Assembly: GCF_030034735.1 (NCBI RefSeq)
Contig: NZ_CP125370.1
Location: forward strand, 5,441,001 to 5,505,000
Source: Paenibacillus sp. RC334
GTDB lineage: Bacteria > Bacillota > Bacilli > Paenibacillales > Paenibacillaceae
Direction of reading: 5' to 3'
Length of the DNA: 64,000 bases
Below are positions 1-64,000 of the stretch, piece after piece (position 1 is the stretch's first letter; each line of letters starts with the position of its first letter). The notes below the pieces were generated by a model. That model worked only from the letters and a program-made list of their open reading frames with translations. It was not told the origin of the DNA and did not search any database. Made by a program: the position numbers and the translations under genes.

Positions 1-124
1 CGTCCTGATCAAACAACGTATTATAGTACAGTTCGGTGTCCTCCACGTGAATCGGACGCAGATACACCCGCGATCCCTCCAGTAACCGTGCCACTGGTGT
101 TGTGTGCAAAGATTTTTGAGTCAT
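1..124 (-). CDS. GNAT-family N-acetyltransferase, N-terminal part only
   Basis: Only the first 41 codons are inside the window; the gene runs off the left edge. The ATG at 124 follows a GGAGG at about 131-135. The visible product starts MTQKSLHTTP and reaches GSRVYLRPIHVEDTELYY. The pattern xLRPxxxxDxxxxY is the usual first strand and helix of RimJ/RimL-type GNAT acetyltransferases, which transfer acetyl from acetyl-CoA to an amine. The substrate cannot be told. No catalytic region is visible, so the call rests on the N-terminal motif alone. Confidence 0.6.
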   Translation of the reverse strand, partial: MTQKSLHTTPVARLLEGSRVYLRPIHVEDTELYYNTLFDQD

Positions 125-173
125 AATCATCCTCCTATTCTAAAAATGTTCAGTTACGAAATTTGGAAACCAA

Positions 174-1547
174 CTACTGTGCAGGGTCTGCATTTTTGAC
201 AGCAGAATTGTTAAAATCAGCAGGTGACTCACGCCAAATGACGGATTGAAGCATGAGTCCGACTAAACCCAAAGCCCCAATCGTCACTCCAATCCAGACA
301 AAGGTAGTGCCTGGTCCGGCCATACGAATCATTACACCCCCGATAAGCGGTGAGACGATCATGATCGCTCCGGTCACGGTACTTTGGATACCGAAGACGC
401 GCCCCACCATATCGGCCGGTGTTCGGGCTTGCAATATGTAATTCTGGGTGATGATGTACAGGCCGTTTCCCACGCCTAGCATGGCCCCAATCATAAGCAG
501 TACGGGTAATCCTGTCCCCGGTTGCGCCCAGCCTAAAGCAGCAATAGCTCCACCAACCAGCACATAACCTCCACCGAGGCCCCAGCCCGCGCTTATCCGG
601 TTCAAACGGTTCAGCACTAGCATACAAGCGACGGCACCAGCGCCTATGGCTGAAACCAGCCAGCCAAGCAGCGATTCGTTACCCGGGGCGAGCACTCGCA
701 GCAGTGTCGGAAACTGGTAGTCAATCATGAGAATGGCGATCATGCCGAAAAGTCCGAACACAAGCGTATGCAAAAGCATTCGGCTGCGCCATAGGAACGC
801 CCAGCCCTCGCGCCATTGGCTGAAAAAACGGGATGCGCCGACGCGTTCCTTCCGATGCTCGGCTTCATCAGCCTCAGCCTCGCTTGGCGAATCCAGCTTT
901 CCTTGTTTCACAGCAGTAGTCGCATGCTGCTCTACGCTGTCGAGGGCGGGGCCGATTCCGCGCAGCGGCCACAGCACCAAACCGGAGCACAGGCGCAGCA
1001 GCGCATTAAGGATAATGCACGCTTGAGGCGACATCACAACCAAGGTCATGGCTCCCAATAATGGCCCCGCCACTTTGGAAGCCTGATTGACCAGCCCATT
1101 CAGCGAGGTCGCCCGAAACAGGTCGTTGCTGGCGACTACAGTGCGGGTCAAGCCTTGCTGTGATGGCATTTGGAATACGCCAGCCGCCGCACGCAGACCC
1201 AGCAGAGGCAACAGCCACGCCGGCCCCGGAACAGCGAGAATCGCCAGCGTCAACAAGGCAATAACTGCATCGCAGACGATCATCAGCCGGGCCTTATGCA
1301 CCCGGTCGGCTAACGTGCCTGAGATAGAGCCCAGCAGCAGACCCGGCAGCGCCATCACTACCGGAATCAGCGCAATCAGCATGGGGTTGGCTTCCCAGCG
1401 GTAAGCGACGAGCACCTGAATGGCGATGGCATCAAACCAATCGCCAAAGGAAGCAGCCGTGTGCGCCGCAAACATCCGCCGAAAACGGCCGTTGCGCCAA
1501 ATGCTGGGCGTGGATTCTGATTCTTTTTTTCCTTCATTTCTATTCAC
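174..1547 (-). CDS. MFS efflux transporter (MFS_3/EntS-like)
   Basis: A 457-residue integral membrane protein with about 12 hydrophobic segments. A short hydrophilic N-terminus is followed by MFAAHTAASFGDWFDAIAI, the typical first helix of EntS/MFS_3 exporters. The motif LADRVHKAR (about residues 79-87) is the MFS motif A loop between helices 2 and 3. A charged cytosolic loop near residues 200-240 separates the two halves. It probably exports a small molecule using the proton gradient; the substrate is unknown. The start is GTG at 1547 with a weak upstream AGG. The gene follows a winged-helix regulator (ending at 1631) on the same strand, so local regulation is plausible but not shown. Confidence 0.8.
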   Translation of the reverse strand: MNRNEGKKESESTPSIWRNGRFRRMFAAHTAASFGDWFDAIAIQVLVAYRWEANPMLIALIPVVMALPGLLLGSISGTLADRVHKARLMIVCDAVIALLTLAILAVPGPAWLLPLLGLRAAAGVFQMPSQQGLTRTVVASNDLFRATSLNGLVNQASKVAGPLLGAMTLVVMSPQACIILNALLRLCSGLVLWPLRGIGPALDSVEQHATTAVKQGKLDSPSEAEADEAEHRKERVGASRFFSQWREGWAFLWRSRMLLHTLVFGLFGMIAILMIDYQFPTLLRVLAPGNESLLGWLVSAIGAGAVACMLVLNRLNRISAGWGLGGGYVLVGGAIAALGWAQPGTGLPVLLMIGAMLGVGNGLYIITQNYILQARTPADMVGRVFGIQSTVTGAIMIVSPLIGGVMIRMAGPGTTFVWIGVTIGALGLVGLMLQSVIWRESPADFNNSAVKNADPAQ

Positions 1548-1630
1548 CCTGCTCTCATTTTCTGCATTATTAGCAATAAGAACATTCTAGCGGGCCTATA
1601 TCAGAGGAAAATCAGACAGCGAGAAACATG

Positions 1631-2782
1631 TCAGACCGCAGAAAGTGTTTGCTCCAACCAACGCCTTAGTGCCAAACGATGTATCGTTAAGCCATTGTCC
1701 CGATCAAGTCGTTCATATTGAGTAGCATATTTCTCTTCCAACGCAGGAAAGCCACCATAACGCTTCAAAAAGCCGCGGATTTGACAGACTGCCTTGATTT
1801 TAAGCAGCTCCTGTTTAGCCATATCAAGCGTGTTCAGCCCCTCATCCAATAGCCGCTCGGCCTCGTCCACTCCCCCGGTAAGCAGGAGCATGAATCCCTG
1901 CATCATCCGATAACGCCCCAGCTCCCGCAAATACGGAGCCTCAGATAGCATCCCTTCCAATCGAACGGATAGTACCTTAGCCTCCTCCATACGGTTGGCG
2001 GTCAGATGCATGTACATCTCCATCAGCGCAACAGGCATCACAAATTTGTCCAGCTCATCCCGCTCCATCACTGCAAAAGCCAGCGGAAGTCTCTCCAGTG
2101 CGCGTTCAGATTGTCCATTCTCCACATAAGCCTCCAGGATGTTGAGAATACGCAATTCCCGCTCCTGCTCGGCGGATAGTAATCCACTGGAAAGCGCCCG
2201 CTCACATAGAGCAAGCTTCTGATCCGTTACCCCTGCTGTACCTATATATAGCAGTAACATCCAGTACAGTCGATCTTTAGGAGCAAAGTCCTCCCGTTCC
2301 AAAAACCACAATATATCGGCCTGCACAAACCGGGTATACATCTGATAAAAAGGAGACAGTTCGAACCCCATCTGCTCCTGCTGAGCAGCCAGCGCCACGA
2401 TGGAATTCCCCTGTCCCAGCAATTGGTATTTCCGTAACAGTCCGTGGACAGCGTCTTGTACCTCCTGATCGCGCAGGGACGGATGATTCTGTCGTTGCAC
2501 GCCAGTAAGGGTCAAGCTGTAGCCATACCCCCGGACCGTATGAATACGAAGAGCATTCCATGGCTTGAGCTTTTTACGCAATCTGTAGATATGATCATCC
2601 ACCGTGCGCTCCACCGGATATTCCAGCGGCCACACACGATCCAGCAGTTGTTCCCGGGTGAACACCTGATTCCGGTTATCGTATAGAAAGCGCAGTAGCG
2701 CAAACTCTTTAGCCAACAACATAACACGATCTGCACTACAGATTACACTATAACCGTCTGTATCAAATTGTAGCCTGATCAT
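1631..2782 (-). CDS. Winged-helix (OmpR/PhoB-type) DNA-binding protein with TPR-like C-terminus
   Basis: A 383-residue protein. Residues 1-90 form an OmpR/PhoB-type winged helix: KEFALLRFLYDN and FTREQLLDRVW, then RTVDDHIYRLRKKL as the recognition region and IHTVRGYGYSL as the wing hairpin. There is no receiver domain. The remaining 290 residues are helical and resemble the TPR-like region of SARP/BTAD activators. The ATG at 2782 is chosen because GGAGG lies 8 nt upstream; longer versions would start inside the preceding transporter gene. It overlaps the end of that gene by 20 nt, so the two are cotranscribed. It is probably a transcription factor for the neighbouring transporters; the effector is unknown. 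Confidence 0.75.
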   Translation of the reverse strand: MIRLQFDTDGYSVICSADRVMLLAKEFALLRFLYDNRNQVFTREQLLDRVWPLEYPVERTVDDHIYRLRKKLKPWNALRIHTVRGYGYSLTLTGVQRQNHPSLRDQEVQDAVHGLLRKYQLLGQGNSIVALAAQQEQMGFELSPFYQMYTRFVQADILWFLEREDFAPKDRLYWMLLLYIGTAGVTDQKLALCERALSSGLLSAEQERELRILNILEAYVENGQSERALERLPLAFAVMERDELDKFVMPVALMEMYMHLTANRMEEAKVLSVRLEGMLSEAPYLRELGRYRMMQGFMLLLTGGVDEAERLLDEGLNTLDMAKQELLKIKAVCQIRGFLKRYGGFPALEEKYATQYERLDRDNGLTIHRLALRRWLEQTLSAV

Positions 2783-4001
2783 CCACCTCGCCTCCGACAT
2801 ATCGTTTCTTGGCTGCACCCAGCCCTGTAAACATGAGCAAAACGCTCAGACACAAGAGTAGAAGCAGCGGAATTGTCCAGCCTTGTGTTGCATCATGTAA
2901 ATAACCGAACAGCGTCGGCCCTGTCGCTGCTAGCAAATAACCAAAGGATTGCGCCATACCAGACAGCTCTGCTGCCTGCTGCGGTGTCCGCGTCCGCAAA
3001 TTAAAGAACATCATCACCAACGGGAAAGCAAAACCACCCGCTATACCGATACAAATGACCCAAATCACACTCCACTGTGTAGCCCCAAGCAGAAATCCAC
3101 CCAGACCGATAAAATACAGCGCAGCCATAATCAGAACCAATACCCGCTGATCCTTTACCCGAGCTGCCCAAATAGGCACAATAAAAGTAAACGGCATTTG
3201 CGAAAACTGCAGCATGGACAGCATCCATCCCGCAGTCTCTGAATCCATTCCCTGTCCAACCATCATCTCGGGAAACCATGCGGCAGGGACGTAGAATAGG
3301 GCAGATTGCAGCCCCATAAACAGCGTCACCTTCCAAGCCAAAGACGATGTATACACATTCACGGTTCGGGCAGACACTGCCGCTTTATTGGCCGTTTTGC
3401 GCGCCTTAAGAAGCTGGGGCACCCAGAGTAAAATACCTACGACACCCACAATCCCCCATATTCCCAAAGCACCGCGCCAGCCCAAACCTCCGTTCAGAGC
3501 CAGCGGTATACTCAGACCGGATGCTGTTGCAGCGACTACATTCATGGATACTGAATATACGCCAGTCATCAGTCCGCTGTTGCGAGGAAACTCCTCTTTG
3601 ATCAAACTGGGCAGCAAAACATTACACACGGCAATAGCCAGTCCCAGCATGGCTGTCCCAGCAAATAATGCGGTCACCCCCAGCGTTGAGCGCACCACAA
3701 TACCTGCGGTCAACAACAGCAAGGCTGCAAAAATAATAAGAGGCGACCCGAAGCGGCGCGACAGTTTGGCTACAAAAGGCGACAACAGGGCAAAAGCCAG
3801 CAGCGGCAATGTCGTTAATAGGCCACTCAGTGTATTCGAAATATGCAAAGAATCCTTAATCAAACCGATAAGAGGTCCTACCGAGGTAATCGAGGCGCGC
3901 AGATTGGCACCTACCAAAATGATCCCTGCGGCAAGCACCCAAGGACCGGCATGCCACAAGGATTTGTATACCAAAGCTCGTTGGTGTTGCTGTGAACTCA
4001 T
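2763..4001 (-). CDS. CynX/NimT-family MFS transporter
   Basis: A 412-residue MFS protein with 12 predicted membrane segments. The first helix, WVLAAGIILVGANLRASIT, carries the LRxxxT signature of the CynX/NimT (cyanate or nitroimidazole transporter-like) family, followed by GPLIGLI and the loop SRRFGSPL. Members of this family have few known substrates. The ATG at 4001 is preferred over an upstream in-frame ATG at 4016 because GGAGA lies 8 nt before it, whereas the upstream ATG almost touches the ribosome binding site. The stop overlaps the next gene, a winged-helix/TPR regulator, by 20 nt. Confidence 0.8.
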   Translation of the reverse strand: MSSQQHQRALVYKSLWHAGPWVLAAGIILVGANLRASITSVGPLIGLIKDSLHISNTLSGLLTTLPLLAFALLSPFVAKLSRRFGSPLIIFAALLLLTAGIVVRSTLGVTALFAGTAMLGLAIAVCNVLLPSLIKEEFPRNSGLMTGVYSVSMNVVAATASGLSIPLALNGGLGWRGALGIWGIVGVVGILLWVPQLLKARKTANKAAVSARTVNVYTSSLAWKVTLFMGLQSALFYVPAAWFPEMMVGQGMDSETAGWMLSMLQFSQMPFTFIVPIWAARVKDQRVLVLIMAALYFIGLGGFLLGATQWSVIWVICIGIAGGFAFPLVMMFFNLRTRTPQQAAELSGMAQSFGYLLAATGPTLFGYLHDATQGWTIPLLLLLCLSVLLMFTGLGAAKKRYVGGEVDDQATI

Positions 4002-4030
4002 CTCTCCATTCTCCAATCTATCTGTGTTAT

Positions 4031-4070
4031 GCTCAAAGGCTCCAACCGAGTGTACGGCTGGAGCCTGAGC
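4031..4070 (-). other. Inverted repeat upstream of the CynX-like gene
   Basis: The arms GGCTCCA (4038-4044) and TGGAGCC (4059-4065) are extended by GCTCA (4031-4035) and TGAGC (4066-4070). This makes a stem of up to 12 bp in the presumed 5' untranslated region of the transporter gene. There is no T-tract on the minus strand, so it is not an obvious terminator. It could be a regulator site or a stabilising hairpin. Confidence 0.4.
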
Positions 4071-4177
4071 AATTTCTATCTCATTAAATTATAATGGCAT
4101 TTATGCCATATGCATAGGACGGATAAGCGTAGCACTCCAAATCTTCAATTCAGCGTACAACCACAGCTACAGCCAAA

Positions 4178-4222
4178 CAAACAAAAGCTGCCCGAAAGGA
4201 TGCTTTCCTTTTGAGGCAGCTT
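4178..4222 (-). terminator. Intrinsic terminator of the kduI-kdgA-kduD operon
   Basis: The arms AAAGCTGCC and GGCAGCTTT enclose a second small stem (GAAAG/CTTTC). On the minus strand the hairpin is followed by a TTTTGTTTGTTTG tract. It lies just past the kduD stop codon. Confidence 0.75.
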
Positions 4223-4254
4223 TCGGTCTATGACTTAGATGCATCCAGTGCTGC

Positions 4255-5031
4255 TTAACGTACCAGCCAGCCGCCATCCACCGCCAAAATATGACCGTTC
4301 ATGTAGTCGGAGCCCTGACTTGCGAGGAAAACAACAACTCCCATCAAATCGGACGGATCTCCCCAGCGCCCCGCAGGAATACGCGACAAAATTTCCTGAT
4401 TGCGGCTCTCATCGGCACGGATTGGAGCTGTGTTCGCTGTAGCAATATAACCAGGGGCAATCGCATTAATCTGAACGTTATGAACCGCCAGCTCGTTGGC
4501 AAACGCCTTGGTCAAGCCAGCCACTGCGTGCTTACTTGCTGTATACGGCGGAACGAACTTTCCACCCTGAAAAGCAAGCATGGAAGCGACGTTGATAATT
4601 TTCCCGCTTTTTTGCTCAACCATCACCTTTGCTACTTCCTGACTCAGGTGATAGACAGCATTCAGGTTGATTTCCATCACCGCGTCCCAATCCTCATCTT
4701 TGTACTCCAGCAAAGGAGCACGACGAATCGTACCTGCGTTATTTACGAGAATATCGATTTTACCGAATGCCTTGACGGCTTCTTCTACAATCTTTGTAAT
4801 AGATTCTCTTTGCGTCAGATCCGCCTCATGAAAGACAACCTTCACGCCGGTAGGTTCGAGCAGACGTCTTGTTTCTTCATAATCATCATTGTTGGCTACA
4901 ATGAACAGATCCGCGCCCGCTTTAGCCAAAGCTACTGAATATCCCTGACCCAAGCCGCTGTTGCCACCCGTTACAATCGCTGTTTTGCCTTTCAGGCTGA
5001 AAAAATCCAATGAAAAAGTATCCAGACCCAT
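4255..5031 (-). CDS. kduD: 2-dehydro-3-deoxy-D-gluconate 5-dehydrogenase (KduD)
   Basis: A 258-residue classical short-chain dehydrogenase. It shows the Rossmann motif TGGNSGLGQG near residue 21, NNAGT near residue 95, and catalytic YTASKHA near residue 163. It starts MGLDTFSLDFFSLKGK, the usual KduD N-terminus, and ends with the typical DGGWLVR. The enzyme reduces 2,5-diketo-3-deoxygluconate to 2-keto-3-deoxygluconate (KDG) with NADH in the cytosol, in breakdown of unsaturated galacturonate from pectin. It is the last gene of a kduI-kdgA-kduD run, about 50 nt after kdgA, and is followed by a terminator. Its two neighbours act in the same pathway, which makes the assignment firm. Confidence 0.93.
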   Translation of the reverse strand: MGLDTFSLDFFSLKGKTAIVTGGNSGLGQGYSVALAKAGADLFIVANNDDYEETRRLLEPTGVKVVFHEADLTQRESITKIVEEAVKAFGKIDILVNNAGTIRRAPLLEYKDEDWDAVMEINLNAVYHLSQEVAKVMVEQKSGKIINVASMLAFQGGKFVPPYTASKHAVAGLTKAFANELAVHNVQINAIAPGYIATANTAPIRADESRNQEILSRIPAGRWGDPSDLMGVVVFLASQGSDYMNGHILAVDGGWLVR

Positions 5032-5081
5032 ACTTACGCCTCCATCATATTTTAGTTTAAAATATATACCTCTAATGAATC

Positions 5082-5726
5082 CTACAGCGCTGCACGAACT
5101 TCCTTATATTTAGCCACATAACGCGCAGCGTTCTCTGTGATCAGATCGTAGCGGCCATCCTTGGCCGGAGCCGTCAGGTTTCCCCCGATGCCAACCGCTA
5201 CACTTCCGTTGCGCAGCCATGTTTCCATGTTATCCAGATCGACGCCGCCCGTTGGCATAATTTGCACATGAGGCATTGGCCCTTTGACTGCCTTGACAAA
5301 ATCCGCACCCATAGCACTACCAGGGAACAGCTTCACGACATCACTGCCCAGCTTCATCGCTTCCTTAATTTCATTCAGCGTCATGCAACCGGGCATATAG
5401 GGAATCGCGTATAAATTGCACAGCTTCGCCGTTTCTTCTTCAAAAGAAGGACTCACTACGAACTCTGCTCCAGCCAAAATAGCAATTCTCGCTGTCAGCG
5501 GCTCTAGTACAGTTCCCGCACCAATCACTGCCCGGTCCTTAAATTCATCTCTCAATCTGCGAATCACCTGATCCGCATCCGGCGTGGTAAACGTAAGCTC
5601 AATATTGTCCAAACCGCCTTCAATACAGGCTTTGGACATTTGGTACGCTTCCTCCGCTGTGTTTCCCCGAATGACCGCGACAACCCCAACCGAAGTGATA
5701 TGCTCCAAAACTTTCTTTTTTGTCAT
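5082..5726 (-). CDS. kdgA: KDPG/KHG aldolase
   Basis: A 214-residue class I aldolase. GVVAVIRG at the N-terminus carries the conserved phosphate-binding Arg region. IGAGTVL follows. VVKLFPGSAMG near residue 127 contains the Schiff-base Lys, and PTGGVDLDN is the C-terminal phosphate loop. It cleaves 2-keto-3-deoxy-6-phosphogluconate to pyruvate and glyceraldehyde-3-phosphate. The ATG at 5726 is preferred to a GTG at 5744, because AAGGA lies 8 nt before it. Its substrate is made by KdgK, encoded divergently at 6975, so the cluster takes uronates to central metabolism. Confidence 0.92.
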   Translation of the reverse strand: MTKKKVLEHITSVGVVAVIRGNTAEEAYQMSKACIEGGLDNIELTFTTPDADQVIRRLRDEFKDRAVIGAGTVLEPLTARIAILAGAEFVVSPSFEEETAKLCNLYAIPYMPGCMTLNEIKEAMKLGSDVVKLFPGSAMGADFVKAVKGPMPHVQIMPTGGVDLDNMETWLRNGSVAVGIGGNLTAPAKDGRYDLITENAARYVAKYKEVRAAL

Positions 5727-5803
5727 GTTCCTGATCCTTTCCACGAATGGGATGACTATGTTCCATTAGCCGCTTGCAAGTACCCCGCTCCAATATGCCG
5801 GAT

Positions 5804-6634
5804 TTAACGCAACTCGCTCATGGCTACCTGATCCATGTCTTTGTACGTTTTATTTTCGCCAGCCATGCCCCAAATGAAGGTATAGCTGCCAGTAGCCGCA
5901 CCACAGTGAATAGACCAAGGTGGCGAAATAACCGCTTCATCATTCTTCATCACCAGATGGCGCGTCTCGTTCGGCTCACCCATCAGGTGGAACATTCTGG
6001 CGTTCTCATCCAGCTCAAAATAGAAATAGACTTCCATACGACGGTCATGAACATGTGTTGGCATGGAGTTCCATACGCTTCCGTTTTCCAGTGTCGTCAT
6101 CCCCATAACCAGCTGACAGCTCTGAATGCCTTCATCATGGATAAAGCGGCGCAAGGTGCGGTTGTTGGCTGTTTCCTGCGCGCCCAGACTTTCAGACGGC
6201 ACATCGGCAAATGACTGCTTCGCTGTCGGATACGTGGTATGAGCCAGCGCCGACACAATGTAAAATTTTGCAGGTTTCGAGCTGGAATCGCTTTCAAAGA
6301 TCAACTCCTTGCCCCCTCTGCCTACGTAGAGACAGTCTTTCGTGTTCAACTCGTAGGTTTCACCGTCTACCTTTACAGTACCGCTGCCGCCAACATTAAA
6401 AATGCCCAGTTCCCGGCGCTCCAAAAAGGTTTCCGCCTTGATTTGATCGCTGCCTTCCAGCGCAACGGATTTATTCACGGGATGAATGCCCCCGATAATG
6501 ACACGATCTTCATGCGTATAAACCAGCTTAACTTCCTCAGGCACAAACAGTTCCTGTATCAAATAGTGCTGACGCAGTTCTTCAGTCGTAAAATGCTTGG
6601 CATGTTCGGGATGAGTTGAATAACGCATTTCCAT
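5804..6634 (-). CDS. kduI: 5-dehydro-4-deoxy-D-glucuronate isomerase (KduI)
   Basis: A 276-residue cupin-type isomerase of standard length. It starts MEMRYSTHPEHAKHFTTEEL, a typical KduI N-terminus. MPTHVHDRRMEVYFYFEL near residue 190 supplies the metal ligands (HxH plus Glu), and IHCGAATGSYTFIWGMAGEN is the conserved C-terminal block. It converts 5-keto-4-deoxyuronate (from unsaturated galacturonate) to 2,5-diketo-3-deoxygluconate, the substrate of KduD. It is first in the minus-strand operon with AGGAGG 8-9 nt upstream. Expression is probably controlled by the LacI-type regulator at 8120-9133. Confidence 0.95.
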   Translation of the reverse strand: MEMRYSTHPEHAKHFTTEELRQHYLIQELFVPEEVKLVYTHEDRVIIGGIHPVNKSVALEGSDQIKAETFLERRELGIFNVGGSGTVKVDGETYELNTKDCLYVGRGGKELIFESDSSSKPAKFYIVSALAHTTYPTAKQSFADVPSESLGAQETANNRTLRRFIHDEGIQSCQLVMGMTTLENGSVWNSMPTHVHDRRMEVYFYFELDENARMFHLMGEPNETRHLVMKNDEAVISPPWSIHCGAATGSYTFIWGMAGENKTYKDMDQVAMSELR

Positions 6635-6974
6635 AAAAACATTCCTCCTGTTTAGATAAAATTTTTTATCAATGGAATTGTTATAAAAGCGGTTTCTAAC
6701 TCTACTTCTTAGCTAGAATTGTAATAATTATCTATGGGGGTGTCAACCCAATTCTTCACTATTCCTTGAAAAATCCTTAATATTCACGAACTTTTACACT
6801 CTTTTTACCGTTTGATAAACAAATTCATATTTTTTTATCTACATTATCCAAAAAGTTTTTAACAAATATATCAACTTCCTCATTGTGAAAAACCGATTTA
6901 TGTGATAATTTCAATTTATTCAATTGGTGCATACGCTTACAGATTTAGTTTACTAAACAAAGGAGGAATTTAGA
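6635..6974. promoter_or_regulatory. Divergent promoter region between kduI and kdgK
   Basis: A 340-bp AT-rich gap with no gene. It holds a 7+2+7 palindrome at 6655-6670 directly before the kduI ribosome binding site, a perfect 6+2+6 palindrome (TTTAGTTTACTAAA) at 6944-6957 directly before the kdgK ribosome binding site, and a cre site at 6928-6941. Both palindromes touch a version of TTTA(T)CTAAAC next to the ribosome binding site. They are operator candidates for the LacI-type regulator; binding is inferred. Confidence 0.5.
6928..6941 (-). promoter_or_regulatory. Catabolite responsive element (cre) candidate
   Basis: On the minus strand TGTAAGCGTATGCA matches the cre consensus TGNAANCGNWNNCA at every defined position. 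It lies 34 nt before the kdgK start, so CcpA would block this promoter when glucose is present. The match is seen; binding is inferred. Confidence 0.65.
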
Positions 6975-7931
6975 ATGACCGCAACATTGGATGCTGTTAC
7001 CTTCGGAGAACCGATGGCCATGTTTTATGCCAATGAAGCAGGCTCTCTGGATGAGGTGCGTTCGTTCACCAAAGCGCTGGCCGGAGCAGAGACGAATGTT
7101 TCGTCCGGTTTGGCACGTTTGGGACTACGAGCAGGGCTCGTGACCAAACTAGGCGAGGATGCATTCGGCAGGTTCATTGCCGGGGCGCTGCGTCAGGAGG
7201 GGATCGACACCCAGAACGTCATGTTTACCAAAGACCACTCTACCGGGATGCTGATTAAATCCAAAGTCACAAGCGGGGATCCGGAGGTCGAATATTTTCG
7301 CAGACACTCTGCCGCTTCCACATTAAGCATCGCCGATTTTAACGAGGCATACTTTGCCGGGGCACGCCACCTGCACTTTACAGGTATTTCTGTCGCCCTT
7401 TCTCCCGAATGTCGTGACTTCGCCCGACATGCGCGGCAGTTTATGAAAAAGGCAGGAAAAACCGTATCCTTCGATCCGAACCTCAGACCCAAGTTATGGC
7501 CTGATACGCAAACGATGGTGGAGGCTATTAACGAGGCATCTGAGGGTTGCGACTGGCTTCTGCCAGGCATTCATGAAGGTAAAATATTGACAGGCTACAC
7601 CTCACCTGAGGATATCGCTTCCTTCTACCTTGACCGTGGTACTTCGCTGGTCATCATCAAGCTGGGGACAGAAGGAGCGTATTATAAATCCGCCGATGCA
7701 GAAGGATATGTGAAACGCTTCCGAGTGGAGCATGTCGTCGATACCGTTGGGGCGGGCGACGGCTTTGCCGCTGGCGTCATCAGCGCACTGCTGGAGGGCT
7801 TGCCCCTGGCCGAAGCGGTCAAACGCGGCAACGCCCTCGGCGCACTGGCTGTCATGTCAGCCGGAGACATGGACGGCTATCCTACGCGATCTGAGCTGGA
7901 GTCCTTTTTGCTCAGCGCCAGCACGAATTAG
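6975..7931 (+). CDS. kdgK: 2-keto-3-deoxygluconate kinase (KdgK), PfkB family
   Basis: A 318-residue PfkB-family sugar kinase. GEPMAMFYANEAGSL at the N-terminus and GGAETN-like AGAETNVSSGLARLG form the substrate pocket. SFDPNLRPKLW is the typical KDG-kinase block, and DTVGAGDGFAAG near residue 253 is the PfkB signature with the catalytic Asp. It phosphorylates KDG to KDPG with ATP, feeding the aldolase encoded at 5082-5726. AAAGGAGG lies 8 nt before the ATG. It is divergent from the kduI operon and shares its control region, with a cre and a palindrome just before the gene. Confidence 0.92.
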   Translation: MTATLDAVTFGEPMAMFYANEAGSLDEVRSFTKALAGAETNVSSGLARLGLRAGLVTKLGEDAFGRFIAGALRQEGIDTQNVMFTKDHSTGMLIKSKVTSGDPEVEYFRRHSAASTLSIADFNEAYFAGARHLHFTGISVALSPECRDFARHARQFMKKAGKTVSFDPNLRPKLWPDTQTMVEAINEASEGCDWLLPGIHEGKILTGYTSPEDIASFYLDRGTSLVIIKLGTEGAYYKSADAEGYVKRFRVEHVVDTVGAGDGFAAGVISALLEGLPLAEAVKRGNALGALAVMSAGDMDGYPTRSELESFLLSASTN

Positions 7932-8016
7932 GCAGGTTTCTTACCCCTGCCTTTTCCTTCATCGCTGGTTCCACAAGCTCAACAAGGGTGAGTTAGGAAG
8001 CTTCGGAGATAACTCA

Positions 8017-8092
8017 AATAACCCGTATTCACTTATGCGCGGCCTGAGCAAGTATATGCAGGCTTATAACGCAGACAGGAATACGGGTTATT
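8017..8092 (+). terminator. Long-loop hairpin between kdgK and the LacI-type regulator
   Basis: AATAACCCGTATTC (8017-8030) is exactly complementary to GAATACGGGTTATT (8079-8092). The loop is 48 nt and a short T-rich tail follows. It sits between convergent genes and probably stops transcription from both sides. Confidence 0.55.
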
Positions 8093-8119
8093 TCTTATGA
8101 TGTGATATTAGAGGTTCAC

Positions 8120-9133
8120 CTACAACGTTTTGACGGATTCACCCCGGTTTAAATCAGGCACAAAGCGGTAAATGATCGGAACCGATTCGCCGCCCTCCTC
8201 GATGCTGGACAACAGCGTCTTTGCAGCCTGCTTTCCCATATCCGCAATCGGCTGCGTAATGGTCGTAATCGGTGGATTGTAAATATGGGCAAACTCTGCA
8301 TCGTCAATTCCGATAATGGACAGCTCGGCCGGAATGCGTTTACGTCGGGCATTCACATATTTCAGCACCTCTGCCAGCACGATATCGTTCCCGGCCAACA
8401 GCGCAGTCGGCGGCTCTGGCAACTGAAATAGCTCCTCCAGCGTCTGCTGGATATCCTCCTTCGGCACACTGCGCATGTACTCTTCCCGAAAGGGCAAGCC
8501 ACGCTCTTCCAGCGCCTTTTTGTACCCGCTCAACCGCTCTACCCTTGGAGTAATCCGGTTCAGTCCCAGCGGCAGGGTAATCAGCGCGATCCGTTCATGC
8601 TTATGGGCCACCAGCTCCTGAATCGCCAGCTTGACCGCCATTTCGTTATCCAGCAACAGGCTGCGCGTGTTCACACCGTCTACCAGACGATCCAAAAACA
8701 CCAACGGGTACTTTTCACGAATGAGCTGGTTGTAAATATCCGCATGCTTGCCTGTCGGGAAAATAATCAATCCGTCCACCTGACGAGCCTTGAGCATCTC
8801 AATATATTGGCTCTCCTTGTCCGGGTTTTCGTCGGCGTTACAGATGATAACCTGAATGCCAAAACGCTGCAATTCCTCCTCAATAGCCCGAATGGACTGG
8901 ATCGACAGCGTGTAATCAATGTTGGCTACAATGACACCCACCATAAACGTCCGGTTCTGTTTTAAACTGCGGGCCAGCCCGTTGGGCTGATAATTTAATT
9001 CCCGAATGACCTCGGCAATCCGGTCTCTGGTCTGGTCGCTCATGTATTTATATCGTTTGTTCAGAAATTGCGAGACGGTGCTTTTAGACACTCCCGCCTT
9101 CTGGGCAACATCTTCAATCGTCGGTTTCTTCAT
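8120..9133 (-). CDS. kdgR: LacI-family transcriptional regulator, probable KdgR
   Basis: A 337-residue LacI-family regulator. Residues 3-50 are the helix-turn-helix (IEDVAQKAGVSKSTVSQFLN) and hinge (YQPNGLARSLK). A periplasmic-binding-protein-like effector domain follows, with MVGVIVANIDY and DGLIIFPTG. The helix-turn-helix, including the unusual SQFLNKRYKYMS, resembles KdgR of Bacillus, repressor of the KDG genes. It lies next to kdgK and is convergent with it. Its own upstream region holds a perfect palindrome and the word TTTACTAAA also found before kdgK. The effector is probably KDG or a related uronate; this is inferred from context. Confidence 0.78.
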   Translation of the reverse strand: MKKPTIEDVAQKAGVSKSTVSQFLNKRYKYMSDQTRDRIAEVIRELNYQPNGLARSLKQNRTFMVGVIVANIDYTLSIQSIRAIEEELQRFGIQVIICNADENPDKESQYIEMLKARQVDGLIIFPTGKHADIYNQLIREKYPLVFLDRLVDGVNTRSLLLDNEMAVKLAIQELVAHKHERIALITLPLGLNRITPRVERLSGYKKALEERGLPFREEYMRSVPKEDIQQTLEELFQLPEPPTALLAGNDIVLAEVLKYVNARRKRIPAELSIIGIDDAEFAHIYNPPITTITQPIADMGKQAAKTLLSSIEEGGESVPIIYRFVPDLNRGESVKTL

Positions 9134-9562
9134 GGATACGCTCCTTGTCCCTCATGTACTGCATGCACTGCATTAGTGCAACAAAAGTATATCTTTTTTT
9201 TAGTAAATTTACCATACTTCTATTTATGAATACCATGATTATATAATCTGAACTTAAAAGTTACCTATCGTGCCACTGCGCAGACGGATGGTGCTTCCCA
9301 TCGCCACCGCCCCCGGATTTCTGGAATTAATCCTATGATCAGAGTAGAAATCCGGGGATGTAACGCTTCCGAAGCGAGCTTTCCTACGAAAGCTTTTAAA
9401 GCGACCGCTTCGCTTGTACAGCACCATTCCGCCTACTCCGTTTTCCATGTACCTTTTTTAAATCAGCTTATAAAACTACTATTTACTCTCCATGCAGCAA
9501 AAAAGAGGCAGTTCAAGATGCTCTCTTGAACTGCCTCTACATAATCATAAATGATCCTCGAA
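9134..9562. other. Intergenic region with palindrome, long inverted repeat and terminator
   Basis: No gene is supported in these 429 bases. The palindrome GTAAATTTAC at 9203-9212 lies in the regulator promoter. A 12-bp inverted repeat (CCCCGGATTTCT 9311-9322, AGAAATCCGGGG 9346-9357) is followed by nested GAAGCG/CGCTTC repeats to about 9420. The segment resembles a second element near 60.7 kb and may be a dispersed Paenibacillus repeat. Confidence 0.5.
9505..9537 (-). terminator. Intrinsic terminator of the MATE gene
   Basis: GAGGCAGTTCAAGA (9505-9518) pairs perfectly with TCTTGAACTGCCTC (9524-9537) across a 5-nt loop. On the minus strand it is followed by TTTTTT. It lies just past the stop codon at 9563. 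Confidence 0.85.
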
Positions 9563-10972
9563 TCAGTGTACCGGAATTGGGGTTGCTGGCTGATCTGGTG
9601 TATCGTGCTCCACCAGCGCATGCTTTTCCCACAAACGGCTTCTCCAGCGGGCATACATAATGAAGGCACGAGTCCATTCATCTGCGGCAATCGCCAACCA
9701 CACACCAGCGAGTCCCATATCCAGCTTGAACACAAGCAGATAACCGAGTGGCAAGCTCATGCAGACCATGGAGATCAGTCCTATAAAGACCGGGAACTTG
9801 GCATCTCCAGCAGCACGCAACGAGTTAATAATAACAATATTCGTCGTCCGACCGGTTTCCAACAGAATGCTAAGTAAAATCACCTGCGCTCCCAAGCGAA
9901 TAATCTCAGGGTTTTCGGTGAACAAGCTGAGCAATGGCACGCGGAAAAAGATAATAATCACATCAATAACAACGGTCACGAGGAGCGCCCATTTTACACT
10001 ACTCATTACACGTTTGTAGGCTGTATCCTTCTGTCTGGCTCCGACCAGTCTTCCGACCACGATGGCCGTACCCATACCGACCGCCATACTGAACAAGTAG
10101 ATATAGCTCGAAATGTTATTGGCATATTGACGGGTCGCCATCGCTTCTGCGCCCAGATAGGTCACGTACAGAGTGAAAATGAGCTGACACGACTGATACA
10201 TGATGGACTCCAGCGCGGAGGGTACACCAATGCGCAAAATTTTAGCGATAAACTTTTTGGACAACTGAACGTAATATCTCCACTCGACACGCACCTCGGT
10301 TACGCGGTACATCAGCCAGAAGAAAATCAGGAGACACACAAAACGGCTTCCCACCGTAGAAATAGCTGCCCCCTCTACGCCGAGCGCAGGCATTCCCCAA
10401 TGTCCGAAAATCAAAACATAGTTACCGACCACGTGGATCACGTTCATCAGCATGGATACATACATCGTTTCCTTGGTAAAACCATGTGTACGAATCGTCG
10501 CCGCCAGCGCGTTGATCAATGCCTGAAGGAAAATGGCACCCCCGACGATACTCATATAGGATTCTGCATAAACCAGAATATCTCCCTGGACGTTAAGCCA
10601 TTGCAGCATATGAGTACCAAATACAAGAAAAATCACGCTAAGCAAAAGACCTACCATCAAATTCAAGGTAATGGCCGTACCCGTAACCTGGGCCGCTTCG
10701 ACAAGCTTCTTAGAACCGATATATTGAGCTACGACGATAGCAGCGCCGTTGCCGATAACCTCCAGTACAAGGATGGCAATTGAAATAATTTGGTTGGACG
10801 CGCCTACACCCGACACGGCATTATCAGATACAGAACTGATCATGAACGTATCGACGCTGCCCATCAGCATAAACAGGAACAATTCGAGGAAAATGGGCCA
10901 TGTCAAATGGAACAAATTCAGTTCCTTGGCTTCGGACAATACCGACCCTTTTTTTAGTGCTCTGGTTGTCAT
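9563..10972 (-). CDS. MATE-family multidrug/sodium efflux transporter
   Basis: A 469-residue membrane protein with about 12 helices in two homologous halves. WPIFLELFLFMLMGSVDTFMIS at the start and GVPSALESIMYQSCQLIFTLYV at the start of the second half are the typical repeated openings of NorM/DinF-type MATE proteins. GASNQIISIAILVLEVIGNGAAIVVAQYIG is the conserved helix pair. Such proteins export cationic compounds in exchange for protons or sodium. It stands alone, with its own terminator. AAAGGTG lies upstream of the ATG. The substrate is unknown. Confidence 0.9.
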   Translation of the reverse strand: MTTRALKKGSVLSEAKELNLFHLTWPIFLELFLFMLMGSVDTFMISSVSDNAVSGVGASNQIISIAILVLEVIGNGAAIVVAQYIGSKKLVEAAQVTGTAITLNLMVGLLLSVIFLVFGTHMLQWLNVQGDILVYAESYMSIVGGAIFLQALINALAATIRTHGFTKETMYVSMLMNVIHVVGNYVLIFGHWGMPALGVEGAAISTVGSRFVCLLIFFWLMYRVTEVRVEWRYYVQLSKKFIAKILRIGVPSALESIMYQSCQLIFTLYVTYLGAEAMATRQYANNISSYIYLFSMAVGMGTAIVVGRLVGARQKDTAYKRVMSSVKWALLVTVVIDVIIIFFRVPLLSLFTENPEIIRLGAQVILLSILLETGRTTNIVIINSLRAAGDAKFPVFIGLISMVCMSLPLGYLLVFKLDMGLAGVWLAIAADEWTRAFIMYARWRSRLWEKHALVEHDTPDQPATPIPVH

Positions 10973-11275
10973 TCATTCACCTTTCTTCATAGAATTATTT
11001 AACGAACAAAGGGTATGTTAGCACAGTCTTTCTGAAAATACATCCCGTTTGTGTAAAATGATTTGCAAAACGCGTAAGAATTCATTTATCACCTTCTTCA
11101 CAACTGATTATCGAACTTTATTGAAACGCAGAAGGGTAAAATAGAATATGGGCCTGTGAGCATTGCCGCTGACAGGCTGCGCGGATGGTTGTATACTGCT
11201 TATGCACGATTTGTGAAGTATACTAAAATGTTCCGCCATCAAAGGCTTATATTGCAATAAAGGAGGCTTTTACAA
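10973..11275. promoter_or_regulatory. Divergent promoter region, MATE gene and AcuI/YhdH-type reductase
   Basis: 303 bases without a gene. GCCTGT (11152-11157) and ACAGGC (11172-11177) form a small hairpin. TATACT at 11219-11224 is a plausible -10 box for the reductase gene. Nothing else stands out. Confidence 0.35.
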
Positions 11276-12283
11276 ATGACTCAATCATTTCAAGCCCTTG
11301 TCGTTGATCAGACGCAGGACGGTGAAGTTCAAGCAGAGGTACGCTCTCTGGAAACTGGCAGTTTACCTGCTGGAGAAGTATTGATTCGTGTCGCTTATTC
11401 CAGCATCAATTATAAAGACGGGCTTGCCGCCCGCAAGGATGGCAATATTGTCAAAGCCTATCCGTTCGTGCCCGGCATAGATTGCTCGGGAACCGTCGTC
11501 TCTTCGGAGGATAGCCGTTTCAGCGAAGGACAAGCCGTTCTCGTTACCGGATACGGATTCGGTGTGTCTCAATTCGGGGGATTCAGCGAATATGCGCGTG
11601 TGCCTGCGGACTGGGTGGTTCCTCTTCCAGATGGACTTACGCCAAGAGAAGCCATGATTTATGGGACAGCCGGCTTTACCGCGGCCCTATCGTTGCATCG
11701 GCTGGAGCAAAACGGCGTTACGCCGGATCAGGGCAAGGTGCTCGTCACCGGAGCAACGGGGGGCGTAGGCGGAGCCGCGATTGCCCTGCTGGGCAATAGG
11801 GGCTACCATGTTGTAGCCAGTAGCGGCAAAGCCGAGGCGCACGACTACCTCAAGGCGCTCGGAGCGGCTGAGCTGATCTCCCGCGATGAGGTCTACGACG
11901 GCGCGGAGAGCATCCGCCCGCTGGGCAAGCAGCTCTGGCAAGCGGCTATTGATCCCGTAGGCGGAAAGCCGCTCGCTTCGCTGCTCAGCCAGATCGCCTA
12001 CAACGGCTCCGTTGCCGTGAGCGGTCTGACGGCAGGCACCAAGCTGCCTACCACGGTGCTGCCGTTTATCTTGCGCGGTGTCAGCCTGCTGGGCATAGAC
12101 TCCGTCTTCTGCCCTTATGAAACACGCGTAGCGATCTGGAAGCGGCTCGGCAGCGACTGGAAGCCGAAACAACTGGAGCAGCTTGTCGAGCGCGAAATCG
12201 GGCTGGCTGACCTTCCAAACGCGCTGGAGGACATCCTGGCGGCCCGCTCACAGGGCAGAACGCTCGTGCGGCTGGCTGACTAA
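11276..12283 (+). CDS. NADPH-dependent AcuI/YhdH-family oxidoreductase (acryloyl-CoA reductase-like)
   Basis: A 335-residue medium-chain dehydrogenase/reductase without catalytic zinc. The N-terminal domain reads SSINYKDGLAARKDGNIV and YPFVPGIDCSGTV, as in YhdH/AcuI. The Rossmann domain has VTGATGGVGGAAIALLGNRGYHVVASSGK, an NADPH-binding pattern. IDPVGGKPLASLL and SLLGIDSVFCPYETR are family blocks. AcuI reduces acryloyl-CoA to propionyl-CoA; many homologues act as general quinone or enal reductases, so the substrate is left open. AAAGGAGG lies before the ATG. The gene is alone and followed by a terminator. Confidence 0.85.
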   Translation: MTQSFQALVVDQTQDGEVQAEVRSLETGSLPAGEVLIRVAYSSINYKDGLAARKDGNIVKAYPFVPGIDCSGTVVSSEDSRFSEGQAVLVTGYGFGVSQFGGFSEYARVPADWVVPLPDGLTPREAMIYGTAGFTAALSLHRLEQNGVTPDQGKVLVTGATGGVGGAAIALLGNRGYHVVASSGKAEAHDYLKALGAAELISRDEVYDGAESIRPLGKQLWQAAIDPVGGKPLASLLSQIAYNGSVAVSGLTAGTKLPTTVLPFILRGVSLLGIDSVFCPYETRVAIWKRLGSDWKPKQLEQLVEREIGLADLPNALEDILAARSQGRTLVRLAD

Positions 12284-12370
12284 GCGGAAGTATATCCGCA
12301 CGCTGCCCGTCAATGTACTTCCGCGTAAAGGACTGTTCATTCCTTCGTGTCTAAAACTTCGGAAAATATA

Positions 12371-12416
12371 AGAAGCCTGTAAATCTGCAGTTTTTGAGAT
12401 TCACAGGCTTCTTTTG
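12371..12416 (+). terminator. Intrinsic terminator after the AcuI/YhdH-type gene
   Basis: AGAAGCCTGT and ACAGGCTTCT form the stem, extended by AATC/GATT, and a TTTT tail follows. It ends the reductase transcript about 90 nt after its stop codon. Confidence 0.8.
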
Positions 12417-12538
12417 CGTTTTACCATTACATCATTAATGGATGAGCAAGCAACCTGAAAATAATGGCACAAAAAAAACATGGTACATTTGAAGAAAAGC
12501 GAAATACATCGACGCAGACGTTTAATTTTCACAACAAA

Positions 12539-12566
12539 TGAACCTTTTTGGAGCGGCAGTTGTTAT
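12539..12566 (+). promoter_or_regulatory. Possible ECF-type autoregulated promoter
   Basis: TGAACC followed by a T-run (12539-12549) resembles the -35 box of ECF sigma promoters. About 16 nt downstream is TGTTAT (12561-12566). It lies about 55 nt before the start of the sigma gene, and autoregulation is common in this class. The -10 match is weak. Confidence 0.4.
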
Positions 12567-12599
12567 ACAGGTAACCTGCACAGGAAAGGAGGGCACATA

Positions 12600-13160
12600 T
12601 TGGAGAGCAATCGAGATTTGTTTGATCTGTATCAACGGGATGTATACCGGACCTGCTACTATATGGTACATAATGCATCGGATGCAGAAGATTTAACTCA
12701 GGAAGTGTTTATCACTTTGTTTCGCAGCAATCGCGAACATATCGAACACCTAAAGGCCTGGATTATGAAAATTACAGTAAACCATTGTCTGAATTACCTT
12801 AAACGCCGAAACAGCTTGCATATGAAGGTGTCGGCTAATCCCTATTTATTCACCGGGACCGAAAGCAAGCCCGTAGACAGGCTGGTGGAGGACCGCGAAT
12901 CCGCAGAGGAATGGGCTGTTTATATGAATCGTCTTCCGGCCAAAATCCGCGCTGTGCTAACACTCCGATATATGCATGATTTCACGCTGGCGGAAATATC
13001 CGAGTTGCTGACAATCCCGCTGGGAACCGTCAAATCAAGGACACACAAAGGGCTTCGGCTAATGGAGCGAATACTGAGGGATACAGGCGCACAGATTCCC
13101 GAGCTGGAAGGAGAGAACTATGAAAAAAGTAGAACAGGCATTGAAGCGCAAATTAAATGA
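12600..13160 (+). CDS. ECF-type RNA polymerase sigma-70 factor
   Basis: A 186-residue ECF sigma factor. Region 2 reads LFDLYQRDVYRTCYYMVHNASDAEDLTQEVFITLFR (about residues 7-42, quoted here in part for its DAEDLTQEVF core), and region 4 has LPAKIRAVLTLRYMHDFTLAEISELL then GTVKSRTHKGLRLM. The start is a TTG at 12600: AAAGGAGG lies 8 nt before it, while upstream in-frame ATG codons have no ribosome binding site. Its end overlaps the next gene (DUF4179 protein) by 41 nt, the classic layout of a sigma factor with its membrane-bound anti-sigma factor. The inducing signal is unknown, probably envelope stress. Confidence 0.88.
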   Translation: MESNRDLFDLYQRDVYRTCYYMVHNASDAEDLTQEVFITLFRSNREHIEHLKAWIMKITVNHCLNYLKRRNSLHMKVSANPYLFTGTESKPVDRLVEDRESAEEWAVYMNRLPAKIRAVLTLRYMHDFTLAEISELLTIPLGTVKSRTHKGLRLMERILRDTGAQIPELEGENYEKSRTGIEAQIK

Positions 13161-14814
13161 TGATTCGGGAGTTGCCTATCCTGACTTCGAGAAGATGTGG
13201 GATCGGATGGAACAGGCAGGACAGACTGCCTCCACTTTAACAAATGCTTACGATTCAGTCGAATCAGTTACTCCACGCCGAAACATAAATTGCCGCAAAA
13301 TAGCTATCGCTGCTTCTCTGAGCGCACTTCTCATTGCTGTTCCCGTCTATGCCGCCATCCATTATAATTGGGACAATTTGCTACACGGAAGAAGCGGCAT
13401 TCAGACGGCACTAAATCAAGACCTTGGGCAGCCACTAGAGCAGTCCATCACCAGAGATGGAGTGAAACTGACGCTGCATACGGCTATTGTGGATGAGAAC
13501 CGGACCGTGATCCTGTACAGCTTGAATGTGGCAAAAAGTAAAGACAACGAGTTTTGGAATGTCAAAGGCATAACGCTTAAAAACGCCACGGGGAAAAACA
13601 GTGAAGGGGAGTATAACTTTCAACAATGGGACCCGAAAAATCAACGGTACAACGGGTACTTTGAAAGTGACTGGACACCGCAGCAGGACACAGAGAACAT
13701 GCGGCTGACCGTAGAACATGTAGAGCTTGACAGCATACAGGAGTTGGATTTACCGCTTGATATCCAATCTCCCAAAATACAAACTTTCACACTGGATCGT
13801 GACGGTTTACAAGATATGAAGGTGCAGGTATTTGAACAAGGGAAGGATAAACTGTTGCTGTCCTCGGCGATTACCTTCGATTCGTCGATACCCAAGAGAT
13901 GGGATAATCCGCAAATCATTGCCTACAAAGGCGGAGAGCCTGTGATGTCGCAGCCTGGAGGGGCTTTTGGCAAACCCGGAGATAACGGGGAGTATACAGC
14001 ACAGCAATATTTTATCCGAGAACATGTACCGGAAGGGCAAATTACTTACAAGCTGCAATATGCCAAAACCGAGAAAAGTATAGATGAACCGATAAATTTT
14101 GATCTCCATCTTAGCAAAAAACAAATGGAGAGCGGAACCATTAAAACCGTCCTGAATATTCCTTTGGAGAAAGGAAATCCGAATTTCACAATGGAAGAGA
14201 TGGTTGTCACACCTACGCAAATCCGTCTCACGATCAGAGGCAAGAAGAAATTCGCCGATATACCTTATCAAAAATACTTCCTTTCCGTAAACGGTAAAAC
14301 GTTGGAGGGTAACAAATGGTCATCACCCAGTAGCACTCCTGATCTGACCACCCTCCGTTTTGAACGACCCTCCGATCTTGTGATTGCCAAGGATACACCG
14401 ATTACGTTTACAGGGAAATATAAGGTTACGATCCATTCGGATGACAAAACGCCACAGCGTTTAAAGGATATTTCTGAACAAAAACAGACGCTAACTACAC
14501 AAATCGGCGGTTATCCTGTGAAGTGGACCTACTACAAGCAAGGGGCGGACTTGTTCGTAGAAACTGAAAGCAAGGACGCTCGTTTTGGCGGGATCAACCA
14601 GACTCATATTGGCCTGGGTAAAGAACGGATTTTGGGTAAACCGATCTCGGCTAATTTTACAGGGGACGGCAATAACAAAGCGGTTGATGTCTATAAGAAT
14701 TTCAAGGGAACCGAGGCTTCTATCTATATGTTCTTCTATACAACAGACGAACCAGAAGCAGAGATTACTGTACCCTTACAGCCTCTGACGACTCAAAGCG
14801 AAGCATCTAAATAG
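13120..14814 (+). CDS. DUF4179-domain membrane protein, probable anti-sigma factor
   Basis: A 564-residue protein with a cytosolic N-terminus of about 55 residues (MKKVEQALKRKLNDDSGV), one membrane helix at about 60-76 (IAIAASLSALLIAVPVYAAI), and a large extracytoplasmic region. Just after the helix comes the DUF4179 block (LGQPLEQSITRDGVKLTLH). DUF4179 proteins are usually encoded straight after an ECF sigma gene and are thought to hold the sigma factor at the membrane. The ATG at 13120 has GGAAGGAGAG upstream and lies 41 nt inside the sigma gene. The role is inferred from topology and context; no binding motif is visible. Confidence 0.8.
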   Translation: MKKVEQALKRKLNDDSGVAYPDFEKMWDRMEQAGQTASTLTNAYDSVESVTPRRNINCRKIAIAASLSALLIAVPVYAAIHYNWDNLLHGRSGIQTALNQDLGQPLEQSITRDGVKLTLHTAIVDENRTVILYSLNVAKSKDNEFWNVKGITLKNATGKNSEGEYNFQQWDPKNQRYNGYFESDWTPQQDTENMRLTVEHVELDSIQELDLPLDIQSPKIQTFTLDRDGLQDMKVQVFEQGKDKLLLSSAITFDSSIPKRWDNPQIIAYKGGEPVMSQPGGAFGKPGDNGEYTAQQYFIREHVPEGQITYKLQYAKTEKSIDEPINFDLHLSKKQMESGTIKTVLNIPLEKGNPNFTMEEMVVTPTQIRLTIRGKKKFADIPYQKYFLSVNGKTLEGNKWSSPSSTPDLTTLRFERPSDLVIAKDTPITFTGKYKVTIHSDDKTPQRLKDISEQKQTLTTQIGGYPVKWTYYKQGADLFVETESKDARFGGINQTHIGLGKERILGKPISANFTGDGNNKAVDVYKNFKGTEASIYMFFYTTDEPEAEITVPLQPLTTQSEASK

Positions 14815-14830
14815 CAATACTATAAAAAAG

Positions 14831-14882
14831 GGTGTCCCATATACCTGTGTGAGCTGCGGTATATGGGACACCTTTATTTTTC
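14831..14882 (+). terminator. Intrinsic terminator of the sigma/anti-sigma operon
   Basis: GGTGTCCCATATACC and GGTATATGGGACACC form a perfect 15-bp stem with a 12-nt loop, followed by TTTATTTTT. A-runs on the other side let it act for the convergent permease gene too. Confidence 0.9.
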
Positions 14883-14922
14883 CCAGTAAGCTGCGATGTG
14901 GTTGGAGTTATTCTATTCTCAC

Positions 14923-15747
14923 TTACTTCACGGAGCCTTGCGTAACGCCGTTGATGATCCATTTTTGTGCAATAAAATAGACGATAATCATTGGCAGCAA
15001 GGCCATCAGGTACGAGGCAAAGGCCAGATTGAAGTCTGTATTAAACTGCCCCTGGAACACATACTGAACGAGCGGCAACGTATACTGCTCCGGATCGCTG
15101 ATAATAATGAGCGGTAGCAGAAAGTCGTTATAGGTGGACAGGCAGGTGAGTATCCCAACGGTAGCACTAATTGGTGCCATCAACGGAAAAATAATTCGCC
15201 AGAACGTGCCCCATGTCGTCGCCCCGTCTACTGTAGCCGCCTCTTCCAGCGCCACCGGAATGGAACGGATATAGCCGACATAGACGAACACATTAAACGC
15301 CAGCCCGTACACCGTATGCAGCATAATCAGACCAAACAGATTGGTCATATGAAGTCCCGAGGCCAATTTAACAATCGGCAGCATGATGATCGGGAACGGA
15401 ATGAACATGGCGCTCACAAAGTAAAAATATAATCCTTTAAAAAAGCGCCGCTGCATATTACGCGAAATTGCATAAGCGACCATGGAATTGGTCAACAGCG
15501 TCAGCACTACCGTTGATGTCGTGACCATCACACTATTTTGAAAAGCGCTGAAAAAGTTGGTCATTTCCACCGCACGACTAAAATTTTCCCAATGCAGCTC
15601 GGTCGGAAAAGCAAAGGCAGAATGCGCCATCTGCTCAGGATTTTTAAGCGCAATCGTCACCGTCATATAGAGGGGAAACAGGATAAATATCGTTCCCAAC
15701 GTCACCAGAAGCAGTGCAGGCCAGTTGGTATGTCTGCTCATTTTCAT
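14923..15747 (-). CDS. Carbohydrate ABC transporter permease (MalG-like)
   Basis: A 274-residue permease with six membrane segments. The EAA loop EEAATVDGATTWGTFWRIIFP near residue 170 contacts the ATPase. TLGTIFILFPLYMTVTIALK is the usual first helix of CUT1 permeases of the MalG type, and the protein ends KWIINGVTQGSVK. Its start overlaps the stop of the upstream MalF-like gene by one base (TGATG), so they are translated together. No ATPase gene is present; such systems commonly share a general ATPase (MsmX-like) encoded elsewhere. The likely substrate is manno-oligosaccharide, because a mannanase gene lies divergently upstream of the operon. Confidence 0.88.
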   Translation of the reverse strand: MKMSRHTNWPALLLVTLGTIFILFPLYMTVTIALKNPEQMAHSAFAFPTELHWENFSRAVEMTNFFSAFQNSVMVTTSTVVLTLLTNSMVAYAISRNMQRRFFKGLYFYFVSAMFIPFPIIMLPIVKLASGLHMTNLFGLIMLHTVYGLAFNVFVYVGYIRSIPVALEEAATVDGATTWGTFWRIIFPLMAPISATVGILTCLSTYNDFLLPLIIISDPEQYTLPLVQYVFQGQFNTDFNLAFASYLMALLPMIIVYFIAQKWIINGVTQGSVK

Positions 15748-16613
15748 CAGTTATCCATCTCCCTTCTCTGGAGGAATCGTAGCTGCAAGATGGAAATCAT
15801 CGCAATCACAATAAAATAAATGACAGAGTTAGCCGACTGATAAGCAAACTCCCCGCCTCTAAAGCCCCCTGTATAGATCAAGTGTGATATCGACTGTGTC
15901 GCCCGCCCCGGTCCACCGTTCGTCAAGGCCACGATTTGGTCGAACACCATGAGGGAATTTTTCATCGCCAATACCATATTGATCGTAAAAAACGGGGCAA
16001 TCAGCGGAAACGTAATACTCCAGAATTCACGCCATTTGCCTGCACCGTCCAGATCGGATGCCTCGTACAGACTTGTCGGGATGGTTTGCAGCCCGGCCAG
16101 ATAGAGAATCGTATTGAAGGCAATGCCCTGCCATGCGGCTACGATCACAACCCCCACCCAAGCCAACTGTTCGCTGCCCAAAATGTTGGTCGATAAAAAG
16201 GTAATGCCTAAATTTTGCCCCCAAATCGTAAACACGTTCGAAAACAAGTAATTGAATATGTACCCGACAATCAGCACGCTCAAAATATTAGGCAAAAAAT
16301 AAATACCCCGGAAAAAGTTACGGAACCGTATTTTAGCATTCAGCCCCAGCGCAATTAGCAAACTAAGGACGTTAATCGCAATCGTGACCACAATGGCAAA
16401 CTTGAAGGTAAACCAGTATGCGTTCCCCACATTATCGTCCTGAAACAGGTTGACATAGTTTTTGAACCCGACAAAGTGATATTGATGACCAAAGCCGTTC
16501 CAGTTCGTGAGCGAATAATAAAAGCCCTGCAAAGCAGGCAATGTCAAAAATATAAAAAACAACAGGACAGCCGGCATGGTCATCCAATAGAAAGCCGTTA
16601 GTCGCTTATTCAT
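15747..16613 (-). CDS. Carbohydrate ABC transporter permease (MalF-like)
   Basis: A 288-residue CUT1 permease with six membrane helices. YSLTNWNGFGHQYHFVGFKNY near residue 35 is the typical first periplasmic loop of MalF-like sugar permeases. The EAA loop is YEASDLDGAGKWREFWSITFP near residue 185, and ALTNGGPGRATQSISHLIY is the conserved C-terminal block. It lies 17 nt downstream of the binding-protein gene and overlaps the MalG-like gene. With these it forms the membrane part of an oligosaccharide importer. Confidence 0.88.
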   Translation of the reverse strand: MNKRLTAFYWMTMPAVLLFFIFLTLPALQGFYYSLTNWNGFGHQYHFVGFKNYVNLFQDDNVGNAYWFTFKFAIVVTIAINVLSLLIALGLNAKIRFRNFFRGIYFLPNILSVLIVGYIFNYLFSNVFTIWGQNLGITFLSTNILGSEQLAWVGVVIVAAWQGIAFNTILYLAGLQTIPTSLYEASDLDGAGKWREFWSITFPLIAPFFTINMVLAMKNSLMVFDQIVALTNGGPGRATQSISHLIYTGGFRGGEFAYQSANSVIYFIVIAMISILQLRFLQRREMDN

Positions 16614-16629
16614 GTCTTATCCTCCTCCC

Positions 16630-17862
16630 CTATCGGCGGTTAGCTACCTTATTCCATTCACTGTCCAGCTTCGCCAAATAAGCGTCGATGTCTCCGTTTT
16701 GCAGGAAGGCCTGCACAATGGAGTTTAACTGTACGGCTTTCGGAATATAATGATCGGCAAAATCAATGACACGCCCGGATTTAAAATACGGCAGCAGCTC
16801 CGCTACACTCGGATCATCCTGCGTGACTCCCTTCACCGCTGAAAACAGCGTCTGCTCTGTAATGTACTGCTTGCTGTTCTCCGGCTTCAGCAGGAAGGCA
16901 ATGAACTCCTCGGCCTCTTTTTTATGCGGAGTGCTCTCCGAAACGGCTAACAGTGTATCTATACCAGACACCAGCTTGACCGCCTGTTCATCGTTCCCTG
17001 TTGGTAACGGGAAGAACCCAAGCTCCACCTTCGGGTTCGCCTTGCGGATTTCAGATATCGCCCATGAGCCCTGGATGTACATAAACCCCTGTCCATTAGC
17101 AAAGGCACGGTTCCCGTCCGCATAGTTTTTGCCAAAATTATCGCCATGTCCATATTTCAGCAGCTCCAGCTGCTTTTCCGCAACCTTGCGGTACTTGTCC
17201 TGAAAGGTGACCTGATTTGCACGTCGTTGCAGGAAAAAATCAATGCCCACCAGATTCGGACCAAGTGCATTGAAGGGAAGGTTCGTCTGCCAATCATCTT
17301 TATATGTAAAATAGAACGGGATTTTGCCAGCAGCCTTGATCTTTTGTACCGTTAGGATCAGCTCATCCCACGTTTTGGGCACCTGTAATCCCATTTCCTT
17401 AAAAAGTGTTTTGTTGTACATCACACCATTCGCATTGGCAGCGTAAGGAATTCCGTACACCGGATCGGCCCCGGTCACATCCTTGAGCATTTTGAGGTAG
17501 ATGGGGTCCACGGTATGCGGCAGATCCGTATTCGCCAATTCCGTAAAAATACCGCTCTGCGCCAAAATGGAATAGGTGTCGGTAGCCCCGAGCCCTACAA
17601 TGTCAGGTACATCATTTTTAACCACTCGGGTCAATAACACCGTCTCTGCCTCTGGCGGATTCACCTGTGTCACTTCAATACCAGGATGCTCCTGATTGAA
17701 TCGGGAGATCAGTTTATCGAAGGAACCCTTGGCCTCCGGCTTGTTCTGGAAAAATTCAATCTTCACTTTACCTGACGCATCATCCTTATTGCATGCGCTT
17801 ACAATAATCGCCATTAGAAGTACCGAAGCTAGTATTGACAGCCTCTTGCCCCATTTCCACAT
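16630..17862 (-). CDS. Extracellular sugar-binding lipoprotein (family 1)
   Basis: A 410-residue lipoprotein. The signal peptide LSILASVLLMAIIVSAC ends in a lipobox with Cys near residue 24. The mature part has the family 1 pattern KIEFFQNKPEAKGSF...FNQEHPGIEVTQVN and PYAANANGVMYNKTLFKEMGL. It captures oligosaccharides outside the cell for the two downstream permeases. The ATG at 17862 is preferred over one 6 nt earlier: GGAGG is 7 nt before the former and only 1 nt before the latter. A perfect cre lies inside the coding region at 17790-17803. The divergent mannanase gene suggests a manno-oligosaccharide ligand. Confidence 0.88.
   Translation of the reverse strand: MWKWGKRLSILASVLLMAIIVSACNKDDASGKVKIEFFQNKPEAKGSFDKLISRFNQEHPGIEVTQVNPPEAETVLLTRVVKNDVPDIVGLGATDTYSILAQSGIFTELANTDLPHTVDPIYLKMLKDVTGADPVYGIPYAANANGVMYNKTLFKEMGLQVPKTWDELILTVQKIKAAGKIPFYFTYKDDWQTNLPFNALGPNLVGIDFFLQRRANQVTFQDKYRKVAEKQLELLKYGHGDNFGKNYADGNRAFANGQGFMYIQGSWAISEIRKANPKVELGFFPLPTGNDEQAVKLVSGIDTLLAVSESTPHKKEAEEFIAFLLKPENSKQYITEQTLFSAVKGVTQDDPSVAELLPYFKSGRVIDFADHYIPKAVQLNSIVQAFLQNGDIDAYLAKLDSEWNKVANRR
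17790..17803 (-). promoter_or_regulatory. cre site inside the binding-protein gene
   Basis: TGTAAGCGCATGCA on the minus strand fits TGNAANCGNWNNCA at every defined position. It lies 60-73 nt inside the coding region, over the lipobox codons. Internal cre sites can act as CcpA roadblocks in Firmicutes. Binding is inferred. Confidence 0.6.
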
Positions 17863-18028
17863 ACTCATACCTCCTTTTCCCCTATGTCAATCTATTGCGC
17901 GACCAGACAATTAATACCCGAACTCTATGTAAAAGAAACGATATGCCATTCCAACATCACAATTGGTGTAATATGTATCCATTTTCAACATAGGATTAAC
18001 TTGACTATAGAGGAGGAGGCGTTGGTTT

Positions 18029-19033
18029 GTGAGAGATTGGCGGTTATATGGAAAAAAGGTACTGGTATTCGCTGTAGTGTTTCTGCTTTTTTCCGGCATG
18101 GGTTTGTTGAATGGAGGTACATCGTTTGCAGCCTCGGGGTTTTATGTAAGCGGAACCAGTCTGAAGGATGCGAACGGAAATACCTTTGTCATGCGTGGAG
18201 TGAATAACCCTCATATTTGGTTCGATACACAGGCCTATCAGGCATTGGATACCATTGCGGCGACGAAGTCCAACACCGTTCGCATTGTGTGGCAAACGAA
18301 TGGATCAGCACAAAGACTGGAGGAAATTATCAACCGCGCCAAACAGCTCAAGCTGATCTCTGTCGTTGAACTGCACGATGTTACGGGCAGCAATGATGCC
18401 AATCGTTTGAACGATATGGCCCGTTATTTCGCTGATCCAGCGGTGAAAAAAGTACTGGCCGATAACCAAAAGTATGTCCTCGTGAATATCGCGAATGAAT
18501 GGGGCGACCATAACCTGTCCGATGCCGCATGGCGGGACGCTTACAAAACGGCGATCACCACACTGCGCAACGCAGGCTTGCCGAATACGATTGTGATCGA
18601 CGGCTCCGGTTGGGGACAATATGCTTCCCCGATTAAAGCCCATGGCATTGAGCTATTACAGCATGATCCCAACCATAATTTGCTGTTCTCCGTCCATATG
18701 TACGCCAACTACAATGATTCCAGCAAGATCGGCTCCGAGCTGCAAGCTATGAAAGATAAGGGGCTGGCTGTCATCGTGGGCGAATTTGGCTACAACTACA
18801 ACAATGGCAACAACAATCTGGGTACCACCGTGAACCCTTATGAGGTCATGAAGCAATCCCAAGCCAAAGGCATCGGCTATCTGGCCTGGTCCTGGACGGG
18901 CAACAACAGCGAGAACGCATGGCTTGACCTTGTGAACAGCAGCGACTGGAAAACGCCGACGGCATGGGGCAATATCATATTGAACGATGCCAACGGTATC
19001 AAGAACACTTCGAAGACAGCTTCGGTGTACTGA
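18029..19033 (+). CDS. Secreted GH5 beta-mannanase (GH5_8-like)
   Basis: A 334-residue secreted glycosidase. The signal peptide (KVLVFAVVFLLFSGMGLLNG) ends near TSFAAS. The mature enzyme begins GFYVSGTSLKDANGNTFVMR, typical of Bacillus GH5 subfamily 8 mannanases. The acid/base Glu is in VNIANEWGDHN near residue 160 and the nucleophile in VIVGEFGYNY near residue 250. It cleaves beta-1,4 bonds in mannan outside the cell. There is no binding module. The GTG at 18029 has GGAGG 9 nt upstream. It is divergent from a sugar ABC operon, and the intracellular mannoside genes lie at 25-33 kb. Related GH5 enzymes can act on cellulose, so mannan is inferred from similarity and context. Confidence 0.85.
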   Translation: MRDWRLYGKKVLVFAVVFLLFSGMGLLNGGTSFAASGFYVSGTSLKDANGNTFVMRGVNNPHIWFDTQAYQALDTIAATKSNTVRIVWQTNGSAQRLEEIINRAKQLKLISVVELHDVTGSNDANRLNDMARYFADPAVKKVLADNQKYVLVNIANEWGDHNLSDAAWRDAYKTAITTLRNAGLPNTIVIDGSGWGQYASPIKAHGIELLQHDPNHNLLFSVHMYANYNDSSKIGSELQAMKDKGLAVIVGEFGYNYNNGNNNLGTTVNPYEVMKQSQAKGIGYLAWSWTGNNSENAWLDLVNSSDWKTPTAWGNIILNDANGIKNTSKTASVY

Positions 19034-19065
19034 GGTAGAGTCTCGGGAGGAATTAGTGTTAAATA

Positions 19066-19104
19066 AGATCCAACTGACCCTCAAGCGGTCGATTGGATCT
19101 TTTC
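19066..19104 (+). terminator. Intrinsic terminator after the mannanase gene
   Basis: AGATCCAA (19066-19073) and TTGGATCT (19093-19100) enclose an inner GACC/GGTC stem, and TTT follows. It ends the mannanase transcript. Confidence 0.75.
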
Positions 19105-19127
19105 CACTTTTATATGGAGAAATCCCC

Positions 19128-19928
19128 CTAATACAGATAATCATCGGTCACAAAACGGCGATATGCGCCCCAAGTAAAAAAAATAAGATATAGACTAACA
19201 ACGGTGACAATTGCTCCATTCACGGACAAATTCCCCATTAAAGATCTATCTAATCCTATATGCTGCATATACGGAATAATCATAAACGTGATTACGTTGT
19301 ATAAGTATGGGATATGAGAAACAAAAGAGGCCCATTTTAAGTACAACGAATCAAACAACAGAGAGCCCAGATTATATACCATACAAACACCGATGGCATA
19401 CGTTACACTCTTGCTGTACATAGCGACGAAGCAGTAGAAGGAGCTTATTGCTACTAATGAGGCAAGCGCCCAACCATAGTATTCAAGCATCTGCAGTCCT
19501 TGAGATCCGGACAGCCCCGCATCACTTACATCATATGAAAGAGTCCATACTTCAACGATCACCTGCGAGGATACTGCAAATGCAATGAGAAGAAGCAAGA
19601 TAGAAGCATTCAAAACCAGCAGCTTACTCCAGAAAATCTGACCGCGGGTAAATCGGCGCATAAATAACAAACGCAGTTGCCCGCTTCGAAATTCCTCAGT
19701 GTATACAGCAGCAGCTAAAGCAGCCACAGCTATATTGCATGCTAAAAACAAATTCTCACGCAGACCAGTAACGACAAAGTTTAAGGATAATACCTCTACA
19801 GGAACCTTCATCGTGCGCAAAAAATATACTCCTGTCGAACAGGCTAGCATCGGTGTACATAAAACCATGAGCCAGAACCACTTTCGTCTCCATAATCGCT
19901 CGAACTCGCTGTATATTAATAGCTTCAT
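19128..19928 (-). CDS. ABC-2 type permease subunit of an exporter
   Basis: A 266-residue protein with six predicted membrane helices. It starts MKLLIYSEFERLWRRKWFW, and EEFRSGQLRLLFMRRFTRGQIFWSKL near residue 80 is the ABC-2 coupling region seen in lantibiotic-immunity and NatB-like permeases. Its start overlaps the stop of the ATPase gene by 4 nt (ATGA), so the two subunits are coupled. With that ATPase it probably exports a peptide antibiotic, lipid or other hydrophobic compound. No bacteriocin gene is nearby, so the substrate is unknown. Confidence 0.8.
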   Translation of the reverse strand: MKLLIYSEFERLWRRKWFWLMVLCTPMLACSTGVYFLRTMKVPVEVLSLNFVVTGLRENLFLACNIAVAALAAAVYTEEFRSGQLRLLFMRRFTRGQIFWSKLLVLNASILLLLIAFAVSSQVIVEVWTLSYDVSDAGLSGSQGLQMLEYYGWALASLVAISSFYCFVAMYSKSVTYAIGVCMVYNLGSLLFDSLYLKWASFVSHIPYLYNVITFMIIPYMQHIGLDRSLMGNLSVNGAIVTVVSLYLIFFTWGAYRRFVTDDYLY

Positions 19929-20653
19929 AGTCCCATTAATCCCATAAAAGCATCCTCCAGACGTTGGCCGTCCTCAACCAGTTGATCAGCGGGCCCCTTC
20001 CAAACTAGTGTCCCTTCTTTAATTACAATCAGTTCGTCACACATTTGCTGCAACTCATCCAGCAAGTGACTTGAAATAAAAAAGGCATAATTCGCTGAAT
20101 CACGCAGACGAAGCACAATATCTCTCAGCTCTCGCATCCCCATAGGGTCAAGGCCGTTTGACGGTTCATCTAGCAATAGAAGCTCTGGAGCCCCCAGCAT
20201 AGACTGCGCAATCCCGAGCCTTTGCTTCATACCCAGCGAATAGGTTTTCACCTTGTCATCCCCCCGTGTTTCCAGTCTTACCTTTGTAAGCAACTCTTCA
20301 ATATGTATCTCCCGATCTGAGGGTGCAATCTCAGAGTGCAACCGTGACAAATTTCGTAAAACCTGCCTGCCTGTCATATAATCAAAAAAGACCGGAGATT
20401 CAATAATAGCACCCACCTTGGACAGCGCCTTTTCCCGATCCGTCTGTACATCATATGAAGCTATCTTTACAGAGCCGCTGGTTGGCTGCATCAGTCCGGT
20501 CATGATTCGCATCATTGTGGTTTTACCAGCTCCATTAGGTCCGATGAATCCATATATCTTTCCTTCCTGAAGCTTAAATGAAACACGATCTAACAAATTC
20601 CTTTTTCCCATTTTTTTCGTTACCTGACTGACCTCCAGTAAGGAGTCCGACAT
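19925..20653 (-). CDS. ABC exporter ATP-binding protein (BcrA/LanF-like)
   Basis: A 242-residue ATPase. Walker A is GPNGAGKTTMMR near residue 38, the signature is YSLGMKQRLGIAQ near residue 133, and Walker B is LLLLDEPSNGLDP near residue 155, followed by the SSHLL switch. SLGMKQRL is typical of the CcmA/BcrA group, which drives lantibiotic or bacitracin resistance exporters. The ATG at 20653 is preferred to an earlier in-frame start at 20704, because GGAGGG lies 6 nt before it. It is translationally coupled to the permease. Function beyond export is not determined. Confidence 0.87.
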   Translation of the reverse strand: MSDSLLEVSQVTKKMGKRNLLDRVSFKLQEGKIYGFIGPNGAGKTTMMRIMTGLMQPTSGSVKIASYDVQTDREKALSKVGAIIESPVFFDYMTGRQVLRNLSRLHSEIAPSDREIHIEELLTKVRLETRGDDKVKTYSLGMKQRLGIAQSMLGAPELLLLDEPSNGLDPMGMRELRDIVLRLRDSANYAFFISSHLLDELQQMCDELIVIKEGTLVWKGPADQLVEDGQRLEDAFMGLMGL

Positions 20654-20828
20654 ACTATTCCCTCCATTCACAAGCAAATCACAAAATAGTTCCGACGTGT
20701 ACATTTGATATGTAAGATCTTTATTGACAACATAACTTCACTTAACAGTGACTCATATTAAGGTACAGATTGAAAAATATCACATGTTGCGTAATGTAAA
20801 CAACTTTCTTTATGTAAAATAAAATGAT

Positions 20829-20871
20829 GAGGGTAGCCCTTCAGTAAACGTTCTACCTCAGGGCTACCCTC
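20829..20871 (-). terminator. Terminator of the ABC-F gene
   Basis: GAGGGTAGCCC (20829-20839) pairs with GGGCTACCCTC (20861-20871). On the minus strand a T-rich stretch (CATTTTATTTTAC) follows. It lies 44 nt past the ABC-F stop codon. Confidence 0.8.
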
Positions 20872-20914
20872 TATATAAAATAAACCGTTTTCTATTTAGT
20901 AACTAGCCTGTCAA

Positions 20915-22945
20915 CTACTCCAGTTCAATCCACTCGCCGAGCAGCGTGTCCAGCTCCGCTTGCAGTCGTTCACGCGCGTCCCACAGCTCCGCCATGCGCA
21001 TCGTGTCGCTGCTTGTGCCAAGCTGCTCCAGCTCGGCATCCGCCGCCGCCAATTCCGCTTCCTTGGCGGCAATCGCCCGCTCCAGCCGCTCGCTGGATGC
21101 GGCGGGCGTGTCTAAACGACCTGCCGCACCCGGACGCGTGCGGCTCGCATCGTCTTCGGCAGGCGCTCCTGTCCGCGCAGCCGAAGACGTTCTGTTGCTG
21201 GCTGCACTGACAGATGCAGCCCCGCCCAAGCCAGAGCCGCCACCTGCAGCGGCTCTGCTTCCGGATGCCGTGCGTGCCCCGGCATCTCCTGTGCTCAGGA
21301 GGCGGGCGTGTTCCAGTTCCCGCTTCTTCGCCCGGTATTCATCGAAGCCGCCCAGATAAGAGGCCAGCTTTCCGTCCTCCAGCTCCCAGACGCGCCCAGC
21401 CAGCTTATTCACAAAATAACGGTCGTGCGAAATCGCCAGCACGGTTCCCGTGTAACTGTCCAGCGCTTCCTCCAGCGCCTCGCGTGAGTCGATGTCCAAA
21501 TGGTTGGTCGGCTCATCCAGCACCAGCAAGTTCGGCTTTTTCATGGCCAGCAACGCCAGCCGCAAGCGGGACCATTCTCCACCGGACAGCATGCTAACAG
21601 GCTTAAACACATCTGCTCCGTAGAACAAATACTTCGCCAGCAGCCCTCGTGCCTCGCCTTCCTCCACACCCGCTTCTTCCTTGAAGTACACAAGCACGGT
21701 CGCACGACTGTCCCGCTCTCTTTCCTGCTGCGCCAAATATCCATACTCCACGCGTGCGCCCCATTGCACCATGCCTGCATCCGCACTCTCCTGACCGAGC
21801 AGCAGCTTGAGCAGCGTCGTTTTTCCCGAACCGTTATCTCCCAGCAGCGCCACCTTTTCACCAAACTCCAGACTGCCTGTAGCCCCTTTTAATATCTGGC
21901 GCTCCCCGTAGGCTTTGGCCATTTCTTCGAAATGCAGCACGCGTCGGCCCGAACGGTCCTCCAGTCTCAAATTAAACTCAGCCCCTTGCGGGTCCAGTAC
22001 AGGCCGCTTCACCAGCTCCATGCGCTCTAATGCTTTACGGATCGAGTTCGCTTTTTTAAAAAACTTTTCGTTATCCCCATTGCGTCCCCACTCTTCAAAA
22101 CGCCGAATGGCCTCTTTCATCTTCTTGATCCGCTTTTGCTGTTCCTTGTAGTCCTCGAATTGCAGCAGCAGCCGTTCTTCCTTCTCCTTGACGTAGCCAC
22201 TGTAGTTTGCATAATACGTAAACGCCTCGCCATCCTCCAGCTCAATCATCTTGACGGCAACGCGATCCAGAAAATAACGATCATGTGATACAACAACACA
22301 CGCGCCCGTATAGGCTTGTAAAAATTGCTCCAGCCATTCCAGACCTTTTAAATCCAAGTGGTTGGTCGGCTCATCCAGCAGCAACAGATCCGGTCGTCCA
22401 ATCAACTGGGACGCGAGTGCAATTTTCGTTTTCTCCCCGCCGGACAACGAACCAAAGCTGCGCGTATACATGGCTTTGGGGATACGCAGCCCGTCGGCTA
22501 CCTGATCGATATTCGCATCCATTTCATAGCCGCCGCTTCGCTCAAACCGTTCCTGCAAGGCGGCATACGATTGCAGCAGCTTCTCCAAACGATCTGCATC
22601 CGCAGCTACTACCGGATCGGACATTTCACGCTCCAGCTCGCTCATCTGATTGCGGCAATCCTTCAGCTCACGATAGGCGTAAGCCAGCGTTTCATACACG
22701 CTCAAGTGTTCAAACTCCGCCGGGATTTGCGGCAAATAGCCGATTTTCGTATCCTTGGCGATGACGAGCTGCCCTTCATCCGGGCGGGACAAACGTGCGA
22801 TTAGGCGTAATAGGGTGGTTTTACCGCTTCCGTTGCGGCCGATGAGTCCCACCTTTTCCCCCGTATGAATATCAAACGATGCACCGTCCAGAATCAGATT
22901 GGCACCTTGGTATTTTTTCAACTGTTGACCGTTCACGATATACAT
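20915..22945 (-). CDS. ABC-F family ATPase, candidate ribosome-protection protein
   Basis: A 676-residue soluble protein with two ATPase domains. Domain 1 has GRNGSGKTTLLR near residue 36, LSGGEKTK near 168 and LLLLDEPTNHLDL near 188. The helical interdomain linker is at about 255-315. Domain 2 has GDNGSGKTTLLK near 370, LSGGEWSR and VLDEPTNHLDI. An Ala/Gly/Ser/Thr-rich stretch (about 555-610) and a coiled C-terminus follow. No membrane segments are present, as expected for ABC-F factors, which act on the ribosome; some protect it from antibiotics. AAAGGAGAG precedes the ATG. The 250-nt leader encodes a 47-residue peptide and an intrinsic terminator, the layout known for drug-inducible ABC-F genes. 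The antibiotic class cannot be predicted. Confidence 0.85.
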   Translation of the reverse strand: MYIVNGQQLKKYQGANLILDGASFDIHTGEKVGLIGRNGSGKTTLLRLIARLSRPDEGQLVIAKDTKIGYLPQIPAEFEHLSVYETLAYAYRELKDCRNQMSELEREMSDPVVAADADRLEKLLQSYAALQERFERSGGYEMDANIDQVADGLRIPKAMYTRSFGSLSGGEKTKIALASQLIGRPDLLLLDEPTNHLDLKGLEWLEQFLQAYTGACVVVSHDRYFLDRVAVKMIELEDGEAFTYYANYSGYVKEKEERLLLQFEDYKEQQKRIKKMKEAIRRFEEWGRNGDNEKFFKKANSIRKALERMELVKRPVLDPQGAEFNLRLEDRSGRRVLHFEEMAKAYGERQILKGATGSLEFGEKVALLGDNGSGKTTLLKLLLGQESADAGMVQWGARVEYGYLAQQERERDSRATVLVYFKEEAGVEEGEARGLLAKYLFYGADVFKPVSMLSGGEWSRLRLALLAMKKPNLLVLDEPTNHLDIDSREALEEALDSYTGTVLAISHDRYFVNKLAGRVWELEDGKLASYLGGFDEYRAKKRELEHARLLSTGDAGARTASGSRAAAGGGSGLGGAASVSAASNRTSSAARTGAPAEDDASRTRPGAAGRLDTPAASSERLERAIAAKEAELAAADAELEQLGTSSDTMRMAELWDARERLQAELDTLLGEWIELE

Positions 22946-22990
22946 GTTCAGGCTCTCCTTTATTTAGGAAGACCCTTACCCGCGCAACAC

Positions 22991-23026
22991 AAAAAGAGCC
23001 GCAGGAGCTAGTAGCCCGCGACTCTT
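22991..23026 (-). terminator. Leader terminator (attenuator) before the ABC-F gene
   Basis: On the minus strand AAGAGTCGCGGG pairs with CCTGCGGCTCTT (two G-U pairs) over a 9-nt loop, then TTTTT. It lies between the leader peptide stop (23052) and the ABC-F start (22945), so it would stop most transcripts before the gene unless read-through is induced. Confidence 0.85.
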
Positions 23027-23051
23027 TGGATGATACAGCAATCCGTTCGAG

Positions 23052-23195
23052 TTAAGGTAGGCGTCTTCTCGCGATGTTTACAACCGTATGATTAAAATTG
23101 GACAGACTTCTCCCGTTGTACGGAAAAGTATGCATAATGCCAGCCATAGCAATCGGCAGCTGGCTAATACGGTTGTTCAGCATCTCGTGATTCAC
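23052..23195 (-). CDS. 47-residue leader peptide of the ABC-F gene
   Basis: A small open frame with GTG start at 23195 and AAGGAGG 8 nt upstream. It begins (M)NHEMLNNRISQLP and ends NIARRRLP before a TAA. It has no signal peptide or known domain. It lies between an extended -10 promoter (TGTTATACT, -10 at 23227-23232) and an intrinsic terminator that precedes the ABC-F gene. This is the arrangement of ribosome-mediated attenuation: a ribosome stalled by drug on the leader would change RNA folding and prevent termination. The strong ribosome binding site and placement support translation. The Arg-Arg-Arg-Leu-Pro end is a possible stalling site, by inference. Confidence 0.75.
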   Translation of the reverse strand: MNHEMLNNRISQLPIAMAGIMHTFPYNGRSLSNFNHTVVNIARRRLP

Positions 23196-23275
23196 CTACC
23201 TCACCTCCTTCTTCATAATTGCGTGTAGTATAACATAGTTTCTCTCCTTATAAAAGAGGAGAATGCCGTATCGAG

Positions 23276-24460
23276 CTATAAAATGGATTGGTGCCCGTGC
23301 CCTCTGACGGCTTGCGATGCTCCGGTTCTCGTAATCGAAAATACGCCACATACAAAAGCAACAATCACAAAAGCCCCGCCTACCCATGCATTCGTGGCAA
23401 CCGATTCACTATTCTCAATTACCGCACCGCCCAAGGCTGAACCGAGAGCAATCCCGATCTGGAGAGCAGAGAAATTGAAGCTTTGCTGAATACTTCCTGA
23501 TTCGGGGGCATTTTCGATGAGATAGCTCTGCATCGGCGGGGACAAGGCCCAGCTCAATATTCCCCAGATGATCAGCAACGGCGCAAATACATACATCGAG
23601 TGAACCGAGAATGGCAGCAAGAACATCACGGCGATAAATACGCCCACAATGATCAAAATACTCTTCGCTGTGCCAAAACGATCCGCCAAAGAGCCGCCAA
23701 TAAAACCGCCCCCAACAGCCGAAAGTCCAAATACAAAATAGGCGACACTAATCCACGATGCGTTCAAGCCCATCATATTCTCCATAAATGGAGTGAAATA
23801 CGCATACAGTGTGTAATGACCCGCCAACGTTAGCGTAGTCACCAGATGCGCACTAATCACCTTCACATTTTTCAAGGATTTCAGTTGCTCGCGCATCGGC
23901 ACGACATGTTCCGTCGGAATCCGCTCCATAAACAAGTTCATGACAAGCATAGCAACTACCGTCAATACAGCGATAATCAGGAACAGCACCCGCCAGCCAA
24001 ACGCATTTCCAATCAGCACCCCGGCTGGAATACCTAGCACGATGGACGAGCTAACCCCCATGGAGATCACACCAAGAACCCGCGCCTGATAAGCCTTGGA
24101 CACCACTTTGACGGCAATCGTCAGCGATAACGTCACAATCAGCGATCCACTTGCGGCGGTAACGATACGGGATATAAATAAGACTGCATAATTCGGACTC
24201 CAGAAGGCCAACAGGCTTCCCAGAATAAAAATAAACATCGACCATAAATACAGCCGTTTTCGTTCAATTCTGGCGGTCAGCGCCAATAATGTCGGCCCGG
24301 CGATAGCATAGACAAGTGCATAGATCATAATAAGCTGTCCAGCCGTGCTTACGGAGACATTCAAATCCTGCGCAATTTGGGGCAGGACGCCGCCGATAAT
24401 TAACTCCACCAGTCCCACCGTAAAGGTCGCAATCGTTAAGATAACTACTTTAAAGTTCAT
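23276..24460 (-). CDS. pbuE: PbuE-like purine efflux MFS transporter
   Basis: A 394-residue, 12-helix MFS protein. The N-terminus MNFKVVILTIATFTVGLVE and the sequence LPQIAQDLNVSVSTAGQL, ending ARIERKRLYL, closely follow B. subtilis PbuE (YdhL), which exports adenine, hypoxanthine and related bases. The ATG at 24460 has AAAGGAG 8 nt upstream; a longer frame upstream runs through the riboswitch and is not coding. An adenine-class purine riboswitch and its terminator lie at 24503-24610, as for pbuE in B. subtilis, so export is switched on when adenine rises. Sequence and riboswitch support the call independently. Confidence 0.9.
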   Translation of the reverse strand: MNFKVVILTIATFTVGLVELIIGGVLPQIAQDLNVSVSTAGQLIMIYALVYAIAGPTLLALTARIERKRLYLWSMFIFILGSLLAFWSPNYAVLFISRIVTAASGSLIVTLSLTIAVKVVSKAYQARVLGVISMGVSSSIVLGIPAGVLIGNAFGWRVLFLIIAVLTVVAMLVMNLFMERIPTEHVVPMREQLKSLKNVKVISAHLVTTLTLAGHYTLYAYFTPFMENMMGLNASWISVAYFVFGLSAVGGGFIGGSLADRFGTAKSILIIVGVFIAVMFLLPFSVHSMYVFAPLLIIWGILSWALSPPMQSYLIENAPESGSIQQSFNFSALQIGIALGSALGGAVIENSESVATNAWVGGAFVIVAFVCGVFSITRTGASQAVRGHGHQSIL

Positions 24461-24502
24461 TACATAAGCTCCTTTGCTGTCATGTAAATCCCTCGATATA
24501 CG

Positions 24503-24559
24503 CAAAAAAATCCTGACCACAAGAAATGTACAAGACGTACACTTTTTGTAATCAGGATT
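24503..24559 (-). terminator. Riboswitch-controlled terminator of pbuE
   Basis: On the minus strand AATCCTGA (24552-24559) pairs with TCAGGATT (24509-24516) and T7 follows, with a long inner stem (ACAAAAAGTGTAC with GTACATTTCTTGT). The 5' arm uses the 3' side of aptamer helices P3 and P1, so aptamer and terminator exclude each other. Confidence 0.88.
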
Positions 24560-24610
24560 TATCGGTTCCTGGTAGAGACCCTCAAACCATATTATTGAGG
24601 TTATACAAAT
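24544..24610 (-). ncRNA. Purine riboswitch aptamer, adenine class
   Basis: Read on the minus strand, all conserved parts of the purine aptamer are present: P1 (UUUGUA/UACAAA), J1/2 UAUAAC, P2 (CCUCAA/UUGAGG) with loop UAAUAUGG, J2/3 GUCUCUA, P3 (CAGGA/UCCUG) with loop ACCGAUAA, and J3/1 AUUAC. The base equivalent to position 74 is U, which specifies adenine; guanine riboswitches have C. It lies before a PbuE-like purine exporter and overlaps a terminator, so adenine binding should allow transcription. Confidence 0.92.
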
Positions 24611-24684
24611 GGGACATTCATTGATCACGCATCACGAAGGTTATAGACATTACTATAAAGGAGCCTAACCCGAAGTTCAACCCC

Positions 24685-25644
24685 CTAAAGCTGTAAAAAT
24701 TCGCTCATGGCGTGATCCGACAGATATGGTAAGTATTCATGGCCGTATTCGTGATACAGGAGCATTTCCTTGTCCGACGCGATTTTATTGTACACCGCAT
24801 ATTGTGTGGAAGGTGGGCAGATCGTATCCGACAGCCCCGTCACAAATAGCACCCGACCACGAATACGATCTGCCAAATGTTGAATGTCGATGTAGCCTAA
24901 TCGGTGAAATAACTCTTCCTCGCGCACATGATTCGGATCGAACCAGCGAAAATAATACACCAGCTCCTCATATGCAGACGTGGTGGCATCCAGCGCCCAA
25001 GCTCTTTTATAGTCCGACAGGAAAGGATATACCGGAACCGCTACACGTACACGTGGCTCCAATGCTGCGCAGGCAACCGTCAATGCTCCCCCTTGGGAGC
25101 AGCCGAATGCGCCGATTCGATTAGGGTCTACCTGCTCCATTGACATCAGAATGCGCACCGTCTGCACGGTATCCAAAAATACATTGCGGTAATAGAGCCG
25201 ATCCGGGCTCGGGTCGTCGATCCCCCGGATGATATGTCCGCGAATCGTCGTTCCCTGAACCTGCAAGTTGTCCTCGGACAGCCCGCCTTGCCCCCGGCAA
25301 TCCATGGCCAGCACGGTGAACCCGTGTGCGGCATAGCTCACTTTATCGAACCAATCGCCGCTGTCACAAGAATATCCGTGAAACATCGCTAAAGCAGGAC
25401 CTCTTTCCGTACTATGCTTGGGTCGGACGAGCTTTCCATGAACCTTCGCTCCGCCTACCCCTATAAAATACAGATGAAAGCACTCCACCAGCGGAGAGAC
25501 AAAATCGGCTGGCTCCAGCATATAATCCAGCGGCTGCCGCTCCAGCTCCTGTAGCGCCCGTTCCCAGTACGCATCAAAATCCGGCGGCTTCGGGCTACTG
25601 CCCATATACGACTGCAATTGCTGTAAAGACATGTCCTCCGGCAT
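24685..25644 (-). CDS. Acetyl xylan esterase / cephalosporin-C deacetylase (CE7)
   Basis: A 319-residue alpha/beta hydrolase of the CE7 (AXE1) family. It has FHGYSCDSGDWFDKVSYAAHGF, the oxyanion region, DCRGQGG, the nucleophile elbow GCSQGGALT near residue 181, Asp in TGLSDTICPPS near 270 and His in EYGHEYLP near 300. There is no signal peptide, so it acts in the cytosol and removes acetyl groups from imported oligosaccharides. The ATG at 25644 has AGGAGG 8 nt before it. It follows a GH130 phosphorylase by 12 nt, in the mannoside operon, so acetylated manno-oligosaccharides are the likely substrate. Confidence 0.9.
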   Translation of the reverse strand: MPEDMSLQQLQSYMGSSPKPPDFDAYWERALQELERQPLDYMLEPADFVSPLVECFHLYFIGVGGAKVHGKLVRPKHSTERGPALAMFHGYSCDSGDWFDKVSYAAHGFTVLAMDCRGQGGLSEDNLQVQGTTIRGHIIRGIDDPSPDRLYYRNVFLDTVQTVRILMSMEQVDPNRIGAFGCSQGGALTVACAALEPRVRVAVPVYPFLSDYKRAWALDATTSAYEELVYYFRWFDPNHVREEELFHRLGYIDIQHLADRIRGRVLFVTGLSDTICPPSTQYAVYNKIASDKEMLLYHEYGHEYLPYLSDHAMSEFLQL

Positions 25645-25656
25645 TCAGGTCCCCTC

Positions 25657-26706
25657 CTACATCCGGCCCAACTCATGGTCGTCTGCAACCACTTCATCCG
25701 TTGCGATGACATACTTCATCATGTCGGATACTGTCGTGTATGCGACACCTACATACGTGTCAGCGGCTCCATAATAGATCGCGATCCGTCCGGTGTCGGC
25801 ATCATGCAGCGTAGCACACGGGAACACTACGTTTGGCACAAAGCCACGTTCCTCGTACCATTCCTCCGGGGTCAGCACGAAATTGGAGGAACGATATTTA
25901 ACCTTAGATGGGTCATCCAGGTCAAGAACGGCTACCCCCATGCTGTATACCAGTCCATTGCACGTGCCCGTCACTCCGTGGTAGAACATGAGCCAGCCCT
26001 CGGTCGTCTCGATCGGAGCCGGTCCGCCGCCAATCTTCACTGATTGCCACCAGCCCTGTCCGCCCTTGCTCATCACATGACGGTGCTTGCCCCAATACAC
26101 CAGATCTGGGCTTTCACTGAGAAAAATATCGCCGAACGGCGTATGACCGCTGTCGCTCGGACGGGATAGCAGCACATAGTTTCCGTTTAGCTTACGAGGT
26201 AACAGCACACCGTTTCGATTAAACGGCAGGAACGGATTTTCCAATCGTACAAAGTTTTTAAAATCCTTCGTTTGCGCTATCCCCAACGCCGCACCGTAAA
26301 AATCTGTACACCAGATGATATAATATGTGTCCTCCACTCGGACCAGACGCGGATCGTAAGCATAATTAGGCTGGTAATCGTCCCCTTCCTCATCGACCAA
26401 ATGCAAGCGTTCCGTTTCGATGTCCCAAGCCAACCCGTCGTCACTCCAGCCCAGATGCAAATGCGGGCGTCCATTAATCGTTTCCGCCCGAAACACCCCC
26501 ACAAACCGCCCCTCATACGGAGCTACTGCACTGTTGAAAATACGGGCAATGCCCGGCACCGGATTGCGTCCAATGACCGGATTCTCAGTATGTCTCCATA
26601 CCGGAGCCTCACTGCCTTCAGGCTTATCCTGCCACGGCATTTCCGGCAGACTGTCTCCCACAATTCGTACGTTACCTACATCCAAATCCACATTCAATTT
26701 ACTCAT
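25657..26706 (-). CDS. GH130 beta-mannoside phosphorylase (GH130_2-like)
   Basis: A 349-residue GH130 enzyme with a five-bladed propeller fold. IFNSAVAPYEGRFVGVFRAE near residue 55, YDPRLVRVEDTYYIIWC near 118, FNRNGVLLPRKLNGNYVLLSRPSD near 170 and GGGPAPIETTEGWLMFYHGV near 237 are typical of subfamily 2-like members. Asp in YDPR is the usual proton donor position. These enzymes phosphorolyse beta-1,4-mannosides to mannose-1-phosphate; acceptors include mannose, manno-oligosaccharides and GlcNAc. Here the neighbours suggest beta-1,4-mannooligosaccharides. A second, different GH130 enzyme is encoded at 31371. Confidence 0.87.
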   Translation of the reverse strand: MSKLNVDLDVGNVRIVGDSLPEMPWQDKPEGSEAPVWRHTENPVIGRNPVPGIARIFNSAVAPYEGRFVGVFRAETINGRPHLHLGWSDDGLAWDIETERLHLVDEEGDDYQPNYAYDPRLVRVEDTYYIIWCTDFYGAALGIAQTKDFKNFVRLENPFLPFNRNGVLLPRKLNGNYVLLSRPSDSGHTPFGDIFLSESPDLVYWGKHRHVMSKGGQGWWQSVKIGGGPAPIETTEGWLMFYHGVTGTCNGLVYSMGVAVLDLDDPSKVKYRSSNFVLTPEEWYEERGFVPNVVFPCATLHDADTGRIAIYYGAADTYVGVAYTTVSDMMKYVIATDEVVADDHELGRM

Positions 26707-26765
26707 ACATATGCTCTCCTCTCACCGAGACACTTGATTTTTTGATTTTCTATTAAACCGTTGTT

Positions 26766-27599
26766 CTATTTCACTGAGCCCTGCGCGAATCCGTTATAGA
26801 TATATTTTTGTAATGACAAAAATGCAATAAGTGTCGGAATAATAGCAATGATTATACCCGCGCTGATCACTTCCCATTGCGAGCCATACGGCCCTTTAAA
26901 CTTGAACAACGCCGTCGAAATGACCTGAAGGCTTGTTTTGGGCATATACAGAAACGGGGTGTAAAAATCGTTGTAAATATTAACCCCTTTGATAATAATG
27001 ACCGTCACAATGGCGGGCTTGAGCAGGGGCAAAATAATGCGCCAGTAGATGGTCAGATAGGAGGCACCATCCAACATGGCCGATTCGTCCAGTGCCACCG
27101 CAATGGAATCCAGAAATTGCAGAAAAATATACACCGCAATAATATCGGTTCCCAAATACAGCAAAATAGCTGCCCAAGGCGTGTTAAACAGTTCCAGCTT
27201 GTTGATAATCTGGAATGTCGATACCTGTGTCGTTACCCCCGGAATGAGGGTTGCGAGCAAAAACGCACCCAGCATGAGACTTTTGCCTTTAAATTTAAAA
27301 CGATTCAAAATATACGCGATCATAGAGCCAGTCAACGTCGCGCCGATGATCGAAATGATCAGAATAAAGGCCGTGTTCACAAATCCGGTCAGCATGTTGC
27401 CGTTCACAAAGGCTTTGGCGTAGTTCGCCCAATTCAGCCAGTTCACCGGGGGAGTCAGAGGACTGGTTGCCGAATATTCAGCCTTCGTCTTCAAGGAAGC
27501 AAATAAAATCACGACAATCGGCAGCAGTGCGACGAACGCACCCAGCAAAAGCGCGGCATACTTGATGCTGTTCGCCAGCGTTCTTTTCAGCATATACAC
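26766..27599 (-). CDS. Carbohydrate ABC transporter permease (MalG-like)
   Basis: A 277-residue CUT1 permease with six helices. GAFVALLPIVVILFASLKTKAEY near the N-terminus and the EAA loop DESAMLDGASYLTIYWRIILP near residue 170 are family hallmarks, as is the C-terminal NGFAQGSVK. It follows the MalF-like gene by 2 nt. With that gene and the binding protein it forms an importer in the mannoside operon. No ATPase is encoded. Confidence 0.9.
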   Translation of the reverse strand: MYMLKRTLANSIKYAALLLGAFVALLPIVVILFASLKTKAEYSATSPLTPPVNWLNWANYAKAFVNGNMLTGFVNTAFILIISIIGATLTGSMIAYILNRFKFKGKSLMLGAFLLATLIPGVTTQVSTFQIINKLELFNTPWAAILLYLGTDIIAVYIFLQFLDSIAVALDESAMLDGASYLTIYWRIILPLLKPAIVTVIIIKGVNIYNDFYTPFLYMPKTSLQVISTALFKFKGPYGSQWEVISAGIIIAIIPTLIAFLSLQKYIYNGFAQGSVK

Positions 27600-27601
27600 G
27601 G

Positions 27602-28486
27602 TTAATCCTCCTCCCCCCGAATCAGCAAACGTTGCAGCAGCGTAACTACAATCACGATCAGCAGCAAAATAACCGCCATCGCCGAGGCCAGACCGACCTT
27701 GCTGTATTTGAACGCCACGTCAATCGTCTGAATGACGAACGTTTTACTGCCATTGGAGCCGCCAGTCATAATATACGGAATATCGAATGCACTGATCGCA
27801 CCGCTAATCGCCAAGATGAGATTCAGCTGCAAAATCCGCTTGATACTCGGCAAAATAATGTACCGAAACTGATGCCAGCGGTTGGCCCCGTCCATATCAG
27901 ACGCTTCATACAGATCACTTGATATGGAGGAAATCGCACCGAGAAACACAATAAAGTTAAAGCCCATGTATCTCCAGATCGACGTGCCAGCCAGTGAAAT
28001 ATTGATAATCTCCGGGTTGCCCAGCCACAGCTTGATATACGAACCCAGCCCCAGTGCCTGAAGTAGTGTATCCAGCGTGCCGTCCGGCTTGAAGAAGAAC
28101 AGAAAAATAAAACCAATGGCCACCCCGTTCATCAGGGAAGGGAAAAATAAAATGCCCTTAAACACATTTTTAAACCAGGTTTGAAAGCTGAGAATGGTTG
28201 CAAAATAAAGGGCCAGCCCCATCTGTACAAACGTAGCGACAAAGTAATACAGACTGACCTTAAACACCGAAAAATACTCGGGGTCGGTAAAGATTTTGGT
28301 ATAGTTTTCAAAGCCCACATATTCAAGACGCTTACTATAGCCGTTCCAGTCCGAAAAGCTGTATTTGAACATGTTGATCACTGGCAAGTACGCAAAAGTG
28401 ACCAGCAGCGCCAGCGGAATAAATGAAAAGGCTGCAATAATCGCCATTCTTTGTTTGGAGTAGCTGAGATTCGAAAATTTAAACAT
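27602..28486 (-). CDS. Carbohydrate ABC transporter permease (MalF-like)
   Basis: A 294-residue CUT1 permease. YSFSDWNGYSKRLEYVGFENYTKIF near residue 37 is the characteristic first external loop. YEASDMDGANRWHQFRYIILP near residue 190 is the EAA loop, and IMTGGSNGSKTFVIQTID near 235 is the C-terminal conserved block. It lies about 65 nt after the binding-protein gene and 2 nt before the MalG-like gene. The putative substrate is mannobiose or a longer manno-oligosaccharide. Confidence 0.9.
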   Translation of the reverse strand: MFKFSNLSYSKQRMAIIAAFSFIPLALLVTFAYLPVINMFKYSFSDWNGYSKRLEYVGFENYTKIFTDPEYFSVFKVSLYYFVATFVQMGLALYFATILSFQTWFKNVFKGILFFPSLMNGVAIGFIFLFFFKPDGTLDTLLQALGLGSYIKLWLGNPEIINISLAGTSIWRYMGFNFIVFLGAISSISSDLYEASDMDGANRWHQFRYIILPSIKRILQLNLILAISGAISAFDIPYIMTGGSNGSKTFVIQTIDVAFKYSKVGLASAMAVILLLIVIVVTLLQRLLIRGEED

Positions 28487-28553
28487 GCTGCACCTCCTGG
28501 CTATCCGTCCATCGACTGCTACGTCGATCCTTTCTAATCGTCAGTTCAGATGA

Positions 28554-29876
28554 CTATTTGGCTTCCTTCGCAGCCACTTCAGCACGCGCCTTCACCCATG
28601 CGTCGTTCAGATCCTTCATAATGGTGTCATACGATTCCGGGCGGTTACCGACCGCTGCCTCAATAATGCGTTTCTTGAAGTCCGGCTGCCACAAACCGAT
28701 TTCTCCCTTTGTGTCGATTTTATTGACAATCCCTTCCTGTCCTTTTGGCGAAGGAGTGAGCGTTTCAAAGACAACTCCTTGATCTTCGTATTGCTTCAGA
28801 ATGTTAGGCAATTCCGCACCCTTCAGCGGACTGATGCTGCCCGCCTGCTCTACAGCATAGTTGGACTTGTCAGTAAACCAGTCCACCCAGGCACGGGCCG
28901 CTGCTTTATTTTCACTGTTTACGTTAATGCCGAGGTTGTAATCACCTGCCAGCGGAACAAGCACCTTGGAGGCATTTGTCGGAAACGGCATAAAGCCGAT
29001 ATCATCCTTGTTGGTGGCTGTGCTTTTGATCTGGTCAATGGCCCAGGAGCCAAGTACCATCGTACCGATTTTGCCTTGAGCCAAATCCGCCTTGGAGGTC
29101 TCCCAATCCGTCGTGGTCGGGTCTTTTTCAATCAGACCATTTTTAGCGGCATCGTACATGATCTTATACAGCTCATAGTGAGGCTGACCCTTCGTGAAAT
29201 TGTCGTCTGTACTCGGCTGTGTGACATTCACATATTCCTTCGTACCCGCCACTGTAGCCAAATCAGCTTCCCACTGGGTCAGTGCCCACCCGGAGGCATA
29301 GTTCGTAAACAGCGGCACTGCCTTGGTTTTGTCCTTAATCTGCTGTAGCGCTTTCAAAAATTGATCCGGGGTTTTAGGAAGTTGCGTGATCCCCGCATCC
29401 TTGAACACATTTTTGTTATAAATCACACCGGAATACGTCATTGCTACCGGAATACCGTAGACATTATTGTCCACCATACGTTCTTCAATGCCGGTATACT
29501 TGCTTTTCATCTCCTCATAAGTGCCCAGTGGTTCGAAAAATTCGGGTAGTTCTGCAATGGGAATGCTGGTAGGAATAAGCAAAACATCTCCGTAATCCCT
29601 GGTGCCCATCCGAATTTTAATTTGGCTCTCATAATCGGCTAATGCCTGAAAATTGACCTTCACCTTCGGATAAAGCTTGTTAAATTCCTTGGCGTAGTCC
29701 TGAAACACCGTATCCACAATGTCTGTCCGTTGTGTAATGACCGTGATTTCACCCTCCACATCCTTCGGATCAGAGCTGGCTGCTGGCGTATCTGATCCTT
29801 TTGGGGCACACCCTGCAAACAACCCCGCTAACAATAGCACCGATAGTAACGGCACCAAAACCTTGGACAACTTCAT
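28554..29876 (-). CDS. Extracellular sugar-binding lipoprotein (family 1)
   Basis: A 440-residue lipoprotein. The signal peptide VLVPLLSVLLLAGLFAGC has its lipobox Cys near residue 23, followed by a Ser/Pro-rich linker. YAKEFNKLYPKVKVNFQAL and GIPVAMTYSGVIYNKNVFKDAG are typical of family 1 binding proteins. It is the first gene of the operon running through two permeases, GH130 and CE7 genes. AGGAGGGG lies before the ATG. A TATCGTTA operator-like word and a cre-like site lie within 76 nt upstream, so induction by mannosides and catabolite repression are likely. Confidence 0.88.
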   Translation of the reverse strand: MKLSKVLVPLLSVLLLAGLFAGCAPKGSDTPAASSDPKDVEGEITVITQRTDIVDTVFQDYAKEFNKLYPKVKVNFQALADYESQIKIRMGTRDYGDVLLIPTSIPIAELPEFFEPLGTYEEMKSKYTGIEERMVDNNVYGIPVAMTYSGVIYNKNVFKDAGITQLPKTPDQFLKALQQIKDKTKAVPLFTNYASGWALTQWEADLATVAGTKEYVNVTQPSTDDNFTKGQPHYELYKIMYDAAKNGLIEKDPTTTDWETSKADLAQGKIGTMVLGSWAIDQIKSTATNKDDIGFMPFPTNASKVLVPLAGDYNLGINVNSENKAAARAWVDWFTDKSNYAVEQAGSISPLKGAELPNILKQYEDQGVVFETLTPSPKGQEGIVNKIDTKGEIGLWQPDFKKRIIEAAVGNRPESYDTIMKDLNDAWVKARAEVAAKEAK

Positions 29877-30198
29877 AAAACGACCCCTCCTGCTTTTTAA
29901 AATAAGGTTATCGTTAAACTAACAAAATCATTTTATTATGATAACGCTTACTATGTCAATTTTATTATTTTGTGAATATATAAGCAGAGCTATAAAAGTT
30001 TCATAATTTCAATACAATCCGGACAGTTCTTCCCACCCAGAGTAATAACGATAGCAGCACAGCTGCCCTGCAACATAACCATTAGCCTTGGGGTAACAGT
30101 TATGTTTCAGAAGAGTTGACAGCTTTGAAATACGTGATTATGATTTTGAATAAAGTTAACGATAACCTAATATAATTTACTAAGGAGGGTTTTGCCTC
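29877..30198. promoter_or_regulatory. Divergent control region of the mannoside operons
   Basis: A 322-bp gap with three copies of the 8-mer TAACGATA/TATCGTTA (29909-29916, 30046-30053, 30157-30164). The outer two extend to the pseudo-palindrome GTTAnCGnTAAC and face opposite ways. A cre-like site is at 29939-29952. An 8-bp inverted repeat (AACATAAC 30072-30079, GTTATGTT 30099-30106) is also present. The epimerase promoter TTGAAT (30146-30151) / TATAAT (30171-30176) straddles one copy. These are good candidates for sites of the LacI regulator encoded at 32768. Confidence 0.65.
29939..29952 (-). promoter_or_regulatory. cre-like site before the mannoside transport operon
   Basis: AGTAAGCGTTATCA on the minus strand fits the cre consensus except at the first base. 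It lies about 63 nt before the binding-protein start codon. Confidence 0.5.
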
Positions 30199-31374
30199 TT
30201 GGACACGTTGCTACATGAGATCAGACAGGAATGGAAGGATCATATACTCCCGTTCTGGCTAAGGTTGAAGGATGAAGCGCACGGTGGATTTTATGGTGAG
30301 GTGGATGTCGATCTGCACATCCATACGGAGGCGAACAAGGGTGGGATTGCTACTGCACGGTTACTCTGGTCATTCTCCGCGGCAGCCCGTGTGACCGGGG
30401 AACGCATCTATAAGGATGCCGCACGACACGCTTTCCTGTTTCTGCAAGAACACCTGATAGACCCGGTATATGGAGGAATGTACTGGATGGCAGATCATAC
30501 GGGCCGTCCTGCCGACACAGGCAAGCACGTCTATGCACAGGCATTCGCCATTTATGCCTTGTCCGAATATGCGCGGGCAACGGGCGACCCCGATGCACTG
30601 CCACTAGCTAAGGAGCTGTTTCACCTGCTGGAGCAAAAAGGATATGATCGCACCCGCCAGGCATACAGTGAACAATTTGACCGTATGTGGAACACACAGC
30701 CTAATGAGCTGCTCAGCGAAAACGGGGTTACTGCGCATATCACCATGAATACACATATTCATGTTCTGGAAGCGTATACCCAATTACTGCGCGTATGGCC
30801 GGATAAAAGCGTGCGAGATGCACTGGCGAATGTACTGGACATTTTATACAGTCGTGTTTACGATGCTTCCGCCCGGCGGTTGGGGGTATTTTTCGACAGT
30901 GACTGGCGCTCTCTGCTCGACCTGACCTCGTACGGTCACGACATTGAAGCTAGTTGGCTGATTGAGGAAGCTATGAACGTACTGGGGCACCATCCCCCGG
31001 AATATGTAGACATGATGGTGGATATCGCCCATGCGGTAGCCGAACGTGCTATTCAGCCAGATGGTTCACTGATCAACGAACGGGAAGGCGATCAGGTAGA
31101 CACCTCGCGCATATGGTGGGTACAGGCAGAAGGAATCGTCGGCTTTTACAATGCGTATCAACGAACACAGGACGAACGTTTCTTACAGATTGTACGGGAT
31201 TTGTGGGCCTACACTCGGCAGTATATCGTAGATCCACGACCTGGAGGTGAATGGTTCTGGTCCGTTCAAGCGGATGGCAAGCCTGATCCAAAAGAAGTTG
31301 CTGGGCCTTGGAAATGCCCTTATCACAACAGCCGATTTTGCATCGAAATGCTGGAAAGGATGGGAACGAAATGA
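30199..31374 (+). CDS. Cellobiose/mannobiose 2-epimerase
   Basis: A 391-residue (alpha/alpha)6-barrel enzyme of the AGE/CE superfamily. [11 protein letters not shown] near residue 29, the [16 protein letters not shown] block near 190 and [15 protein letters not shown] near 253 carry the conserved His residues of cellobiose 2-epimerases. It converts the reducing-end sugar of beta-1,4 disaccharides; here mannobiose to mannosylglucose is likely, because the next gene encodes a mannosylglucose phosphorylase. The start is TTG at 30199 with GGAGG 10 nt upstream. Its TGA overlaps the next ATG (ATGA). A LacI-type operator lies between its -35 and -10 boxes. Confidence 0.9.
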
Positions 31375-32570
31375 TTCATACCCAATACAATAAGCTGCTT
31401 GCGCAACAAGAGGAACTGATTACACGCCCGAATGAGGTCAACACCACCTTTTACAATGGCATCTACGAACGCTACCGTTACCCTGTACTCACACGTCATC
31501 ACGTCCCGCTGCACTGGCGGTTTGATTTGAACGAGCAGACGAACCCGTTTTTCATGGAGCGTCTGGGTGTGAATGCAGCGCTAAACCCTGGCGCGATCTA
31601 TCATGAGGGCAAATATATTCTGGTTTCCCGCACCGAGGGGCTGGATCGGAAATCGTTTTTTGCCCTGGCCGAGAGCGATAACGGTATTGACCAGTTCCGG
31701 TTCATCGATGCTCCATTAATATGGGACGATATCGACCCGGACGAAACGAACATGTACGATATGCGTCTGGTGAAGCATGAGGATGGCTGGATCTACGGCA
31801 TTTATTGCTCGGAGAAAAAGGACCCTGACGCACCAGCACACGACACCTCCAGCGCTGTCGCCCAGGCCGGACTGGTCCGCACCCGCGACCTTCGCACATG
31901 GACCCGTCTACCGAATATCTCCACCCGATCACCGCAACAGCGTAACGTTGTCCTGCACCCCGAATTCGTGAACGGCCAATACGCCTTTTACACGCGTCCG
32001 CAGGACGGTTTTATTTCCACCGGCTCGGGCGGCGGCATTGCCTTCGGTCTGTGCGAGGATATTACACAGCCTGTGATTGAGAGCGAAGCAGTGATTGACG
32101 AGCGCTGCTATCATACAGTGTACGAAGCCAAGAACGGACAAGGGCCCGCTCCGATCAAGACCAGCCGCGGCTGGATTCATATCGCTCATGGCGTACGCAA
32201 TACCGCCGCTGGTTTGCGATATGTGCTGTACACCTTTGCCACCAGCCTGGAGGACCCTTCGCGCGTCATCGCCAAGCCCGGCGGGCATTTTATAGCCCCC
32301 TATGATGAAGAGCGTGTCGGGGATGTCTCGAACGTTATTTTTTGCAATGGAGCAGTGGTTAACGAGCAAAATGAAGTCTTTATTTACTACGCCTCCAGTG
32401 ATACCCGTATCCACGTGGCAACAACGACCGTCGCCCGCTTGGAGGACTACACGTTCAACACACCGCCTGACCCACTGCGTTCACTCGGCAGCGCCGCTGT
32501 CCGACGTGAGCTGATTCAGCGGAATGAAGCGCTATTGCAGGCACGCCCTCATTCTTCGCAGCGGTCATAA
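31371..32570 (+). CDS. 4-O-beta-D-mannosyl-D-glucose phosphorylase (GH130_1)
   Basis: A 399-residue GH130 enzyme. [25 protein letters not shown] near residue 62, [22 protein letters not shown] near 126, [20 protein letters not shown] near 207 and [15 protein letters not shown] near 345 closely follow mannosylglucose phosphorylases of Bacteroides fragilis and Ruminococcus albus type. It phosphorolyses mannosylglucose to mannose-1-phosphate and glucose. The ATG at 31371 overlaps the stop of the epimerase gene by 4 nt and has AAAGGA upstream, so production of both enzymes is coupled. This pair is the core of the known epimerase-phosphorylase mannan pathway. Confidence 0.9.
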
Positions 32571-32588
32571 GCCGCAAGCTTTATCCTG

Positions 32589-32730
32589 CCTGCGGAACCA
32601 TGTATACTATCCAGAGAACAACTGTTATCCGCAGGCTAATGATTGTTCTCTGGGCAGCTACGCTGCTGCTCTTTATGTTTACAGGACAGCTATGCTGCTG
32701 ATTTTTCTCGACAGGGCGGCTATGCTGCTG
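32589..32730 (+). repeat. Interleaved inverted repeats and three spaced copies of a GCAGC-TAY-GCTGC hairpin
   Basis: CCTGCGGA (32589-32596) pairs with TCCGCAGG (32628-32635), and CCAGAGAACAA (32611-32621) pairs with TTGTTCTCTGG (32643-32653); the two stems interleave. Then three 17-bp copies of GGGCAGCTAYGCTGCTG-like sequence follow at 32652-32668, 32684-32700 and 32714-32730, at 32 and 30 bp spacing. All lie between the phosphorylase gene and the LacI gene. Confidence 0.6.
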
Positions 32731-32767
32731 ATGTTGATCTTTTTTAAATTGGAAGGCGGAACAGGAA

Positions 32768-33781
32768 ATGAAGAGCAACGTAACGATGCGGGACATTGCA
32801 GAAAAGCTGGGGGTTAGCAGCGTGACCGTGTCGAAGGCGCTCAATGACAAGGATGGAGTTAGCGATGAGCTAAAGGAGCGCATCAAGACGCTTGCGGGCG
32901 AAATGGGCTACCGTTTCAATACCGCTGCCAAGTCCATGAAGGAGGGCCTCACCTATAACATTGGTGTTGTCATTCCCGAGCGTTTTACCGGCCCCGGCCA
33001 ATCGTTTTATCTGCACATCTATCAGCAAATTTCGCGGGAACTCGAGCAATACGGCTACTACGGCATTCTTCACATCCTCCATCGCGAGGACGAAGAACAG
33101 CTTAATCTGCCACGTATCTATTACGATCGCAAGGTGGATGGCTTCATTCTTCTGGGACAAGTGAGTAAGCCATATATTGAGCTAGTGCAGTCCATGGACC
33201 TGCCCAAAATGTTTCTTGATTTTTATGATGAGCATGCCGATATTGACTCCGTAGTAACCGATAATTTTTACGGAGCCTACGAGCTGACCAACTATTTGAT
33301 CGCCCAGGGACACCGGGACATCGCATATGTGGGTAATCTCTACTCCACCAGTAGCATTCAGGACCGTTTCCTCGGCTACTATAAATCCTTGCTGGAGCAC
33401 AGGCTGCCCCTGCGTAACGAGTGGGTGCTCAGCGACCGGGACGACGAGGGCGTATACGTTGATATGGAGCTGCCTCAGCCACTGCCGACCGCCTTCGTAT
33501 GCAACTGTGACCAGGTCGCGTACAACCTGGTGCAAAAGCTCATTGCTCTGGGATACCGTGTGCCTGAAGATTGCTCTGTGGTTGGCTTCGACAACGATGT
33601 ATATGCCACCCTTATTGTTCCGCAGCTGACTACCGTTGGAGTGGACATTGAACAGATGGCACGTACTGCCATTGAATCGATGATGAAAAAAATAAGCCAT
33701 CCCGGCAGTCGTTTTGGCCGGGTCCTTGTACAAGGTCACATCGTGTATCGCGATTCCGTGCAGCGCATGGAGAGGCCGTGA
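32768..33781 (+). CDS. LacI-family regulator of mannoside genes
   Basis: A 337-residue LacI-type regulator. MRDIAEKLGVSSVTVSKALN near residue 7 is the helix-turn-helix; YRFNTAAKSMKEG is the hinge. The effector domain includes IGVVIPERFT, DGFILLGQVS and GFDNDVYATLIVPQLTTVGVD. It follows the mannosylglucose phosphorylase gene by 197 bp, so it probably controls the mannoside operons from the TATCGTTA-type sites at 29.9-30.2 kb. It has GGAAGG before the ATG and its own terminator. The effector is unknown; a manno-disaccharide is likely. Confidence 0.85.
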   Translation: MKSNVTMRDIAEKLGVSSVTVSKALNDKDGVSDELKERIKTLAGEMGYRFNTAAKSMKEGLTYNIGVVIPERFTGPGQSFYLHIYQQISRELEQYGYYGILHILHREDEEQLNLPRIYYDRKVDGFILLGQVSKPYIELVQSMDLPKMFLDFYDEHADIDSVVTDNFYGAYELTNYLIAQGHRDIAYVGNLYSTSSIQDRFLGYYKSLLEHRLPLRNEWVLSDRDDEGVYVDMELPQPLPTAFVCNCDQVAYNLVQKLIALGYRVPEDCSVVGFDNDVYATLIVPQLTTVGVDIEQMARTAIESMMKKISHPGSRFGRVLVQGHIVYRDSVQRMERP

Positions 33782-33828
33782 TCGATGTATGCCTTGGACA
33801 ATTGGCCCTATTCTCAAAGCTTCACAAC

Positions 33829-33864
33829 CAAAAGCCGCTCAGCATGTCGCTGGAGCGGCTTTTG
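33829..33864 (+). terminator. Bidirectional terminator after the LacI-type gene
   Basis: CAAAAGCCGCTC (33829-33840) and GAGCGGCTTTTG (33853-33864) form a perfect 12-bp stem. T-rich flanks on both sides let it serve the convergent YdjO-like gene too. Confidence 0.8.
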
Positions 33865-33908
33865 ATGTTCATAGATTCTACACACGTGGTCAACATACTC
33901 GCCTTTAC

Positions 33909-34121
33909 TCAGGAGCGTTGGGCCACAAAAGAGTTGCCCGTTCGATTGAGAATCGGGAGCATCCGCGTTTCCTGTCCCATGGAGGCTTGGCAGAACGGAC
34001 AAACCGGTTCGCTCAAAAAGGTGAAATCCGTCCGCATCCAGCCGTTGCAACCCTCGTTGGTACACGACCAAATCGCCGTATCTTCCTCTGGGATAATCTC
34101 CGGAGCCTGGCGTCTGTACAT
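33909..34121 (-). CDS. ydjO: YdjO-like cold-inducible zinc-ribbon protein
   Basis: A 70-residue protein with two Cys pairs: WSCTNEGCNGWMRTDF (CxxxxC) near residue 20 and PVCPFCQASM (CxxC) near residue 40, as in the YdjO family of Bacillales, induced by cold in B. subtilis. Its biochemical role is unknown; a zinc ribbon is likely. The start ATG follows a G-rich GAGGGGGG. A palindrome ATGGGGTAATCCCCAT (34143-34158) lies in its 5' region. Its neighbour is a cold-shock protein gene, which supports the link to cold response. Confidence 0.82.
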   Translation of the reverse strand: MYRRQAPEIIPEEDTAIWSCTNEGCNGWMRTDFTFLSEPVCPFCQASMGQETRMLPILNRTGNSFVAQRS

Positions 34122-34142
34122 CTACATTCCCCCCTCGGTTTT

Positions 34143-34158
34143 ATGGGGTAATCCCCAT
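34143..34158 (-). other. Short hairpin before the YdjO-like gene
   Basis: ATGGGG and CCCCAT flank a TAAT loop, 22 nt before the start codon. Its place suggests a translation-level or mRNA-stability role, by inference. Confidence 0.4.
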
Positions 34159-34224
34159 TAGAAGGGAGCCCCGCCCAACGAAGCGGCAAAGAGGCTCCTC
34201 TGATCCAGCTCGTCCTGACCGTTT

Positions 34225-34425
34225 TTAGCTGGTCTTGGTGACATGCTCCGCCTGCGGCCCGCGCTGGCTTTCCACCACGTTAAATTCCACATGCTGGCCT
34301 TCGTCCAGCGTCTTGAAGCCTTCGCCGTCGATAGCGCTGTAGTGGACAAAAATATCCTGGCCCTCTGTCTCGATAAAGCCGAAGCCTTTATCTGCATTAA
34401 ACCATTTGACTGTTCCTGTTGGCAT
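34225..34425 (-). CDS. Cold-shock protein, CspA family
   Basis: A 66-residue single OB-fold protein. The RNA-binding motifs KGFGFIE (RNP1, near residue 13) and DIFVHY (RNP2, near 24) are intact, and it starts [17 protein letters not shown] as CspB/CspD proteins do. It binds single-stranded RNA and DNA and unfolds mRNA in the cold. The ATG at 34425 has GGAGGG 10 nt upstream; a longer in-frame extension overlaps the upstream gene and is not coding. Which csp paralogue it is cannot be told. Confidence 0.93.
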
Positions 34426-34498
34426 ATTGTTAAATCCCTCCTGTGCGGGTATTAATATGCTCCATCCTCTGAAAAATATGCGTATTTTTCCAAAATGT

Positions 34499-35014
34499 TT
34501 ACTTACGGATCGCCTTGGTCCAGAAACCGCCATGAAACTGCTTCGGCTCCACTGTAATGACAAAGGCCTTGGGATCAATATCCAGAATGGATTGGTACAG
34601 CTTGTTCTGATTTTTTCGCTTAGCCAAAATTTCCATCACCAGTCGATCTCCATCCCGCCCGCTGCCCAGCCAGGCTGTAACACCGTACCCTTTGTCACGC
34701 AGCGCATTGGCGATACCTCCGTTGACCTCATTGCTGATCACCTTGACGGTTACGTAGCCGAGCGCTATTTTTTCCTCAATCCATGCTCCAATGAGAATAC
34801 CAAGCGCATAGCCGATGGCGTAAACCGCGAGACTTGCCACCTGATCCAAATACTTAAGCACCATGTTCAGGCCCAGCACATAGATCGTAACTTCTACAGT
34901 ACTTATGAGCGCAGCAACGTACTTCTGTCCTTTCAGCGTCAAAATCATACGCAGTGTATACGCAGACACGTAAATAATTTGAATAACAAAAATAAATAAC
35001 AAAATTTTAAGCAT
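34499..35014 (-). CDS. UPF0316 / DUF2179 membrane protein
   Basis: A 171-residue protein with three membrane helices in the first 95 residues ([20 protein letters not shown], then a helix with [11 protein letters not shown], then [16 protein letters not shown]). A cytosolic DUF2179 domain follows, with [26 protein letters not shown]. This architecture is the UPF0316 (YebE-like) family, of unknown function. The ATG at 35014 is preferred over one 15 nt earlier because GAGGAG lies 7 nt upstream. It is next to a cold-shock gene on the same strand, without clear functional link. Confidence 0.85.
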
Positions 35015-35169
35015 ACGCCCACTCCTCATTTCACGTTCTGATTTGGCCTGTATCCATCATTATACCCTTGTATGTCGCACAGCTTTCCGTTTCGCATCAC
35101 CCTCGTTCGGGTAAAGACTAACTACAGCATGCTGAATGAATGTTCGATCATTATAAGGAGGGCTACAAC

Positions 35170-35346
35170 ATGAAGGATAACGGAATCAGCGATAAAATCA
35201 AAGGTAATGTTAACAAAGCCAAAGGTGAAATCAAGGATCAAATCGGGAATGCCACGGATAATAAATCCCTTCAAGCCGAAGGTAAGCTGGATAAGGCCAA
35301 AGGCCGTCTTCAGGAAACAGCAGGCAAGCTGAAGGACGGCAAATAA
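35170..35346 (+). CDS. CsbD-family stress protein
   Basis: A 58-residue, highly charged protein. KIKGNVNKAKGEIKDQIG and KLDKAKGRLQETAGKLKD are the two repeated amphipathic blocks of the CsbD family. CsbD of B. subtilis belongs to the sigma-B general stress regulon; its function is unknown. The ATG at 35170 has AAGGAGGG upstream. A terminator follows, so it is a single-gene transcript. Confidence 0.9.
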   Translation: MKDNGISDKIKGNVNKAKGEIKDQIGNATDNKSLQAEGKLDKAKGRLQETAGKLKDGK

Positions 35347-35388
35347 TTCGTGCTTTGGATATAAGCTTTGACGCAATATTTTCCCATC

Positions 35389-35423
35389 AAGCCTCGCTGT
35401 CTTGTGCAGCGGGCTTATTTTGT
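35389..35423 (+). terminator. Terminator after the CsbD-like gene
   Basis: AAGCCTCGCTG and CAGCGGGCTT form a stem with a short loop, followed by ATTTTGTTTG. Confidence 0.75.
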
Positions 35424-35617
35424 TTGACTTGTTTTGTTTGACAACTTTTCAAAAAAACTTTTACGAAAACAGGGCAACTTTTACTGTTGCTGTTGCGTCT
35501 AACCAATATAAGCACATCTGCTAATATCCCTCCAAACGTGTTGGATTTTGTAGGCATTAATGTTACTCTAGTCTATGAACTAGGCTATAATTCTTAAATA
35601 AAGGGGTAGACCAACGA

Positions 35618-36661
35618 ATGAAATCATTGAAATCTATGAAAAAGCCTGTCATCATCACTGCCGTATCCGCCTTGGCCATATCGGGGGCTCTTTTCAGCCA
35701 ATCCACATATGCCGCGCAAGTGACTAAGCCGATCCAAGCAGTTTATAACAATATCAAAATCATCTACAACGGAACTGAGGTTCCTTATGATGCAAAAACA
35801 GAACCATTTATGCTGGATGGCGTGACTTATCTCCCGCTTCGTCTGGCAGGTACAGCTTTGGATAAAAAAGTAGATTGGGACGGTACCAACAAACGCGTAG
35901 TCATTGCTGACAAAGGCGTTCCGATTGATCAATCTACAGTTACAGCATTGAACAACCAGATTACGACGCTGACTCAGGAACTGAACACAGCGAAAGCAGC
36001 GAACACAACTAAAGACGCTACCATCGCTCAATTGCAAAAAGACAATCAGACGCTAAAAGATGACGCAAACAAAAGCAGCTCTAGCTCCTTGAAGGATCTT
36101 CAAAAGGAACTGAACGATGATCACAGTGATGCCTATAGCACTAATTCTGATATCTCGCTCAGTGGCGACAAAAACGATATTACGGTGACCATCGAAATGA
36201 CAAAGACCAGATGGACAGACCTATCCGACAGCAGAAAAGAGAGCTACCTTGAAGACATCGTGGAAGATATTTTGAAAGAGTATAAAAATGCTGATATTGA
36301 GGGTACGGTTAGAAACTCCAGTAATAACGATAAATTGGCGAGCTTTACAACCAACAGCAAAGGCGATGTTACGATTAAAAAAATAGGTACATCTTTCGAC
36401 GCAAGCACGATCCAACGTTCTTTGTTTGATAGATACAGCAACTACGCCGGGTACGGCTTTGATTTCAGCGTAAGAGGCGACAGCAGTAAAGCTACGGTGG
36501 ATGTGTATGTAAATTCGGATGATTGGAATAAACTTTCGAACAATCAAAGAAGTACCCTGACAGATGGCATTATTGATCAGCTAAAAGATAGAGAATCCAT
36601 TGACAGAGTGGAAGGGTACATCCGTAATAAAGGGAACAGTAGCCAAATCGCTACCTTCTAA
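35618..36661 (+). CDS. Secreted stalk-domain (copper amine oxidase N-like) protein with coiled coil
   Basis: A 347-residue exported protein. The signal peptide VIITAVSALAISGALFS ends near TYAA. Residues 40-110 form a stalk/copper-amine-oxidase-N-like repeat (FMLDGVTYLPLRLAGTALDKKVDWDG). A coiled coil at about 110-155 (LNNQITTLTQELNTAKAA) follows, then two similar alpha/beta segments, each with an SDSRKESYLEDIVEDIL-like or SNNQRSTLTDGIIDQLK helix and an (E)GxxRNxxNxxxxASF ending. The C-terminus thus looks like a duplicated domain. Function is unknown; stalk domains often sit on the cell surface. Confidence 0.75.
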   Translation: MKSLKSMKKPVIITAVSALAISGALFSQSTYAAQVTKPIQAVYNNIKIIYNGTEVPYDAKTEPFMLDGVTYLPLRLAGTALDKKVDWDGTNKRVVIADKGVPIDQSTVTALNNQITTLTQELNTAKAANTTKDATIAQLQKDNQTLKDDANKSSSSSLKDLQKELNDDHSDAYSTNSDISLSGDKNDITVTIEMTKTRWTDLSDSRKESYLEDIVEDILKEYKNADIEGTVRNSSNNDKLASFTTNSKGDVTIKKIGTSFDASTIQRSLFDRYSNYAGYGFDFSVRGDSSKATVDVYVNSDDWNKLSNNQRSTLTDGIIDQLKDRESIDRVEGYIRNKGNSSQIATF

Positions 36662-36976
36662 GGATTGCTTGTTTGTTTACAGCATACGGGGAAAGATCTT
36701 TTATAATTAGCTAATTTCCCTGTACGTTATTTACGAGCGCGAGCAAAAAGAGACCGGATCCTTAAAGATCCGGTCTCTTTTTGCTTATATTCCCAGAGGT
36801 GACCCGCACAAATCACCATTCACTCTATTCAACAAGCCGTCCCACTGAAATAATACACTGCACTTTCTCACTCGATTTACCAAAGTCACGTTTTAACATC
36901 AGTTGTTCATTCGAACGAAAAAGCTATTTTCCCTGTCTCTTTTTTTCATAACTGCAACCTTCGATAGTCTGAACAA
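36662..36976. other. Gap between the two convergent stalk-domain genes
   Basis: Apart from the perfect hairpin terminator at 36745-36782 nothing is recognised in these 315 bases. Confidence 0.5.
36745..36782. terminator. Bidirectional terminator
   Basis: AAAAAGAGACCGGATC (36745-36760) pairs perfectly with GATCCGGTCTCTTTTT (36767-36782). T or A tracts on both sides suit both convergent genes. Confidence 0.92.
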
Positions 36977-37780
36977 TTATTGAATCAATCTGCCTACGGA
37001 AGTAATATATTTTATATAATCTTTATCCGCATCGGTTGTATCAATATTTTGGGTATAAATCAAATTACCATGGCTGGTGATTTTAACTTTATAATTCATA
37101 TTGAATTTAGAATAAGGATTTACACTATAGGTCCCTTTGCTATAAACAATCATAGGATTAAAGTCGATTTGCCTGGAAGCAGGTGATAAGCCGCCCTCGT
37201 ACATAGCATAAATATCCAGTATGCCTTTCTTGCGATCCCAATCAAAGGAAGTAAGATCAAATGCATTCGCGTCAATGACCTGAGCCAAGTCTTGTCCCTT
37301 AAAATTCATAAGAACTGGACTTTCCGTAAAGCTATCATGCCTTAGTTTCAATAAGCCCCGCTTGGAATCCCACTCCATCTTCGCATCTGTATCTTTCAAC
37401 AGGACGGATACCGGCAAAAACATCGCATTGCTTTTCATGATGGGGACTGTGTCCATTGTCATGGGTTCGCCGTTAACCGATATTTCGGGTGATCCGATCG
37501 TTGCCGTTACATTACGGCCCAACAGATCAACAGAAGCGGTTTTGCTCGCTGCATTGTAAGTTACTTTACCACCCAATATATCCTTAGCCGCTTGGAGCGG
37601 TATAAGCAGTCTGCCCTTCTTATCCACAAAGGGTGATGCAGGGTAGGTGTATAAAACGTAATGATCATTGACCTTCAAGTGTATGTGCGTTTGTCCTTGA
37701 GCTTGCGCTGATGTCAAATTCGTGTTAGTAGCACCCAAACTCAATAAAATTATAAAGCAGATTAATAATCTAATTTCCAT
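36977..37780 (-). CDS. Secreted stalk-domain (copper amine oxidase N-like) protein
   Basis: A 267-residue exported protein. The signal peptide LLICFIILLSLGATNTNLTSAQA is followed by two stalk-type repeats: GRLLIPLQAAKDILGGKVTYN near residue 55, and MFLPVSVLLKDTDAKMEWDSKRGLLKL near residue 118. The C-terminal half has no recognised domain. It shares the stalk fold with its convergent neighbour but not its coiled coil. Function is unknown, probably surface-bound. Confidence 0.72.
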   Translation of the reverse strand: MEIRLLICFIILLSLGATNTNLTSAQAQGQTHIHLKVNDHYVLYTYPASPFVDKKGRLLIPLQAAKDILGGKVTYNAASKTASVDLLGRNVTATIGSPEISVNGEPMTMDTVPIMKSNAMFLPVSVLLKDTDAKMEWDSKRGLLKLRHDSFTESPVLMNFKGQDLAQVIDANAFDLTSFDWDRKKGILDIYAMYEGGLSPASRQIDFNPMIVYSKGTYSVNPYSKFNMNYKVKITSHGNLIYTQNIDTTDADKDYIKYITSVGRLIQ

Positions 37781-37917
37781 AATGCCCTCCTAGTTATTTT
37801 TTCGTAAGTAGTCTACTCCTACAAACATAGAATTTCAACCAAAATTTATAATATTTACCTCAATAAAGAATATTTATTTTTACACATAATGATGTATAGA
37901 AGGTTCAATTACATAAC

Positions 37918-37946
37918 AAAAAGAGAGCGCCGTTCAGCGCTCTCTT
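37918..37946 (-). terminator. Terminator of the DUF1641-ndh operon
   Basis: AAGAGAGCGC (37921-37930) pairs with GCGCTCTCTT (37937-37946). On the minus strand TTTTTG follows. It lies 30 nt past the ndh stop. Confidence 0.85.
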
Positions 37947-37975
37947 CGAATAAAGCATATAAAATGTAAGGAATA

Positions 37976-39157
37976 TTAATAGGCCAATGCAAAAAGTCCT
38001 TTGATGTGGGACAGGTAACGGATGTTACTGCCTTCCTTCATCAAAGTGGCTACAGCGCCTTTCAGTTGGGTGCCATTCGCACCAACCGTACCGATCGCGT
38101 CTGTTCTGCCCAAGCTGCCCAGCGTACCGGAGAACACTGGTGTGAAGCGTTCCATTTTCGCTCCGTTGAAGTAAGCAAAAATGTTGTAACCAACCGTTTC
38201 GCCCATTTGCCAAGCCAACTGTGCAGTTGGAGGGTATGGACGCTCGCCTTCATCTGGGAACACCACTGCGCTGTCGCCAGCGAGGAAGATGTCTTCATGG
38301 GAAGTGGATTGCAGTGCACCGTTCACGGTTGCGCGGCCACGGTTCACTTCGATACCGGATGCGCCAACCAGTGCGTTGCCTTGTACGCCGCCTGTCCAGA
38401 TCAGGGTGTTCGTTTGGATCGAACGTCCGTCTTTGAGCAGAACTTCGTCGGCTTTCATTTCTGTAATTGGAACACCGGCTACGATTTGAACGCCACGTTT
38501 TTCAAGGCTTGTTACTGCACGATCAACCAGTGCTTGAGGGAAGCCTGCCAAAATAGATGGTCCAGCTTCTACGCAATACAGGTTAATATCTTCGTAGTTA
38601 ATGCCTTTTTCACGACAAACCGCAGGCAGCTTGTCAGCATATTCGCCCACCAGCTCGACACCAGTCAGACCGCCACCACCGATAACGATTGTAGCGTCCG
38701 CTTTGTTGCCGGATTGCTTGTAAGCATCCAGACGAGCTTCTACGTGTGCGCGAATGCGATTCGCTTCTGCCACTGATTTCAGCGTGAAGCTGTGTTCTTG
38801 CAGCCCCGGAATACCGAAGTAAGCCGTTTCGCTGCCCAGGGAAATGACGAGAGCATCATAGCTCAACGTAGCGCCACTGGCCAGAGTTACTTTTTTATCA
38901 TCCGGTTTGATTTCCGAAACCGTATCCACTTTCAGGATAATTTCTTTGTTACGCAGCAGTTTCTCCAAAGGAAGCGCAACAGCTTTCTCGGCAATTGTAC
39001 CTGCCGCCAAACGGTGCAGCTCCGTAATAATTTGGTGAGACGCAAAGCGGTTTACCACTGTAATGGTTGCTTGGCTAGCGTCCAGATGCTGGCGTGCTGT
39101 CAGAGCGGCCAGCAAGCCGCCGTATCCGCCGCCCAAGATCAAAATTTGCTTCGACAT
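37976..39157 (-). CDS. ndh: Type II NADH dehydrogenase
   Basis: A 393-residue flavoprotein. The FAD-binding GGGYGGLLAAL is at residue 9 and the second nucleotide-binding site VIGGGGLTGVELVGEYAD near 160. IWTGGVQGNALV and DIFLAGDSAVVF near 295 are the conserved FAD C-terminal blocks. Such enzymes pass electrons from NADH to menaquinone at the membrane without pumping protons. The ATG at 39157 is preferred over one 6 nt earlier, because GGAGG is 6 nt upstream. It follows a DUF1641 gene by 27 nt, so the two are cotranscribed. Some homologues use other donors or quinones. Confidence 0.88.
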   Translation of the reverse strand: MSKQILILGGGYGGLLAALTARQHLDASQATITVVNRFASHQIITELHRLAAGTIAEKAVALPLEKLLRNKEIILKVDTVSEIKPDDKKVTLASGATLSYDALVISLGSETAYFGIPGLQEHSFTLKSVAEANRIRAHVEARLDAYKQSGNKADATIVIGGGGLTGVELVGEYADKLPAVCREKGINYEDINLYCVEAGPSILAGFPQALVDRAVTSLEKRGVQIVAGVPITEMKADEVLLKDGRSIQTNTLIWTGGVQGNALVGASGIEVNRGRATVNGALQSTSHEDIFLAGDSAVVFPDEGERPYPPTAQLAWQMGETVGYNIFAYFNGAKMERFTPVFSGTLGSLGRTDAIGTVGANGTQLKGAVATLMKEGSNIRYLSHIKGLFALAY

Positions 39158-39184
39158 GTCCATCCTCCGTTCTTGATCAGGTAA

Positions 39185-39616
39185 TTATTTGCTCTCGCGT
39201 TGGCGCTCATTCAGAATATCCAGGAAAGCCTGGCTGAAACGCAGCGTTTTTTGTACATTTGGATCTTTAAGCATTTTGAGCAGGCCAAACAGACCTACAC
39301 TGCCGTCTGTAGTTTGTACGCGGTCTCCTGCTTCAATGGCAGCAGAAGCCAAGCCTTTAGCCGACTCTGTAACAGGCTTCACAAACTCTCCCATGGAACT
39401 TTTCATATCGCCGATAAATACAGGGTCGGTTGCCAAACTACGGGCTACATCATAAGCGTCGGTCATCAAAGTAACCATCTCAGTCAACTTGGGCAGATTC
39501 TCAACCAGTACGGTCAGCGATTGCTGAACCTCCGGTTTCATCAATTGGTCCAATACATCCCGAGACTCTTTAGTAGCTTCTTGTGTTACAGCCACCTCTT
39601 GTTGGTTTTCAGACAT
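39185..39616 (-). CDS. DUF1641 protein, partner of the NADH dehydrogenase
   Basis: A 143-residue protein made of helices, with VLVENLPKLTEMVTLMTDAYDVARSL and MKSSMGEFVKPVTESAKGLASAAIEAG, then a GSVGLFGLLKMLKDPNVQKTLRFSQAFLD tail, the DUF1641 signature. The start ATG at 39616 has GGAGG 10 nt upstream. It forms an operon with the type II NADH dehydrogenase. DUF1641 proteins occur next to FAD/NAD oxidoreductases or formate dehydrogenases in Bacillales; the role is unknown. A regulatory or anchoring subunit is possible by context. Confidence 0.8.
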   Translation of the reverse strand: MSENQQEVAVTQEATKESRDVLDQLMKPEVQQSLTVLVENLPKLTEMVTLMTDAYDVARSLATDPVFIGDMKSSMGEFVKPVTESAKGLASAAIEAGDRVQTTDGSVGLFGLLKMLKDPNVQKTLRFSQAFLDILNERQRESK

Positions 39617-40117
39617 GCGTGAACGTCCTCCTTTACTGTGAAAATAGAAGTCCATTCCTTTCTCGTAACCTGTATCCATAAACTCTAGCAATAAAACGTT
39701 CATTGAATTCACGCCCTTAAACATGCAAGAAGCACAGCTAAAACCGGCCTATACCCAATGGGGCAAGACTGATTCATCGCAAACGCCAATTGTATATGTT
39801 CAGACGGTATTCTGTTGTTACTGCTGCGGAATATCCCACGAAGCGCTCCTTCGTGACTACAACAGGCCGAAACGGAACCCTATACCTCTATATTACACTG
39901 TTTACAACACAATCGTCGAAGAAATTTTAAATTTGCACAAATTTCTACAAAATTTTTATTGTTATTTTAGATAAAAATTAGAATAAACTTAGATTTTGTC
40001 CAATTTTCCGCAAAAAAAGGGGTCATATCATAGCATGCAAGGGTAATAGAAAGAGTGAATCTCATATCGCGATCACATGAAAATCACCACAAAATATGTA
40101 TACGGAGGTTTGATACG
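39617..40117. other. Leader region of the DUF1641-ndh operon and gap
   Basis: No supported gene in about 500 bases. A nested hairpin at 39812-39865 (outer CTGTTGT/ACAACAG, inner CACGAAG/CTTCGTG with a 5-nt loop) lies about 200 nt before the DUF1641 start. The rest is AT-rich. Confidence 0.4.
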
Positions 40118-40237
40118 ATGGCTAAAACATTTTCAGATAAGGCGGAACAACCGCATGGAAGGAATCCGGCTTTGAGGTCGAGCTGTACTCAAGACCGAGA
40201 AACCGACACCCTCAGAAGCGCCGCCCGGCTTTCATAG
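40118..40237 (+). pseudogene. Short open frame, possible frameshifted small gene
   Basis: An ATG with GGAGG 9 nt upstream opens a 39-codon frame starting MAKTFSDKAEQ. From about 40150 another frame reads AWKESGFEVELYSRPR, a more protein-like continuation. A single shift near 40150 would join the two. It ends against the convergent HNH gene, overlapping it by 6 nt. The product is not recognised; it may be a decayed gene or a short peptide. Confidence 0.35.
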
Positions 40238-41041
40238 GGAGTCCTCAGGGGCATCGGAATCATCAGGAGATGGCAACGGCACACCAGATTCGATGAATTC
40301 ATCGACATCACGGGCCGCCTTGAATTGATTGCATTCGTTGCAAGCACATACACAATTGACGGGCGTAGTGTGTCCCCCTTTGGCACGGGGCAGCAAATGA
40401 TCAATGGTAGCACCATAACCCCCGCAGAAAAAGCAGGTATAGCGATCACGCTTGAGCACATATTGACGGAATTCCTTATTGCTGTAGAGTCTGCGGATGG
40501 TGTACGGATTAACAACCACTGCCATGCGCTCTCTGACCAGTGTAACCGCCAGATCAAATTCAATCTCCTGATGCCAACGTCTCCCCTGATCAGTTTTGCC
40601 CCTTAGCCGAATCATACCGTTACGGTTGAGCCGCAGAACCTTGGTATCCGCAGGCTTCAGCCTGCTGAGCAAATGTCGAACGCGCTGCCGATGACGCTCA
40701 CGGGCTTTATCCGTGACTGGCTTCCTGCGTGGCGGCTGAGGCTGCACGTCAGGCTGTGCGGACGCCTCCATGCTTTGCACGACTGCCTCATCCCCAGCGC
40801 CATGCGATGCCAGGGAAGCCGTGAGGGGCTTTCTTCCCTCGCCGGAAGGAGCGGACGCAGACGCACGTTCTTGCGCCGCTAACCCCCGGCAGGAACGACA
40901 AGGACCACGCCGGGAATAAGGACCGGCCCGGCGACCGGTTCTGCGCTGAAATTCCGTTAAAGGCTTCAGCTCCTGACAATACGTACATTTTTTCATCAGC
41001 GGTTTACCCGCTTCGTTACTGATTGACTGCGATTCCGTCAT
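40232..41041 (-). CDS. HNH endonuclease with N-terminal zinc-finger-like motif
   Basis: A 269-residue protein. The N-terminus has a CTYCQELKPLTEFQRR...CRSCR zinc-finger-like motif (residues 18-55). A low-complexity, basic stretch follows (70-120). The HNH nuclease core is at about 195-255: YTCFFCGGYGATIDHLLPRAKGG then CVCACNECNQFKAARD, with both CxxC pairs and the DH catalytic residues. It could be a restriction, repair or homing-type nuclease. There is no methylase, intron or phage gene beside it, so its role is open. AAAGGAGG precedes the ATG. Confidence 0.85.
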   Translation of the reverse strand: MTESQSISNEAGKPLMKKCTYCQELKPLTEFQRRTGRRAGPYSRRGPCRSCRGLAAQERASASAPSGEGRKPLTASLASHGAGDEAVVQSMEASAQPDVQPQPPRRKPVTDKARERHRQRVRHLLSRLKPADTKVLRLNRNGMIRLRGKTDQGRRWHQEIEFDLAVTLVRERMAVVVNPYTIRRLYSNKEFRQYVLKRDRYTCFFCGGYGATIDHLLPRAKGGHTTPVNCVCACNECNQFKAARDVDEFIESGVPLPSPDDSDAPEDSL

Positions 41042-41298
41042 GTCCGCCCCTCCTTTCCCCGTTGCTCACGTTTACCGAATACCTGAAACCCGAACCTTTG
41101 TTAAGTTAAATTCATTCTACCGTTTTCACGTTCCCTTTTCTAGCTATCGAATATATATACTCTCAAGGTATAACAAATTTTAATCATTTGGCATACGTTA
41201 TACAGCGATCCCTGTTCTTCGTTCGGCAGCTTATTAACCGCCTGACGTTTAGCCCCCCTTGCTTGGTGGGTAACTTGTTATATATGAAGGAGGGACGC

Positions 41299-42795
41299 AT
41301 GATGAAAAGGAACCATACGATGATGCAGTTTTTCGAGTGGAACGTCGAGGCTGACGGCTCCCACTGGAAGAAACTTGCCCGCCTGGCACCGGAATTGAAG
41401 GCCAAAGGAATTGACGCGATATGGATTCCACCTGTCACCAAGGGCCAATCCCCCGAGGATACGGGATACGGCGTCTATGACCTTTACGATCTGGGTGAGT
41501 TTGATCAAAAAGGTGCGGTGCGCACCAAATACGGTACAAGGGAAAATCTGCTGGAGGCTATTGCTGCCTGCGTTTGCCACGGTGTAGCCGTCTATGTCGA
41601 TCTGGTCATGAACCATAAAGCTGGCGCGGATGAAACCGAAGTATTCAAGGTCGTCGAGGTCAACCCGGATAACCGCAATGAGGTCATTTCCGAGCCGTTC
41701 GATATCGAAGGCTGGACTAAATTTACGTTCCCCGGTCGTCAGGGTCAGTATTCCACATTTCAATGGAATTTTGAGCATTTTAACGGAACAGATTACGATG
41801 CAAGTCAGGACCGAACGGGAATTTATCGTATTTTAGGCAAAAACAAAAGCTGGAGCGAGCATGTAGATGATGAATTCGGTAATTATGATTATTTGATGTT
41901 CGCCAATATTGACTATAATCATCAGGAAGTGCGCAAGGAAATGATCCGCTGGGGCAAATGGCTGGTGGATACCCTGCAATGCAACGGGTTTCGGCTGGAC
42001 GCAATCAAGCATATCAATCATGAATTTGTACGGGAGTTCGCGACGGAAATGATCAAAAAGCGCGGACAGGACTTTTATATGGTCGGCGAGTTTTGGAAAC
42101 CCGATCTGGAATCATGTCAAAAATTTCTGGACACCATTGATTATAAAATCGACCTGTTTGACGTATCCCTCCACTACAAACTACATAGCGCTTCCTTGGG
42201 TGGAAAGGATTTCGATTTAAGCACCATTTTCGAGGATACGCTAGTCCAGACTCATCCCCTGAACTCCGTTACTTTTGTCGATAATCATGATTCCCAGCCC
42301 CATGAAGCTCTGGAATCGTGGGTAGAGGACTGGTTTAAGCCCAGCGCCTACGCGCTCATCTTGCTGCGCAAGGACGGTTACCCCTGCGTATTCTACGGCG
42401 ATTACTATGGCATTCAAGGGCAAACGCCCGTGAAAGGCAAACAGGCCGAGCTGGATCCGCTCCTGTACGCCCGATATCATAAAGCCTATGGTGAGCAAAA
42501 GGATTATTTGGATGATCCCAATACGATTGGATGGGTTCGTCAGGGCGTGCCTGAACTGAAGGGCTCCGGCTGTGCCGTGGTAGTCACCAACGCCGACAAC
42601 GGAGAGAAGCGTATGTTTGTGGGAAAACACCGCGCAGGAGAGCATTGGACCGATCTGACGGGCCGTCACGACCATATCGTACAGATTGAACAGGATGGCT
42701 ACGGCGTATTCCCGGTTCGTGCTGGCAGTGTATCGGTGTGGGCGCTTCCCGCCGAGGATGACAGCCCGGAAGCAGACGACGACGTGGACGCTTAA
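41299..42795 (+). CDS. Cytosolic alpha-amylase (GH13_5)
   Basis: A 498-residue GH13 enzyme. It starts HTMMQFFEWNVEADGSHWKKL, typical of GH13_5 amylases such as AmyS and E. coli AmyA. DLVMNHKAGAD (region I), GFRLDAIKHI (nucleophile Asp, near 229), MVGEFWK (acid/base Glu, near 259) and FVDNHDSQ (near 326) are all present. It has no signal peptide, so it acts on internal or imported dextrins. Two adjacent ATG codons (41299, 41302) follow AAGGAGGG; either could be used. The C-terminus is acidic (DDSPEADDDVDA). A strong terminator follows. Confidence 0.9.
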   Translation: MMKRNHTMMQFFEWNVEADGSHWKKLARLAPELKAKGIDAIWIPPVTKGQSPEDTGYGVYDLYDLGEFDQKGAVRTKYGTRENLLEAIAACVCHGVAVYVDLVMNHKAGADETEVFKVVEVNPDNRNEVISEPFDIEGWTKFTFPGRQGQYSTFQWNFEHFNGTDYDASQDRTGIYRILGKNKSWSEHVDDEFGNYDYLMFANIDYNHQEVRKEMIRWGKWLVDTLQCNGFRLDAIKHINHEFVREFATEMIKKRGQDFYMVGEFWKPDLESCQKFLDTIDYKIDLFDVSLHYKLHSASLGGKDFDLSTIFEDTLVQTHPLNSVTFVDNHDSQPHEALESWVEDWFKPSAYALILLRKDGYPCVFYGDYYGIQGQTPVKGKQAELDPLLYARYHKAYGEQKDYLDDPNTIGWVRQGVPELKGSGCAVVVTNADNGEKRMFVGKHRAGEHWTDLTGRHDHIVQIEQDGYGVFPVRAGSVSVWALPAEDDSPEADDDVDA

Positions 42796-42809
42796 CTTAT
42801 ACCCAACCC

Positions 42810-42852
42810 AAAGAGGACAGGATGCGAGGATGCGCCCTGTCCTCTTTTTTTA
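42810..42852 (+). terminator. Terminator of the alpha-amylase gene
   Basis: AAAGAGGACAGG (42810-42821) pairs with CCTGTCCTCTTT (42836-42847), and T-rich sequence follows. A-runs on the other side suit the convergent gpmA gene. Confidence 0.88.
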
Positions 42853-42859
42853 TCGAAAA

Positions 42860-43609
42860 TCACTCCGTCACCTTGCTTTGGTTAGCCACAACCTGTTTTT
42901 TCGCCTCCACATGACTCGGATCACCAAGATAGAAGCGCCGAATGGGATCTATATGCTCGTCCAGCTCATATACCAGCGGAATGCCAGTCGGAATATTCAA
43001 ATCCAGCAGTGCGGTTTCGTCCAAATTCTCCATGTACTTGATCAATGCCCGCAGGGTGTTGCCATGCGCGGAAATAATGACCCGTTCCTTTTTTTGCACC
43101 AAGGGCACAATCCGCTGCTTCCAAAACTCACCGACCCGATGCACGGTATCCTCCAAACTTTCCCCAAGCGGCAGCTCTTCCGGCTTAATGTTACGGTATC
43201 GTTCCTCCCTGTGAGGACTGCGTTCATCCTGTTCATCCAGCATGGGAGGCCGTACCGTCAGGCTGCGCCGCCAGATATGAACCTGCTCCTCGCCGTATTG
43301 GACGGCAGAATCCAGCTTGCTGAGTCCCTGAAGAGCACCATAATGGCGTTCGTTCAGTTTCCACGACTTCTGCACGGGTATCCACAAATGATCCAGCTCG
43401 TCCAAAATGTGATACAGCGTACGAATGGATCGTTTTAGCACCGAAGCGAACGCCAGATCAAACGTATACCCGGCCTCCTTGAGAATACGGCCCGCCTCTA
43501 TAGCTTCATGGGTTCCCTGCTCGGTCAGGTCGACATCCGTCCAGCCTGTAAACAGATTTTGGCGGTTATATACGCTTTCTCCATGCCTCACCAGCACCAC
43601 TTGATACAT
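42860..43609 (-). CDS. gpmA: 2,3-bisphosphoglycerate-dependent phosphoglycerate mutase
   Basis: A 249-residue histidine phosphatase-fold enzyme. LVRHGESVYN near residue 6 has the phosphoacceptor His. FTGWTDVDLTEQG, ERHYGALQGLSK near 88, PLGESLEDTVHRV near 150 and ISAHGNTLRAL near 182 are typical of GpmA. It interconverts 3- and 2-phosphoglycerate in glycolysis. The ATG at 43609 has AAAGGAG 8 nt upstream. It stands alone, convergent with the amylase gene. Confidence 0.9.
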   Translation of the reverse strand: MYQVVLVRHGESVYNRQNLFTGWTDVDLTEQGTHEAIEAGRILKEAGYTFDLAFASVLKRSIRTLYHILDELDHLWIPVQKSWKLNERHYGALQGLSKLDSAVQYGEEQVHIWRRSLTVRPPMLDEQDERSPHREERYRNIKPEELPLGESLEDTVHRVGEFWKQRIVPLVQKKERVIISAHGNTLRALIKYMENLDETALLDLNIPTGIPLVYELDEHIDPIRRFYLGDPSHVEAKKQVVANQSKVTE

Positions 43610-44275
43610 AGGCCCCACTCCTTTACTTACTGTCGTTATGTTTTACCTAACTTCTATGTATTTAACGTAAAATGCAGTTTTTAAACAGGTTCTTTTACTA
43701 CTCGCAAAAATAGGAGGTTTCTCCATAGCCTGATCACACAAATTTGTGTGCTTTTTTTGGATAGTTTTTGTGGACAGGATTTTGCAAAATTCGATTCCAG
43801 TCGCTCCGAAGTGCAATATATAGACGAACTAGACCATCTCGATCTATATATTGTTCATTGGAAGTCGCTTATTTGATTTTTGCAAACTCCTCGGGAATGA
43901 AATACTTAAAAAATGGAACAGCAACTCAGAGTTAAAAACAAAAACAAACAACTTTGACCGATGACGAGAGCAGCTCGCAGCAGAACTTCTTTAAATCAGC
44001 TTCATCCAGAACCATTTCCCAGAGATCATCCGAGGCTTTACGGCACGTGCAGGCAGGCAAGGTACCAGTTAACCAGCGGAAACATGAACAGCCTGGTCAG
44101 AACCCTTGCGCGGTTCAATTCCGTAGCGTGCCTCATTAAGATATTGGAAGTTGATTAATCAAGGCTTTTCTATCCTTATCTTGGAAAGAGGGGATCACTT
44201 TTATTAACTCAATAAGGAAATTTATGACTGGTTTAGAGTAAAAACAAAATTTGAAAAAGAGAGTAGGTTTTGTAT
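43610..44275. other. 666-base gap with inverted repeats
   Basis: No gene is supported. It holds a CACACAAATTTGTGTG palindrome followed by T7 (about 43736-43758, terminator-like on the plus strand) and an 11-bp inverted repeat CAATATATAGA/TCTATATATTG (43814-43824, 43843-43853) bounded by TTTTGCAAA direct repeats (43780-43788, 43878-43886). Short open frames at 43954-44158 look non-coding. Confidence 0.45.
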
Positions 44276-44712
44276 ATGAAGAACATTAAAAAGGCTTCTT
44301 TGCTTTCGGTCTTGTCTTTAGCTGTTGCAATTCCATTAACTGCTTCTGCAGCAGCTACGACTGATGTGAATGCGCCAAAAGTGGGGGATCACGTCATTAC
44401 TCCTCAGGCCACTAATAAGGTACTAGCTAAGTCTCTTGGGAATACTGACATGTCAGAGCGTTTCTACATTGATCCGGGATATGGATATGCTAGAGTGTTT
44501 GTGTCAAATGACGGGAGTGCCCCAATTAATATAACAGTAACTCAGGATCAGCTAGTGGTCCAGTTAAGATGAGTGGAAAAGTACAGCCGGGTAAAACATT
44601 TGATGAAATTAACGGAAGCGCTTGGTCTACTGGTAATTTCTATCTTAACCTTACTTCACCCGGAGGTATTATGAAGGGCGGATGTTTCATTGGGCATCCG
44701 ATTCTGTACTGA
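44276..44712 (+). pseudogene. Frameshifted small secreted protein gene
   Basis: The first frame encodes 98 residues: a signal peptide (KASLLSVLSLAVAIPLTASA) and a beta-rich part with VFVSNDGSAPINITVTQDQ, stopping at 44572. A second frame from about 44551 continues without stop as SGPVKMSGKVQPGKTFDEING to GNFYLNLTSPGGIMKGGC, ending at 44712. The two halves join naturally as one secreted protein of about 145 residues if one base were shifted near 44548. No slippery sequence is seen, so decay or sequencing error is more likely than programmed frameshifting. The function is unknown. The motif NxGxAPIN is shared with the small protein at 47771. Confidence 0.65.
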
Positions 44713-45094
44713 ATGTTTCCAGGCCATGAAAAACGGTGAGAACATGGGCAAGCGTACCGCTTGGGACAATTAGCATTGAGAAAGTGAGCAAACGCCAGCT
44801 TCTTGTGGTTTAATCGTTCATTTTCCGGTTTCTACCGATTTTTGCTCTTTGACGGTCATTTTCAGTAATCAGTAAAATGATCTTGTCATTCCTCTCTAGT
44901 AACTAAGTACAAATGCTTTTATGCAACAGCACAGCGTTTTGCATCCCGCTTACGGGAATAGGTCTTATTGCTGTTTCTTTTTCGGGTTTTAAATAAGCGC
45001 CTGTGTTCATTTGGTGCACATAAAGTATATAAAGCTTAATATAAAAGTCAGATATCGGTATTCTCATGCTGATAACCGTAATACATAGACAGAT

Positions 45095-45126
45095 AAGTCG
45101 CTCAATGATGAGTGGCTTTTTTTATT
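45095..45126. terminator. Hairpin with T-tract
   Basis: AAGTCGCTCA pairs with TGAGTGGCTT (two G-U pairs) over an ATGA loop and a T-rich tail follows on the plus strand. No plus-strand gene precedes it, so an unannotated short transcript is possible. It could also end the minus-strand remnant. Confidence 0.6.
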
Positions 45127-45277
45127 GCCTTTTGAAAGGTTGAATAGGTTTTGAAGAAAGCAGCTCATACGCAGCCATGAGGTCATTCACTTCCTCCAAG
45201 GTCAATTTATTATTCTGTCCACTCTCTCCTAAATGATATATCCACCGACAACCATAGCCTTTTCTGAGTCTGTTCCA
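45122..45277 (-). pseudogene. Gene remnant, no start codon
   Basis: A stop-free frame of about 51 codons reads GYGCRWIYHLGES near its start, then KLTLEEVNDLMAAYELLSSK and ends QPFKRQ. It has the look of a real C-terminus (well-mixed, amphipathic helix) but no start or ribosome binding site, and a stop lies just upstream. The family is not recognised. It is probably the tail of a lost small gene. Confidence 0.4.
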
Positions 45278-45387
45278 TCAGATATCACACTTTGCAGTTA
45301 ATAAAAAACAAATTTTATATTTTATTACATAGGAATGTATTTTTATTTTTTTCTCAAATAATTCATTTTATAGAATAATTATGAGCG

Positions 45388-45639
45388 TTATGTGGGATTG
45401 GGAAGAGGAATATTTTTGCATACAAAGGATGTGGCTTCTAAGGTTTCTGACTGAACATAGTGGTGATGTAACTTCTTAGTCTGATACATACGATTGTACT
45501 GATTAATTAGTTCGTCCAAAATCATAGCCTGCTCAAGTACGCAAGCATGTCCAAAACCATACTGTTCATAAAGATCATGCAATCGTTGACGTGCGCTTTC
45601 CAACTGTTGATTTATCGTTAAAGTTTCATCTATGTTCAT
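45388..45639 (-). CDS. Spo0E-like aspartyl-phosphate phosphatase
   Basis: An 83-residue protein. The first 60 residues form two helices, LESARQRLHDLYEQYG and CVLEQAMILDELINQYNRMY, which match the Spo0E-like family (…LDxLIxxY). Such proteins dephosphorylate Spo0A-P or related regulators and delay sporulation. The family usually has SQxLD; here it is AMILD, so the phosphatase motif deviates. AGGAGG lies 8 nt before the ATG. The C-terminal 20 residues are unusual. Confidence 0.7.
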   Translation of the reverse strand: MNIDETLTINQQLESARQRLHDLYEQYGFGHACVLEQAMILDELINQYNRMYQTKKLHHHYVQSETLEATSFVCKNIPLPNPT

Positions 45640-45721
45640 GCCTTCAACCTCCTAATGAATTTCATTTTAGAGGATAATGAACAAATACAGCATGATCATT
45701 TTTTAGCCAAAAAGCTACAAA

Positions 45722-45748
45722 AAAAAGACCAGCCAAAGGCTGGCCTAT
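45722..45748 (-). terminator. Terminator of the receptor/pro-peptide locus A
   Basis: GACCAGCC and GGCTGGCC-type arms pair around a CAAAG-like loop, and on the minus strand a long T-run follows. It lies 20 nt past the pro-peptide stop. Confidence 0.82.
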
Positions 45749-45768
45749 GGTAATAAATCGATACTTGC

Positions 45769-45894
45769 TTAAAATGTCCCAATGTGTCCTTGAACTTGGA
45801 TTGTGCTTGAGCTTGGGATTCCGATTGGAACTGGTAGTGCGAATACCAGTAAAAAGCTAATCGCTACAAATAGCAAAGCCGTCTTTTCGATCAT
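45769..45894 (-). CDS. Signalling pro-peptide A (AloP/Phr-like)
   Basis: A 41-residue peptide: MIEKT, a hydrophobic export segment (ALLFVAISFLLVFALPV), then a polar tail ending VQGHIGTF. Its ATG lies inside the 3' end of receptor A, which it overlaps by 38 nt in another frame. The same overlap point is seen at two other loci in this window. This is the layout of RRNPP signalling peptides, exported, cut, and re-imported to bind the TPR receptor. The mature peptide is unknown, presumably from the last 5-10 residues. The receptor is truncated, so the pair may be inactive. Confidence 0.7.
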   Translation of the reverse strand: MIEKTALLFVAISFLLVFALPVPIGIPSSSTIQVQGHIGTF

Positions 45895-46660
45895 TTCTTT
45901 CCCACATGTTGTACCGAACTAGTATTCCAGGTTCAGCATTTGCTCTGAAACGCTCAAACAAACCAACACAATTAGCAATAAGAAGTGCATGTTTAAGAGT
46001 AATGGCTTTTTCAAAAGCATCTATTAAACATTTGAAACCATATGAGTATCTGCCTCTATTCAGGTTGTACTTGGCTAACTTATACCAGAATCGTACATTT
46101 TCTTCGAGTATAACTTGCCGCTCTGCTAATGTACTCGTATAAGCTTGGTTTCGATAAGCTGCAATTTGGGGTTCAAAGTGCTGAAGAATATGATCAATGT
46201 CGATGTCGTATCGATTAGCTACTTCTATGACGTTTAAAAGTTCAGCAAAAATATGTTTTTCGCCTAATATGTGCTCAACGTAATCCGGTAGAACGCTAAT
46301 ATCTCCAGACATAAGCCTGTTTACGTAAGTATTAATTTTAGCCCATTGCTGAAATTGGTTTTTCCAATAAAGTGATTCATCGTCATTCTCTTTTACCCAA
46401 CTTAGATCAGCATAACCTTGAATATGTTCTATTGCCTGTTTATGGTTTCCTTTCGCATCACAAGCATGTGCGCACATCAGTTCAGCGTAGGCTATGTATG
46501 CAAACAGTGGTCCAGAACGCAGTTTAGTTTTCGGCCTAGTTTCTTTTTTAGAGTTATGAGCCAAATTGTACTGAATCTGTCCTAATTTATACATTTGGCA
46601 TGTTTGCAACAACGGAACAGCTGACAAAGTATCACAATATCTTACAGGGAGTGCATTCAC
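45857..46660 (-). pseudogene. 5'-truncated TPR receptor A (AloR/Rap-like)
   Basis: The frame of 267 codons matches receptor C (54534-55409) from about residue 23 on: PLFAYIAYAELMCAHACDAKG against PLVFYYAYSYLAKSIYFQNKG, and DISVLPDYVEHI against RELLPEYVQFL. The first 22 codons instead are antisense to a plus-strand remnant of another such locus. About 45 N-terminal residues are missing compared with receptor C, and no ribosome binding site precedes the GTG at 46660 or the ATG at 46594. TPR receptors of this group bind small peptides. Loss of the start suggests a pseudogene, though the peptide gene is intact. Confidence 0.72.
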
Positions 46661-46707
46661 ATGAGAAAAACATTAGTAGTTACATTTATGCGGATGACAT
46701 TTTTTAG
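46598..46707 (+). pseudogene. 3' remnant of a third TPR receptor (B)
   Basis: A plus-strand frame reads FATTEQLTKYHNILQGVHSHEK, then 15 more residues to TAG at 46705. It aligns without gaps with the C-terminus of receptor C (LATSSQQEQYQTILLRGLHNEK): 8 of 22 identical, with others similar. Upstream the frame becomes antisense to receptor A. It is thus the last ~35 codons of a receptor gene whose front was deleted. Confidence 0.68.
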
Positions 46708-46780
46708 TATTTTGAATCCGGTTTCTTTTCCTTCTTCAAATTCAACCATTGTTCCTTTCAATCACGGTGTTAACAGGTAA
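46661..46780 (+). CDS. Signalling pro-peptide B (AloP/Phr-like)
   Basis: A 39-residue peptide: MRKTLVVTFMRMTFFSIL as export segment, then a polar tail ending VPFNHGVNR. GGGAG lies 9 nt before the ATG. The ATG sits over the His-Glu codons of receptor remnant B, exactly the position where pro-peptide C overlaps receptor C (Asn-Glu). This conserved overlap argues that it is real. Its receptor is lost, so it is probably an orphan, but it could still signal to other receptors. Confidence 0.62.
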   Translation: MRKTLVVTFMRMTFFSILNPVSFPSSNSTIVPFNHGVNR

Positions 46781-46787
46781 CTGCAAA

Positions 46788-46811
46788 GGCCACTTGCATC
46801 AGCAGGTGGCC
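46788..46811. terminator. Hairpin between pro-peptide B and the Bax-inhibitor-like gene
   Basis: GGCCACTTGC pairs with GCAGGTGGCC (one G-U) over an ATCA loop. T-tracts are short, so termination is likely but weak. Confidence 0.5.
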
Positions 46812-46883
46812 CTCAGCCGTCCTCTTCTCCTTATCCTGCACCTATCTGCACATGAAGTGAAACTATTCATGAATCGCAGACAC

Positions 46884-47624
46884 TTAGTCTCTCTTACTGA
46901 ATTTGGACAACAGCTCCAAAATCCGCACATACAGCCACACTAAAGTCACCAGCAATGCAAACGCGCCATACCACTCCATATATTTCGGTGCGCCTTGATC
47001 CGCTTGCTCCTCGATGAAATTAAAATCCAGCAGCAGATTCAAAGCCGCTATCACAACGATAAACAGACTGATACCGATACCAAGCCAGCCTGTCTCATGA
47101 ATATACGGAACATTCATCCCGAAAAAGTTCAAAATAAAGTCGACCAGCGTCACCAGGAAAATCGCCAACGTACACAAGACAACGAAGGAGATAAAGCCCC
47201 GGGTAACCTTAATGATCCGCTGTGTATACATAAAGAGCATCAAAAACAAAATGCCCACCGTCAGCAAAATCGCATTCGCCACGATGCCGGGATAGTCATA
47301 TTCCATAAAAGCTGAAATTCCGCCTAAAGCAAAACCGCTCAGAATCGCGTAAACAGGCGATAGAAACGGGGCCGATTTGGGAAAAAAGGATATAGCCAGC
47401 GCTACTCCGACCATGCCAAGTGAGCCTGCGGTGATCAAGGATAATACCTCTACTGTACCTTGGTAGGTCATATACCAGGTGATACTGCCCGCGATAATCA
47501 GCAGAACCAGCAGGAGCAGCGTTTTGTTAATCGTGCCCCCGATGGTCATGCGTTGTTCGCTAGCTTCTCTTTCATCTTCACGCACGAAGATGTCATCACG
47601 TAAAACCGGATTGCTAAAGCTCAT
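46884..47624 (-). CDS. Bax inhibitor-1/YccA family membrane protein
   Basis: A 246-residue protein with seven predicted membrane segments after a 30-residue cytosolic N-terminus (MSFSNPVLRDDIFVREDE). LLLLVLLIIAGSITWYMTYQ, FALGGISAFMEY, YTQRIIKVTRGF and LGIGISLFIVVIAALNLLLDFNFIEEQ, with the acidic EE pair, match the Bax-inhibitor-1-like family. Homologues such as YetJ are pH-dependent calcium leak channels; the role here is not known. Good match across the full length. Confidence 0.88.
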   Translation of the reverse strand: MSFSNPVLRDDIFVREDEREASEQRMTIGGTINKTLLLLVLLIIAGSITWYMTYQGTVEVLSLITAGSLGMVGVALAISFFPKSAPFLSPVYAILSGFALGGISAFMEYDYPGIVANAILLTVGILFLMLFMYTQRIIKVTRGFISFVVLCTLAIFLVTLVDFILNFFGMNVPYIHETGWLGIGISLFIVVIAALNLLLDFNFIEEQADQGAPKYMEWYGAFALLVTLVWLYVRILELLSKFSKRD

Positions 47625-47713
47625 AAAGGGGATGCTCCTTTTCGATGTGTATTTACTATGCCATATGTATATATCGGCACAACCTAAAAAAAGTTTCAGA
47701 AAATTTTCAAAGC

Positions 47714-47749
47714 AAAAAGCTCTAGCTCACCTTACGGCAAACTAGAGCT
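47714..47749 (-). terminator. Terminator after the small APIN-motif gene
   Basis: AGCTCTAG and CTAGAGCT pair across a 16-nt loop. On the minus strand a T5 follows. Confidence 0.8.
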
Positions 47750-47770
47750 AGAGGAACAGATCGTTACAGC

Positions 47771-48058
47771 TTAAAAATCAGCTGTCGCAATCTGGATCGT
47801 ACCCGTAGCTGCTCCAGCTGCGGTAGTCTGAAGAGCGGCTACCAGTAGTAAAGCAACAGCCAACGTGAGACTGTTAGTTGGAGGGATAACATAAGTGATC
47901 ACGGGTGCGTTGACACGAGTAACGACAAGATTGATCGGAGCCGGACCGTTATTATTAACGGTAATTGTAGCATTCGCGCCACCGTTCAGGTTTTCAAAGT
48001 ATGATTTACCAATATTAGCAGCGAGAGAATAGAATTGCTGAGGTAATAGAATCGCCAT
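47771..48058 (-). CDS. Small hypothetical protein with APIN motif
   Basis: A 95-residue protein. It starts MAILLPQQFYSLAANIGKSY and contains ITVNNNGPAPINLVVTRVNAP, then a hydrophobic stretch LTLAVALLLVAALQTTAAGAA. It has no clear signal peptide. NxGxAPINxxVT also occurs in the frameshifted secreted protein at 44276. The start at 48058 is preferred to a GTG at 48067, because GGAGG lies 8 nt before it. It has its own terminator. Function is unknown; the pattern suggests a small beta-sandwich that may coat the cell or spore. Confidence 0.65.
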   Translation of the reverse strand: MAILLPQQFYSLAANIGKSYFENLNGGANATITVNNNGPAPINLVVTRVNAPVITYVIPPTNSLTLAVALLLVAALQTTAAGAATGTIQIATADF

Positions 48059-48185
48059 AGGATTCACCTCCCTTGCGCTTGATAGTGTATTCTATGCTTC
48101 CAATCTATGAACGCAACGTCAACTGACTCAGCAATAATACACAAATTAACAGACTCATAGATTAGAGTCCCTATACACAGGCCAA

Positions 48186-48234
48186 AAAAGGGTTGCCTTC
48201 TCAGATCCTTTGCAGAACCTGATCGACAACCCCT
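48186..48234 (-). terminator. Terminator of the GH2 beta-galactosidase gene
   Basis: GGGTTGCC (48190-48197) pairs with GACAACCC near 48225-48232, with an inner TCAG/CTGA stem. On the minus strand TTTTTT follows. It lies about 60 nt past the stop codon. Confidence 0.75.
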
Positions 48235-48294
48235 TCTTAAATAAACGAAGAAATAACCCACATCATATATCGTTAAATGTTCTTCATTTTAACT

Positions 48295-50589
48295 CTACTG
48301 CACATGAATACTCACTTCCTGCGGACTAAAACGAGATGGCGCGGAAACCTTCACGCGGATATTGCCAGCCTCACCCTTCGTACGAATCCAGAACGCAATA
48401 CGCCCACCAATTAGCGATAGGCTGGACGGACCGATTAATTCACCCGCTCCCTCGACCTCCACGGAAACCGGATCAGCATAGAACGGCAAGACGTTGCCGT
48501 ATTCATCCAGAGCATCCACTACAACTCGCGTGACATCCCAATCTCCCGCTTCCAGCACTGTATCGTCGGCAGCTACACGCAGCTCCGTGGGTACGGGATT
48601 ACGGGAATAGCGTCTGCGAACGACCTCTTGACCGTCCACGTACCCGATGAACACGGCATCTTCCCACTTCATGCCCCAGTGGCCTGTCAGCTCGTCGATG
48701 ACGACGGGAGGATGCGGAAGCGCCGGATACTTTTCCTGGTTTGGACGATAGACGCCCTTGCGCTCGTCACCATAAATGAATTCCACCTCATCACAATTGG
48801 TGAACACAACCAGCGGCACAACGCCCCCGATGTTCCGTTCGCCACGTGACCAGTAAGTGACTGGCTCCAAAATGACTTCCTGCTCGACCCGCTTCTGACT
48901 GCGATACACGTTCGCTGCGAATTTGGGCAGGCGGAACATATCCATGACACCGTGGTAGCAGATTTTATCGCCAGAACCAAAATCCGCGTGGGTATTGTAG
49001 TCAAAAGCGCACCAGCCAATCGCACCAGCAATACCTTCATCGGCATAGGAGGCGTTCTGGACCCGCGTATGGCGCAGCGCGTGCTCCATTACCCGTTCCT
49101 CCTGATCAAAACGTTTGGTCGGATACATATGCCCGTTATATTCCGTCACCAGATAAGGGACTGGGTGATCCAGCTTCGTGACGAGGGAAGGCTGACGCAA
49201 GCCTGTCGTTTCGCCATCTACGCCTTCTGTATCGTCGTACGTATCGAAATTGCGAATTTCCTTCGCCAAATATTTTTTATGCCCACCGTCATGAACAAAA
49301 TCGTTCATCGTATACACATCTTCCAGCAGCTCGCTGCCTACAATATAGCGCACGCCGCCAGTCGCACGAGTCGGATCAAGCTTGCGTGCAAGCTCATTAG
49401 TACGTGCGTACAGCTCATGATCATCCTGCGATTCATTAATCCGCACGCCCCAGATCACAATAGACGGATGATTACGATCACAGATAATCATGTCCTCTAC
49501 ATCCTTTACCGCCTGTTCCTTCCACGCTTCGCCGCCGATATGCTGCCAGCCCGGAATTTCCTCAAAAACGAGCAACCCGATCTCATCGCAACGGTCCAGA
49601 AAATGACGGGACTGCGGGTAATGCGATGTCCGCACCATATTCAGGCCCAATTCCTCTTTGAGTACATCGGCATCACGGCGCTGCGCTCTTTTCGGCATGG
49701 CATAGCCGACATACGGGTAAGACTGATGGCGGTTCAAGCCGAGCAGCTTGATCTTTCGCCCGTTCAGGTAAAATCCATCCGGCTGGAATTCGGCTTCGCG
49801 GAAGCCAAAGCGCACATTCAGCCGATCCAGCTCTTCCCCGTCTCTTAGCAGCGTCAGCTCTGCTTCATACAGCTTGGGATCATCTATATCCCAAAGCTGC
49901 AGGCCGCCCAGCTCGTTCAGTTCCAGCGTCACCTCCGCTGCCGCCACTGCTGTCGGCCCGGTCTCCGCCTTCACGTTCGCTCCGTCCAGCAGTCGCAGGG
50001 CAACCGTCAAATCGTTCTCCTGATCACCAATCCCCTCCAGCTCCAAGACCACGCGTACCGCCTTGCTTGCCGCAAGCGGCTCCGGTGTTTGGAGGAATAC
50101 CGTGCCGAGATGCACAGGCTCGACAACTCGCAGCTGCACCTCGCGGTAAATACCACCGTAGGTCAGATAGTCAATAACTGCCCCAAAAGGAGGGATGTCA
50201 TCCCGTTCCGTGGAATCGACAATGACCGTTAGCACGTTGGAGCCGCCATATTCCGCAAGTCCGGTCAATTCAATACTGAACGGCGTGTAGCCACCTTTAT
50301 GCTCCCCCGCTTTTACCCCATTCAGATATATCTCCGCATAAGTCATGACCCCTTCAAAATCGACGTACGCCCGTTTCCCCTTGGCATCCGTCGGAATGTC
50401 CAACTCCCTTTTATACGTGGAAACAAACTGAAACGCCTTGTCGTCAAAATAGTTATACGGCAGCTCTACATTGGTGTGTGGCAGCAGAATGGGCTCATAC
50501 CGACTCGCATCAATTCCTGCGCTTATTTCGCTCTCAACATATTCAGGACGGTAAAACCACTGGTCATTCAACGGCAAAATGGTACGCAT
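48295..50589 (-). CDS. GH2 beta-galactosidase
   Basis: A 764-residue GH2 enzyme, shorter than LacZ. It has an N-terminal sugar-binding domain (YVDFEGVMTYAEIYLNGVKAGEHKGGYTPF near residue 75), an Ig-like domain, and a TIM barrel from about 280. LLGLNRHQSYPYVGYAMP, NMVRTSHYPQS and WGVRINESQDD (acid/base Glu near 385) are present. VTEYNGHMYP near 485 holds the nucleophile Glu. C-terminal Ig-like domains (GNVLPFYADPVSVEVEG) follow. It removes beta-linked galactose (or another beta-sugar) from imported glycans, with no signal peptide. A LacI regulator gene lies upstream on the same strand, with a cre-like palindrome between. Beta-glucuronidase and mannosidase are less likely by active-site context. 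Confidence 0.83.
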   Translation of the reverse strand: MRTILPLNDQWFYRPEYVESEISAGIDASRYEPILLPHTNVELPYNYFDDKAFQFVSTYKRELDIPTDAKGKRAYVDFEGVMTYAEIYLNGVKAGEHKGGYTPFSIELTGLAEYGGSNVLTVIVDSTERDDIPPFGAVIDYLTYGGIYREVQLRVVEPVHLGTVFLQTPEPLAASKAVRVVLELEGIGDQENDLTVALRLLDGANVKAETGPTAVAAAEVTLELNELGGLQLWDIDDPKLYEAELTLLRDGEELDRLNVRFGFREAEFQPDGFYLNGRKIKLLGLNRHQSYPYVGYAMPKRAQRRDADVLKEELGLNMVRTSHYPQSRHFLDRCDEIGLLVFEEIPGWQHIGGEAWKEQAVKDVEDMIICDRNHPSIVIWGVRINESQDDHELYARTNELARKLDPTRATGGVRYIVGSELLEDVYTMNDFVHDGGHKKYLAKEIRNFDTYDDTEGVDGETTGLRQPSLVTKLDHPVPYLVTEYNGHMYPTKRFDQEERVMEHALRHTRVQNASYADEGIAGAIGWCAFDYNTHADFGSGDKICYHGVMDMFRLPKFAANVYRSQKRVEQEVILEPVTYWSRGERNIGGVVPLVVFTNCDEVEFIYGDERKGVYRPNQEKYPALPHPPVVIDELTGHWGMKWEDAVFIGYVDGQEVVRRRYSRNPVPTELRVAADDTVLEAGDWDVTRVVVDALDEYGNVLPFYADPVSVEVEGAGELIGPSSLSLIGGRIAFWIRTKGEAGNIRVKVSAPSRFSPQEVSIHVQ

Positions 50590-50688
50590 GGGCAGTCACC
50601 TCAACCTTTTATTTTCCAATCTGATACCATAGTAAAATATTCAAGTAAAAATAACGAGTAAAACTTAGTAAAATAAATATATTTTTAA

Positions 50689-50702
50689 TGTAAGCATTTA
50701 CA
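50689..50702 (-). promoter_or_regulatory. Palindromic cre/operator candidate before the GH2 gene
   Basis: TGTAAGCATTTACA has symmetric TGTAA/TTACA arms and fits the cre consensus except at one central base. It lies 100 nt before the GH2 start, so CcpA or the adjacent LacI-type regulator may bind it. Confidence 0.5.
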
Positions 50703-50740
50703 AAGTATTTGTCAATTCCGTTTTTTTCATCTGTCCATAC

Positions 50741-50769
50741 AAAAAAACAGCCCCGGCATCCGGAGCTGT
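50741..50769 (-). terminator. Terminator of the LacI-type regulator gene
   Basis: ACAGCCCCGG pairs with CCGGAGCTGT (one G-U) over a CAT loop. On the minus strand T7 follows. The GH2 gene downstream therefore needs its own promoter. Confidence 0.85.
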
Positions 50770-50801
50770 GAAGATCATGAAATACACAATGGAGCACATT
50801 T

Positions 50802-51953
<1,152 letters not shown>

Positions 51954-52043
51954 TTAGAAGGTTAAGCCAAATTTTTCATATAACAAGTCCAATCATGATA
52001 AAATATGGTTCATATCAGAAATGACACCAAGGAGGATATACGT

Positions 52044-53279
52044 ATGAAACAGGAACTGATTGAACGCCTGACCACTTATGTTCAGGTAGATACCCAAGCC
52101 GATGAAAGCAGCAATACTTGCCCAACCACGCCCGGACAGCTCACACTGGGCAACCTGCTGGTCAACGAACTGAAAGCCATTGGTATGGCGGACATAACTA
52201 TGGACGAAAACGGTTATGTCATGGCAACCCTTCCTTCCAATACGGATAAAGAAGTTCCGGTTATCGGCTTTTTGGCCCATCTCGATACCGCTACCGAAAT
52301 GACTGGCGCAGGGGTAAAGCCTCAATTGATTGAAAACTATGATGGGGGCGACATTACGCTGAATACGTCGCTGGGTGTGACACTCTCTCCGCGCGAGTTT
52401 CCCGAGCTGCCTCAATATAAAGGTCACACCCTGATCACAACGGACGGTACCACATTGCTTGGTGCAGATAACAAAGCCGGGATCGCAGAAATTATGACAG
52501 CCATACATTATCTGCTGGATCACCCGGAGATCCAGCACGGCAAGATTCGCGTCGCATTTACACCGGACGAGGAGATTGGAAGAGGACCGGAACGGTTTGA
52601 TGTAGCTGCTTTTGGTGCTGAATATGCGTATACAGTCGATGGCGGGCCGCTCGGAGAACTGGAATATGAAAGCTTCAACGCCGCAGCCGCCCATATTACT
52701 ATTCATGGCGTTAATGTCCATCCTGGTACAGCCAAAAACAAAATGATTAACGCCGTCAAAATTGCCATGGAGCTGAACGGACGATTGCCGGCGAATGAAG
52801 CTCCGGAATACACGGACGGATACGATGGCTTTTATCATTTGCTGGAATTTGAGGGTACGGTAGAACAAGCCAAACTGTACTATATCATCCGTGATTTTGA
52901 TCGTGAAAGCTTTGAAAACCGGAAGGCTTACTTAACGAACGTGGTGAAAGAGCTGCAAGCCGCATATGGAGAAAACCGTATCGTTCTGGAGCTGAGAGAT
53001 CAGTATTACAACATGAAGGAGAAAATCGAGCCCGTCAAGCACATCGTGGATGTTGCCCATGAAGCGATGACAAAGCTGGGCATTGATCCGATCATCAAGC
53101 CGATTCGCGGCGGTACAGATGGTTCACAGCTGTCCTATATGGGACTGCCTACACCGAATATTTTTACAGGTGGGGAGAACTACCACGGCAAATTCGAGTA
53201 TGTCTCTGTGGACAACATGGTGCTTGCAACCAAGGTCATTGTCGAAATCGTACAATTATTCGAACAGCGCGGCGAGTGA
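52044..53279 (+). CDS. pepT: Peptidase T (tripeptide aminopeptidase)
   Basis: A 411-residue M20B metallopeptidase of standard length. [14 protein letters not shown] near residue 76 has the first zinc His and Asp. [19 protein letters not shown] near 135 supplies the bridging Asp, TPDEEIGRG near 173 the catalytic Glu. [17 protein letters not shown] and [17 protein letters not shown] near 350 follow. It removes N-terminal residues from tripeptides in the cytosol. The ATG at 52044 has AAGGAGG 8 nt upstream. A terminator follows. Confidence 0.95.
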
Positions 53280-53315
53280 ACCGATTACAAGAAGCTTTTG
53301 CATCATCATAAAACG

Positions 53316-53358
53316 AAAGGGCACATCATTTCCTTGCTGGAAACGGTGTGCCTTTTTT
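53316..53358 (+). terminator. Terminator of pepT
   Basis: AAAGGGCACA and TGTGCCTTTTTT form the stem around a loop of about 21 nt; the T-tract is part of the right arm. Confidence 0.82.
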
Positions 53359-53477
53359 CTGAAACTCTCATACTCGTTAAAATTTTCAGTACTTTTATTA
53401 CTTTTATCATTCTAAAGACCGATAATAAATATATAACTATAAAAAATATATTTAGTAAAGAAAGGTAGGTAATCTAT

Positions 53478-54314
53478 TTGAATACAGTAGATGCATTAAT
53501 TGCATCCATTTCCTACATACAACAGATTATGCGTGAGAAGGTAACCCTTTGCCTCTTTGACCGTACTCATGTACTGGCTTATAGCGAGTCGGAGGGGATG
53601 GAGCTCGGCTTTGAAGTCGGCTCAGAGCTGCTCAAGGGCTACCAAAATTTTTCCATGCTTAAAAATGGGCGTGAGCCCAGCCTGACCCACGTTCCTGCTG
53701 AACTGCTGGGGTATCCTCTTGATATGGTCAGTATTCCTGTGTTTGACGAAAATGGCGAGGTCGTTGCAGCATTTGCTGCTTCCTATAATTTGACTAACAA
53801 GAATCAGTTGGATCAAATCGTCACTGAGAACCTTTCCATCACCGAGCATCTCATTGACATGGTGCAGCATGTAGCAGCGCATTCCGAGGAGCTACAGGCT
53901 ACCAGTGAGCAGATTTTGAAGAATACCCAAATTGCCGTACAAAACTCGGGTAAAATCAATCAGGTCGCTGTATTCATCAAAGAAATCTCCGACCAAACCA
54001 ACCTGCTTGGATTAAATGCTGCCATTGAAGCGGCACGTGTCGGAGAAGCAGGAGCAGGCTTTGGTATCGTCGCTCAAGAAGTGCGTAAGCTCTCGGTAGA
54101 ATCCAAAAAAGCGACAGTTGACATTGAAGCGGCTCTCAAGGATGTACAAAACTCCGTTCGTCAGATGGAAGAGGAAATTGAGCAAATTGTTGCTTCTTCG
54201 CAGGAGCAAGCGACGCTCGTAAACTCTTTTACCGAAATAATGGAGCGTATGCAACAAGCGAGTGAAACGATGCAGCATCTGGCGAAGAACTTGACTTCCT
54301 ATATCGTAAAATAA
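53478..54314 (+). CDS. Soluble methyl-accepting chemotaxis-type protein
   Basis: A 278-residue protein without membrane helices. The N-terminal 120 residues form a PAS-like sensor ([44 protein letters not shown]). A short coiled MCP signalling domain follows, with the core hairpin [36 protein letters not shown] at about 185-220 (given here in part: [16 protein letters not shown]). This type of short cytosolic receptor contacts CheA/CheW or acts in other output pathways. The TTG start at 53478 has AAAGGTAGG before it. The signal sensed is unknown. Confidence 0.87.
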
Positions 54315-54355
54315 CATAGTTTACACATGAGGAGTTTGCAAAATCCTGACATGAA

Positions 54356-54416
54356 AAAGGGAGCCACTTATCGCATCATTTCACATGCGTTAAAGTACGC
54401 TCCCTTTATTTACAAA
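54356..54416 (+). terminator. Terminator of the chemoreceptor-like gene
   Basis: AAAGGGAGC pairs with GCTCCCTTT across a loop that has its own CGCA/TGCG stem. A short ATTT tail follows. A near-palindrome AGGAnTTTGCAAAnTCCT (54329-54346) lies just before. Confidence 0.65.
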
Positions 54417-54448
54417 ATCCCTGCCGGGACTTATCAATCCAATCAAGT

Positions 54449-54580
54449 TTAAACAGTAACAGAGAACACCCCATGATTGGCAGGATTCACGGGGTCTAGC
54501 TCACCCAGTACAGTTCCCGCCGGAATCACAATACTAAGAAACACCAAGACCATAGTTACCGAGATTAAAGCCTTTTTCAT
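54449..54580 (-). CDS. Signalling pro-peptide C (AloP/Phr-like)
   Basis: A 43-residue peptide: MKKA, hydrophobic segment (LISVTMVLVFLSIVIPAG), then a polar tail ending ANHGVFSVTV. AAGGGGG lies 7 nt before the ATG. It overlaps the last 47 nt of receptor C in a different frame. Sec-type export followed by cleavage and re-import through an oligopeptide permease is the normal path of such peptides. The tail shares NHGV with pro-peptide B. This locus is the only one of three with an apparently complete receptor. Confidence 0.75.
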   Translation of the reverse strand: MKKALISVTMVLVFLSIVIPAGTVLGELDPVNPANHGVFSVTV

Positions 54581-55409
54581 TATGAAGCCCCCTTAATAAA
54601 ATGGTTTGATATTGCTCTTGCTGTGACGATGTTGCCAAATCTCGATAAGCCTCAAACAGAGCGACCAGTGTCCTGAAATCGGCATCTGCTTCTACACTAA
54701 CAGAGAATTGCAGAGAAGCAAGGACATAATTTAACGCAACCGTGTACTGCTCCTGTTTGAAATAATAAATGGCTAATTGGTTAACCAGCTTTAAATAATA
54801 TACGCGGTTTCCTCTATCTTCATAACCTTCAAATATCTCAATATCATGGGCAAAGTCATTCAGCAGATCGTCAATATTCCAATTATTCAAATTAGCTGCT
54901 TCGGCAATACCGACCAATCCTGGAAGCAGTTCCTCATCATTGGCGTGAAGAAATTGAACATATTCGGGCAGAAGCTCCCGTTTTCCCGAAAGCAATTCAA
55001 TCGTGTACAGGTTGGCCTTGGCGAGAAAACGAAATCTTTCCACTTCTTCATGGCCGCTCTCATCCAGCCCCATAAACCAACCCATTTCGCCGTACTTCAT
55101 AATATATTCTCTGGCTTCTTGATACTTACCCTTATTCTGAAAATAAATAGATTTAGCCAAATAACTGTATGCATAATAAAATACCAATGGATGTTTGGTA
55201 TTCAATATCTCGTGCTTGCCGTCCGCAGCATTTCTCAGTTGGATGTGATACAGGCTTTCAGCCAAAGCATGCAGATAGTCTGCAACCTTGTTCGCTTCAT
55301 CCCAATCGTTATGTGTGTAGCTGATTCTAAACAACTCACAAGCCTTGTCGAGTTCGTGGCTGTCCGACAACAAATAAATAGCTTCCCTTTGATTCAGGAC
55401 CTCTTCCAC
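54534..55409 (-). CDS. TPR receptor C of a peptide quorum-sensing pair (AloR/Rap-like)
   Basis: A 291-residue, all-helical protein. TPR-like repeats include LVFYYAYSYLAKSIYFQNKGKYQEAREYI near residue 75 (key part: YFQNKGKYQEA), FLAKANLYTIELLSGKRELLPEYV, and YLKLVNQLAIYYFKQEQYTVALNYV near 215. No DNA-binding domain is visible, so it may act on proteins, as Rap proteins do. The GTG at 55409 has GGAGG 9 nt before it. The 3' end overlaps a hydrophobic pro-peptide gene. This matches the AloR-AloP systems described in P. polymyxa, of the RRNPP group. The targets of this copy are unknown. Confidence 0.75.
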   Translation of the reverse strand: MEEVLNQREAIYLLSDSHELDKACELFRISYTHNDWDEANKVADYLHALAESLYHIQLRNAADGKHEILNTKHPLVFYYAYSYLAKSIYFQNKGKYQEAREYIMKYGEMGWFMGLDESGHEEVERFRFLAKANLYTIELLSGKRELLPEYVQFLHANDEELLPGLVGIAEAANLNNWNIDDLLNDFAHDIEIFEGYEDRGNRVYYLKLVNQLAIYYFKQEQYTVALNYVLASLQFSVSVEADADFRTLVALFEAYRDLATSSQQEQYQTILLRGLHNEKGFNLGNYGLGVS

Positions 55410-55841
55410 TAAAACCCGCCTCCCTATCCTGAAAATGACGTTTACCCATGTATTCTCATCAGGAGCATCCGCGTTGTCATTCCTCTAGCATACCAGTATA
55501 TTACAAATATAGACAAAAGCTAACTTGAAGTCAATTCAATCATAGATATGCAGTTTCTTTTGCAACCTAACATAGTCATGTATGGTTTATAGCCGATGAA
55601 TAAATGAATCCTGCTATAGAAATAATCCATAACAAAGATGTGAATCAGGCCCTCCAAAGGAGGTCAAAAAGAAGTCATAGTATCGTCAGGGTAACTACGT
55701 TACGAAATAGTGCGTACTTTTCAATCGGATACCGGGGGCTTACAATCAAACCTGTGCATGAAACCAAAGTATTCACAGCACTCAACAGAGCATGTACCTG
55801 TTCATCCAATACAAATTCACTAAAGGAGTGAAGTTAATAAC
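55410..55841. other. 432-base gap before hxlA
   Basis: No gene is supported. A 75-codon plus-strand frame at 55604 has no ribosome binding site and poor composition. The region must hold promoters for hxlAB (plus) and receptor C (minus); no clear repeat or operator was seen. Confidence 0.35.
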
Positions 55842-56477
55842 ATGGAACTTCAATTGGCTTTAGACTTAGTAGATATCCCGCAAGGCATTGCATTGGTAAA
55901 AGAAGTAGAATCGTATATTGATATCGTAGAAATCGGTACGCCGATTGTCATTAATGAAGGACTTCATGCGGTAAAAGCAATGAAAGAAGCATTCCCGAAT
56001 CTGAAAGTGCTGGCTGACCTGAAAGTTATGGATGCAGGCGGTTACGAAGTGATGAAAGCTTCCGAAGCTGGCGCAGATATCGTTACGATTCTGGCTGTAG
56101 CTGAAGATGCAACGATCAAAGGTGCGGTAGAAGAAGCGAAAAAACAAGGCGGCAAAAAAATCCTGGTGGACATGATCGGTGTTAAAAACCTGGAGCAACG
56201 CGCGAAAGAAATCGACGCTCTCGGCGTAGACTACATCTGCGTGCATACAGGCTACGATCTGCAAGCTGAAGGACAAAGCCCGTTCGAAGCACTGCAAACG
56301 GTTAAAAAAGTCGTGAAAAACTCCAAAACAGCGGTTGCTGGCGGCATTAAGCTGAGCACACTGGCTGAGGTAGTTAAGGCTCAACCGGATCTGGTTATTG
56401 TGGGCGGCGGGATCACTGGCGAGGACGACAAAAAAGCCGTTGCTTCCCAAATGCAGCAGCTCATTAAACAAGGTTAA
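55842..56477 (+). CDS. hxlA: 3-hexulose-6-phosphate synthase
   Basis: A 211-residue TIM-barrel enzyme of the OMPDC superfamily. LALDLVDIPQGIAL at the start, VEIGTPIVINEG near residue 31, VLADLKVMDAGGYEV near 58 (DxKxxD) and VAGGIKLSTLAEVV near 165 are the conserved blocks. It joins formaldehyde to ribulose-5-phosphate, giving hexulose-6-phosphate. It is 5 nt before hxlB. The pair forms the ribulose monophosphate route, used by Bacillales to detoxify formaldehyde. AAAGGAG lies 13 nt before the ATG. Confidence 0.95.
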   Translation: MELQLALDLVDIPQGIALVKEVESYIDIVEIGTPIVINEGLHAVKAMKEAFPNLKVLADLKVMDAGGYEVMKASEAGADIVTILAVAEDATIKGAVEEAKKQGGKKILVDMIGVKNLEQRAKEIDALGVDYICVHTGYDLQAEGQSPFEALQTVKKVVKNSKTAVAGGIKLSTLAEVVKAQPDLVIVGGGITGEDDKKAVASQMQQLIKQG

Positions 56478-56482
56478 TTCCA

Positions 56483-57040
56483 ATGGAAACCTCTCAATAT
56501 TTATCCGAGGTGCTCAAGGAGCTGCAATGGGTTCCACAGCTAGTCAGTGATGAGGAATCAGAGCAACTGATCCAGTCCATTGCCTCAGCGAATAAGGTGT
56601 TTGTCGCAGGCGCAGGCCGTTCCGGGTTCATGATCCGTTCGCTGGCGATGCGGCTGATGCATATGGGTGTTCAGGCTTATGTGGTCGGGGAAACGGTAAC
56701 TCCCGGCTTGGGCGAAGGCGACTTGCTGATTATCGGTTCAGGCTCTGGTGAAACCAAAAGTCTGACCTCGATGGCAGAAAAGGCGAAAAAGCTGGGGGCT
56801 TCTCTGGCACTTCTGACCACTTCCCCTGGATCGACCATTGGCAAGCTGGCTGATATTATCGTCAAGCTTCCAGGCGCACCCAAGGACCCATCCAACAAGG
56901 ATTACCAAACCATTCAGCCCATGGGTTCACTATTTGAGCAAACCTTGCTGCTGTATGGCGATGCATTGGTGCTCAAAACGATGGAGCTACGCAAGCTGAC
57001 TTCTGAATCTATGTTTGGTCAACACGCCAATCTGGAGTAG
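56483..57040 (+). CDS. hxlB: 6-phospho-3-hexuloisomerase
   Basis: A 185-residue SIS-domain isomerase. VFVAGAGRSGFMIRSLAMRLMHMG near residue 33 is the sugar-phosphate site; GEGDLLIIGSGSGETKSL near 75 and LLTTSPGSTIG follow. KLPGAPKD...IQPMGSLFEQTLLLYGDALV is the typical end. It turns hexulose-6-phosphate into fructose-6-phosphate, completing formaldehyde fixation with HxlA. No HxlR-type regulator gene is in the window. Confidence 0.95.
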   Translation: METSQYLSEVLKELQWVPQLVSDEESEQLIQSIASANKVFVAGAGRSGFMIRSLAMRLMHMGVQAYVVGETVTPGLGEGDLLIIGSGSGETKSLTSMAEKAKKLGASLALLTTSPGSTIGKLADIIVKLPGAPKDPSNKDYQTIQPMGSLFEQTLLLYGDALVLKTMELRKLTSESMFGQHANLE

Positions 57041-57067
57041 AGTCGCTATACTTTTACGATAACCAGG

Positions 57068-57115
57068 CAGGCCGTCTTTTACATGTCACATGAACATACG
57101 AAGACGGCCTGTTTT
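57068..57115 (+). terminator. Terminator of hxlAB
   Basis: CAGGCCGTCTT (57068-57078) pairs with AAGACGGCCTG (57101-57111), then TTTTT. Confidence 0.9.
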
Positions 57116-57157
57116 TCTGCGCTATAAAGTCGGAAGGTCCATCGCTTTACTATGCTG

Positions 57158-59290
57158 CTATTCGTTTCTCCCCGCAGGCAAGGGTGGTACTTTGGACGGG
57201 TCAACAAGCGCCCAATAGGCATATTTGGCCTTTAACCGTTCGTCGAACAGCAGCGGCTTATCCAGCCGGGCAATCGGGAACATACTGAGCCACGTATTTC
57301 CATCATCCGTACCCCAAATCGTCACATTACTGATATGCTCCTGCTGCCTTGAAAACATATCGAACAACGCCCGATAGCGGTAAGCCTGCCGGATCAGCAT
57401 GGCTTCAGGTATCGTTTCGTAGCGATCTGTATCATTAGAATACAGGCCCATATCCAGCTCCGTAATCTGATTATCCAGGCCGAGCGAAGCAAACTTTTCA
57501 ATGGACTGCTCAATCTCGCCAACAGCAGGAAACTCCAGTCGGATATGTGATTGGTGACCTACGCCATCGATCGGTACACCTTTAGCGAGCAAATCACGCA
57601 CTAAATTGTATAGAAAATCCCGTTTCTTCGGTTCATGCGTGTTGTAATCGTTAATGAACAGTCGGGCGTTCGGACCTGCCGCTTCCCTCGTGACACGGAA
57701 TGCTTTGTCAATATAATCCGTGCCGGTAATCTGATACCACTTGCTGCGGCGCATACCGTCCGGCTGGTCGGGATCAATGACTTCATTCACCACATCCCAG
57801 TCGGTGATTGCATTTTTATAACGGGCTGCAACAGCACGAATATGCGTCTCCAGCCGATCCAGCAAAAGCTTTTTATTTTCCGCGGTCGGTGTCATCGGCT
57901 GTCCATTCTTATCCTTAAACATCCAGTCCCCGGTCTGGTTATGCCACACCAGTGTATGGAAACGGATAGCAATCCCATGCTGCTGTGCAAATTGCACAAT
58001 CCGGTCTGCTTCTTCCCAATGGAACTGTCCTTCGGACGGCTGCAAGGAGATCGGCTTCATCGCATTTCCGGCGGCGACGCTGTTAAAATGCTTCTGCACC
58101 AGTTCCCCGTAAGCCCCTTCTGTCTGGAAAGCTTCAATAGCCGTACCGAGGCTGAACTGTCCCTGATACAATCCATGCAAAGAGGGAATGTCCTTCTCAA
58201 TAGCCAGCGGCGGCACAAGCGACAGCTCGAAATCATCCATGTAAAAGGAAGCCTTACCTTCTGCCGTTTCAAAATACATAGAGACGGTATCTGCCTCATG
58301 CGCGAGAGTATACGTTCCGGACAAATGCGTCCATCCCCCAGTTGTGATAGCCGTGTTGCCTACCACAGTTTCATACGTACTTTCACCTTGATGATCGCGC
58401 TGCACGCTGAGCCGCACCTTGGCAGGCTGCTGCTCGCTCGGTGCCAGCTTTACCCAAGCGCTGACCATGTAACGGCTGCCTTTTTGCACCGTAGCAGTCA
58501 CGTCCAGCTTTGGCCCGGCATATGTTTGTTGTCTGCCTGTCGTCAACAGACTGTACGATCCGGTTCGTGCATCGACATTCGACACCTGCACCGTCTCGGT
58601 ACCCATACGGGATACCCAGCCTTGAGCCGTACCATCTTCGAAACCGGATACGATACCACTTGTCGGCTCCGTTGGCGTTTCTGATACCTGCCTGATTTCC
58701 ACCTCATCCAGATAATAGGCCTGCGCGGGATTCGAGCTTTCCACATACAGCTTCAATGCATCCATCCCCCCGGTGAACGTATATGTTCCTTGAAGTTTGA
58801 CCCACGATGTATCCATCGTCTCCTTCTGCGCAATCGTTTTCCATGTCGTAGCCCCGCCTGTCGGCTGCTGCTCCATCGTAAACTTAATCAAGCTCGGCGT
58901 CGTAGAATTGCCGTCCAGCTTCACATAGCCGCTAATCTCATATTCCACACCCGGCTGCAACAGCGACTTCACAGCCAACTCCGCACCGTTCCAAACCTCC
59001 GTGCGAGCGGTTACCTTCAGGCTGTGTACGCTGCCATATGCAGCTTCTGAGACGGATGCGATTTGGGTATAAGTCCCTCGAGGCTTCCAGCCCTCACCGT
59101 TGCCTTGCTCAAATCCATACGTCCCGATGGTCTTATTCACACTTCCAGTCGGCAGAACCGTATCCGCAACTGGCGGGGAATGTTCCACAGTTGGGGTCGC
59201 CTCCGCTACAGACGGGCCCCACCACCCCACTGGCAATAACAGCACCCCGACCAGCACCAGACCAAAAGATTTGTACAAAAATGACCTCAA
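57158..59290 (-). CDS. Secreted GH10 endo-1,4-beta-xylanase with two N-terminal CBMs
   Basis: A 710-residue secreted enzyme. The signal peptide (SFGLVLVGVLLLPVGWW) ends near VAEA. Two similar CBM4_9/CBM22-like domains follow at about 55-205 (YGFEQGNGEGWKPRG...YYLDEVEI) and 210-355 (GFEDGTAQGWVSRMG...YMDDFEL). The GH10 barrel runs from about 370: FNSVAAGNAMKPISLQPSEG, WHNQTGDWMF, acid/base Glu in WDVVNEVIDP and nucleophile in ITELDMGLYS. It cuts xylan outside the cell. The TTG at 59290 has GGAGG 7 nt upstream; an ATG at 59305 is the alternative. It lies 17-70 nt after the LplC-like permease gene and may belong to its operon. Confidence 0.9.
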   Translation of the reverse strand: MRSFLYKSFGLVLVGVLLLPVGWWGPSVAEATPTVEHSPPVADTVLPTGSVNKTIGTYGFEQGNGEGWKPRGTYTQIASVSEAAYGSVHSLKVTARTEVWNGAELAVKSLLQPGVEYEISGYVKLDGNSTTPSLIKFTMEQQPTGGATTWKTIAQKETMDTSWVKLQGTYTFTGGMDALKLYVESSNPAQAYYLDEVEIRQVSETPTEPTSGIVSGFEDGTAQGWVSRMGTETVQVSNVDARTGSYSLLTTGRQQTYAGPKLDVTATVQKGSRYMVSAWVKLAPSEQQPAKVRLSVQRDHQGESTYETVVGNTAITTGGWTHLSGTYTLAHEADTVSMYFETAEGKASFYMDDFELSLVPPLAIEKDIPSLHGLYQGQFSLGTAIEAFQTEGAYGELVQKHFNSVAAGNAMKPISLQPSEGQFHWEEADRIVQFAQQHGIAIRFHTLVWHNQTGDWMFKDKNGQPMTPTAENKKLLLDRLETHIRAVAARYKNAITDWDVVNEVIDPDQPDGMRRSKWYQITGTDYIDKAFRVTREAAGPNARLFINDYNTHEPKKRDFLYNLVRDLLAKGVPIDGVGHQSHIRLEFPAVGEIEQSIEKFASLGLDNQITELDMGLYSNDTDRYETIPEAMLIRQAYRYRALFDMFSRQQEHISNVTIWGTDDGNTWLSMFPIARLDKPLLFDERLKAKYAYWALVDPSKVPPLPAGRNE

Positions 59291-59358
59291 CACAATCCCT
59301 CCCATGCCCATATTTTCAAAATATAAGAAAGTGAGTTTCACACATTTCCGGTCCTTGC

Positions 59359-60282
59359 TTATCCCTTGACACCACCCAAAGTCATACCCTTCACAAAATA
59401 TTTTTGCAAAAAAGGGTAAACTAAAATAATAGGCACAGACGCCACAATCGTCATCGTGGCACGAATGGAAGTAGGAGTGACCGACTTCGCCAGATTTTCC
59501 GAGCCTGCGAATTGGCTGGCATAATCCTGAGCGTTCACGGACGTGTTGGAATTTTGCAATATTTTCATCAGCTCATACTGGAGGGTGCTCCACTGCTCAT
59601 ACGACGAATTGTACAAAAATACATCGAACCAGGAGTTCCATTGCGCCACCGCCGTGAACAGCGACACCGTTGCCAGCACCGGGACACACAGCGGCAAAAC
59701 GATACGCATAAAAGTCGCAAATTCGCCCGCCCCATCTATACGCGCCGACTCCAAAATCCCTTCCGGTAAGCCTTCAATAAAGGAGCGAATCACAATCACA
59801 TTGAACACCCCGATCAGCCCAGGCACGATATACACCCAGAAGCTTCCAAGCATCCCCAGCTCACGAATCAGGAGAAAGTTTGGAATCAATCCACCGTTAA
59901 AATACATCGTCAAAATAAAAGCAATCGAGACAAATTTGCGCAGCACATACTCCGGCCGACTGATCGTATACGCCACCATCGCACAACAAAACACCGAGGT
60001 CACCGTACCCGTCACCGTACGCAGCACAGAAATTAACGTGGCATGAAAAATCGTCGCTTCCTTGAATATAAATTCGTAATTACTCCACGTAAATTCACGC
60101 GGCCACAAATAAATACCACCCCGAATCGAATCATTCGCTTCATTCAGCGAAACCGCCAGCGTATTCAAAAATGGATACAGCGTGAACACCATCAGACATA
60201 GCATAAATACAATATTGCACGCATCAAACATCCGATCCGATGGCGCCCGAAACCGCCCATGCAACGCTTTTCCTTTGCCCAT
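59359..60282 (-). CDS. ABC transporter permease (LplC/YtcP-like)
   Basis: A 307-residue CUT1 permease. MLCLMVFTLYPFLNTLAVSLNEANDS near residue 28 and MYFNGGLIPNFLLIRELGMLGSFWVYI near 127 are signatures of the LplC/YtcP group. ESARIDGAGEFATFMRIVLP near 180 is the EAA loop, and it ends YFVKGMTLGGVKG. This group imports oligosaccharides such as aldouronates. AAAGGAGAGGG lies before the ATG. It is separated from its partner permease by an unusual 513-base gap. Confidence 0.9.
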   Translation of the reverse strand: MGKGKALHGRFRAPSDRMFDACNIVFMLCLMVFTLYPFLNTLAVSLNEANDSIRGGIYLWPREFTWSNYEFIFKEATIFHATLISVLRTVTGTVTSVFCCAMVAYTISRPEYVLRKFVSIAFILTMYFNGGLIPNFLLIRELGMLGSFWVYIVPGLIGVFNVIVIRSFIEGLPEGILESARIDGAGEFATFMRIVLPLCVPVLATVSLFTAVAQWNSWFDVFLYNSSYEQWSTLQYELMKILQNSNTSVNAQDYASQFAGSENLAKSVTPTSIRATMTIVASVPIILVYPFLQKYFVKGMTLGGVKG

Positions 60283-60795
60283 AACTCCCTCTCCTTTCTA
60301 AAAAATAGCTTAAGCACTCTAGTTCGATTAATTGTTATTGGAGCTGTTGGTACTGTTATTTGGAACGGTTATATGAGTAGTTAGATGTGTGGCAATTTGA
60401 GTGGATTATTGCGGATTATTATCTCTATTAGAAGTTGTAATTCAGTTCGTCCATAAGGCCTTGGTAAGGTCCGCGAAGCGGCCTGTTAAAAATCCACTGA
60501 CCTGCACCTGTAATATGCATGAACACGCACCTTCTGTTATCACCACCACTAGCTCAGTCCTAAAAACAAGCGATAGCGAAGCTGAGCCATCCATCATGAC
60601 GCAGTTACCCAAGGGAGCGCGAGCACGCGCCTTCCCTCAAGTTCTCCCCCTGCCACCACTCTCAGTTCTTAAAAAAAGTGACTTTATGGCGGGTAGCAGC
60701 GGAGCGGGCAGAATTGTTCTGAAGAAGCGGCAGTGGTCGGAAGAACAATCTGCACGCGAAGCGACGATACACCCTCCCCATAACTCACTCTTTTC
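60283..60795. repeat. Structured insert between two permease genes of one operon
   Basis: 513 bases without a credible gene lie between LplB- and LplC-type genes, which are normally adjacent. Several inverted repeats are visible: GCTCAG/CTGAGC at about 60550-60586, AGGGAGCGCG with CGCGCCTTCCCT at about 60612-60637, and CAGAATTGTTCT with AGAACAATCTG at about 60708-60751. The last part resembles the element near 9.4 kb. A plus-strand frame of 144 codons is not protein-like. Confidence 0.6.
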
Positions 60796-61770
60796 TCAGA
60801 ACAACCTCTCCTCCCCTAACCGCTTCGCAATATGATTGGCGCTAAATAGTAAAATAAAGCTGACTACTGTTTTAAACATCCCGGCAGCAATCGAAAGCGA
60901 GAAGTTACCCATCTGAATACCATATTTCAGTACAAAAATATCCAGATTTTCCGAGTAATCCACGTTCATGCCGTTACCCAATAAATATTGCGGCTCAAAG
61001 CCCGATTCCAGCAGGTTGCCGATGTTCATAATGAGCAGGATGATGAACACAGGCTTTAATCCTGGCAAGGTCACATGCCAAATCCGCTGAAAACGCCCGG
61101 CTCCGTCCATCTCAGCCGCCTCATACTGTGACGGATCAATCATCGTCATCGCGGCCAAATAAATGATGGTGTTCCAGCCGACATTTTTCCATACTTCCGA
61201 TGCACCGAGAATGCCCCAGAAATAGCTTCCCTCGCCCAGCCACAGGATAGGCTCCTTGATCAGCCCCAGCCACATCAGCACCTCATTGACAATGCCGCCA
61301 TCCGCAGACAGCGCCGTACTGATAATGCTCGCCGCGACGACCCACGAAATAAAATGCGGCAAGTAGCTGACCGTCTGCACCACTCGCTTGAATACGATCT
61401 GACGAAGCTCATTCAGCAAAATTGCCAATATTATAGCAGTTACAAAGCCCAGCACCAGATTAATGAAGCTCATCGCCAGCGTATTGCGCATCACCCGCAG
61501 AAAGTGTTCATCCTGAAACAGAAAACGGAAATGCTTCAACCCAACCCACTGCTGATCGAGCAGCTTACGGGCAGGCTTAAAATCCTGAAAAGCAATCGTC
61601 CAGCCCCAGATAGGCAAATATTTGAAAATAAACAACCAGATTAAAAAAGGGATGGACATCCATACCAGTGCCCGCTGCTGGTTCAGCTTGTGCATAAATC
61701 CGCTAAAGCCAGTTCGCCGTGAGGGCGGCAAATGGCTCTGTGAGGTCGTGACAGGTGCCGTGTTGCCCAT
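60796..61770 (-). CDS. ABC transporter permease (LplB-like)
   Basis: A 324-residue CUT1 permease. LVWMSIPFLIWLFIFKYLPIWGWTIAFQDFKP near residue 35 (core YLPIWGWTIAFQDFKP) is the LplB signature. YEAAEMDGAGRFQRIWHVTLP near 215 is the EAA loop, and YGIQMGNFSLSIAAGMFKTVVSFILL near 287 the C-terminal block. It follows the binding-protein gene by 14 nt. With LplC and the lipoprotein it forms an importer, perhaps for aldouronates released from xylan. Confidence 0.9.
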   Translation of the reverse strand: MGNTAPVTTSQSHLPPSRRTGFSGFMHKLNQQRALVWMSIPFLIWLFIFKYLPIWGWTIAFQDFKPARKLLDQQWVGLKHFRFLFQDEHFLRVMRNTLAMSFINLVLGFVTAIILAILLNELRQIVFKRVVQTVSYLPHFISWVVAASIISTALSADGGIVNEVLMWLGLIKEPILWLGEGSYFWGILGASEVWKNVGWNTIIYLAAMTMIDPSQYEAAEMDGAGRFQRIWHVTLPGLKPVFIILLIMNIGNLLESGFEPQYLLGNGMNVDYSENLDIFVLKYGIQMGNFSLSIAAGMFKTVVSFILLFSANHIAKRLGEERLF

Positions 61771-61784
61771 AGCTGCTTCCTCCT

Positions 61785-63452
61785 TTATTTTTTACCAGCA
61801 GTTTCGATTTTTTTGGCAACCTCCTTCGTAATCAGCTCCTCATACTCCTTCACATCCAGCTTGTTGAATTCAGTAGTGTACTCATTCCAAATCGCCTCAA
61901 ACTGCCCCGGTGCAGACAGCACTAAACGTGGGAAATATTTGCGTTGCAGGTCGCCCTTCTTTTGCTGGAAGAGCTGCGCAGGTGAGCCTTGGGCAATCGG
62001 GATACTCCAAGCCGGATACCATGGGCGCTTGTCTGGGGCAGAAAACATTTGCGAGAAGGACTCTACACCATAGGCTTTTAGCAGCTTTTTATCTCCCTCC
62101 GTGTAGGACATACGCGCAACCTCAGGCTGCCGCCCCGGGCCAACCGAGTTACCATCAGGCAGGGAAGAACCGTTGCCATATCGCGGCCAATTGTATTCAA
62201 AATATTTGAACCCGAATGTCTCGCGGAACGCATCCTTACCAGTCTCAGTAATCTGCTTCTCAGTACGATAAAAGCGTCCCTTTTCATCTACCTCATAGGT
62301 CTCGCCCTTGATTCCCCAGTTGGATAACACCTGATTTTCATCTGTCAGCAGGTTGTCAAAAAATTGGATCATACGCACCGGGTCCTTGGCGCTAACCGTA
62401 ATTCCAATGCCCCGGTTATTAATGAATGATGGAGGATCAAGATACTGATCCTTAATATTTTGATCGTACACAACGGGCAAAGCCACATATTCCAGATCGT
62501 CATTACCTGATTGCTTGGAAGCTTCCTGAAGATTACTCAACGCCTGCCCCGCCTGCCAGCGATAATCGAAGAAGCCAAGCACCTTGCCCGAAGTCAGCTT
62601 CGCCAAATATTGATCGTAATTGTCCACAAAGGACGATTTATCGAACAGGCTCTCTGTGTTGAGCTGATTCAGCTCTTTCAGATACCGTTTAGTGATGTCC
62701 TCATCTCCGTAATCCGTGGCCTGGTGCGATTGCATATCAATAATCGTGCCGCCATCGTTTGGATAGCCTGCCAGATGCATCGGCGCGTTCGTAAAAGCAA
62801 AAAATTTATCCTGCGTTGTTAACGCCAAGTATCCGGTCAATCCTTCGCCTGCATGCTTTTTCGCATAGTTGCGAATCAGAACCACATATTCGTCGAACGT
62901 TTTAATTTTTGGATATCCCGCTTCTTTCAACACCCTGCGTTGCACCCAAAAAGCTCCCTGCTCAATATTGGGCGCGGGCAAATAATCGCCTATCACCGCA
63001 CTGAGCGGCAAAAAATAAATGTTCCCGTCCTCCGCCTTCATCAGGTTGTAATAAGGTCCGTATACGCGCTTGATATTCGGTCCATATCTGTCAATCAGGT
63101 CATTGAGGGGAATGAAAGCTCCGGCATCCAGCAGCTTATCAATCGTGCCCTCAGGTACAAGTGCGTCCGGGTAATCATTACTGGCAATGAACGTACCGAT
63201 CTTCGTGTTGGCATCCCCCACCAAATGCTCCAGCTTCCAGTTTACCCCCGTCTGATCCTCCAATATTTTGCCGATCCGCGTCTCATTCGTGTTCATGTCC
63301 TTGCCCGAGTTAGCGTTAAAATACGTAAAGGTCACCTTTTCCTTGCTATCTCCCGGCGCAGGCTCCTTGCCCGAGCTTCCTGAGCAGGCAGCGATCATAG
63401 ATGCCATCATGACCATAACTAGACTGATGATCCCGAACCTTTTGCTTGTCAT
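61785..63452 (-). CDS. Extracellular oligosaccharide-binding lipoprotein (LplA-like)
   Basis: A 555-residue lipoprotein, the large size typical of LplA/YtcQ proteins. The signal peptide ISLVMVMMASMIAAC gives a lipobox Cys near residue 23. FTYFNANSGKDMNTNETRIGKILEDQTGV and WVQRRVLKEAGYPKIKTFDEYV are typical blocks. It captures oligosaccharides for LplB/LplC. The genes for a YesM-like kinase upstream and a xylanase downstream mirror aldouronate-use clusters of Paenibacillus, so xylan fragments are the probable ligand. A cre-like site lies 92 nt upstream. Confidence 0.88.
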   Translation of the reverse strand: MTSKRFGIISLVMVMMASMIAACSGSSGKEPAPGDSKEKVTFTYFNANSGKDMNTNETRIGKILEDQTGVNWKLEHLVGDANTKIGTFIASNDYPDALVPEGTIDKLLDAGAFIPLNDLIDRYGPNIKRVYGPYYNLMKAEDGNIYFLPLSAVIGDYLPAPNIEQGAFWVQRRVLKEAGYPKIKTFDEYVVLIRNYAKKHAGEGLTGYLALTTQDKFFAFTNAPMHLAGYPNDGGTIIDMQSHQATDYGDEDITKRYLKELNQLNTESLFDKSSFVDNYDQYLAKLTSGKVLGFFDYRWQAGQALSNLQEASKQSGNDDLEYVALPVVYDQNIKDQYLDPPSFINNRGIGITVSAKDPVRMIQFFDNLLTDENQVLSNWGIKGETYEVDEKGRFYRTEKQITETGKDAFRETFGFKYFEYNWPRYGNGSSLPDGNSVGPGRQPEVARMSYTEGDKKLLKAYGVESFSQMFSAPDKRPWYPAWSIPIAQGSPAQLFQQKKGDLQRKYFPRLVLSAPGQFEAIWNEYTTEFNKLDVKEYEELITKEVAKKIETAGKK

Positions 63453-63543
63453 GTCAGACTTCCCCTTTCAGCCTCTTTTGTCGGTTGTGTGTGAACATTG
63501 TACGGACATACCTCAAGCACTGGAAATTCCGCACACTCTAAAT

Positions 63544-63569
63544 TGTAAGCACTTTCATTTTATAAAATG
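63544..63569 (-). promoter_or_regulatory. cre-like site and palindrome before the lplA-like gene
   Basis: TGAAAGTGCTTACA on the minus strand (63544-63557) fits the cre consensus except at one base. It abuts the perfect palindrome CATTTTATAAAATG (63556-63569). Catabolite repression of the xylan importer is likely. Confidence 0.5.
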
Positions 63570-63631
63570 CCGTGAATTTCGTTCACCCACCAATCTAAAG
63601 GTGTTACTTAGGAAACTAAAGGAAGCAGGCC

Positions 63632-64000
63632 TCATTTCACATCTGCCGGAATCAAAATACGAATCTCTGTCCCCTCGCCGGGTGCGCTGCAAATATCAAG
63701 CTCAAAGCGGCTTCCGTAGTAAAGCTTCAGACGATAGATGACATTCTGCAGACCGATACGCTCGCCCATTTCCTCCTGTCTGTGCATGTAACCGTACAGC
63801 CGTTGTACCTGTTCCACAGACATGCCAACTCCATCATCTCGTACCGTTAGCATCAGCCGCTCCTCCCTGTGCTCAAAATGAATCTCGATGCGCCCCCCAT
63901 GCTTCAGCGGCTCAATGCCATGAATGCTTGCATTTTCAACCAGCGTAAGCACAACCATTTTGGGAAGCAGATAGTCCAGGTCCTCGGGGCTCGCCTGCAC
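63632..64000 (-). CDS. YesM-like sensor histidine kinase, C-terminal part
   Basis: Only the last 122 codons are inside the window; the gene continues past the right edge. VVLTLVENASIHGIEPL is the N box and VRDDGVGMS the G1 box of the ATPase domain; GLQNVIYRLKLYYG and GTEIRILIP end it. The pattern GLxNVxxRLxLxYG is typical of the LytS/YesM class, which pairs with an AraC-type response regulator (YesN). Its place before the lplABC-like genes suggests it senses a sugar and switches them on. Confidence 0.88.
   Translation of the reverse strand: MQASPEDLDYLLPKMVVLTLVENASIHGIEPLKHGGRIEIHFEHREERLMLTVRDDGVGMSVEQVQRLYGYMHRQEEMGERIGLQNVIYRLKLYYGSRFELDICSAPGEGTEIRILIPADVK

Follow-up and report, generated by a model that had tools for sequence, protein, structure and literature searches.

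A probable Alo-type peptide signaling pair in Paenibacillus with a receptor that lacks the HTH domain

The 64,000-nucleotide window analyzed here (Paenibacillus sp. RC334, contig NZ_CP125370.1, positions 5,441,001 to 5,505,000) harbors an intact receptor and pro-peptide pair that we assign, at a probability of about 65%, to the Alo branch of the RRNPP systems, with a peptide-gated TPR receptor that lacks a DNA-binding domain and would deliver its output by protein contact. Direct observations carry this reading: two overlapping genes that are conserved among relatives, a receptor akin to AloR but without the AloR HTH, and a peptide core that does not vary. The same receptor architecture recurs in many other Alo loci, and the HTH-less receptors form one supported group.

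Organization of the locus

The initial annotation described a 291-residue, TPR-like receptor with a 43-codon gene starting inside its 3′ end. Both reading frames are in place (Table 1) and overlap by 47 bases. The product of the small gene, taken from the translated frame, is the 43-residue MKKALISVTMVLVFLSIVIPAGTVLGELDPVNPANHGVFSVTV. Its ribosome-binding site had also been noted and stands as AAGGGGG, 7 bases 5′ of the ATG; AGGGAGG lies 9 bases 5′ of the receptor GTG. The pair was further described as complete, which is true of this genome, the counter-case being P. ottowii, where the receptor is retained and the small frame ends after 11 codons.

A pattern scan found 8 promoter-like sites in the region against 4.7 expected. 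The site of the pair recurs in 11 of 12 aligned orthologues; in the remaining one, the aligned stretch covers no more than the −10 element and what follows it. Upstream lie divergent genes that, from their sequences, we take to be hxlA-hxlB. Downstream follow a convergent gene, presumably of the chemotaxis type, and then one that we take for pepT, both again on the strength of their sequences. A simple terminator scan returned no site at the 3′ end of the pair. The hairpin in Table 1 nevertheless folds with z scores of −6.96 on the plus strand and −3.88 on the minus strand, where 0 of 200 shuffles are equally stable and UUUUU stands behind the stem; an earlier minus-strand stretch that cut the stem had given −1.33. 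This hairpin likely terminates transcription from both sides, that of the pair as well as that of the convergent gene. No known RNA element reached the gathering threshold between 54300 and 56000. A 12-codon frame ending in IHG in the receptor leader was dropped because it is missing from the 60 upstream bases of loci L028-L031.

Table 1. Features of the receptor and pro-peptide locus, in window positions
Feature	Positions	Strand	Basis
HTH-less AloR-type receptor gene (probable)	54534..55409	minus	291 codons, GTG start; sub-threshold TPR matches, orthologues, all-helical model
AloP-type pro-peptide gene (probable)	54449..54580	minus	43 codons, ATG start; intact in 13/14 orthologues
NHGVFS codons (predicted mature peptide)	54461..54478	minus	amino acids invariant, codons variable; HG register in other pro-peptides
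Pro-peptide gene ribosome-binding site AAGGGGG	54588..54594	minus	sequence and bases upstream of orthologues
Receptor gene ribosome-binding site AGGGAGG	55419..55425	minus	GGAGGCG in 14/14 orthologues
Promoter-like TTGACT-17-TATATT of the pair	55506..55534	minus	pattern scan; present in aligned orthologues
Hairpin and T run 3′ of pro-peptide gene	54356..54408	both (.)	folding z scores

Receptor identity and predicted structure

Sequence comparison bears out the proposed RRNPP/Alo affiliation of the receptor. It matches locus L098 (32.8%, E 3.5e-45), which is probably the orthologue of AloR13, since the L098 pro-peptide ends in GSQITVSSHGRGG and thereby resembles the AloP13 pro-peptide given in PMC7425212. 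The match to L074 reaches E 6.7e-58, and five HTH-type AloR rows match at E 1e-42 to 1e-58, with receptor residue 14 (12 in one row) aligned to their residues 192-197. Within its own genome, the receptor has 25 matches, 15 of which possess full AloR length (open frames of 465-522 aa).

The absence of a DNA-binding domain, as initially annotated, was upheld. Pfam finds none and gives only sub-threshold TPR matches, and NCBIfam has no match for either the receptor or the pro-peptide. When the 14 orthologous loci were searched about 1.5 kb to each side with a profile built from the N-termini of 21 long AloRs, no AloR-type HTH emerged. The long AloR L010 passes the Pfam HTH_3 cut-off; L074, L005, and L098 give no HTH_3 match and do match the N-terminal HTH-region profile, whose training set of 21 long rows includes them. 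Because residue 12 of the receptor matches residue 192 of the L098 frame, the short receptor is, by alignment, the C-terminal TPR part of AloR minus the N-terminal HTH, with about 180 residues missing.

An AlphaFold2 model, computed on an input of 42 sequences, consists entirely of helices (pLDDT 86.6, pTM 0.81), with low confidence at residues 1-8 and 278-291, the latter within the gene overlap. VIA-align placed a plant TPR protein on top (15.6) and NprR-NprX second (14.7); scores were 13.9 for apo NprR, 13.3 for pLS20 Rap, 13.2 for LGN, 13.1 for phi3T Rap, 12.8 for RapJ-CSF, 12.6 for RapF, and 11.2 for AimR. In Foldseek, where no match reached E 0.001, LGN ranked first and NprR 37th. TPR proteins thus lead both structure comparisons, with Pfam TPR scores below the cut-off. 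The model supports a TPR superhelix, a fold that by itself leaves RRNPP membership unproved. A viral structure library gave one match, the nameless entry S5MC02 (E 3.6e-4).

Conservation and selection on the receptor

A full-length receptor of 291 residues occurs in 14 of 75 congeneric genomes at 83-100% identity, reaching 99% in P. terrae NRRL B-30644 (L026); the genome under study is close to P. terrae. All 14 orthologues have 291 codons and carry GGAGGCG 5′ of the start, which is GTG in 13 and ATG in one. Their surroundings are similarly stable, with hxlA divergent upstream and pepT downstream in all 14 and the chemotaxis-type gene in 11. Mean dN/dS is 0.113 for pairs among 11 representatives, the overlap region being left out. 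By these measures, the receptor orthologues occupy one conserved site and are under purifying selection. An HTH that had been misannotated or frameshifted away was ruled out by the ribosome-binding sequence and start codon, which are in place in every orthologue, and by the absence of an AloR-type HTH from the flanking DNA searched.

In P. ottowii, receptor dN/dS values range from 0.11 to 0.20; against the two closest relatives they are 0.15 and 0.20, and those two give 0.18 when compared with each other. Since this species has kept the receptor without its own peptide, the case suggests that the peptide-free form has a useful role.

The pro-peptide and its predicted mature form

NHGVF is invariant in all 13 intact pro-peptides. 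The residue before it is A in six and S in seven, and the residue after it is S in 12; the P. maysiensis pro-peptide stops directly after NHGVF. Computed from 8 of these 13 pro-peptide genes, the NHGVFS codons show 0.000 nonsynonymous versus 0.438 synonymous differences per site, and the tail 3′ of them shows 0.490 nonsynonymous and 0 synonymous. This codon pattern is what selection on a short peptide with an unconstrained tail would be expected to leave, and it ruled out a chance reading frame. The N-terminal hydrophobic segment (Kyte-Doolittle window score 2.8) predicts export.

The initial annotation quoted the tail ANHGVFSVTV and called the mature peptide unknown. The NHGVF(S) part of that tail is conserved and the last three residues are not; the whole tail is unlikely as the signal, as the residues behind NHGVFS vary among species and are absent in P. 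maysiensis. Conservation thereby narrows the mature peptide to NHGVFS or [A/S]NHGVF. The mature form of AloP13 is SHGRGG according to PMC7425212. We predict NHGVFS because its three residues after HG reproduce this register; to judge from P. maysiensis, NHGVF or SNHGVF may also suffice.

The HG motif extends well beyond the orthologues. In a survey of short receptors (fragments included, seven duplicates left out), a candidate pro-peptide lies beside 44 of 68. Among 38 distinct pro-peptides, 36 contain HG within the last 16 residues (shuffles: mean 4.8, maximum 12); the two exceptions are neighbors of a fragment and of a truncated HTH-type copy. In 21 of these 36, HG is followed by exactly three residues, as in SHGRGG. 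Examples of the core from other groups are FNHGVNG, SNHGWN, FYHGANH, and NNHGMNH. HG also occurs in 10 of 16 distinct candidates beside long receptors (shuffles: mean 2.7, maximum 8), so the motif is general to AloPs rather than special to short receptors.

Several individual pro-peptides deserve mention. A tandem double HG core is present in those 3′ of the receptor in L078, L084, and L089, for example NNHGANSFQPNNHGANY in L078; inner copies, if used, would need cutting on their C-terminal side too. In the genome under study, the pro-peptide of L008, an HTH-type AloR, carries SHGMGG internally with ten residues after it, so that here too a tail trails the HG core. Also in this genome, the pro-peptide of the HTH-less L002 ends in ISVFYHGANH and that of the HTH-type L005 in ISVFYHGAGG, near-identical ends that hint at cross-talk between receptor types. 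Inspection by eye found no second exported-looking frame with NHGVF in the genome studied here (G000) or in G018 and G027, both of which also have the pair, and no exported-looking small frame with NHGVF in P. ottowii. On these sequences, the NHGVF signal seems private to the pair.

A branch of HTH-less receptors

A maximum-likelihood tree of the shared region was built from 81 of 99 loci, leaving out L007, L015, L020, L022-L032, L048, L072, and L082 (fragments, duplicates, and one wrong frame) and L018 (no match). All 59 short receptors fall on one side of a single branch (support 100/100), with 21 HTH-type rows and L003 (410 aa) on the other. A second tree included rows from other genera and further omitted L103 and L105 (duplicates) and 25 near-copies. 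There, 54 short rows form one group (99/94), which two HTH-less rows of 346 and 372 aa extend to 56 (100/99), apart from 34 HTH rows and L003. The short rows come from genera g1, g13, and g18, and the two longer HTH-less rows from g6. Of 37 newly added loci, 21 lack an AloR-type HTH in frame and 16 have one, a division that tracks frame length. The relationships therefore point to one branch of HTH-less receptors across several genera rather than to scattered losses. Both trees are unrooted, with a midpoint root used for drawing only, and their rows are the matches listed by similarity to the receptor or its profile, so that independent HTH losses elsewhere could be missed.

HTH plus TPR is the established layout of NprR, PlcR, and other AloRs, and on that ground the HTH was presumably lost rather than gained. 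Independent losses may have occurred in L003, in which no HTH was found and which stands with the HTH rows in the second tree and beside the short ones in the first, and in L022, a recent deletion. In a family-wide search of 245 genomes, at least 109 match at E 1e-45 or better. Related copies occur on plasmids too: tblastn found matches in 30 of 72,556 plasmid records, among which pPPM1a of P. polymyxa and pPlas3 of P. peoriae carry genes of 293 and 288 codons, respectively.

Other Alo loci

The window holds remnants of further Alo genes. An orphan AloP-type pro-peptide ending in PFNHGVNR is encoded at 46661-46780 (plus strand); in its relatives L053 and L054, an HTH-less receptor adjoins. About 2.1 kb is missing near 46600, by which most of an HTH-less receptor and a MazE/AbrB-like gene are gone. 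The same deletion apparently removed the N-terminal part of an HTH-type AloR in the adjacent stretch 45388-46660 (minus strand). This truncated AloR (45857-46660) is followed by a pro-peptide at 45769-45894, ending in GHIGTF, and by a Spo0E-like gene at 45388-45639 (Pfam PF09388 above cut-off).

A separate set, group D (L004, L079-L081, L083, L085-L088, L090, L091, and L096), comprises HTH-less receptors beside which no candidate pro-peptide was found. Each of the 12 has at least one small XRE-type gene divergent upstream, and mean dN/dS among 9 of them is 0.200. In the Brevibacillus phage SecTim467 (L123), positions 2121-3944 encode a full-length AloR overlapped by a small frame, together with a Spo0E-like gene.

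Proposed mechanism and alternative explanations

On the model of the known RRNPP peptide cycle, the pro-peptide would be exported by way of the hydrophobic segment at its N-terminus and then trimmed, leaving NHGVFS or [A/S]NHGVF. Once re-imported into the cell, this peptide may bind in the TPR groove of the receptor and alter how the receptor engages a partner protein. The conservation pattern of the pro-peptide favors secretion and processing to a short peptide. With no HTH, peptide-controlled contact with a partner is the simplest output, and the message is probably passed in this way rather than by gripping DNA. Candidate partners include AloR paralogues, small XRE or AbrB-like regulators, and a response regulator, with no favorite among them.

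A narrower form of this reading would have the short receptor modulate an HTH protein with which it pairs, either a full-length paralogue of the AloR type or some other one, and so act on transcription through the borrowed DNA-binding domain. Possible partners abound, given the 15 full-length AloRs in the same genome. Small divergent XRE genes accompany group D (12/12), L048, L051, L052, and L089, and a MazE/AbrB-like gene adjoins the HTH-less receptors L053 and L057. However, no XRE or AbrB-like gene neighbors the pair in any of its 14 orthologues, and XRE genes also adjoin several HTH-type AloRs and are hence no mark of the HTH-less ones; a divergent XRE partner was accordingly rejected as a general rule. 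We regard this narrower form as possible but rather unlikely.

In a Rap-like scheme, the receptor would bind or dephosphorylate a sporulation or competence response regulator until the peptide switches it off. The receptor is shorter than the Rap chains listed (291 versus 355-376 residues), and the family profile matches no PDB chain, Rap included, up to E 10. Model alignments begin at residue 127 of both NprR and AimR, and only at residues 78, 79, and 153 of RapJ, phi3T Rap, and RapF, whereas for the two rows of pLS20 Rap they begin as early as residues 8 and 10. By length and by most alignment rows, with those two excepted, a Rap-like effector bundle is likely absent, and a Rap-like role is improbable.

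About equally improbable is a peptide sink, a receptor without output that soaks up its own or a paralogue's peptides and sets a threshold. Loss of the output domain would suit such a function, as would the constrained receptor that P. ottowii keeps without a peptide of its own. The NHGVF core, however, seems private in the three genomes inspected by eye, so that only the receptor's own signal would be soaked up.

Truncated AloRs such as 45857-46660 do occur in this genome, but a decaying AloR relic is hardly credible given the constant length, start signals, and promoter among orthologues, the low mean dN/dS, and the clustering of receptors from several genera in a single supported group.

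Peptide-controlled protein contact thus remains our preferred reading of the pair. As a more tentative extension, to which we give somewhat less than even odds, an old HTH-less Alo branch shared by several Paenibacillaceae genera may consist of TPR-only pheromone sensors, a further RRNPP output class in which many private HG-core peptides would act in parallel within one cell, using peptide-controlled protein contact to steer paralogues that bind DNA or free-standing regulators. With most of its groups possessing their own HG-core peptide, this branch implies that part of the Alo network must work another way. Because the predicted peptide has about six residues, the pair lends itself to direct testing, as SHGRGG did.

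Comparison with known systems

Alo systems themselves are already published. PMC7425212 (Voichek et al. 2020) describes AloR-AloP in Paenibacillus polymyxa. It puts the number of peptide signals in Paenibacillus at a record level and, from the N-terminal HTH that it states for all Alo receptors, takes these to be transcriptional regulators. Its homologue search kept proteins of at least 250 aa, so that receptors of 291 aa could be in its tables, and the present pair may already be among them. The passages of the Alo literature consulted make no mention of an AloR without an HTH. Measured against those passages, the HTH-less branch, its cross-genus grouping, the HG core common to its peptides, and the predicted NHGVFS appear to be new.

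The layout had initially been likened to both Rap-Phr and AloR-AloP. It is that of a peptide-receptor pair of the Alo kind, but the domain make-up fits neither system as published. With AloR-AloP, of which AloR13-AloP13 is best studied, the pair shares the bacterial group, receptor sequence kinship over residues 12-283, a small pro-peptide with predicted export whose gene overlaps the receptor 3′ end, and an HG-containing peptide at or near the C-terminus. It differs in a receptor that has no N-terminal HTH and about 180 fewer residues, in a predicted mature peptide that precedes a variable tail, and in having no adjoining spo0E-like gene.

Like Rap-Phr of Bacillus, the pair combines a receptor without a DNA-binding domain, a TPR superhelix (here in the model), and an overlapping pro-peptide gene; in contrast, the receptor is shorter than the Rap chains listed, and its family profile found no match among those of the PDB up to E 10. 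NprR, of the NprR-NprX system in the Bacillus cereus group, carries an HTH, and the receptor model aligns to its residues 127-365 only. The Fig. 5 legend of PMC10075063 also gives NprR with an HTH. Rap and NprR already show that kindred peptide receptors may either have or lack a DNA-binding domain; the Alo receptors would be a second such case.
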